Positions 1 to 38,604 of a DNA stretch of 38,604 bases are shown piece by piece; the stretch's first letter is position 1, and each line of letters opens with the position of its first letter. The notes beneath the pieces were generated by a model. That model was given only the letters and a program-made list of their open reading frames with translations. It had not been told where the DNA came from and did not search any database. A program made the position numbers and the translations under genes. Origin of the DNA: Acidobacteriota bacterium (lineage in GTDB: Bacteria; Acidobacteriota; Terriglobia; Acidiferrales; UBA7541). The stretch covers positions 1-38,604 of the forward strand of contig QHYR01000104.1 of the NCBI GenBank assembly GCA_003223315.1, in the 5' to 3' direction.

Positions 1-15
1 AGTTGTGGACGAATT

Positions 16-41
16 TGGCGGAGAGGGAGGGATTCGAACCC
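16..41 (-). other. tRNA-Ser-like 3'-end fragment (T-loop, acceptor 3' strand, discriminator G, CCA); candidate att remnant
   Basis: tggcggagagggagggattcgaaccc matches 29105-29130 (3' end of the intact tRNA-Ser) at 25/26 positions in the same orientation. No matching 5' acceptor strand (cctctcc on +) found to its right. Confidence 0.6.
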
Positions 42-150
42 CGTCCGCACGTTGAGAGCACTTAACTTACTGATTTCGGCCGCAAGCTCAGTAGTGGACG
101 CCGACGTACGAACCTCGCCCGGCCGTTCTCCCGCGCACCTCAACCCAGGA

Positions 151-186
151 GAAACTCTTGACAATACCGTGTGTACCATAATAGAT
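151..186 (+). promoter_or_regulatory. Promoter-like leader (TTGACA plus AT-rich -10 region), duplicated at about 1496-1530
   Basis: actcTTGACAatac.g.gtgtaccataata.atgtaa occurs upstream of both tandem paralogs; -10 assignment is ambiguous. Confidence 0.4.
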
Positions 187-244
187 GTAAGCAAAAATCT
201 CCATCGCAAAGAGGGACAGCAATCAGAGTCAGAGGAGGTCTACG

Positions 245-1348
245 ATGCGTCGGAAGAGTTTGGCGTTTGTAGTCGCATCGGCAGCTATCGCCAGCCAGTT
301 GGTACTAATTTCAGTTAGGGTCCATGCGCAGACGTCTGCACCCACCACCCAGAGTGCGCCGCAAACTCCCGAGAAGTCCTATGACTGGAAGACTAGCTTC
401 GCGAAATACCCAACAGGGAAAGTGCCACGGACACGGGATGGCAAGCCAGACCTGCAAGGTATATGGAGCCACAGCGTCCTCACGCCATTGGAGCGGCCGG
501 CCGCCCAACACAAGACGGAAATTAGTGAAGCAGAAGCGAGGGAAGCCGAAGATGTTGCGCACCAGGCAGCGATCGATCTCCGCGTGGAGCCCACGGTCAC
601 TCCCCCGGGCGAAAAAACGACGGACGCCTACAACTCGCTCTGGAGAGATGGTTATTGGTACAAAGTGCCGATAACAAGTCTGCACACATCTCAGGTGGTC
701 GATCCACCAAACGGGCGAGTGCCTCCGCTAACTCCGGCTGCCAGGGAACGAGGGCGGGAAGCTGAAGAGAGGCTCAATCGTCCAGCTACGGGTCCGGAAG
801 ACCGGCCTCTTTCGAGCCGGTGCGTGCGGCCCGTAAGAGTCGGTCCGCCGTTTACTGGTTCAGGTCCCGGAAGTCAAGAGAGCACCTTCCAGATCGTGCA
901 GAGCCGTGACGTGGTGGTGGTTCGTCCGGAAGCCCATGAATCGCAGATGATCTACCTAGACGGACGGGCGCGTCCTGCTGAGAACGTTCGTCTGTACAAG
1001 GGAGCAGCGCGCGGGCACTGGGAGGGCGATACGCTTGTGGTTGATTATACGAATTTCAAGGATTGGGGAATGGGCGGGACTTTCGCCTATGGCAACACCG
1101 AGAGGGTGCATCTAACCGAGCGCTGGAAGCGCCTGGATGAGGACCACCTTCTTTACGGGTTCACCATTGAGGACCCGGGTACTTGGACGAAACCGTGGAG
1201 CATAGAATTCGTCATGTGGCGACTGACCGATCAGGAGCAACTGGTAGAGTATGCCTGCCATGAAGGCAACGTCGGTCTGGAGTTCACCTTGTCCGCGGCG
1301 CGGGCTAAGGAGAAAGAGCAAGAGAACGAGAGTGGTGATCACCGGTGA
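245..1348 (+). CDS. Secreted uncharacterised protein, 'GKPDLQGIW' family (copy 1)
   Basis: Signal peptide; RBS gaggagg; motifs RTRDGKPDLQGIW, GHWEGDTLVVDYTNF, TIEDPGTWTKPW, EYACHEGN. Confidence 0.85.
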   Translation: MRRKSLAFVVASAAIASQLVLISVRVHAQTSAPTTQSAPQTPEKSYDWKTSFAKYPTGKVPRTRDGKPDLQGIWSHSVLTPLERPAAQHKTEISEAEAREAEDVAHQAAIDLRVEPTVTPPGEKTTDAYNSLWRDGYWYKVPITSLHTSQVVDPPNGRVPPLTPAARERGREAEERLNRPATGPEDRPLSSRCVRPVRVGPPFTGSGPGSQESTFQIVQSRDVVVVRPEAHESQMIYLDGRARPAENVRLYKGAARGHWEGDTLVVDYTNFKDWGMGGTFAYGNTERVHLTERWKRLDEDHLLYGFTIEDPGTWTKPWSIEFVMWRLTDQEQLVEYACHEGNVGLEFTLSAARAKEKEQENESGDHR

Positions 1349-1352
1349 GGTT

Positions 1353-1430
1353 GATGTCAAAAAACTCGACGGAACCGTTGAGAATTGGGTGGTGGAAGCA
1401 GGACCTCCGAGTACACTGCGCTCTGGGCGG
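1353..1430 (+). pseudogene. DUF6152-like gene remnant
   Basis: Encodes DVKKLDGTVENWVVEAGPPSTL, matching the middle of the intact copy at 2720-3169 (DVKKPDGAVENWAVEAGPPGTL). 5' and 3' parts are missing. Confidence 0.75.
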
Positions 1431-1586
1431 AACGGAGTCCGAAGCCAAGGAGTTGGAACTCCGCTTGCCCCTGCTCCCGGGCAGACACGCGGGATAAACT
1501 CTTGACAATACTGCGTGTACCATAATAAATGTAAGAAACCTCCATCATAAAGAGGGACAGCAATCGGAGTCAGAGGAAGGTCTACG

Positions 1587-2687
1587 TTGCGTCAGAAAAA
1601 GTTCTCATTTGTGGTCGCATCGGTAGTTCTCGCCAGCCTGTTGGGACTCATTTCCGTTAAGGCTCATGCGCAGACGTCTCCCGCCACCCAGACTGCGCCC
1701 CAAGCTTCAGAGAAGCCCTACGACTGGAGGGCTAGCTTCGCGAAATACCCAACAGGGAAAGTGCCACGGACACGTGATGGCAAGCCAGACCTGCAGGGTA
1801 TATGGAGCCGCAGTATTCTCACGCCGTTACAGCGGCTGAGCGCCCAACACAAGACGGAAATTAGTGAAGCAGAAGCGAGGGAGGACGAAGATATTGCGCA
1901 GCAAGCATCGATCGATCTTCGCGTGGAACCCACGGCTACTCCCCCGGGCGAAAAAACGACGGACGCCTACAACTCGTTCTGGAGAGATGGTTATTGGTAC
2001 AAAGTGCCGATGACAAGCCTGCACACATCTCAGGTGGTCGACCCACCAGACGGGCGAGTGCCTCCGCTAACTCCTGCTGCCAGGGAACGAGGGCAGGGAG
2101 CCTACGAGAGGCTCAATCGTCCAGCTACGGGTCCGGAAGACCGGCCTCTTTCGAGCCGGTGCGTTCGGCCCGTAGGGGTCGGTCCGCCGTTTACTGGTTC
2201 AGGTCCCGGAGGTCAAGAGAGCACCTTCCAGATTGTGCAGAGCCGTGACGTGGTGGTGGTTCGTCCGGAAGCCCATGAATCGCAGATGATTTACCTAGAC
2301 GGACGGGCGCGTCCTGCTGAGAACGTTCGTTTGTACAAGGGAGTAGCGCGCGGGCACTGGGAGGGCGATACACTCGTAGTTGATTACACGAATTTCAAGG
2401 ATTGGGGAATAGAAGCTTTCGCTGCCTATGGCACCACCCAGAAGGTACATCTAACTGAGCGCTGGAAGCGCCTGGATGAGGACCACCTTCTTTACGGGTT
2501 CACCATCGAGGACCCGGGTACTTGGACGAAACCGTGGAGCATAGAATTCGTAATGTGGCGACTGACCGATCAGGAACAACTTGTAGAGTACGCCTGCCAT
2601 GAAGGCAACGTCGGTCTGGAGTTCACCTTGTCCGCGGCGCGGGCCAAGGAGAAAGAGCAAGAGAACGAGAGTGGTGATCACCGGTGA
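1587..2687 (+). CDS. Secreted uncharacterised protein, 'GKPDLQGIW' family (copy 2, tandem duplicate, apparent TTG start)
   Basis: Near-identical to 245-1348 over most of its length; duplicated upstream leader. Confidence 0.85.
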   Translation: MRQKKFSFVVASVVLASLLGLISVKAHAQTSPATQTAPQASEKPYDWRASFAKYPTGKVPRTRDGKPDLQGIWSRSILTPLQRLSAQHKTEISEAEAREDEDIAQQASIDLRVEPTATPPGEKTTDAYNSFWRDGYWYKVPMTSLHTSQVVDPPDGRVPPLTPAARERGQGAYERLNRPATGPEDRPLSSRCVRPVGVGPPFTGSGPGGQESTFQIVQSRDVVVVRPEAHESQMIYLDGRARPAENVRLYKGVARGHWEGDTLVVDYTNFKDWGIEAFAAYGTTQKVHLTERWKRLDEDHLLYGFTIEDPGTWTKPWSIEFVMWRLTDQEQLVEYACHEGNVGLEFTLSAARAKEKEQENESGDHR

Positions 2688-2719
2688 CGTTTGAAGAGCT
2701 TGTGTGGAGGTTGAGTCCG

Positions 2720-3169
2720 ATGAGAACTCGAGCTTTTTTTATGTTCATGCTTGTCGTAGCGGCGACTTTGCCCCTGGCTACGCCGTCGGCCGCGCATCAC
2801 TCGTTTGCTGCCGAATACGACGCCGATAGGCCGGTGAGTTTAACAGGAAGCGTTACCAAGATGGCTTGGATCAATCCTCATTCGTGGATCTACATTGATG
2901 TCAAAAAGCCCGATGGAGCCGTAGAGAACTGGGCGGTTGAGGCAGGACCTCCGGGTACGCTGATCAGAGCTGGGTTCACGAGGGATTCTTTGGCGGCCGG
3001 TACGGTCATCAAAGTGAACGGCTACCGTGCCAAAGACGGGGCTTTGCGAGCTAACGGACGCGATATTACATTGCCGGATGGGCGATTGCTCTTCGTAGGG
3101 GGATCAGGCCCCGGTTCATCAGGCCCGGGTGCGCCGCCCAAAGATCCTCCTGGCGAGAAGAAGAAATAA
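2720..3169 (+). CDS. DUF6152-like small exported protein
   Basis: MRTRAFFMFMLVVAATLPLATPSAAHHSFAAEYDADRPVSLTGSVTKMAWINPHSWIYIDVK; signal peptide followed by HH, NPH motif. Confidence 0.8.
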   Translation: MRTRAFFMFMLVVAATLPLATPSAAHHSFAAEYDADRPVSLTGSVTKMAWINPHSWIYIDVKKPDGAVENWAVEAGPPGTLIRAGFTRDSLAAGTVIKVNGYRAKDGALRANGRDITLPDGRLLFVGGSGPGSSGPGAPPKDPPGEKKK

Positions 3170-3208
3170 GCAGAGGCTCCGGTGTGAAAGCCTCAAAAGA
3201 GGCGAAGC

Positions 3209-4081
3209 ATGGTTGATCACAATGACGCTCGTAAATGGATGAGCGTATGGGCACTGGGCTTTGCGATCGGAGCGTGCGGAGTGGCGGTGCCAGCTTCAGC
3301 ACCTCGGTCCCCGCAAGATGCTTCCGCCGTTACCTACCGCACGAATGAGCTCGGCATGGAATTCGTTACGGTTCCTCCCGGCGAGTTTCAAATGGGGTGC
3401 TCCGAGGGTGCGAAACCGAACGAATGCAGTAAAGATGAAAAGCCCCGACATCGGGTACAAATCACGAAAGCTTTCGAAATTGAAAAGACGGAAGTGACAC
3501 AAAAGCAATGGCAGGCGGTAATGGGGTCAAATCCTAGCGCCTCCAAGGGCGACGACCATCCGGTGGAGCAAGTCACCTTCCAGCAAGTGAAGGAATTCCT
3601 AAACAAACTGAACGCACGCAACGACGGATTCCTTTACCGGCTTCCAACAGAAGCCGAATGGGAATATGCAGCGCGCGCCGGCACGGCAGACCAATATGCG
3701 GGGTCGCTCCACGACATGGCTTGGTATAACGACGGCCAAGCGGCCGCCAGGGGAAGCGGCGCCTTTCAAAACGAAAACTCCCCCGTTGGTCTTTTAGTGC
3801 CCAAGGCTCACCCTGTAGCGACCAAAAGCCCAAACGCGTGGGGCATCTATGACATGCGTGGAAATGTAGCGGAATGGGTAGAGGATTTTTACGACGGTAA
3901 CTATTACTCGAGTAGTCCCGCAGCCGATCCCAAGGGGCCTGCTACTGGCGATGGGCATGTGGTGCGCGGTGGGTCCTTTCGTGTCTACCCCTGGCTGACG
4001 CGGGTTTCCCTTCGTACCATGTTTGCGGAGGGCTACGAATTTGAGGACTTGGGCTTCCGGGTGGCGCGCGAGAAACGTTAA
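3209..4081 (+). CDS. SUMF1/formylglycine-generating-enzyme-like domain protein, probable lipoprotein
   Basis: MEFVTVPPGEFQMGC, EKTEVTQKQWQAVMGSNPS, LPTEAEWEYAARAGT, GNVAEWVEDFY, VVRGGSF, LGFRVAR; lipobox-like IGAC. The active-site Cys pair of true FGEs is absent. Confidence 0.85.
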   Translation: MVDHNDARKWMSVWALGFAIGACGVAVPASAPRSPQDASAVTYRTNELGMEFVTVPPGEFQMGCSEGAKPNECSKDEKPRHRVQITKAFEIEKTEVTQKQWQAVMGSNPSASKGDDHPVEQVTFQQVKEFLNKLNARNDGFLYRLPTEAEWEYAARAGTADQYAGSLHDMAWYNDGQAAARGSGAFQNENSPVGLLVPKAHPVATKSPNAWGIYDMRGNVAEWVEDFYDGNYYSSSPAADPKGPATGDGHVVRGGSFRVYPWLTRVSLRTMFAEGYEFEDLGFRVAREKR

Positions 4082-4102
4082 CGGCGATTTTTTGAGGAAG
4101 TC

Positions 4103-4579
4103 GTGATGAAAAAGACGTTCTCCTTAGTCAGCTCGTTGGCCGCGATGGTTTGCTCGGCGGCCGTGGCGCTAGGGCAGGCCGGCGCTCCCACGCAAAGAGT
4201 GCATATCCCTGGAATTCCTAACGGGACTTCGCTCTACCCTACCTCGACGAACCGGGGAAGCAACTTCCTTTCCATCGGTTGCGTTAAGAAGTCCGGCGAC
4301 GGTGAATTCCGCATCACGGACTGGAGAGGTGCCGAACAAGCGTCTGTAGCTAACGCCCCGCCGATTGCCGCGACGCCGCCCTTGGTGCTACGACTTCAAG
4401 GTGATCAGGACATGTTGAATTTCCACGTTGGCCATGAAGTGGAGATCACCGGACCGATCCTAGAAGCAGCGACCGCGTCTCTCCCTGCGAAAATCAAGGT
4501 GGAATCGATTTTGTATCTTTCGAGGGCTTGCTGGAGCAGAGGGACTACAACCGCAGAATCTGCAGCCCCTAAGCCATGA
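4103..4579 (+). CDS. Exported hypothetical protein
   Basis: Signal peptide MMKKTFSLVSSLAAMVCSAAVALGQAG; RBS upstream; no family recognised. Confidence 0.6.
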   Translation: MMKKTFSLVSSLAAMVCSAAVALGQAGAPTQRVHIPGIPNGTSLYPTSTNRGSNFLSIGCVKKSGDGEFRITDWRGAEQASVANAPPIAATPPLVLRLQGDQDMLNFHVGHEVEITGPILEAATASLPAKIKVESILYLSRACWSRGTTTAESAAPKP

Positions 4580-4690
4580 ACGGCTGTGTGGAGCTTGAGA
4601 AGTGCAACAGGCTGTGGGAGAAGCGTGCTCGCTTGTTCCCGCGCGATCCACATCTACAGTAGTAATAATTCACGAATCGGAGGGGAGGTT

Positions 4691-5548
4691 TTGGTGCGAG
4701 AGTCAGGGAAAGGCGGCGCCATAGTGAGTTTGATCGTTGTGATTGTGTCCGCATTGTGGTTCAGCGCAGGTCCATCATGGGGGCAGACGACGCGTACCTA
4801 CAGGGCGCCGCGAACAGCGGATGGGAAGCCGGATTTGAACGGGATCTGGCAAGCGATAGGCACCGCGTATTGGGATATCGAAGCCCATGATGCGAAGCCA
4901 GGCCCGATCGTTGCAATGGGCGCGCTGGGCGGAATTCCGGCTGGCCTTGGTGTCGTGGAAGGCGGACCGCTTCCGTATCGACCAGAGGCGCTGGCGAAGA
5001 AAAAAGAGAACGCCGAAAATTGGCTCGCTCGCGATCCGGTTGTCAAATGTTACCTGCCGGGGATCCCGCGCGCGACCTATATGCCCTTTCCGTTTCAAAT
5101 CGTGCAATCTCCCGAGTACGTGTCCTTCAGCTATGAATTTGCTTTCGCTTCGCGCGTTGTAAATATTGGAATGAAGAGTGAGGCCCCGGTCGATTCGTGG
5201 ATGGGTTGGTCGCGCGGCTCGTGGGACGGGGATACACTGGTTGTCGACGTGAGTGGGATGGTCGAGGATACCTGGTTTGACAGCGCGGGAAATTTTCATA
5301 GCGACGCGCTGCATCTGGTGGAACGTTACACTCCGACGAGTCCTGATTCGCTCCTCTATGAAGTTACTGTCGAAGATCCAAAGGTTTTTACTCGTCCATG
5401 GAAGATGATTATGCCGCTTTACCGGCGGCTGGATAAGAACGTGCAGCTACTGGAGTACAACTGTATACCATTTATAGAAGAGCTGATGTACGGGCACCTT
5501 CGCAAGATTGAGCCCACTGTGACTTTCCCCGGGCGAAAAAACGAGTGA
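4691..5548 (+). CDS. Secreted uncharacterised protein, 'GKPDLNGIW' family (copy 3); start codon uncertain (TTG/GTG)
   Basis: APRTADGKPDLNGIWQA, CYLPGIPRATYMPFPFQIVQSP, GDTLVVDVSGM, TVEDPKVFTRPW. The ORF is open from 4586, but the RBS (ggagggg) points to 4691/4694. Confidence 0.8.
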   Translation: MVRESGKGGAIVSLIVVIVSALWFSAGPSWGQTTRTYRAPRTADGKPDLNGIWQAIGTAYWDIEAHDAKPGPIVAMGALGGIPAGLGVVEGGPLPYRPEALAKKKENAENWLARDPVVKCYLPGIPRATYMPFPFQIVQSPEYVSFSYEFAFASRVVNIGMKSEAPVDSWMGWSRGSWDGDTLVVDVSGMVEDTWFDSAGNFHSDALHLVERYTPTSPDSLLYEVTVEDPKVFTRPWKMIMPLYRRLDKNVQLLEYNCIPFIEELMYGHLRKIEPTVTFPGRKNE

Positions 5549-5649
5549 GCGAGAGCCTGCCTTGGGCAGCGAAACAGCTTCGCCGATTACATTCATCTTC
5601 CGAGAAATGATAGCGAGCTAGCCGAAACTAAGGGGCTCTTGCCCGACAC

Positions 5650-5717
5650 GGCAGGTCACGTCCTGCCACATTCGAGAAGCGCCTTCCAGCATTTCCGGGA
5701 GGCCGGCTCCCTTCTCG
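5650..5717. terminator. Possible hairpin region between convergent genes
   Basis: GGCAGG-tcacgt-CCTGCC (5650-5667) and nested CGAGAAG...CTTCTCG (5673-5717) between convergent CDSs; no clear U-tract. Confidence 0.3.
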
Positions 5718-5738
5718 AGCATAATCGCTCGGATTGGA

Positions 5739-8700
5739 TCAAAACAGGAGCCTCAGCGCGAACTGGATTTGCCGCGAAGTCGTCGCCGTCGAGGTGATGA
5801 CCCCTGCGGAGGAGCTATAGCCACTGCCCTGGAAAATCACCGCGTTCGGCTCCCTGAAGTTCACGTGATTGAAAATGTTGAAGGCTTCCGTCCGGAACTG
5901 CAAGCTCCATCTCTCGTTAATGGTGAATTTTTTGAAGAGCGAAGTGTCGAAATCAACCAGCCGCGGCCCGGTGAGGGACCCGCGCTGCACGTTCCCGAAA
6001 GTCCCGAGAGTGGGCTGGGTGTAGGCCAAGGGATTGAAATACTTGCCCGATTGCTTGAACCCATCCACGCCTAAGATCACCGGTCCGCTGAAGGCCGCAT
6101 TGTAGTTTGGCACGTCAGGGTTATCCGTATCGCCGCTCCCGGAAGTATTCGAGCCAACCTGCGGTGTCAAGGGGAAACCGCTCTGAGCGGTGACGATGCC
6201 GTTCCATTGCCAGCCGCCAATCAGCTGGTCCACCCACCCGCGGGCGTTGCCAGCCCAATGCCGTCCATTTCCAAACGGCAGTTGATAACCGAAATTGCCG
6301 TTGAACTGGTGCTGGAGACTGAAGGCCGCGATTCCCCTGCTGAGTCTGAGATTGTAAACATCCAGGAGCGACTTCGTCTGATTCTGGCTGGCGTTGGAGG
6401 AGCCTCCCGAATTGTAATCGAGCGCCTTGGAGTAGGTGTAGTTGGCCTTGAAGCTCAAGCCACGGGTGGCGCGTTTGACGAGCGAGACGTGCAGGGCATT
6501 GTAGCTGCTGGTTCCCTCGAACAACTGTTCACTCAGCTTGTTCACGAATGGATTGGGGTAACACGCTATGAGTTTCCCCGAAGGTCCGGGACACATTCCC
6601 AGTGGCGCATTGTAGGTGGTCCCTTGCGGCACTGTGGGTAATTGGGCCACGGGCGTGCTGGTGACCCCGCCGCTCACGCAGCCCTGCGGGTTCATGCACA
6701 CCTGCGGATAAGGCGAGTTAAGATTGGCCGGGACCAGGGTGTGGTAGGCTTCTGAACCCACATAGCTAACTTGCAGCGCGAGATCTCTGGTGAACGCGCG
6801 CTCCACGGTGAAGCTCCATTGCTCCACGGTGGGCGTGTGCATGCTGGAGTCCACTCCTCCCTCGGAGTAAATCGAACAGTTCGCCTTCGCCGCCACCAAC
6901 TGTGCATTGCAGGTGGGCGGAAGCGGTATTGCCGGGTCGAGCGGAATCTGAGAAAGCAGCGCGCCGCTCGACACGAGCCGGGGGTTGAACGGCGGATTCG
7001 AGTCCAGCCGGAATGCCAGGTTATCCTGGAGATCGTTGTAAATTCCGAAGCCTGCGCGCACCGCCCAAGTCGCGGTGCCGGTGGGGTCCCACGCCACTCC
7101 TACTCGCGGTTCCCACAAGGCTTTGGCATTGTTCTTGGCGAAGCAAGAATTGCCAATGAATGGATCGGTCAAGACGACCGCATTTTGATCAAACTGAAGG
7201 TTGGAACACCGGCTGGTCACCTCGTGCCAGCCATCGGTCATCTCATCTCTCAATCCCACTTCCAAAGTGAGGTTGGGCTTGAGCTTGATTTCGTCCTTGA
7301 CGTACCAGGCCCCTTCCCATTGCCGGTATCCCATCTCCGTCACCACCACGTTCGTGTTGAACGCCGTAGGGGAATCCTGGAGAAACGCCTGCAAGGTCTT
7401 ATAGGCAACCGTACCCGAGACATTCTGAGCCGGCCCGCTCTGGTTTTCTTGTACGCGCTGCGCCCACACGCCGACGCTGAAGGAGTGCTTGCCTCTGGTG
7501 AAGTGCACATCGTCGCTGCCGGTGGCCAAATTCACGGCATTGCCCGTCGGAGCGTTCCCGTTGGCCACCACGATCGACGAAGCGGCCGCGGTGCTTACTC
7601 CGCCCCCGATGGTGATTTGGCCGGGAACACGTCCGGTAACAAACGAAAGGTTCGCCGGGAATGGCGTGACGGGCAAAGTTACGTCCCTGGTACTCGAGCG
7701 CGTGAAACCGCCGCTGAGCGTATTCAGGAGTGTGGGCGAGAAAACGTGAGTCTCCTGGAGCGAGACCACGTGGCTGCGCGGGCCACTCGCTTGGGCGAAA
7801 ACCGCGTCCGGTTGCGGGTCGTTCTTGTCTCCGTTGTCCGTCAGGTAGCTGACGGAAAGGGAATCCTTCGCGGACACAGTATAGTCAAACCGGGCGAGGC
7901 CAAAATCCTCGCGAATGGCCTGGCCGGGATTCCCGATCGCAAGGGCGGTCCCGGTAGGCAGGCCGCTCACAAGCAGCTCGGGCCCATTCGGAGTCGGCCA
8001 AAAGGCGCTGGCGAATGGCAGCATACCCGTCGCCAAACTAGGAACGGGGGCATATCCGGAGGCTTGGCAGGTTTTGGGGGCAGGCTTGATCACGTTGCAA
8101 GGCAGCAAGCCCAGGCGAAACTGCGCATCGGGAACCACCGCGTTGCTGCTCACCGCCAAGCGCTGCCGGAAGCCTTCGTAGTTTCCGAACAGGAACAGCT
8201 TGTCTTTCTTCAGCGGGCCTCCCAGCGATCCTCCAAATTGATTGCGCCTGAAGGGCGGCGCGCTCGTGGTTTGATCGAAGTAATTGCGGGCGTCCAGGCC
8301 GCTGTTGCGCAGGTACTCGAACACGCTTCCATGCAACTGGTTCGTCCCCGAGTCGGTCACAATGCTGACTTGGCCGCCGGCCCGCTTCCCGTATTCGGCG
8401 CCATAGCTGTGCTGGATCAGGTTGAATTCCCGCACCGCATCCACTCCCAGCACCTGGCCGCTCGCGCCGTAGGGCCCGCTCGGCTGGCCCGCGGCATTCG
8501 CGCCGAGGTACTCTATCCCGTTGATCGTGTACTTATTTTCTTCCGGCCTCCGGCCCACCACCGAAAAGAAGTTGCCTTGGAGTCCCACATTCGAAGTGTA
8601 ATTGACGGTGCCGGGGGTGATGGTGAGAAGCTGGTCGAAGCTGCGCCCGTTCAGCGGCAGCTCCTTGATCTGTTGCTCGGTGATCAATCCCGACGTCGAG

Positions 8701-9128
8701 GTGGTCGTGGTGTTCACCAGGGGAGCAGCCTCGGTCACCGTGACCTGCTGCACGATACTTCCCACTTGTAACGTCACGTTCACCACAGCTTCCTGCGCTA
8801 CCACCAGGTTAATTCCGCGCCGCACTTCGCGCTGGAATCCCATCTTTTCGGCAGTCAGCTCGTACTCTCCGACCGGCAGCGACGGAACACTGTAATTACC
8901 AGTGGCGTCAGCCTGCACCGCGCGCGTCAACCCCGTCTCCAGGTGTTTGACGGTAACCGCTGCGCCAGGCACTGCAGCTCCCGATGTGTCTTTGACCGTC
9001 CCAGTGATGGTCCCCGCGAAACCTTGGGCAAGAACGGGGCAATTGCCCAAGACGATCAATCCAATCAATGCGACGAGAATCGCAATCAATCGCGGCACTG
9101 CGTATGATTTTCTCCTGGCGCTCTTCAC
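5739..9128 (-). CDS. TonB-dependent receptor, Oar-like with N-terminal carboxypeptidase-regulatory-like domain
   Basis: GTITGTVKDTSGAAVPGAAVTVKHLETG, plug (LPLNGRSFDQLLTITPG), C-terminal beta-barrel ending in aromatic residue (LRLLF). Confidence 0.9.
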   Translation of the reverse strand: MKSARRKSYAVPRLIAILVALIGLIVLGNCPVLAQGFAGTITGTVKDTSGAAVPGAAVTVKHLETGLTRAVQADATGNYSVPSLPVGEYELTAEKMGFQREVRRGINLVVAQEAVVNVTLQVGSIVQQVTVTEAAPLVNTTTTSTSGLITEQQIKELPLNGRSFDQLLTITPGTVNYTSNVGLQGNFFSVVGRRPEENKYTINGIEYLGANAAGQPSGPYGASGQVLGVDAVREFNLIQHSYGAEYGKRAGGQVSIVTDSGTNQLHGSVFEYLRNSGLDARNYFDQTTSAPPFRRNQFGGSLGGPLKKDKLFLFGNYEGFRQRLAVSSNAVVPDAQFRLGLLPCNVIKPAPKTCQASGYAPVPSLATGMLPFASAFWPTPNGPELLVSGLPTGTALAIGNPGQAIREDFGLARFDYTVSAKDSLSVSYLTDNGDKNDPQPDAVFAQASGPRSHVVSLQETHVFSPTLLNTLSGGFTRSSTRDVTLPVTPFPANLSFVTGRVPGQITIGGGVSTAAASSIVVANGNAPTGNAVNLATGSDDVHFTRGKHSFSVGVWAQRVQENQSGPAQNVSGTVAYKTLQAFLQDSPTAFNTNVVVTEMGYRQWEGAWYVKDEIKLKPNLTLEVGLRDEMTDGWHEVTSRCSNLQFDQNAVVLTDPFIGNSCFAKNNAKALWEPRVGVAWDPTGTATWAVRAGFGIYNDLQDNLAFRLDSNPPFNPRLVSSGALLSQIPLDPAIPLPPTCNAQLVAAKANCSIYSEGGVDSSMHTPTVEQWSFTVERAFTRDLALQVSYVGSEAYHTLVPANLNSPYPQVCMNPQGCVSGGVTSTPVAQLPTVPQGTTYNAPLGMCPGPSGKLIACYPNPFVNKLSEQLFEGTSSYNALHVSLVKRATRGLSFKANYTYSKALDYNSGGSSNASQNQTKSLLDVYNLRLSRGIAAFSLQHQFNGNFGYQLPFGNGRHWAGNARGWVDQLIGGWQWNGIVTAQSGFPLTPQVGSNTSGSGDTDNPDVPNYNAAFSGPVILGVDGFKQSGKYFNPLAYTQPTLGTFGNVQRGSLTGPRLVDFDTSLFKKFTINERWSLQFRTEAFNIFNHVNFREPNAVIFQGSGYSSSAGVITSTATTSRQIQFALRLLF

Positions 9129-9536
9129 CTGGCTCCTCCTTGTACACTTACGTACGTTCCCGCTCGGTCGGTCGCGTATAGTGCTCTCCGGCTCGGCCTG
9201 GTCTGGTCTCTAGTTTGTAAAAAGACGTGATGTATTAAATGCGTAGATTTGTCAAAGATCAGCCGGCTGGTGCTAACGCTCATCGCTCACCCCTCTTGGC
9301 GATGACACTAGGAAATTAGGAGAAAATCTGGCCCTTCCGCTACTGCTTTCTTGGGACAGTTGATCAGACTTCTACGCTCGTTTGCCGGCCTTGTCAAGCG
9401 ATTGACATGGGAGCCAGGAAGGCTGGCAAGGCCATCAATTACAGGACTGAATGGGGGTGTTTCCTTGAAACGGCGCCGACGCTCATTGTTGGCGCGGGTT
9501 GCCAACCTTTACGTACTACCTCTCCGAACTGGTCAA

Positions 9537-12500
9537 TTAAAAGTTCAACTTCAAGCCGAATTGAATATGGCGCGGACCGCCTGCCCCGAGTACAGGGTTC
9601 GTTACGTCCGGGGTAGCACAGGAACAACCAAACGATCCCCTCGTCGGGTCCGTGTTGGCGGGAACTGTGAGATCCGTACGGTTGAACAGATTGAAGAACT
9701 CCACCCGGAACTGGGCGCTATACCTTTCCTTTAGAGTCCAAAGCTTGGAGACTGAAAAGTCTACGTTGTAATAGTTCGGGCTGAGAAAGATGTTGCGGCC
9801 CGCATCACCTTCGGTTCCATACGCGGGAGGAGTAAGGATGCCCCCATTTTGCGCGTAGCAGCCAAGGTCCGAGAGTGCGGCAAGGGCCAGTTGGCCGTTT
9901 GACGTGGTGGGGCCGCCGTAGGGCGCCGTCGCTGCGGCCCCGCACACTGCCGTGGCGGTGGGGCTCGTGGCTCCCGTGAATTTAGGAATGCCCCGCAGGG
10001 ATGCGCCGTTTACGACTTGGGGTGGACCGGAGGTGAAGGCCGAGCGAGGCCCGGTGTAATTCCACAACTGAAGGGCGCCGCCGATATTAGGATTTGCATT
10101 GTGTTCGCCGGTCCCGACGAGGTCTTTTTGTTTAGCAGTGTTGGGGAACCAGGGCACGCCATTCTGGGCAACCAAGATGCCACTGAGCGCCCAGCCTTGG
10201 AGCATCTGTCCCGGGGACTTTATGCCAGGGATCTGGTAGGTCGTCGAGAAAGTGAAGCGATGCCGAATGTCGTTATTGCTGTTACCGTAAAGCAGACTAT
10301 CGCCGATCTCGTTGGGTGGCAAGGTGAACTGGCTTGGGCTCCGTGCGGAGGCGTCGTCGAGAGCATGGCCATAGGTGTAACCAGCAAGGAATGTGAGCCC
10401 GTGTGAGGTCCGCTCGTTCACCGTGACTTGCAGGGCATTGTATCTGGAAATTGCCCCGTTCCCGAGTTGAATTATGTAGTTCAGGTACGGGAATTTCTGG
10501 GCGTAGGGCGAGGCTGCAGCTTCATTGGCCGGCAAGGCGTTTTGGACGGCTCCATTTTTGCCGCAGTGGTTGTATGCGGGAGCACTGGCGATGCAATAGG
10601 CCGCTGGGCTGATTCCCCCTGGGATCAGTGGGCTCGGATTATTCCAACCCGAGCCGAGCGGCGGTTGGTTAACGTCAATTTCTGATTGTTCGTTAAAGCC
10701 GCGGTTGCCGACATATGCCACCGCCACAGTCAAATTATTGGTGATGGCGCGTTGGACGTCCACATTCCACTCGATCGCACCAGGTTCACGGAAGTTGGGG
10801 TCAACGTTATTGGTGGAGCAGGGTACGCCGGAATTTGGTACGCCATTAACGGTAGCCGTGAGCGGCGTGCAGGTGACCCCAGTATAGTTAGTGCCACCAA
10901 CGTTCTGCACGGCGTTACCGGGGAAAATGGGGTTTGATGCCGAGTTGTTCTGCCAACCCGGTTGAAGCTGGGAGGTAGCTAGGCTTACTTGGTCTATAGA
11001 GTGAAGGTTTGCTGGCGTGCCGCTGGTGTTGAGAGCGATGCTCGGTATATTGGCTCCGAAGGGAACCGTGCCGACGGTGGTCTCCATCGTTGCCGCGACT
11101 CTAAGGATGCTGGCTCCAGCGCGGACTACGGTCTTGCCATTGCCATTGACGTCCCAAGCTACACCCAAGCGCGGCATAATTTCTCTGTGATCGGGCGTAA
11201 AGAGGGGGAGAGGCTGGCCCGGACCAACCTGTTGTACCGCCGAGGCGGTAAGCGGATTCACACTTGGATTGAAGCCGCCAATGTAGTTATTCCGCTCGAC
11301 CGCATCTTGCACGAAGGGTGCGTACCAGTGGGCCCGAACGCTCGTTGTAGGATCACCCAATAGAATCGCGCCACTATTCGGGATGCCCTGGAGGAAGTTT
11401 GTCAAGTTGCTGAAATCGAGCTGGCCTTGGGACTGGTCATAAGTGCTCCCGTCAAAAATGATGTCCACATAATCAAAACCAAACTTGAAGGCGTGCTTGC
11501 CGCGCAGATACGAGACGCTTTCCAACAAACTGAAATCGCCTTCCGGCCCAACGACACTCTGCCGATTGCCACTGCCCAAGAAGAAGCCGTTGTTCCCTCC
11601 GCCGAAACTATCGAAGGTGATTTGTGGGATGCCGCCACTTTGTACATTCGGATACGTTCCCGGTACGACGCCGGTGAACATGCCATAGCCGTTCGGCCAG
11701 GGGTTTGCCGGAACGAGATTAACATCTGCAGGAAGAGTCAAAACGTATACCGTGGTGTAGCCCATTCTCAGGTCGTTCAGCCAAGTCGAATTCGGAGTCC
11801 AAGTCCAAGCCCCATCGTACAGTACGGCCTTGTTGGTCACGTTAAGTTCCGCTTGAGGGGACGCTTCCCCGGCGAAGCTATTCGTGATTTGAACCGACCC
11901 AGCTTTAAAAAACAGCCCACTGAAATGGTGGTGTTGGCCGAGGACATAATCACCCTTGTGGCGCTCGCAACGTACGGGAAGACGTTCTCAAATGGGGAGG
12001 ATGCCGGCGTTACTGTACAGGGGGCAGGGTCGCTCGATTGATAATGGCTTAGGCCGGCCAATAGCGCGCTGAGATTAGTCACTGGAGGATTGGCAGCGGG
12101 ATTCGCCAAGTTCAAAGCCTTAATCGCATTACACGTGTCCGGCATACTGATGCCTGCTCCCAGGCCCGGTACAGACGTTGGGACCTGGAGCACGCTTACG
12201 TCCCCCAGGGTGGTACGCAAACCTTCGTAGTCGGCAAACCAGAAGAGCTTGTCCTTGATGATGCGCCCCCCGACCGCTCCACCGAATTGCTCCAGGGTTG
12301 CTGGCGTGACCGGGCTTACCCCAGGGGTAGAGAAATAGTTACCTGCGTCCGTGGCGCTAGCATTGCGCCCAAACGCGTAAGCCGTACCGTGGAGACTGTT
12401 GGTGCCCGACTTCACCCCGACGTTTATGATTGCGCCGTCCTTCCACCCGTATTCCGCCTTGGGAACCTCCTCGGTATTGAATTCCTGGATGGCGTCGAGG

Positions 12501-13201
12501 GGCAGAAGGGAGCTTCCATCTCCAGTGCGTGAAAAGCCCATCAGAGTGCCGCTATTGCCGCCGCTCGAGCTGATTTCAGGGATGCCGTCTATGACGACGG
12601 TGTCATTCCCCCCGCGCCGGCCGTTCGTACTGGCGGAGCTGGGCTTGCCTCCTACTGAGGTAACCACTCCCGGACGGAGTTGGAGTAAGCGCTCAAAGTT
12701 ACGGCCATTCAAAGGCAGCGCATTAACGGTCTGGTTGCTGATGGTTCCACCCAAGGTGGCATCGGTGGTATCGATGGCCGGAACTTCTCCAGTCACGGTG
12801 ACGGTCTGGGTTTGCTCGCCGGGCTGCACTACCAAATCCACACGAATATTTTGACCTACTTCCACCAAGACTCCGCTGTGCTCCTCGGTCCGGAAACCTT
12901 TGGCCTCGGCACGGACCGTGTACGTGCCAGGGTTCAGGTTGTTCGCCACGTACTGCCCGGCGCTATCGGAGATCAAGACTCGGTTGACGCCGCGTGCCAC
13001 GTCGATCAGCGTCACCGTGGCACCAGCGATGGCGCCGCCGGTTTGGTCAAACACGCCGCCCTGAATGCCGCCCTGACTATTTTGTGAAAACGCAGGCAGA
13101 CAGAGGAGTGGCAGCATGATGACTGTCGCTGTCAGCACCGGCGAAAATTTCTTAGCGTTTCTCCACTGCGACTTCATGAAACGGAACACTGGAGAAGTCA
13201 T
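9537..13201 (-). CDS. Second Oar-like TonB-dependent receptor, split by an apparent -1 frameshift near 11951-11960
   Basis: N-terminal half in ORF 11837-13237 (GGIQGGVFDQTGGAIAGATVTL, LPLNGRNFERLLQLRPG); C-terminal half in ORF 9537-11840 (ends HIQFGLKLNF). The alternate frame reads KGDYVLGQHHHFSGLFFKAGSVQITNSFAGEASPQAELNVTNKAV across the junction. Confidence 0.85.
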
Positions 13202-13250
13202 AGGAGATATCCTCCGCTCATTTTTCCCTGAAGGCACAGCGCGGTACGGA

Positions 13251-14141
13251 TCAGCCGAATCGCCGATAATGAGTCGTCGTGGTGCGGGGCGCCCTCTTCA
13301 TTGTTTTCATCTTCTTGATGTACTCGGGGTATGTCGTTTCCGCACCACCCAAGGCGGACTCCAGAGGCAAGCCGTACTCGATCGCAAAATCGCTGAGAGA
13401 GTCATTCTGCCCAGGAAGAAAACTTGGAACGGAACCTGCTGGCAGTAGCGTCCCCTCCGCAGGGATTTCGCAATGCTGCGTAGCAGTCACCTGGTTCGGG
13501 GCATAGACCCAACTGGACTCGCGAATGTAAGGCTCCGTCAAATAGACCGGGTCGTCAATAATCATGGTGATCGTCAAAATGTTACCGTAGCGATTGATCA
13601 GCGAGGTGACCGCGGCCTTGGAACTGCGGATAGCCCCAGTCCGGGTAAGAAAACCCTCCTTGAAATGGTCGGTGGTGTACACCAGGGTATCCTTGTCTTG
13701 CCATTTGCCTGTCGAAAACCCCTGATATGTTCTAAGTGCATAATCCGGAGGGTGTGGGCGACCATCCATCCAAATCGTTTGATCAAGCCATGCCGTGTGC
13801 AGGTGGTACGCAACGATCTGCTGTGTTGCACTATCCAATTCCTGGTAGATGTATAACTGCGAAGGGGCGACACGCAATCCGAGGTCAGCGGGCCAATAGC
13901 AGCGGCCATTTTCCGGGAGAGCATCCTGGTCGGGGGTCCAACTTTCTGCCCTCAACAGACCCACTTCATTCAGGGGGATTCCGGTATAGTCACCGATGTC
14001 CCTATTATCGTTGTAGATCCTGGGCGACCACTCCCCATTCAGATCTACCTGGGCCCAGGCTGACCGACTCGCTAACATCGTCAGCAAGGGCAGCAGCAAC
14101 CAAAGGTCTTTCATTTTCCAGTCGACTTTTGCGAATCTCAT
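13251..14141 (-). CDS. Secreted uncharacterised protein, divergent member of the 'DLxGxW' family (copy 4)
   Basis: Signal peptide then VDLNGEWSPRIYND; TMIIDDPVYLTEPYIRESSW. Confidence 0.75.
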   Translation of the reverse strand: MRFAKVDWKMKDLWLLLPLLTMLASRSAWAQVDLNGEWSPRIYNDNRDIGDYTGIPLNEVGLLRAESWTPDQDALPENGRCYWPADLGLRVAPSQLYIYQELDSATQQIVAYHLHTAWLDQTIWMDGRPHPPDYALRTYQGFSTGKWQDKDTLVYTTDHFKEGFLTRTGAIRSSKAAVTSLINRYGNILTITMIIDDPVYLTEPYIRESSWVYAPNQVTATQHCEIPAEGTLLPAGSVPSFLPGQNDSLSDFAIEYGLPLESALGGAETTYPEYIKKMKTMKRAPRTTTTHYRRFG

Positions 14142-14163
14142 GCGCTCTTTCTCCTGCGAAAAC

Positions 14164-15060
14164 CTAGCGGGGCTCGTCAACCCGACACGGCGTGGGATCC
14201 CATCCTGAACCGTCCGGAATCTTCTTGAAATGCGAGTGCATGATATAAGGCTCTATGAGGTATTGAGGATCGTTGACCACCGTTGTTACAAACATCCAGG
14301 TCTGGCCAGCATAAGTGAAGCGGTTAAAGTATTCTTCCAACCTCGCGTTGCCACTGTAAGGAATGCCATTCTTACGCAGATATCCCGGCCGCATAAGTGT
14401 CGTGGTCACCTTGAGGTAATTTCTCGGCACTGGTTTGTAATCTTCCTCCCGGTCTTGCCGGTTTGCGCCGGTGTTGCCGACAGGAAGCTGATTCTCATAC
14501 TCTGGCCCGCCTTGGCCTACAGGTCCCCCACCGCCTACTCGCTGGACAATCGGTTCGTTTTCCTCCCCCCAACGGGCCACCGAATATCCTTGCCATTCAG
14601 GTGCTAGGTTTTCCGGTGCCGAGCCACCAAAATGCAATAGGCGAGTCTGCGTCCCAGAATCTGTATCGATGCGCAGCGTATTGTCGTCCTGCCAATAAAT
14701 GTGCAGCCGCCCCGGAACGTACATGATAGCGGCGGCACCATATGACTTGCATTGATTACCCGCAGTCTGGTCGTTGACGGGTTCCCAAGCGTTTGCGGTC
14801 CTACGACCCTCGGCATTGAGAGGAACATCCACGTAGTCGCCCTTGTCCGGTACGACCATGCGGTAGCGCCAATCTTCGGTGACCACCGATACCCAATATC
14901 CGGTGAAATCCTTCAGCGCAGTCGCTCGCGGTGTTCCTGTGGGGGAGGCATTATTCCTGATCTGACCACTGAGATTAGCCGCAACCACCAGCGACAACCC
15001 GGCTACAAACAAGAACATTCGGCCGGTTCGCAGCGTGACACTTCCCGACTGCATTTCCAT
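14164..15060 (-). CDS. Secreted uncharacterised protein, divergent member of the same family (copy 5)
   Basis: LKDFTGYWVSVVTEDWRYRM, VVNDPQYLIEPYIMHSHFKKIPDGSGWDPTPC; adjacent to copy 4. Confidence 0.75.
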   Translation of the reverse strand: MEMQSGSVTLRTGRMFLFVAGLSLVVAANLSGQIRNNASPTGTPRATALKDFTGYWVSVVTEDWRYRMVVPDKGDYVDVPLNAEGRRTANAWEPVNDQTAGNQCKSYGAAAIMYVPGRLHIYWQDDNTLRIDTDSGTQTRLLHFGGSAPENLAPEWQGYSVARWGEENEPIVQRVGGGGPVGQGGPEYENQLPVGNTGANRQDREEDYKPVPRNYLKVTTTLMRPGYLRKNGIPYSGNARLEEYFNRFTYAGQTWMFVTTVVNDPQYLIEPYIMHSHFKKIPDGSGWDPTPCRVDEPR

Positions 15061-15086
15061 TTTGGTCTCTCAGGTCGAAGCACCCG

Positions 15087-15479
15087 CTACTCAGAATTAC
15101 CTTCCCACTTCCAGCCGTCCGCCGGCCGCTCTATTTTCCCCAGCAGCATTCTATGGTCTCCAGCAACACGCCCGGGTTGGCCCGTGATGATGACGTGATC
15201 ACCTGGCCGGAGAGTGTTTCTGGTCACGCCTTTCTCGGAGAACTGCGTCGGCGCAGCACCCTCAACCACCCAGAGCTGTAGGTCGCCTTTTTCGTCAGGG
15301 GCCTCCACCTTCATGAAGGAGTGCGGATTGCGCCATATAAATTCCTTCAAGGTTCCTTCGATTCTTACGGTCTTGCCATGGACGTAAGTCGCAGAAGCAG
15401 CGTGATGCGCGAAAGTCGCACCGCTGGCCAACGTCAGAAGGACCACAGCGCTCAACCAGACTAGCAACCCAAATTTCAT
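15087..15479 (-). CDS. DUF6152-like small exported protein
   Basis: Signal peptide ...GATFAHHAASATYVHGKTVRIEGTLKEFIWRNPHSFMKVEAPDEKGDLQLWVVEGAAP; RBS aggag. Confidence 0.8.
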   Translation of the reverse strand: MKFGLLVWLSAVVLLTLASGATFAHHAASATYVHGKTVRIEGTLKEFIWRNPHSFMKVEAPDEKGDLQLWVVEGAAPTQFSEKGVTRNTLRPGDHVIITGQPGRVAGDHRMLLGKIERPADGWKWEGNSE

Positions 15480-15547
15480 AACGATCTCCTGGACTGGGCT
15501 AGAGTCTGCTCACCGTAAATTTCAAACCGGCAGCCAATGAAGCGCCC

Positions 15548-16594
15548 TTAATTACCTTCATGATTTCCGTGAGGGTTCTCTTTGCTGGTGAGACTCCTGT
15601 AAGCTGCTTCCACAAACATATCCGTTGTCCACTTGCCCGTAGTGCTGCCATAAATCGGATCGTAATCTCGCGTCGGTTTGGCCGCCTTCACCTGCTCGAG
15701 TGTCATACCCCTCTTTATCATATCCTGAATGCGGTCCCGAACGATGGTCACCATCTGCTGGTACACAGCCACATCGGCGGCGTCACAGAGCCCTCCGTGG
15801 CCTGGGATTACCATGGTGCCCCCCTCCATGTGGTCCGCAGGAACGACCATCTGCTTGAGGCGATTGAGGCCTTCGAGGACTCCTTGAATACTCCCACCGC
15901 TTTTCAAGTCGATGATCGGGTATTCTGTGGGATCGAAAATATCGCCGGTGCTAATCACATCGGAGCGGCGAAAGAGCACGATGCTGTTGCCGTCCGTGGT
16001 TGCCGGTTGATGAAATATCTGCACGGCTTCACCATTAAAATGCAAATTCTTCTGGGGTACCGAATACGTGTCGCTTGGCCACCCCCCTTCGGGTGTGGGA
16101 GCAGCCTGGCCTGTAGGAGCGCTCATCCTGTCAAGAACAGTTACGTAGGCAAGGATATACGCCCCGGTTGTCCCCCTTCCCAGGGGTCGGCCTACTTTCC
16201 CAATGTTTTCGTTACCACCGGTATGATCGTCTCTCTCGTCGGTATTAATGATGTAGGCGATCGGCTTTTTGGATAACGGACGGACGGTTTCGATCACCTT
16301 ATCACTCATCGTTGCCAGTCCCGCATCAACCAATAGGATTCCTTCATCACCCGCCTGCACCGTGATGTTGCCGCCGGCGCCTACCAGCATGCTGACGTTG
16401 CCTTGGACCGGCAGAAGGCGGACCTGGCCGCCAGTCGTGTTCCGATCTTGTGTGGTAGTGTTGGGAGCGGCGTTCTGAGGGCCACGGTTCCGCGCTTCCT
16501 GAGCGTAAGTGATGTCAACGGAAGCAACTGTACCGAGAAAAAACATACTCGACACAATACACATCCGTCGCGACTTAGCTGACAGGCCCTTCAT
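15548..16594 (-). CDS. Exported MBL-fold protein with non-canonical metal motif
   Basis: EGILLVDAGLATMSDKVIE, INTDERDDHTGGNENIG (canonical HxHxDH is DERDDH), STGDIFD, VIPGHGG. Confidence 0.8.
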   Translation of the reverse strand: MKGLSAKSRRMCIVSSMFFLGTVASVDITYAQEARNRGPQNAAPNTTTQDRNTTGGQVRLLPVQGNVSMLVGAGGNITVQAGDEGILLVDAGLATMSDKVIETVRPLSKKPIAYIINTDERDDHTGGNENIGKVGRPLGRGTTGAYILAYVTVLDRMSAPTGQAAPTPEGGWPSDTYSVPQKNLHFNGEAVQIFHQPATTDGNSIVLFRRSDVISTGDIFDPTEYPIIDLKSGGSIQGVLEGLNRLKQMVVPADHMEGGTMVIPGHGGLCDAADVAVYQQMVTIVRDRIQDMIKRGMTLEQVKAAKPTRDYDPIYGSTTGKWTTDMFVEAAYRSLTSKENPHGNHEGN

Positions 16595-16946
16595 TCTCCC
16601 AATGCCTGATGTTCGTGGAATTTCTGGCGAGATGGTGCACCGGGCGCGAATCGAATGTCAAGAGGTGAATTCGGAGGCGAGAGGCCCTGGACGAAAATGG
16701 CCTTGAAAGGCGAGTGGACCGGCTTGGGCGGTCCGCTGCATCGGGTGCGCAGGCGCGCGCGAAGGGGCCACGCATACCAACCTTGACATGCGGTAAGAGC
16801 CTATGTTAACTCGTGCGCGCTTCGCGTATAAGTTTTGACATCCCGTGGTTGCAGAGAACAGACGGAAAGCATGGCAGAGATGAGATTTCGCATGAATTCT
16901 CATTTCGCTTTCTGCGAAACGTGAACAGGTTATCCTTACTAGCGGT

Positions 16947-17876
16947 ATGAGGATTCCTTCCATGAACACAGAAAAGCAGACGGTGCGGTGGCGGTCAACG
17001 GAAATCGCGATCTTCACGACGCTGTGCTTAGGTTTGTTCGCTAAACCGTGTGCAATGCGGGGTCAAGGCGCGGCGGTAGCCACTCCACCGCCTACAGTGG
17101 TAGATAAGATAACTGATGATTTGTACGTGATCCGAGGCGAGGGCGGGAACACATCTGTATTCCTGACCGACGAGGGCATTATTCTGGTGGACACCAAATT
17201 CGAGCGGGACCATGACGACTTGGTCCGTCGAGTCTCAGCCCTGAGCAACAAACCGATTAGGTATGCTATCAACACGCACCCACATAGTGACCATACCGGC
17301 GGCAATGCACTGCTGTCGCCCGCGGTGGTCGTCGCTCACAAAAACGCACTCACCGACATGGTTAAAGGCAGGATGCCAGGGTTGCCGCAGATTACTTTTG
17401 GAGACGATATCGGTATCAACTTGGGCGGAAAGCAAGTTGTTGGTTATCATTTCGGGCGCTGCCACACCGATGGCGACACGTTCGTGTATTTTCCGGCGCT
17501 GAAGGTTCTGGCGACGGGCGATTGCATCACTACCGGCAATGGCCAAGGCGTCCCCAATCCGCCGACTTCCAGTCGCATCAATATCGATTACAACAACGGG
17601 GGCAGCTTTGTGGAAGCCCTCGCTACCATCGATCAGGCATTGAAACTGGATTTCGACGTGGTGGTTCCCGGGCATGGACCGCTTGTGAAAAAAGCGGATG
17701 TGGTCCGGTGGCGCAGCGGCCTTGAGCGTTTGCGAAATCGCGTTAGTGCCGTGCTTCACGAAAGCAAAGGCAAGCAGGACGTTTCAGAGGTGCTGGTGAA
17801 GGAATTCGAGTGGGATCCCGCGGGCAATCCTCTTCGCAACGTTCTGGACGGTTTAATCAAAGAGTTAAAGCCGTAG
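16947..17876 (+). CDS. Exported MBL-fold metallohydrolase
   Basis: EGIILVDTKFERDHDDLVRRV, INTHPHSDHTGGNALL, GRCHTDGDTFVYFP, ATGDCI, VVPGHGPL. Confidence 0.88.
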   Translation: MRIPSMNTEKQTVRWRSTEIAIFTTLCLGLFAKPCAMRGQGAAVATPPPTVVDKITDDLYVIRGEGGNTSVFLTDEGIILVDTKFERDHDDLVRRVSALSNKPIRYAINTHPHSDHTGGNALLSPAVVVAHKNALTDMVKGRMPGLPQITFGDDIGINLGGKQVVGYHFGRCHTDGDTFVYFPALKVLATGDCITTGNGQGVPNPPTSSRINIDYNNGGSFVEALATIDQALKLDFDVVVPGHGPLVKKADVVRWRSGLERLRNRVSAVLHESKGKQDVSEVLVKEFEWDPAGNPLRNVLDGLIKELKP

Positions 17877-18037
17877 TCCCTTATCAGGACGCGCTGGCTG
17901 CAGGATATTCGGGCGAAGTTTTAACCTGCAAGTCAAAGCTTGTTCGAAATCCACGGATGGCGGATTAACGGGATGGAGCCCTCTTGCAACTGGCGCTAGG
18001 ATTCAGCCCACAATTTGTTGGCGGACGCCGAAACTCC

Positions 18038-18856
18038 TCAGCTATGCGGCTCGAAACCTGCCTCTTTAAAGATGGCCTGCGCGTCCGGTGACACCAGGTA
18101 CTGCAGGAGCGCCTTCGCGGCTGCGGGGTCACTTGCGTGGGCGGAGATGAATCCGACGATCGCGGTGGGCGTGCAGATCTTCCGCGGCAGAGGTCCGACG
18201 ATGCTGATCTTGTCCTTGCTGGGGAGCATATCGCTCAGGAAGAGCATGGCAATGTCCACGTCTCCGCCCTCAAGCAATTTCTCAATGGAGCGCACACCGC
18301 CGGTAGCTGGGTCAAAACAGGTGGAATTGGCGGAGTACTTGGTATTGCCGGCACAGAGCTTACTCTTCGCCGCGATCTGGTCCGCTATACCGAGCTTGGT
18401 AATCGCCTCGGTAGGTCCCTGCCCAGCTGTCGTGAAGTCGGGGTCCTCATATCCGATGGACTTCGCGGCGAGGAGTGCTTTTTTAACCGCAGCCGGCGTG
18501 GAAATATCGGGCTTGGGCGCACCTTTTGGCACGGCCACGGCTGTGTAATAACTGGCCACCAGTGTTTCGCTGCTGGGGATGACGCTGCCCGAGGTGAGCG
18601 CTCCGGTGATGGGCGCGACGATGAGCGAAACGTCAAGAGGTTCGCCTTTCGCAACCGATTGTGTGGAGGTTCGACCTGTGCCGTAAGTTACTTTTACTTT
18701 GTAGCCGGTCTTGGATTCCAAGGCGGGGAGTATTTTGTCCAGCGTTCTGCGGGTCGGTCCCGGTGCCAGCAGAGTGATCTCAGTCTGGGCCTTCGCCCTA
18801 ACCGAATTGCCAAATATAAGCGCCACAACGAAAATCGTGGAAAGCAAATATTTCAT
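18038..18856 (-). CDS. Molybdate-type ABC transporter substrate-binding protein (ModA-like), orphan
   Basis: MKYLLSTIFVVALIFGNSVRAKAQTEITLLAPGPTRRTLDKILPALESKTGYKVKVTYGT; ATG at 18856. No modB/modC in the window. Confidence 0.75.
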   Translation of the reverse strand: MKYLLSTIFVVALIFGNSVRAKAQTEITLLAPGPTRRTLDKILPALESKTGYKVKVTYGTGRTSTQSVAKGEPLDVSLIVAPITGALTSGSVIPSSETLVASYYTAVAVPKGAPKPDISTPAAVKKALLAAKSIGYEDPDFTTAGQGPTEAITKLGIADQIAAKSKLCAGNTKYSANSTCFDPATGGVRSIEKLLEGGDVDIAMLFLSDMLPSKDKISIVGPLPRKICTPTAIVGFISAHASDPAAAKALLQYLVSPDAQAIFKEAGFEPHS

Positions 18857-18901
18857 GCGTTTCACGGAGTCCTCCTCTCCAAAGGGCGCAACTGTCGGCT
18901 C

Positions 18902-18941
18902 GTGGCAGTGCTTATATACCAAGCGCAACGAGCGCTGCCAC
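18902..18941. promoter_or_regulatory. Inverted repeat around a TATATAAG-type promoter upstream of the ModA-like gene
   Basis: Arms gtggcagtgc (18902-18911) and gcgctgccac (18932-18941), 9/10 complementary, flanking cttatatacc. Confidence 0.35.
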
Positions 18942-19103
18942 ACTTTTTGCGTCAGTGACAGCATCCTGTCTCGAACTCGTGAACGCAGGCGAAAGAAACC
19001 CGTTTCAGGGATGTCGCAGGGGGGTGTATAGTGCGGCCAGCTAAGACGGAATTTCCGGCACCACTAACACACACATATTTTCTGAGCATGGAGGCAAGGG
19101 CAA

Positions 19104-19502
19104 ATGAGAAATAGGCTCATGACTGCGGCTTTGATTATCAGCCTAATGGTCGTTTCGATTCCCCTATCCGCGCACCACGGTAACGCGGCGTTTGACACCG
19201 GGAAAAAAGTTACCGTGAAAGGAAATGTGACGGAATGGACCTGGGGGAATCCTCATATCTACTTGAAGATAGATGTGAAGGACGAAAAGGGTAACGTCGC
19301 GCATTGGGTTGCTGAGGCGAGTAATCCGGCTGCCATGATGAGCCGTGGCTGGAATGTCCGGGATGTCAAAGTGGGGGACGAGGTCACTTTGACGATGATC
19401 GTTGCCAAGAATGGCGCGCCCGTAGGCCGTGTTCAGCAGCTTGTTCTAGCCGACGGCAGGAAGTTAGGCGGGGACGCTGGAAACGCGGCGACGGAACGTT
19501 AG
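19104..19502 (+). CDS. DUF6152-like small exported protein
   Basis: PLSAHHGNAAFDTGKKVTVKGNVTEWTWGNPHIYLKIDVKDEKGNVAHWVAEASNPAAMMSRGW. Confidence 0.8.
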   Translation: MRNRLMTAALIISLMVVSIPLSAHHGNAAFDTGKKVTVKGNVTEWTWGNPHIYLKIDVKDEKGNVAHWVAEASNPAAMMSRGWNVRDVKVGDEVTLTMIVAKNGAPVGRVQQLVLADGRKLGGDAGNAATER

Positions 19503-19689
19503 TAAAAACTCAAAAAGAATACTGTCGATGACATTTGAGGTCCTCTGTACAGCAGTAGTTGTCTCGCGCAATGAACGGTTAGTCGAGCGATGCGGATAAC
19601 AGGACTGAGCGCGATTCTTCTCATTCTAGCTGCCATGGCGCAGTCTAATTCAAAGCTCTCATCTGCATTGTGGAGAGGATTTTGAAAAA

Positions 19690-20550
19690 ATGCCAAATCG
19701 AGTCGTGATTTCGTTCATGGTCACCATGGTGGTAACGAGTTTCGCCGTCATGACGTTCGCTCAAACCGCTCCGCCGCGGTCCGGAGCCGTTAAGCAGAAA
19801 GCGGCCCCAGCCCCTGCTCCGAACCATGACATTTCTGGGCTTTGGGACCCGACGCCCTCAGGTGCCGGGATCCAGGCGCAAGGGCCGCTCCATATGAGAA
19901 ATGACGGGAAGCCAGAACACGAGTTACCTTACACTCCTTACGGAATGCAAGTGTACAAGTCCCATAAGCCATTAGAAGGACCGATCGCCGTTGCTCCTGG
20001 GCTCGACAACGACCCGAGGAATATATGCGAACCACTCGGATTTCCTCGCATGAATTGGTACAACCTGTGGTCGACGCAGATCGTTCAGACCGAGGACAAG
20101 GTGCTGATCTTGTATCAATATGATCAGCGGTGGCGCGAGATCGTGATGAATCAAGAGCTCCCAAAGGACCTGTTGGATTCGGAGCGACGCTTCTATGGTT
20201 ACTCGGTTGGCAAATGGGTGGACGATACGACGCTGGTCGTCCAGACGACCGGGATGATGCCGGAAGACAGGGTCTGGCTCGATTCTACCGGTCGGCCACT
20301 CGGCGATCAGCTGCGCGTGGAAGAGCGCTTCCACCGGGTCAACCATGACCGCTTGGAGCTGACGGTGACGATTGACGATCCGAAGATGTACACAAGGCCC
20401 TGGGTAGCCATGGACAAGTTCGCCTTCAAGTTGCTTTCCCCGGATACGCGAGTGCTGGAAATGCTCTGCTCACCGGTAGATCAAGAGAGGTATAACAAGG
20501 AAATCGGCAACACCGTTAACGGTACTGCCGGAAAAACCAATGAGCACTAG
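19690..20550 (+). CDS. Secreted uncharacterised protein, 'GDTLVV' family (copy 6)
   Basis: HDISGLWDPTPSGAGIQ, CEPLGFPRMNWYNLWSTQIVQTEDKVLILYQ, TVTIDDPKMYTRPW, LEMLCSPVDQERYN. Confidence 0.8.
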   Translation: MPNRVVISFMVTMVVTSFAVMTFAQTAPPRSGAVKQKAAPAPAPNHDISGLWDPTPSGAGIQAQGPLHMRNDGKPEHELPYTPYGMQVYKSHKPLEGPIAVAPGLDNDPRNICEPLGFPRMNWYNLWSTQIVQTEDKVLILYQYDQRWREIVMNQELPKDLLDSERRFYGYSVGKWVDDTTLVVQTTGMMPEDRVWLDSTGRPLGDQLRVEERFHRVNHDRLELTVTIDDPKMYTRPWVAMDKFAFKLLSPDTRVLEMLCSPVDQERYNKEIGNTVNGTAGKTNEH

Positions 20551-20604
20551 CCTCGGAATGGGGAACGACTAAACATTTTCTCAGATCAGAAGGAGGCAAT
20601 AGCA

Positions 20605-20946
20605 ATGAGAACCAGGCTTATAACGACTTTGGCTGCGGCTGTTGGTCTTCTGATTGTTTCCGTCCCGCATTGTTTCCTGAAGCTCGACGAACAGACGGAA
20701 ACAGGCGAAGTGAGACATTGGGTCGTGGAAACGAGCAATCCACCGGACATGATCAACAATGGCTGGAGCAAGTACTCTCTTAAGGCCGGTGACGAAGTCA
20801 CTGTCACTATGCACCAAGTCAAGGACCCCAAGAAGCCAATCGGCCGTGTCGTAAAGGTCGCCTTCGCGGATGGCAAAGTGTTAGGCACCGGAGGGGGAGG
20901 AAATGCCCGGTCTGGGGACTCCAAATCGGAAACTTACCCCAAATAA
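20605..20946 (+). CDS. DUF6152-like protein with internal in-frame deletion (lost HH segment)
   Basis: LLIVSVPHCFLKLDEQTETGEVRHWVVETSNPPDMINNGWSKYSLKAGDEVTVTM aligns to the copy at 19104 except for a missing block of about 27 aa. Confidence 0.7.
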   Translation: MRTRLITTLAAAVGLLIVSVPHCFLKLDEQTETGEVRHWVVETSNPPDMINNGWSKYSLKAGDEVTVTMHQVKDPKKPIGRVVKVAFADGKVLGTGGGGNARSGDSKSETYPK

Positions 20947-21040
20947 AGGATGCGAGCGAAAAAGAACCTCCGTCTTGTGTCACTCTTTCGAAAGCGTTAT
21001 TCAGAGCGCGTGAGAATTCAAGTTCGGGAAGGAAGTCGCG

Positions 21041-21997
21041 ATGTCAAAACGCTTCTTTGTTTCGATGATCACCCTAATAGCGCTATTGCAACTTTCGCCT
21101 CGAATGGATGCTCAGGCCCGCCAGCCAGGAGCGGTGTACGATTTTGATAGGAAAGATGAGAAAGCGGGACCCGCTCCACGTCACGATATTTCTGGGGTTT
21201 GGGAGCCGGCCAAGGGTCCCGGGGCCGGGATCGCGGGAAAAGGCGCTATGGCGATGGAGTCATGCCGGCGCGACAAAGCCACAGGGAAGTTCGCGGTCCA
21301 GCCGAACCCGCCTCTTACTGATACGGGTTATGCAACCCCGGATTGCTTGAGACCGGAAATCGAGCCACCGTACACGCCACTGGGACTCAAAAGGCTAATG
21401 GCCCACAAACCCACAGAGGGCTACCGAATGGTCCCCCCCGCATTGACAAATGATCCTGTGCCGATCTGTGACCCCCAAGGCTTCCCGCGCATAGTCCTGC
21501 ATAATTTCCGAACCAGCGAAATCATTCAGACTCCGAATCAGGTAGTGATTCTGTACGAGTTTAACAAGAAATGGCGGGTCATCTGGACGGACAGTCGAGA
21601 TCTCCCCAAAGATGCGGAACGACCAAGCTGGACTGCCCAAGACCCACCAGAGTCAAGGTGGTGGGGATATTCCGTGGGCAGGTGGGCAGATGATCACACG
21701 TTCGTTGCCGAATCGAATGGATTCGACGATGACAATACTTGGCTCGATAATGCCGGTCTGCCGCACAGCGACGCTTTACAGGTGGAGGAAATGTATCGCC
21801 GTGTGGATGCGGTCCACTTGGAAATGTCGATCACGATTACCGACGCGAAAATATACTCAAAACCTTGGTTAGCATTGGATCGATTGTCCTTGAGATTACA
21901 GGCGCCCAACTTCGATATCCACGAGATGGAATGCTCACCATCAGAGACGGCCGAATATAATCGGGCTTTTTCCAAACCCATTGTCGAGACAAAGTAG
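21041..21997 (+). CDS. Secreted uncharacterised protein, 'GDTLVV' family (copy 7)
   Basis: HDISGVWEPAKGPGAGIAGKG, CDPQGFPRIVLHNFRTSEIIQTPNQVVILYEFNKKWR, EMECSPSETAEYN. Confidence 0.8.
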   Translation: MSKRFFVSMITLIALLQLSPRMDAQARQPGAVYDFDRKDEKAGPAPRHDISGVWEPAKGPGAGIAGKGAMAMESCRRDKATGKFAVQPNPPLTDTGYATPDCLRPEIEPPYTPLGLKRLMAHKPTEGYRMVPPALTNDPVPICDPQGFPRIVLHNFRTSEIIQTPNQVVILYEFNKKWRVIWTDSRDLPKDAERPSWTAQDPPESRWWGYSVGRWADDHTFVAESNGFDDDNTWLDNAGLPHSDALQVEEMYRRVDAVHLEMSITITDAKIYSKPWLALDRLSLRLQAPNFDIHEMECSPSETAEYNRAFSKPIVETK

Positions 21998-22061
21998 CCC
22001 TCTTTTGCCAGCAGAGTCGATTTTTGAACCCCCAGGTACAAACATAAGGAAGGGAGCCAAT

Positions 22062-23243
22062 ATGAAGCTTGGATCGAGACCAACCATCGTTCCTGCCCGT
22101 GGAACCGTGGTCGTATGCCTGGTGGGTGTTGCGTTGGCCAGCGGCCAAGCCGCGGCGGGCGGCCAGACGGCCTCAACACAGAAACCGGTGATGGCGGAAG
22201 ATATCTTGAAGAACGTCCAAGTGCTCCGGGGGATTCCGCTGGACGAATTTATGGGAACGATGGGGTTCTTTGCCGCCGCTCTGAGCTTAAACTGCACTGA
22301 CTGCCACGTTGGAGCAGCCCTCGATAATTGGGAGAGGTACGCTGACGACACGCCACGGAAGCAGACTACGCGCAAGATGATTCTGATGGTGAGGGCTATC
22401 AATCAGGCCAACTTCGGGGGCAAGCGTGAGGTGACCTGCTACACCTGCCATCGCAGCAGCAATCGCCCCAAGGTTACGCCGAGTCTCGCTGAGCAGTACG
22501 GCACTCCTCCTCCAGACGATCCAGATGAACTCGAAAGTGTCGAGCAGACTCCCGCGCCTGGTGCGCCTTCCGCCGATCAGATTCTGGACAAGTATATCCA
22601 GGCGCTCGGTGGGGCGCAGCGGCTGGCAAATCTCAGCAGTTTTGTCGCCAAGGGGACCTACACGGGCTACGACACATCTGATGCGAAGGTCCCAGTAGAA
22701 GTCTATGCCAAAGCTCCGGGTCAACGCACAACGGTTGCCCATGTCTCCGTCGGAGATGGCACGACGAAAGATAGCACGACGGTCTACGATGGCCGCGCCG
22801 GCTGGATATCCATGCCAAACACCTTGGTGCCCATGCTCGTGTTGACCGGAGGAAATTTGGATGGCGCCAAGGTGGACGCGGATTTTTCTTTTCCAGGGCG
22901 AATCAAGCAAGCCCTCACCAACTGGCGCGCCGGTTTCCCGGAAACAACGATTGACGACCACGAAGTCCAAATCGTCCAGGGAATCAGCGCCGGGAAGTCT
23001 CTGGTGAAGTTGTACTTCGATAGGAAGTCGGGCCTGCTACTGCGCCAGGTGCGTTATGCCGACACGGTGGTTGGCCTCAATCCAACGCAGGTCGACTATT
23101 CTGATTATCGCGAGCTCTCGGGAGTCAAGCTGCCCTTTCGCTGGACGGTGACTTGGACGGACGGGCAGTCAACATTTGAGATGAGCGAAGTGCAGCTGAA
23201 CGTTCCGATTGACGCAGCCAAGTTTGCCAAGCCGACTCCTTGA
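22062..23243 (+). CDS. Exported diheme c-type cytochrome (photosynthetic reaction centre cytochrome c subunit-like) with C-terminal extra domain
   Basis: CTDCH and CYTCH heme motifs; NVQVLRGIPLDEFMGTMGFFAAALSLNC; ATG at 22062 with upstream agggag. Confidence 0.8.
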   Translation: MKLGSRPTIVPARGTVVVCLVGVALASGQAAAGGQTASTQKPVMAEDILKNVQVLRGIPLDEFMGTMGFFAAALSLNCTDCHVGAALDNWERYADDTPRKQTTRKMILMVRAINQANFGGKREVTCYTCHRSSNRPKVTPSLAEQYGTPPPDDPDELESVEQTPAPGAPSADQILDKYIQALGGAQRLANLSSFVAKGTYTGYDTSDAKVPVEVYAKAPGQRTTVAHVSVGDGTTKDSTTVYDGRAGWISMPNTLVPMLVLTGGNLDGAKVDADFSFPGRIKQALTNWRAGFPETTIDDHEVQIVQGISAGKSLVKLYFDRKSGLLLRQVRYADTVVGLNPTQVDYSDYRELSGVKLPFRWTVTWTDGQSTFEMSEVQLNVPIDAAKFAKPTP

Positions 23244-23553
23244 CTGCCGCCGCCTAGACCTGCAGCCCACGGAATATTGCGACCACAAAAGCCCGAAACA
23301 GAGCAATCGAGCCTCGCGGGGTTCTTGATTACGGTCATTTCTGTTCGTCACCCCCTAAAACGGAATTTGTCAGCGGCTGACCGACTCAGAAACTGCTAAT
23401 ACTCTTGGTAATGCCAGGAATGCGGCTGCACGTTGTGCCCACAAACTAAATAGCACGGGTGACGTTCGTGGTCGTTATATAATTGATCGTCGTTAGCCAG
23501 AACCAAGGGCAAACTGCGGGCCAAGGATAAGGAATTCACACGAGGAGGATCAG

Positions 23554-24684
23554 ATGAATCGTCTCTGGGTTTCATCGAGCGCTCTGGCGCTGCTGATGGC
23601 GGCCTCGTTGTCCGCGCCGTCTTTCCTCGCCGCCCAGTCGTCGCGCGCCGCCACCAAGACCGACGCGAAGACTGCGGCCAGGCCGGATACCAAAGCGGCC
23701 AGCACCAAGGCCTGGACCATGCCCCGCTTGCCCGATGGCCAGCCGGATCTGCAGGGATATTGGACGAGCCTCAGCATTACGCCCATGGAACGCCCTGCCA
23801 AATACGGAAACCGAGAGTTCTTGACGCAAAAGGAAACGCAGGACGCCTTCAATGCCGGTATACAGCATGAGTTTGACGGCGCCGGCGGCACCGGCGACGC
23901 GGAGAACGACCCGGAGTCGGCTGATTATGACTTCAAAACGTACGGGCTGAGCCCTTGGCAGAACGGCATGCGCCCCAACCCTCGCACCTCACTGGTTGTG
24001 GATCCCCCGGATGGCAGGATTCCGCCGTTGACGCCGGAAGCCAAGAGCAGGCGGCGGCAAAGGGCCAACTTCGAGTACTACGTCGTCCCCTCAGCCGGCG
24101 AGAATTATCAGGGAGCCGTGCGCGCGGATGTTGCGGCGGATTTGGGCCTTGGCACGTCTTGCGTCCACCAGGGTGGTGGGCCACCGATCCTTCCCACGGG
24201 GTACAACAGCAATTTTCTCATCGTGCAGAGCCATGACGCTGTGGCCATTGAAAAAGAGGTGGGGAGCGAATATCGCGTCATTCCCCTGGACGGAACGCCG
24301 CATGCCGGAGCCGGCATCCACCTGTGGCACGGCGATGGGCGCGGGCATTGGGAGGGCGACACGCTGGTCGTCGAAAGCACCAATTTCCGGCCCGAGAATG
24401 TCTATCGGAACGCCAATCCCAAGACCTTGAAGATCACCGAGCGCTTCAAGCGCATCGACAAGGAAACGATCGAGTACTCGTTCACCGTGGATGACCCCTC
24501 GACTTGGACAAAACCCTGGACGGCCATCGTTCCGTTGAGTTCAGTTCCTGGGCCGCTGTTCGAATACGCGTGCAGCGAAGACAACAACGATGCAGTGAAC
24601 ATCCTGCTTGGAGCTCGCAAGGCCGAGGCGGCCGCAGAAGAGAAGGCCAAGGCTCCTGCGGGAGTGCCGATCTCGCAAAAATAA
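23554..24684 (+). CDS. Secreted uncharacterised protein, 'GQPDLQGYW' family (copy 8)
   Basis: MPRLPDGQPDLQGYWTSLSITPMERP, GRGHWEGDTLVVESTNF, FTVDDPSTWTKPW, EYACSEDN; RBS gaggagg. Confidence 0.85.
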   Translation: MNRLWVSSSALALLMAASLSAPSFLAAQSSRAATKTDAKTAARPDTKAASTKAWTMPRLPDGQPDLQGYWTSLSITPMERPAKYGNREFLTQKETQDAFNAGIQHEFDGAGGTGDAENDPESADYDFKTYGLSPWQNGMRPNPRTSLVVDPPDGRIPPLTPEAKSRRRQRANFEYYVVPSAGENYQGAVRADVAADLGLGTSCVHQGGGPPILPTGYNSNFLIVQSHDAVAIEKEVGSEYRVIPLDGTPHAGAGIHLWHGDGRGHWEGDTLVVESTNFRPENVYRNANPKTLKITERFKRIDKETIEYSFTVDDPSTWTKPWTAIVPLSSVPGPLFEYACSEDNNDAVNILLGARKAEAAAEEKAKAPAGVPISQK

Positions 24685-24791
24685 TTGGAAACACTCGGAA
24701 GCGCTGTAACTGGTAGACATGGGATTCTTTGCTTCGCAGAGCACGGCGAGGTGTTAATTGCAAGTCACTGCGAGCGAAGCTTTTCTCTCAC

Positions 24792-25631
24792 CTAGGCTCC
24801 CAGTTGTTCAGCTAAGTCGATCGCGCTTACCGAGACCACGTCGTAATCGCCAGGCTGGGCCTTATCCGGCACGCCGGCGCTGCCATTACCGAATTCATTG
24901 GGGCGATAAATAAATCCGGTTCGCAGACCGCAGCTGCGCGCAGCCTGTAAGTCACCCTTGTGGGCTGCGACCATCATCACTTCCTCCGGCTTCAGGTCGA
25001 GATAATAAGCGGCGGAGACATACACCTCACGATCTGGCTTGTAATGCTGGACGAGTTCGGAGCCAAGGATAGCATCCCACGGCAACCCGCCGAATTTAGC
25101 CAGGTTGGCCATGAGCGCGATGTTGCCGTTCGAAAGCGGGGCGATGATGTATTTTTTCTTTAAACGGGTGAGCCCTTCGACCGAATCCGGCCACGGTTTA
25201 AGCCGTCGCCAAACGTGGGTCCACGACGCCTTTTCTTCTTCACTCAGCCCCTGAATCTTATACTCCTTGAGCAAGTCTTCCAGGATCATGCGGTGTAAAT
25301 CATCGAGGCGAGTCCAGGGGATCTGCCCTTTGCGAACTTTGTCCATGGCGGGGCGGTAACCGAGTCGCCAGCGATCGGCAAATTGAGCCCAGTCGATTTT
25401 TAAGCCCTTGGCCTTGCCCCACGCCGTGCCTTCGGCGATGACCGAACTGCGCCAGTCCACAATGGTGCCAAAGGTATCGAACACCAGCGCTTTTACATTG
25501 GCCAATTCGCCCTTCACTTGAGGTGCAGCACGCTTCGCCTGCCGTGCAAGGAACGGGTGGAGTTCAGGAAAGGAAATCAGCGCGGCGCCAGCACTTGCAA
25601 GGAATCCTCGGCGATCGAGTTTCAAAGTCAT
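24792..25631 (-). CDS. Haloacid dehalogenase type II-like HAD hydrolase with Tat-type signal
   Basis: LDRRGFLASAGAALI signal; ALVFDTFGTIVDWRSS, APLSNGN, HYKPDREVY, MMVAAHKGDLQAARSCGLRTGFIYRP. Confidence 0.85.
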   Translation of the reverse strand: MTLKLDRRGFLASAGAALISFPELHPFLARQAKRAAPQVKGELANVKALVFDTFGTIVDWRSSVIAEGTAWGKAKGLKIDWAQFADRWRLGYRPAMDKVRKGQIPWTRLDDLHRMILEDLLKEYKIQGLSEEEKASWTHVWRRLKPWPDSVEGLTRLKKKYIIAPLSNGNIALMANLAKFGGLPWDAILGSELVQHYKPDREVYVSAAYYLDLKPEEVMMVAAHKGDLQAARSCGLRTGFIYRPNEFGNGSAGVPDKAQPGDYDVVSVSAIDLAEQLGA

Positions 25632-25696
25632 TGAACGTACCTCCTCGAGGAAGGCTTACCGCAGGATTGCCGTCTGACCTTCCACATGGGCACACC

Positions 25697-25726
25697 TTAT
25701 ACACCCGAAACGCTTCGGGTGTATAA
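25697..25726. promoter_or_regulatory. Palindromic divergent promoter/operator
   Basis: TTATACACCCGAA-acgc-TTCGGGTGTATAA, perfect 13-bp arms, between the divergent HAD and cyclase genes; TATAAA/TATAAG -10-like boxes on both strands. Confidence 0.6.
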
Positions 25727-25760
25727 AGCCTTGGTCGGAGGATCACCCAGAGGAGGGACT

Positions 25761-26774
25761 ATGAGAATTCTAGTCATTGGATTGGGCAGTATTGTGCTGG
25801 CCGTCGGGGCTTCCTTCGCCTACGCACAAGCCCCGAGTAATCCACGCCCGACGATCGCAAGCGAAGCAGACTTCCATCGCGCGCTGAAGGAGCTCTCGAA
25901 CTGGGGACGATGGGGAGATGACGACGAACTTGGCACTGCCAATCTCATCACGCCCGCGAAACGGAAGCAGGCCCTCGCTTTGGCAAAGGAGGGTGTGACG
26001 ATTTCACTGGCCCACGATGTCGTTCAGGAAAAAGCTGCGGATGCGCCGAACATCCTGGAGCGTGTTCTCGGGAACGTTAGCCCGACAGGAACCACCGATA
26101 CCTATCGATATACGGGGACGTATCATGGCGTCATTCACAGCCATTTGGATGCCGTGGACTGTCACATCATGGTAGACGGCAAGGGATACAACGGCCGGTC
26201 GATGGAAGACATCACGGCCGCGGGCGGTTGCCCGAAAGGGAATATCAATGCTTTGAAGGACGGCGTGGTCACCCGAGCCATCCTCTTCGATGCTACGCGC
26301 CTGCCGGGAAAGGCCACTCCCCAAGGGTGGCTCGATCCGGGAACCGCCATCCATAGGGAGGATCTCGAGGCCCTGGAAAAGTTGGAGCGCGTGAAAGTGT
26401 CCGCTGGCGACGTCATACTTCTCTATACCGGCCGTTGGAAGCGGCGCGCCGCACTGGGTCCCTGGCCGAATACCACTGGGTTCGCCGGTTATCACGCCGA
26501 CGTCGCTTACTTCCTAAAAGAACGCGGCGTTTCCTTCATCGGATGCGATGGACCCAACGACGTCTCGCCTACGGGCCTTCCACCGGCGGTCACCAACCCG
26601 CTGCATCGACTGGCGCTCGTCGCCATGGGCGTGGACATTTTTGACAATCTCGATTTCGAAAGGGCCGTAGAGCAGGCGAGGCAGCTGAATCGTTACGACT
26701 TTCTATTCATGGCTGCGCCGCTGCGGATCGATAAGGGAACAGGATCGCCGCTAAATCCGCTGGCGATCTTCTGA
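25761..26774 (+). CDS. Exported cyclase-family protein (kynurenine formamidase-like fold)
   Basis: HSHLDAVDCHIMVDGKGYNG metal motif, VSAGDVILLYTGRW, GFAGYHADVAYFLKERGVSFIGCDGPN; RBS gaggagg before ATG 25761. Confidence 0.85.
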   Translation: MRILVIGLGSIVLAVGASFAYAQAPSNPRPTIASEADFHRALKELSNWGRWGDDDELGTANLITPAKRKQALALAKEGVTISLAHDVVQEKAADAPNILERVLGNVSPTGTTDTYRYTGTYHGVIHSHLDAVDCHIMVDGKGYNGRSMEDITAAGGCPKGNINALKDGVVTRAILFDATRLPGKATPQGWLDPGTAIHREDLEALEKLERVKVSAGDVILLYTGRWKRRAALGPWPNTTGFAGYHADVAYFLKERGVSFIGCDGPNDVSPTGLPPAVTNPLHRLALVAMGVDIFDNLDFERAVEQARQLNRYDFLFMAAPLRIDKGTGSPLNPLAIF

Positions 26775-26914
26775 ACTGACGCCATATTCGACTCAGCAGG
26801 GACTCGATTTCGGACCATTGGCCGCCTGGATCACGGCTCGACAGTTCAACAAGCTCGACCCGTCTGCGCACGGGTAACGGCTCCCGCGGCTATGATGGAG
26901 TTGGAGCATCTTCG

Positions 26915-28735
26915 CTACTTGCCATCGATTGACAAGGCCAAAAGGACGTTCCCCGGTATGGTGCCCTGCCGCGCATATCCCGAATTCACAAACAGCATCC
27001 CGCCTACCACGACCGCGCCGGGTCCGTTGAGCGATCCACCGGTGGCTCGGACACCGTTCACGGTTTGATAGTCGAGCACGGTATCGAAATCCCAAAGGAC
27101 TTGGCCGTCTTCAGCAGAATAGGCGCGCAGGTGGCCGTCGATTGAGCCGGAAAAGACCACACCCGGAATAGCGGTCACGGCCTGCGGCTGCGCAGGGCTA
27201 CAGCCGGGTTTCGCAGCCGGGCCGCAGGGAATTGGCGGAGCGAACCAGGTCTTTTCGCCGGTGGCAATGCGCAGAGCGGTCAAGCCGCCTCCGATTTTCG
27301 GATCGACAAACTGCGAATTCAGATTCAAGGGGTCGGCACTGGGCGACTGGTTGCGGACCAGATCCGAAGTCGCGGCGTAGACTTTTTGCCCGTCGCTGGC
27401 CATTCCCCACTCCACTCCTCCGAGCGTTCCTCCCTGACCCACACGCGTCTGCCACAAGGTTGCGCCTTTGTGATCGGGATCGAGAGCGTACACAATTCCC
27501 GACTTTTGCCCGGCGAGCAGCACATCGCGGCCATCATCGAGCTTTTCGAGGATCGCCGAAGATCCGTAATCGTAGTCGGGTCCGGGGCAATCGCCCTTGG
27601 TGCTGCACAAGGTGTTCCAGACGTCGCCTGGTGTGGTCTGCTTGGACCAGATGATCTTGCCGGTGGCCAGTTCTAATGCCAGCACGGCATCGCTCAAGGG
27701 AGTGGCAACGTCGGAGTAGTTGTCGCCGGTCGTAACGTAGAGCAGGCCTCGCTTGGTATCGAGCGTCGGCGTGGACCACACAGCCGCACCAGAGGGCCCC
27801 CATTGGTTTTCGCCCGTGTGCTTGGCTTTTTCGGCAATGGTGTACGTTTTCCAGACCTCCGAGCCGTCCTTGATGCGCAGCGCCACCACGCTTCCGCGGA
27901 AGGTGCAGCAGGGATAGTCGAGGTTGGTGGTGCGGGCTTCCTCCCAGGAAGCGACGGGGACGAATACGGTGTCCTGATAAGCCAGTGGAGCGGCGGTCAA
28001 GCGAGTGGCCTCGTGCGGTTCGGGACGCTTCTTCCACAGCAGGTGACCGGTCTCCGCTTCGACCGCGTAAAACCAGCCGATGGTATCGCCGAAGAGAAGA
28101 GCGTGCTTGTCTCCCAAAGGAACGGTGAGGAGCGCCGAGCGCACCGGGCCCATTGCCTGAAAGACCCATTGGACGCATCCGGATTCAACGTTGAGGGCCT
28201 GCACCAAGCCACTAGCGCTTCCCACGAAGAGATGGCCATTGAGAACTGTAGGCTGCGCAAAGGCGATGATGTCGCCATCGAATCCATACGCCCACTTCAG
28301 CTTGAGCCGCTGTATCTGGCTGGGAGTGAGGCCGGCCGCATCGCGAGGCTGATAGCGCGTGTTGGTGAGGGCGGGGCTCCATCCGTTCCACTCCGCCTGG
28401 CTATGGCCGGCTAAACTCACAGCGCGGTTCGCGCAGTAGGCCTTGGCGGGAACCTCGCCGGTGCTGCCGGGGACCCCGAGATAGGAGGCGACCGCTTCAC
28501 GCTCATTCTGTCGCAGCTTGGAGGCGACATTTTGCATTTCTCCGAAGTCCAGAGTACGAAGGATGCGGCTGACGGAGAGTTTCTTCACCTGGTCGCGCGA
28601 CGGAACGCGGGGATTGCCCGAATCGTGGCAGACGGCGCAACGCTGCTGGTAGACGGCTTCGCCGGAAACTTGGGCAGCGGCCAGCGCCGGGGCCAACACG
28701 CCTAACGCAAAGGTCATAGCTATTACGGCTCTCAT
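26915..28735 (-). CDS. PQQ-dependent dehydrogenase with N-terminal cytochrome c domain (polyvinyl-alcohol dehydrogenase-like)
   Basis: N-terminal CAVCH; propeller repeats (ALNVESGCVQWVF, AVEAETGHLLWKK); vicinal Cys in LDYPCCTFRGSVVAL. Confidence 0.85.
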   Translation of the reverse strand: MRAVIAMTFALGVLAPALAAAQVSGEAVYQQRCAVCHDSGNPRVPSRDQVKKLSVSRILRTLDFGEMQNVASKLRQNEREAVASYLGVPGSTGEVPAKAYCANRAVSLAGHSQAEWNGWSPALTNTRYQPRDAAGLTPSQIQRLKLKWAYGFDGDIIAFAQPTVLNGHLFVGSASGLVQALNVESGCVQWVFQAMGPVRSALLTVPLGDKHALLFGDTIGWFYAVEAETGHLLWKKRPEPHEATRLTAAPLAYQDTVFVPVASWEEARTTNLDYPCCTFRGSVVALRIKDGSEVWKTYTIAEKAKHTGENQWGPSGAAVWSTPTLDTKRGLLYVTTGDNYSDVATPLSDAVLALELATGKIIWSKQTTPGDVWNTLCSTKGDCPGPDYDYGSSAILEKLDDGRDVLLAGQKSGIVYALDPDHKGATLWQTRVGQGGTLGGVEWGMASDGQKVYAATSDLVRNQSPSADPLNLNSQFVDPKIGGGLTALRIATGEKTWFAPPIPCGPAAKPGCSPAQPQAVTAIPGVVFSGSIDGHLRAYSAEDGQVLWDFDTVLDYQTVNGVRATGGSLNGPGAVVVGGMLFVNSGYARQGTIPGNVLLALSIDGK

Positions 28736-28798
28736 TGGTTTGTCCTCTCTCAGCGGTCAGAAGAGCATTACATCGGGATTTCCGTCCGGATGGGGACT

Positions 28799-28828
28799 CT
28801 TATACACCCGACCAGCTCCTATTCTCAA
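28799..28828 (-). promoter_or_regulatory. Sigma70-like promoter for the PQQ dehydrogenase; -10 lies in the TCGGGTGTATAAG half-site
   Basis: On the minus strand TTGAGA-18 nt-TATAAG; half-site cttatacacccga identical to 25696-25708. Confidence 0.5.
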
Positions 28829-28990
28829 CGCGGCGCTGCAATCGGGGGTTAGTATCGCGCTGCGGCGGAAAAACTTCACACCCGGCTTCGTTATAACGGA
28901 GCCAGTACTCTCCTTCTGTTAGACCCTCCTGAGCCTTTCGGAAGGGGCGCCCGCCTTCTCACGCCAATATACTCTGACCATCGCTTCGCT

Positions 28991-29021
28991 CCTGATACCC
29001 AGCTATTACTGGGTTTTCAGG
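28991..29021. terminator. Hairpin, possible terminator
   Basis: CCTGA-t-ACCCAG-ctatta-CTGGGT-tt-TCAGG. Confidence 0.4.
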
Positions 29022-29104
29022 ACTTGGTGCGATTGCCCCGGCGGAAAAGTAACCGCCGCGTAACCGGCAGCGGATTTTGGCGTTTTTAGAGGGAATTTTT
29101 AAAA

Positions 29105-29194
<90 letters not shown>

Positions 29195-29346
29195 CGGACT
29201 TACATTATGGCAGCTTGGTGAGTATAACCAAGCCTGGCCGGTACGTCGTTATTGATGCGGCGGCTGATTCTGTGGTCCAGCCGCGAAGGACATCCCGAAT
29301 TCTGCTCTGAGGACGTCGAAGCGCCGCGCCCACTTCGATTCGAGCG

Positions 29347-30510
29347 TTACGGCTTGGCAGATTTAACCGGCGAGGGCGGAGCCGGCTTGGCGAATTTGGC
29401 CGCGTCTACGGCCGCGTTCGGCTGCACCTGATTCAATTCTGTGACCGACCGGCCGTCGGTCCAGGTCACTGTCCAACGAAAAGGCACCTTGACGCCGGAC
29501 ACATCGCGGTAATCCGCAAAGTCAATTTGTGTGGGATTGAGGCCGACCGGCAAATTTGTATAGCGCACCACACGCACTAGCAAGCCTGACTGCTGATCGA
29601 AATAAAACTTTACCGGAGTCTCGCCTGGATTGCTCCCCTGCACCACCTGGACATCGCGATCGTTAAGAGTGGTCGGAAAGCCGACGCGCCATTGGCTAAA
29701 AGCTTGTTTGATGCCGGTGGGAAAAGATAGGGTCGCGTCTACCTTTGCACCTTGGAGATCTCCCCCGGTCAACGTCATTACGGGCATCGGCTGGTCCGTA
29801 TCTGGCGCGGCAATCCAGGCGGAATGTCCGTCGTAGGTCGTGGTGCTTTCCCCGTTGGCGCCATGCACGATGATGGTGCGCTCGTCCGGCGCTTTGGCGT
29901 AGATCTCGGCGGCGTGCTTCTCCGGGTCATCATACCCCTGATAAGTGCCTCTCGCGACGAAGCTGGTCAGGCTGGCCAGCCGTTGCGCCCCGCCGAGCGC
30001 CTGAATGTACTGGTCCAAAACTTGATCCGCGGAAGGCGCGCCGGGAGCTTGCTCGGTGATTTCATCCGGCACTTCCAGAACCGGAGCGCTGTATTGTTCC
30101 GCCAGATTGGGAGTGACCCGGGGAGTTTCGCCGCCGCGATGGCAGGAATAGCAAGTCAGCATGCGGCGCCCACCGAAATAGCTCTTGTTGATGGCGTTCA
30201 TCATCAGAATCATTTTGCGCGCGGTCTGCTTATTGGCATTGTCGTCGGCGTACTTCGCCCAATCGCCGCTGCTCTCCTCGACGTGGCAAAACGTGCAGTT
30301 TTCGCCCAGCGACGCGGCGAAAAAGCCCATCGTGTCCATGAATTCCTTGACAGAAATGCCGCGGAGGACCTGAACATTCTTGAAATACTGTTCGGCCATC
30401 AAGGGCTTCTGCGCCGATTCCGCCTGGCCGCCGGTCCGCGCCGCTCCCAGCAGACACATCACCGCTATTCCGATCGCAACTACAAAGGTTGGCCGCAGTC
30501 CGAGTATCAC
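29347..30510 (-). CDS. Exported diheme c-type cytochrome, paralog of 22062-23243
   Basis: CTFCH and CYSCH; NVQVLRGISVKEFMDTMGFFAASLGENC; collinear similarity over full length. Confidence 0.8.
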   Translation of the reverse strand: MILGLRPTFVVAIGIAVMCLLGAARTGGQAESAQKPLMAEQYFKNVQVLRGISVKEFMDTMGFFAASLGENCTFCHVEESSGDWAKYADDNANKQTARKMILMMNAINKSYFGGRRMLTCYSCHRGGETPRVTPNLAEQYSAPVLEVPDEITEQAPGAPSADQVLDQYIQALGGAQRLASLTSFVARGTYQGYDDPEKHAAEIYAKAPDERTIIVHGANGESTTTYDGHSAWIAAPDTDQPMPVMTLTGGDLQGAKVDATLSFPTGIKQAFSQWRVGFPTTLNDRDVQVVQGSNPGETPVKFYFDQQSGLLVRVVRYTNLPVGLNPTQIDFADYRDVSGVKVPFRWTVTWTDGRSVTELNQVQPNAAVDAAKFAKPAPPSPVKSAKP

Positions 30511-30638
30511 TTTCCTTTTCCAATCCTACCAGAGGCCCAACCTAAGTTGCGCCTCGAATGGCCCCGACCTGAAGGTCGCCGCTACAAAGCCGGAAAGCCT
30601 ATTCGCTGCCCGTGTGCCGCTAACCCGAGGGGAATTTA

Positions 30639-31187
30639 TTAGCGTTGCGAAGCTTTGCCAGAAGCTACTCTGCTCGTAAATTCTTCGGATTTGCCGCGGG
30701 GAATGGTGAGCGAAGTCCAGTTGGCACCTGCAAAATGCTTCGCTACATAAACAATTTGGCCCACGTGGTATGTGTAGTGGGCGAGCTGCCGGTTGATGGC
30801 TTGCATGACGGAATGAGCTTCGGACCGGATATAGACTTTGTGGCTGAGCTGCGCGTCGGTCAAAGGCGTAAGCGCGTTGAAAACGTGCTGCCAGCCCGCT
30901 TCCCACATGGCCGTCAACTCGGCTCGCGTTCTCGGGGGCGCTTCAAATTCAGTGTCCCGCTGGCGATCGGGTTTTTCCCCATCGCTGGTGAGGAAATCGG
31001 TGAAACGCGAACGCATGTTGCCAGCGAGATGTTTGACGATAATGGCGATGGAATTTGACTCGGCATCCGGAGCGAGAACCAGGGCTTCGTCTGGAACTTG
31101 CGCGATGGCGCGCTCGGCCAGCCGTTTGTAATAGCGCAAAACTTCGATGGAATCTTTCAGGTAGGACGTTGTGAATTCGAGTGCCAT
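30639..31187 (-). CDS. DinB-superfamily (DUF1572-like) protein
   Basis: YYKRLAERAIAQVPDEAL, AIIVKHLAGNMRSRFTDFLTSDGEKPDRQRD, HYTYHVGQIVYVAKH. Confidence 0.8.
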   Translation of the reverse strand: MALEFTTSYLKDSIEVLRYYKRLAERAIAQVPDEALVLAPDAESNSIAIIVKHLAGNMRSRFTDFLTSDGEKPDRQRDTEFEAPPRTRAELTAMWEAGWQHVFNALTPLTDAQLSHKVYIRSEAHSVMQAINRQLAHYTYHVGQIVYVAKHFAGANWTSLTIPRGKSEEFTSRVASGKASQR

Positions 31188-31312
31188 GCCGGCATTGTCT
31201 GGCCGAAGCGGAGTGAAACGCAAGTCTAGCCAAGGGGGCCAGCGGCAGGTTCCGGGCGAAGCATCGTTTGCAAAGGATGGCGCGGCTCGATAGAATCGCT
31301 TGCCCCTCAGCA

Positions 31313-31804
31313 ATGATGGAATCTTCTCGGAAATCGCCGGCGGAGAAACCGCGCATTGCGCTGGGCGCAGACCACGCGGGTTTTCAGGCCAAAGAGAGCA
31401 TAAAGAAATATCTGCAATCGGCCGGATATGCCGTCAGTGACGCGGGCACGTGGTCGGAAGAGTCGGTTGACTACCCCGATTTCGCCATAAGAGTTGCTCG
31501 CCGCGTGCAGCAGGGGCAGGAGGATCTGGGAATTCTCGTTTGCGGCACGGGAATCGGCATGGCTATGGCCGCTAACAAGATCGGCGGGATTCGCGCCGCC
31601 GTCGCGCACGACGCGCTGACCGCCCGCATGAGCCGCGAACATAACGACGCCAACGTGCTGGCGCTGGGCGCGCGCGTTCTGAGCGAGCATCAAATCATAG
31701 AAGTAGCGGTGAGTTTTCTTGGCGCGCAATTCGCCGGCGGACGCCACCAGCGGCGCGTGGACAAGATTTCCGAACTCGACCAGGAGCCGAAACACAAAGC
31801 ATGA
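31313..31804 (+). CDS. rpiB: Ribose-5-phosphate isomerase B
   Basis: [66 protein letters not shown]. Confidence 0.93.
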
Positions 31805-33126
31805 GCGGCATAAAGCAAACTGCCGAACACGGTTCCGCGGAGCGCGCGCTGGAACGAATGAATCGGCCGCTGCGCGAAGTGGATCCGGAGATCGCGGAAA
31901 TTCTGGAACTCGAGGCGCGGCGTCAAGCCACGGGGCTGGAGCTGATTCCTTCGGAAAACCTCGTCTCGGAAGCCGTGTTGGAAGCGGTGGGCTCGGTGCT
32001 CACGAACAAATACGCCGAGGGCTATCCGGGCAAGCGCTATTACGGCGGCTGCGAATTCGTGGACCGCACCGAGCAACTGGCCATCGACCGCGCCAAGCAG
32101 TTGTTTGGCGCCGAGCACGCCAACGTGCAGGCGCATTCGGGCACACAGGCAAACATTTCCGTATACATGGCCGCGCTGCAGCCGGGCGACCCCGTGCTGG
32201 GCATGAATTTGGCGCACGGCGGGCACCTGACGCACGGGCATCCGCTGAATTTTTCTGGTAAGACCTATAAGTTCGTGGCCTATGGCGTGCGCAAGGATAC
32301 CGAGACGATCGACTATGAGGAGATCGAGCGGCTCGCAGTGGAGTACAAGCCCAAGATGATCGTCGCGGGAGCGAGCGCGTATTCGCGAATCATCGATTTC
32401 GAGCGCATGGCGCGCATCGCGGCGGCGGCGGGTGCGGTGTTTTTCGTAGACATGGCGCATATCGCCGGCCTGGTAGCGGCGGGCGTGCATCCCAGCCCGA
32501 TTCCGCACGCCGACTTCGTTTCCACCACGACGCACAAGACGCTGCGCGGGCCGCGCGCGGGCCTGGTGCTTTGCAAACAAAGATGGGCCAAGGAGCTCGA
32601 CCGCATCACCTTCCCCGGAACGCAAGGCGGGCCGCTGATGCACACGATTGCGGCGAAGGCCGTCTGCCTGAAAGAAGCGATGCAGCCGGATTTTCGCGAG
32701 TATCAAGAACAGGTGGTGGCGAATGCGAAAGCGCTGGCTGCGGGGATGGCGCGGCGCGGTTTCCGCATCGTCAGCGGCGGCACCGATAATCATCTATTTC
32801 TCGTCGACCTCTACTCGCGCGGGCTGACCGGGAAAGATGCGCAAGCCTCGCTCGATCGCGCGACCATTACCGTGAACAAGAACGCGATCCCCTTCGATCC
32901 CACGCCGCCGATGACCGCGGGAGGAATTCGCCTGGGCAGTCCGGCGGTGACCACGCGGGGAATGCGCGAGCCGGAGATGGGGCGAATCGCGGGCTGGATC
33001 TGCGACGTGCTCGAACACGTAGGCGATGCCGCTACCGAGCAGCGCGTGCGCGGCGAAGTTGGCGAGCTCACGGTGGAATTTCCGCTATATATGCGGCGGT
33101 GGCGCGCGGTCGCCGGCACCGCTTAG
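31801..33126 (+). CDS. glyA: Serine hydroxymethyltransferase
   Basis: [61 protein letters not shown]; overlaps the rpiB stop (ATGA). Confidence 0.97.
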
Positions 33127-33157
33127 TCCCTGCTAAACCTGCCCATGCAGAAAAAAG

Positions 33158-34297
33158 ATGCGCGTGGCCATTGATATACGTCGCGCGGGCGATTACGGGC
33201 TGGGCACGTACATCCGCAACATCGTCAACCAGCTCGCGCGCATGGACGACAACTCGCGGTACTTGCTGATCGGCGAGCGGCGGCACATGGCGGAGTTCGA
33301 TCCGCTTCCGGACAATTTCGAGCTGCTGGAATACGCCCATCAACCCGGCACTTTTCGCACTCATTTGCATCTGCCCTGGCTGCTGCGCAAGCGCCGAGTG
33401 GACATTCTGCACATGCCCTGGTTTTATGCGCCGGCGATTGTGCCTTCGCGTCTATTGATCACCGTCCACGACCTGAGCGACGTTCTAGCGCCGCCGGTCG
33501 GCGCGAGTCCTCCGGTGCAGACTGGGCGCCTTTTCTTCGCGCGGCGCGCGCTGAACCGCGCCGATCACATTTTCGCCGTCTCCCATGCATCCAAACGCGA
33601 TCTGGCGCGCTTTTTTCACATTCCAGAATCGAAAATTACCGTGGTCTACGATGCCGTCGATGAACGCTTCCTCAACGAGCCGCTTCCGGCCGATGCGGAC
33701 CGCATCCTGGAACGCCACGCGGTGAACTCACCTTACGTGCTGTATGCCGGGAATATCCGCCCGCAGAAAAATCTGCCTCGCCTGATCGAAGCGTTTGCCG
33801 TGGCCAAAGCGGAACTGCGCGGAAATCCAGAATTCGAGCAGCTCAAATTGCTGGTCATCGGGGAAGCGCTCAATCGCCACGCGGACCTGCGCCGCGCCGT
33901 GGTGCGCGCGCGGGTGCGGGAGGACGTGCGCTTTCTCGGGTTTGTGCCAGGCCCGGTGCTGCGCGTTTTTTATTCCCGCGCTTTAGCTTTTCTTTTTCCT
34001 TCTCTGTACGAAGGCTTCGGGCTGCCGCCGCTCGAGGCCATGGCTCACGGAACGCCCGTGCTGACCTCCAATGTTTCTTCGCTCCCCGAAGTCTTCCAGG
34101 ACGCGGCCTTGCTGGTGAATCCCGAGAACGTCTTCGATATCGCCCGCGGAATCCGGCAGATTCTAACGGACAATGCTTTGCGCCAGACGCTGCGGCGGCG
34201 AGGCTATGAGCGCGCGCGGATGTATTCCTGGGAGAATGCGGCGCGCCTCGTTCACGCCACGTACCATTCCGTGCTGGATCGCGGAGCCGCGGCGTGA
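33158..34297 (+). CDS. Glycosyltransferase family 4/1
   Basis: PYVLYAGNIRPQKNLPRLIEAF, FPSLYEGFGLPPLEAMAHGTPVLTSNVSSLPEV. Confidence 0.92.
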   Translation: MRVAIDIRRAGDYGLGTYIRNIVNQLARMDDNSRYLLIGERRHMAEFDPLPDNFELLEYAHQPGTFRTHLHLPWLLRKRRVDILHMPWFYAPAIVPSRLLITVHDLSDVLAPPVGASPPVQTGRLFFARRALNRADHIFAVSHASKRDLARFFHIPESKITVVYDAVDERFLNEPLPADADRILERHAVNSPYVLYAGNIRPQKNLPRLIEAFAVAKAELRGNPEFEQLKLLVIGEALNRHADLRRAVVRARVREDVRFLGFVPGPVLRVFYSRALAFLFPSLYEGFGLPPLEAMAHGTPVLTSNVSSLPEVFQDAALLVNPENVFDIARGIRQILTDNALRQTLRRRGYERARMYSWENAARLVHATYHSVLDRGAAA

Positions 34298-34304
34298 CGC
34301 GAAA

Positions 34305-34375
34305 CTGCAGATCCCTCGGTCGTCCGCTAAATCGCTCCCGGCGCTAAGGCTCGCGACGGACGACCTCGGGATGAC
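34305..34375. repeat. REP/MITE-like intergenic inverted repeat
   Basis: ctgcag-ATCCCTCGGTCGTCCG...CGGACGACCTCGGGAT-gac; 16-nt arms, 14/16 complementary. Confidence 0.6.
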
Positions 34376-34399
34376 AACAACCGGATGGCAGCCTCGTAA

Positions 34400-34807
34400 C
34401 TATACGATTTCGAGCGAAAGCTCGCGGGCTCGCCCTTCGATGATGCGAAAGGCGCGGATCAGGCGAGATGCGCCCGCATTCGGGGAGACGATCACATAAG
34501 CCGCATGTGGATAGAAGGCGCGTTCGAGATCGAGCGGAGAAGGAGCGTTATCGCCTTTGGGATGGGAGTGGTAAATCCCGAGATGTTCCAAACCTTTGGC
34601 ACGCATGCGGCGAAAAAGCGCAAATAGTTCTTCAGGAGCAATTTCATAAGAGATGGCGCTTTGCAATGCGTTCTTTGCGGGCAGAACCGCGGAGATGACG
34701 GCGTCGCGGCCGGCCAGCAGGCCGCAGCACTCGATTTCCGGATTGGCGCGAGCTTCGGCGAGCAGACGATCGAAAACGGCGCAGCTTATCCGCAGGAAAT
34801 CATGCAT
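34400..34807 (-). CDS. M67-family JAB1/MPN (JAMM) metallopeptidase
   Basis: GIYHSHPKGDNAPSPLDLERAFYPHAAYVIVS; CGLLAGR. Confidence 0.88.
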   Translation of the reverse strand: MHDFLRISCAVFDRLLAEARANPEIECCGLLAGRDAVISAVLPAKNALQSAISYEIAPEELFALFRRMRAKGLEHLGIYHSHPKGDNAPSPLDLERAFYPHAAYVIVSPNAGASRLIRAFRIIEGRARELSLEIV

Positions 34808-34866
34808 GCGCCGATTCTCTCATGCGGCCCCCGAGGGCTGGGATCGACCCGAGCTACAAACCCCGA

Positions 34867-34947
34867 CTGCAGCTCCCTCGGCCGACTTTCTTAACGCCAA
34901 AGGTCCCAGAAACGGGGACTTTGGCTTGAAGCGGACCTCGTGATGAC
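34867..34947. repeat. Second REP/MITE-like element, related ends
   Basis: ctgcagctccctcggccga...gcggacctcgtgatgac with central hairpin gccaaaggtccc/ggggactttggc. Confidence 0.45.
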
Positions 34948-34962
34948 ATCAAAGGCGAGCGA

Positions 34963-35508
34963 TCACGTGGCCGCATGCTTCTCGGGCAAAGGGCAAAATG
35001 CGCCTTCGGAGAAGCCCGACGAGCGCACGCCGAAGACGCGATTGAAGCGGGCCTGGTAGTTCTCCCAGGCGATCGTTGCGGCGAGCTCGACGAGCTGTGC
35101 TTCGTCGAACTGTCTGCGCAGGCGTTCGGTCAGCTCGCTCGGGATGTCGGCGGGCGTCTTCGCCATCGCGACGGCGAGATCCAGCGCGGCGCGTTCGAGG
35201 CCGTCGAAAGCCTCGCTGCTCTCGTAACGGCTTAATTCCATGAGTTGCTGCTCGGTGATGCCCATCTCCCTGCCGACGGCAGAGCCGATGTCCAGTCAGA
35301 ACGGGCAGCCGATGAGAGCGCTGGTTTTGACGCGCGCCAACGCTTTGAGGCGACCCGGCACGCGACCGCTTGCTAAGAGAGCGGTCTCGAAGGCATTCAC
35401 GCCGAGCAGCAACGCGGGACGACGGCGCAAAAGCCGCAGTGTATCCATGGGGCGCTTCTTGCGGCGCAGCACTCGCAGGAAGGCCATCCACCTGGCGATC
35501 AGTCCCAT
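34963..35508 (-). CDS. AhpD-like/carboxymuconolactone decarboxylase-family protein, putative selenoprotein (UGA at 35296-35298)
   Basis: ORFs 35296-35523 and 34963-35265 are in the same frame and join through one TGA: ...ALARVKTSALIGCPF[TGA]LDIGSAVGREMGITEQQLMELSRYESSEAFDGLERAALDLAVAM...ENYQARFNRVFG. The TGA sits at the second Cys of a CxxC motif. Confidence 0.75.
35268..35284 (-). promoter_or_regulatory. Putative bacterial SECIS hairpin
   Basis: Minus strand CUCUGCC-GUC-GGCAGGG, 7-bp stem (one G-U), 3-nt loop starting with G; loop begins 19 nt after the UGA. Confidence 0.6.
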
Positions 35509-35619
35509 GTCATCTCCACGCATTGACGATGTTTAATTAGATGGCCCATGCGTGCCGCGGTTAGATGGCAGAGATGCCCTTAGGGCCCACTACGGTTGAT
35601 CGCTCTTTACCGCACCAGG

Positions 35620-36695
35620 CTACGCTTTTTGCGCCTGGCGCCGCAGGAAAGTCGGCACGTCGAGGTCCAGCGGCTCGGGCGTAGACTCCTGAATAACGGG
35701 CGGCACGAGGCGCCGGCCTCACGGAAACCTGCGGCAATCACGGTAATCTTGACCGATTCCTTCATGGCATCGTCCATGACCGCGCCGAAGATGATGTTGG
35801 CGTTTTCATGTGCGGCTTTTTGGATGATGGTGGAAGCTTCGTGAACTTCATGCAGAGAGAGACTCGAAGAGCCCGTCACATTGATGAGGATCCCCTGCGC
35901 GCCATTGATGGAATTGTCTTCCAGTAAGGGACTGGAAATGGCGCGATTGGCGGCATCCACGGCGCGATTGGAACCGGAGGCGACGGCTGTGCCCATGACG
36001 GCATAGCCTTGTCCCGCCATGATCGTTTTCACGTCGGCGAAATCGCGGTTGATGATGCCGGGAATAGTGATGATGTCGCTGATGCCCTGCACGGCCTGGC
36101 GCAAAATATCGTCGGCAATGCGGAAGGCCTCGAAGAAGCTGGTGCCTCGCTCGACCGTCTCCATCAGCCGCTCGTTGGGAATGACGATGACGGTATCGAC
36201 GCAGCTGACAAGTTCGGAGAGCGCGTGCTCCGCCTGGGTTAGACGGCGCCGGCCTTCAAAGGCGAAGGGCTTAGTAACCACGGCCACGGTGAGCGCGCCG
36301 AGTTCGCTGGCGAGGGAAGCCACCACAGGCGCGGAGCCGCTGCCGGTGCCGCCGCCGAGACCCGCGGTGATGAACACCATGTCTGCGCCCTCGAGCGCCT
36401 CAATGATTTTCTCGGTGTCTTCGAGAGCGGCTTTGCGGCCCACCTCAGGGTTGGCGCCGGCGCCGAGCCCCTTGGTCAGTTTGGCGCCAATCTGCAACTT
36501 GACGGGCGCCTGAGATAACTTCAGCGCCTGCTGATCAGTGTTGGCGGCAATGAATTCGACGCCCTCCACCTTGGCGCGAATCATGCGGTTCACGGCATTG
36601 CATCCGCCACCTCCAACACCGATGACCTTGATCTTCGCGCCCTCCAAGCGCTCCTCGCTGAACGAAATTCTGATCCCCGACTCCTTTGGCGTCAT
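35620..36695 (-). CDS. ftsZ: Cell division protein FtsZ, with apparent frameshift near 35709-35711 before the C-terminal tail
   Basis: [46 protein letters not shown]. The as-read frame ends at 35607 with an unrelated tail; the alternate frame gives [29 protein letters not shown] ending at 35620. Confidence 0.93.
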
Positions 36696-36736
36696 CGTGC
36701 TCCCCCCATATTGCCCGCCGGCGCCGCCCTGCGACT

Positions 36737-37948
36737 TCACTGGCCAGCGAACATGCTTTTCAATTTCGCCACCAATGTAGCGGGGCGCTGCGCCGCCATG
36801 CGGCGAGCATGCGCTCCGTACAGCAGCAGCCCTACAACGGTCGCGTACTCGGGCTGGGAAAGCTCTTCGGGCATATCTTCAAGCCCGCGCGGCGCGGCAC
36901 AGCGCACCGGCAGCGCGAACATGCGCTCGGATAATTCGGCCAAGCCCCTCAGACGCGCGCCGCCGCCGGCAAGCACAAGGCCGGCCGGAATTTGCGCGTC
37001 CAGGCCGACTCGTTTCAAATCATCGCCCACGAGCGTAAGGAGTTCCTGGGCGCGCGGCTCGATAATTTCATTGAGCATGCGGACGAAAACCGTGCGAGAG
37101 GGCCGATCGCCCACACTGGCGATGTGGATCGCCTGGTCCTCGCTAAGTAAGTCGCGCGAGGCGCAGCCATACTCGCGCTTGATGCGCTCCGCTTCCGGAA
37201 TCGGCGTGCGCAGGCCAAGGGCCAGATCGTTGCTGAAGTGATCGCCGCCTACGGCCACCGCACCGGTATGGCGGACGACGCCGCCAGAATAGACAATCAA
37301 CTCCGTCGTGCCGCCGCCGATGTCGAGCAGGCAGCAGCCCAGCTCGCGTTCATCCGGCGTGAGCGCGGCTTCGGCAGAAGCCAGCGGCTCGAGAGCCGTG
37401 TCGCTGACCACGACTCCCGCCCGATTGACGGCGGTTACAACATTTTGAGTCGCGGTGATCGAGGTCGTGACGATGTGCACATTTACTTCCAGGCTCTGCC
37501 CAACCATGCCGATGGGATCGCGGATGTTGTCCTGGTGATCGACCAAAAACTCCTGCGGCAGCACGTGCAAGATTTCGCGATCTTGCGGAAGGGTGATGGC
37601 TCGTGCGGCGTCCACGGCGCGCCGCACGTGTTCCTTTTCAATATCCCGCGGCCTGGCCCCAAGCGAAATTCCGCCACGGCTGTTCACGCCACGCAGATGG
37701 CTGCCGGCGATTCCGACCACCGCGGATTCCACCGGCACGTTGGCGACGCTCTCCGCCTCCTCAAGAGCGTGACGGATGGAGCTCACCGCGGCATCCAAAT
37801 TCACGATGAGGCCCTTGCGCGACCCTTTGGATTCAGCCGCGCCCATTCCCAAAAATCTGGCGCTTCCGTTTTCGATATTCGCTATCAACGCGCAGGTCTT
37901 GGCACTGCCGATATCCAGCGCGACCAGATAGCGCTCTCTCTTGCCCAC
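36737..37948 (-). CDS. ftsA: Cell division protein FtsA (GTG start)
   Basis: [55 protein letters not shown]. Confidence 0.95.
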
Positions 37949-38604
37949 TAATTACTCCTGTGGCTGGAAGAACGATGCGCACCCGCGGCGGCCGAAGAAC
38001 GAACAGCCCCTTCGACGGGTCTCGCGGGCACCGGGTCGCGCTCAGGATTGACCACGACTTGCCGGGAAAATCTCAGATCGATCGATTCCACGCGTCCCGC
38101 ACTCGCACGCCACTGCGCGATGTTTTCCGCCAACAAACGATATTTGTTCACGAAGTCGCTATTTCCAAAGTGCACCCAAATCGGATACAGGCCTTCCAAT
38201 CCCGGCAAACCCGCCAGCATGGCGCGAATATCCTGCGCGTCAGAGAAATCAACTTCGCTGACCTGCTCGCCGGCACCGGCATGCGCCAGTTCAATTTCCT
38301 TCATGAAATCGACGAAAAGGGCCATGCGCGCCTGGCGGTCGGCGAGAGGAGCGGTGTCGTCGAAACCGCTGACGACCGGAAAGTGAAAGCGGGCCTCCAG
38401 CGGGCGCTCGAGAATCACTCCCGAAGGGTCCACGAGTTGCAATTCGTTTCCTGTGCGTAAGAATGCGACGGGGGTGCGTTCCACGAGCTCGACGCGAATG
38501 CGGTCCGGCAGGGTGCGTTCAACCGTAGCTTCTTCCACCCAAGGAATCGAGTCGATCTCTTTGCGGCGGGCATCGAGCGGCAGGCGCAAGATGCTCTTCC
38601 CAAT
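37948..38604 (-). CDS. ftsQ: Cell division protein FtsQ (partial, runs off window)
   Basis: IDSIPWVEEATVERTLPDRIRVELVERTPVAFLR; position upstream of ftsA-ftsZ. Confidence 0.88.
   Translation of the reverse strand: MGKSILRLPLDARRKEIDSIPWVEEATVERTLPDRIRVELVERTPVAFLRTGNELQLVDPSGVILERPLEARFHFPVVSGFDDTAPLADRQARMALFVDFMKEIELAHAGAGEQVSEVDFSDAQDIRAMLAGLPGLEGLYPIWVHFGNSDFVNKYRLLAENIAQWRASAGRVESIDLRFSRQVVVNPERDPVPARPVEGAVRSSAAAGAHRSSSHRSN

Follow-up and report, generated by a model that had tools for sequence, protein, structure and literature searches.

We report that a gene on the minus strand of an acidobacterial contig, split in two by an in-frame UGA, is best read as one continuous selenoprotein gene. 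Comparative sequence evidence indicates that the UGA at positions 35296–35298 almost certainly directs the insertion of selenocysteine (Sec) at residue 71 of a 181-residue protein of the CMD/AhpD family. The window, meaning the whole 38,604-nt stretch of DNA analysed (contig QHYR01000104.1, assembly GCA_003223315.1), comes from a metagenome-assembled genome (MAG) of 381 contigs that is 91% complete.

A sequence-only reading of the window had proposed that two open reading frames (ORFs) in the same frame are divided by a single TGA. Sequence and ORF translation confirm this codon as the sole break between them, and gene callers would see two ORFs across it, as had been expected. Joining them yields the 181-residue product, recoded at residue 71 in the context TSALIGCPF-U-LDIGSAVGRE, which scores 39.1 bits against the Pfam CMD model (PF02627; gathering cut-off 23). 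The locus comprises the following features.

35514–35517, minus strand: GGAG, which lies 5 nt upstream of the ATG and is a likely ribosome-binding site (consensus match only)
34963–35508, minus strand: complete predicted selenoprotein gene, with ATG at 35508, 181 codons and the true stop TGA at 34965–34963 (read-through translation, Pfam CMD, alignment A1)
35173–35418, minus strand: CMD/AhpD domain, residues 31–112 (Pfam PF02627)
35305–35307, minus strand: Cys68 codon, first residue of CxxU and presumed resolving Cys (invariant in alignment A1)
35296–35298, minus strand: in-frame UGA, predicted to be read as Sec71 (the closest homologues all have TGA here, and more distant ones have Cys)
35268–35284, minus strand: candidate apical hairpin of the SECIS, CUCUGCC-GUC-GGCAGGG, which is part of the coding sequence (fold, presence in 37/40 UGA genes, covariation, codon bias)
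34993–34995, minus strand: codon of Cys172, which lies in FCPLPE near the C terminus and may be a third redox residue (conservation of 90% or more in alignment A1)

An AlphaFold model of the 181-residue protein (pLDDT 80.5) is all-helical, with Cys68 and Sec71 located where a helix begins; the C-terminal tail with Cys172 is a low-confidence region of the model. The open frame of 110 codons that follows the TGA is weak evidence when taken alone, about 5% of base shuffles giving the same. Scans of the locus for sigma-70 promoters and terminators found none. When the window was scanned for other recoded UGAs by hairpin and open frame, eight further frames were returned; these show no recognisable redox motif and were taken as chance.

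The window alone is suggestive; the comparison with homologues is decisive, because the TGA, the frame and the hairpin are conserved in dozens of them. Among 60 relatives, the top ten homologues apart from the window gene each have an in-frame TGA at the Sec codon, and TGA stands at the same codon in a 78% identical gene of a named Acidobacteriota MAG (L052, JAGWOX010000135.1). Across 59 distinct homologues this column holds Sec in 40, Cys in 19 and nothing else, as would be expected if, as had been suggested, the TGA occupies a Cys position of CxxC. By a simple count against the closest relative, dN/dS is about 0.26 before the TGA and 0.10 after it, and on these ratios both halves of the gene are under purifying selection. 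Of the refuting conditions named in the sequence-only reading, those on Sec machinery in the genome and on a conserved Cys or Sec at this column both turned out in favour of the initial assignment as a probable AhpD/CMD-family selenoprotein. One relative, in MAG FW021_bin.48 (L054:1916-2179), is 81% identical over residues 89–176 and lacks the Sec-bearing middle in frame, which may reflect either a misassembly or a decayed copy. In some genomes, G003 and G128 among them, the family is represented by two UGA-bearing genes.

The stretch just downstream of the UGA folds into the SECIS-like hairpin that the sequence-only reading had picked out, with a 7-bp stem, a 3-nt loop, GUC, that begins with G, and 18 nt between the UGA and the loop. 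The minimum free energy (MFE) of the 45-nt fold is −18.4 kcal/mol (z = −2.0; 9/200 shuffles fold as well). The published bacterial SECIS model specifies a 3–9-nt loop with G in loop positions 1–2, a 4–16-bp stem, a spacing of 16–37 nt and an MFE of −7.5 kcal/mol or lower (PMC13188914), and the window hairpin falls within every one of these constraints. A stem of at least 6 bp is present at the SECIS position in 37 of the 40 UGA genes, in 1 of the 19 Cys genes and in 6.5% of shuffles. The hairpin also covaries: in the alignment of the clade to which the window gene belongs (CxFU, below), standard pairs fill 93% of pair cells and changes on both sides are seen at four of the seven pairs, and in the other Sec genes the corresponding values are 100% and six of seven. 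None of 500 shuffles reached the covariation score, and controls in which the position was slid collapsed. This alignment excludes one CxFU gene, L058, whose best stem lies two or three bases out of register.

As the hairpin doubles as protein-coding sequence, codon choice was used to tell selection on the RNA from selection on the protein. Arg at U+9 is encoded by AGA or AGG in 14 of 14 cases, compared with 29 of 313 at other positions of these genes; for Ser at U+5 the codon is TCT in 13 of 15, compared with 13 of 213. Individual genes depart from the common pattern: the nearest relative (L052; 1405–1600) keeps a 6-bp stem, but its loop, AUUUG, lacks the G normally found near the loop start, perhaps making this an atypical SECIS, and two others (L031 and L057) have weakened stems. 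An Rfam scan of the locus gave no match, which says little because short bacterial SECIS elements are poorly covered in Rfam.

The machinery that the sequence-only reading had proposed to look for is encoded in the same genome: one selA (555 bits), selB as a single ORF of 637 residues that scores above cut-off, selD (367 bits) and a tRNA-Sec whose anticodon is UCA, the full set required for a bacterial selenoprotein. Among 396 sampled genomes of the phylum, selA was found in 36 of 37 with a TGA-bearing homologue versus 35 of 78 with only TGA-free ones (Fisher P = 7 × 10^−9, a nominal value because the genomes share kinship). The sole UGA-bearing genome without a detected selA (G156) is a MAG of about 750 contigs. 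In genus g5 of the sister ExYU clade, Cys occupies the Sec column in two genomes in which selA was not found (L040 in G019, 97% complete; L042 in G034, only 72% complete). A selA match in another genome (G048:C56:5613-6755) holds an in-frame TGA and is without the first 71 model positions, which marks either a decaying selA or an assembly fault.

Sec71 occupies the second Cys position of CxxC in an alignment with PA0269. In Mycobacterium tuberculosis AhpD, Cys133 attacks the peroxide and Cys130 resolves. Alignment and mapping from the literature match Sec71 to this Cys133 and to Cys51 of PA0269 (PMC3141380). In eight Cys homologues, which belong to family f11 (L071, L073, L074, L076, L077, L079, L081 and L082), Thr replaces the first Cys, and the second, in the Sec column, is retained. 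Given this mapping and these Thr variants, Sec71 more likely attacks than resolves; the TGA lies at a Cys of CxxC, as first noted, and the proposed resolving role probably passes to the other position.

In the tree, the window gene falls in a clade of 23 genes that we call CxFU (22 Sec and 1 Cys; support 95/98), which has largely lost the AhpD proton relay. The relay Glu is kept in all 36 genes outside the clade and in 2 inside it, and the relay His in 35 of 36 outside and 4 inside. The window protein has Cys68 and Sec71 but Ala56 for the Glu and Gly75 for the last His, and so does not carry the complete five-residue relay (Glu, Cys, His/Tyr, Cys, His); with neither Glu nor His in place, it should not be taken for granted that the protein is a peroxidase. 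The loss suggests an altered chemistry in the CxFU clade, perhaps because a selenol can ionise unaided. L062, the only Cys member of the clade, likewise lacks both Glu and His, so that the link between relay loss and Sec is not proven, and the strict idea that loss of these residues requires Sec is weakened. We raise only tentatively, and with some doubt, a broader reading in which CxFU-x-D genes form a distinct, nearly Sec-only subfamily that extends beyond Acidobacteriota to one or more other phyla, in which Sec replaced the Glu/His relay, a selenol needing no base for its ionisation, and which may use a non-peroxide substrate.

For the window protein, we propose that SelB with Sec-tRNA-Sec would bind the hairpin just downstream of UGA 35296–35298, and that the ribosome would insert Sec71 to give an all-helical protein of CMD/AhpD fold with its Cys68-Pro-Phe-Sec71 site at the start of a helix. 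The Sec71 selenol could then attack an oxidised substrate, for which a hydroperoxide or a disulfide is the likeliest candidate; Cys68 would resolve the product as a selenenylsulfide, and a thiol donor would recycle the enzyme, perhaps with help from Cys172. We give this putative peroxide or disulfide chemistry roughly even chances. An ftsZ-like ORF lies upstream in the window, and the neighbours in L052 look unrelated; the neighbourhood therefore gives no clue to the substrate, and an explanation through an operon or a partner gene was rejected because the neighbours differ. The protein is best described as a putative stand-alone selenol oxidoreductase, 'stand-alone' because no partner gene is conserved beside it.

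The selenoprotein might instead be a reductive dehalogenase-like reductase akin to the debrominase Bmp8. Both a profile comparison (2.5 × 10^−14, positions 19–172) and a fold comparison rank Bmp8 (6ohi) among the closest solved structures, and the AhpD proton relay is gone in most of the CxFU clade. Iodothyronine deiodinases, which remove halogens, are Sec enzymes. Simple AhpD-like proteins (2gmy, 2ijc) nevertheless outscore Bmp8, and halogen-metabolism neighbours were recognised neither in the window, where the gene lies beside ftsZ, nor in L052; we consider a dehalogenase improbable.

Two further explanations dispense with Sec altogether. If a Cys codon had been mutated or misread as TGA, the gene would yield a truncated 70-residue product and a 3′ ORF that is dead or internally started, which would suit a window taken from a MAG and the two ORFs that gene callers would see; but the same TGA recurs in independent genomes, the sequence downstream of it bears the mark of purifying selection and a covarying hairpin is tied to it, and we regard a pseudogene or assembly error as highly improbable. 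It is barely conceivable that the UGA is read as another amino acid, through reassignment of the code or plain read-through with Trp, for although an in-frame UGA by itself does not reveal the inserted residue, this gene itself ends at a genuine UGA stop, as do many other predicted ORFs in the window, the homologues show Cys and not Trp at the column, and neither the hairpin nor the association with selA would have an explanation.

With Sec as the preferred reading of the codon, the locus is a clean case of a gene that standard ORF calling cuts in two. Only three selenoprotein families with four proteins were listed for Acidobacteria in 2006 (PMC1794560). Many such genes are probably mis-annotated, because selA is present in 257 of the 396 sampled genomes of the phylum, or about two thirds. 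The CxFU clade is also a natural setting in which to ask whether Sec can take the place of the acid–base relay in an AhpD-type active site.

The window gene adds a new, well-supported member to a class of selenoproteins that has been known since 2005. AhpD-like (COG2128/YciW) and CMD-domain (PF02627) selenoproteins with CxxU were described in the Sargasso Sea and GOS surveys of 2005 and 2008 (PMC1088965, PMC2398784), so the sequence-only reading was right that the class already existed; a literature search for this subfamily, or for Acidobacteria selenoproteins of this kind, returned nothing specific. The best NCBIfam match is NF053654 (GroundWater_YciW, 'YciW-related (seleno)protein'; residues 26–164, 2.8 × 10^−32), at 111.9 bits against a cut-off of 310, which places the window protein outside that equivalog; a sister-clade member with UGA in CEFU (L061) passes at 324 bits. 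All the selenoprotein models found in NCBIfam score the branch of the window gene below their cut-offs, and the window protein also falls just short of the cut-off for the AhpD core domain TIGR00778 (25.3 versus 27.8 bits). Among solved structures, PA0269 of Pseudomonas aeruginosa (2ijc, 2o4d) superposes on the model with a TM-score of about 0.9 by target length and an rmsd of 1.3 Å, its CxxC in register with the CxxU; in contrast to the window protein, it has Cys rather than Sec and keeps the relay Glu36 and His55 (PMC3141380). Bmp8 shares the fold and gives a nearly full-length profile alignment, including the helices after the active site, but has CxxC instead of CxxU, a different genomic context and 22–23% identity. 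Like the Sargasso Sea and GOS selenoproteins, the window protein combines a CMD domain, Sec at the second Cys position and a bacterial SECIS after the UGA, whereas the CPFU-x-D motif of its clade and the loss of relay Glu and His in most members would set it apart from that class as published.
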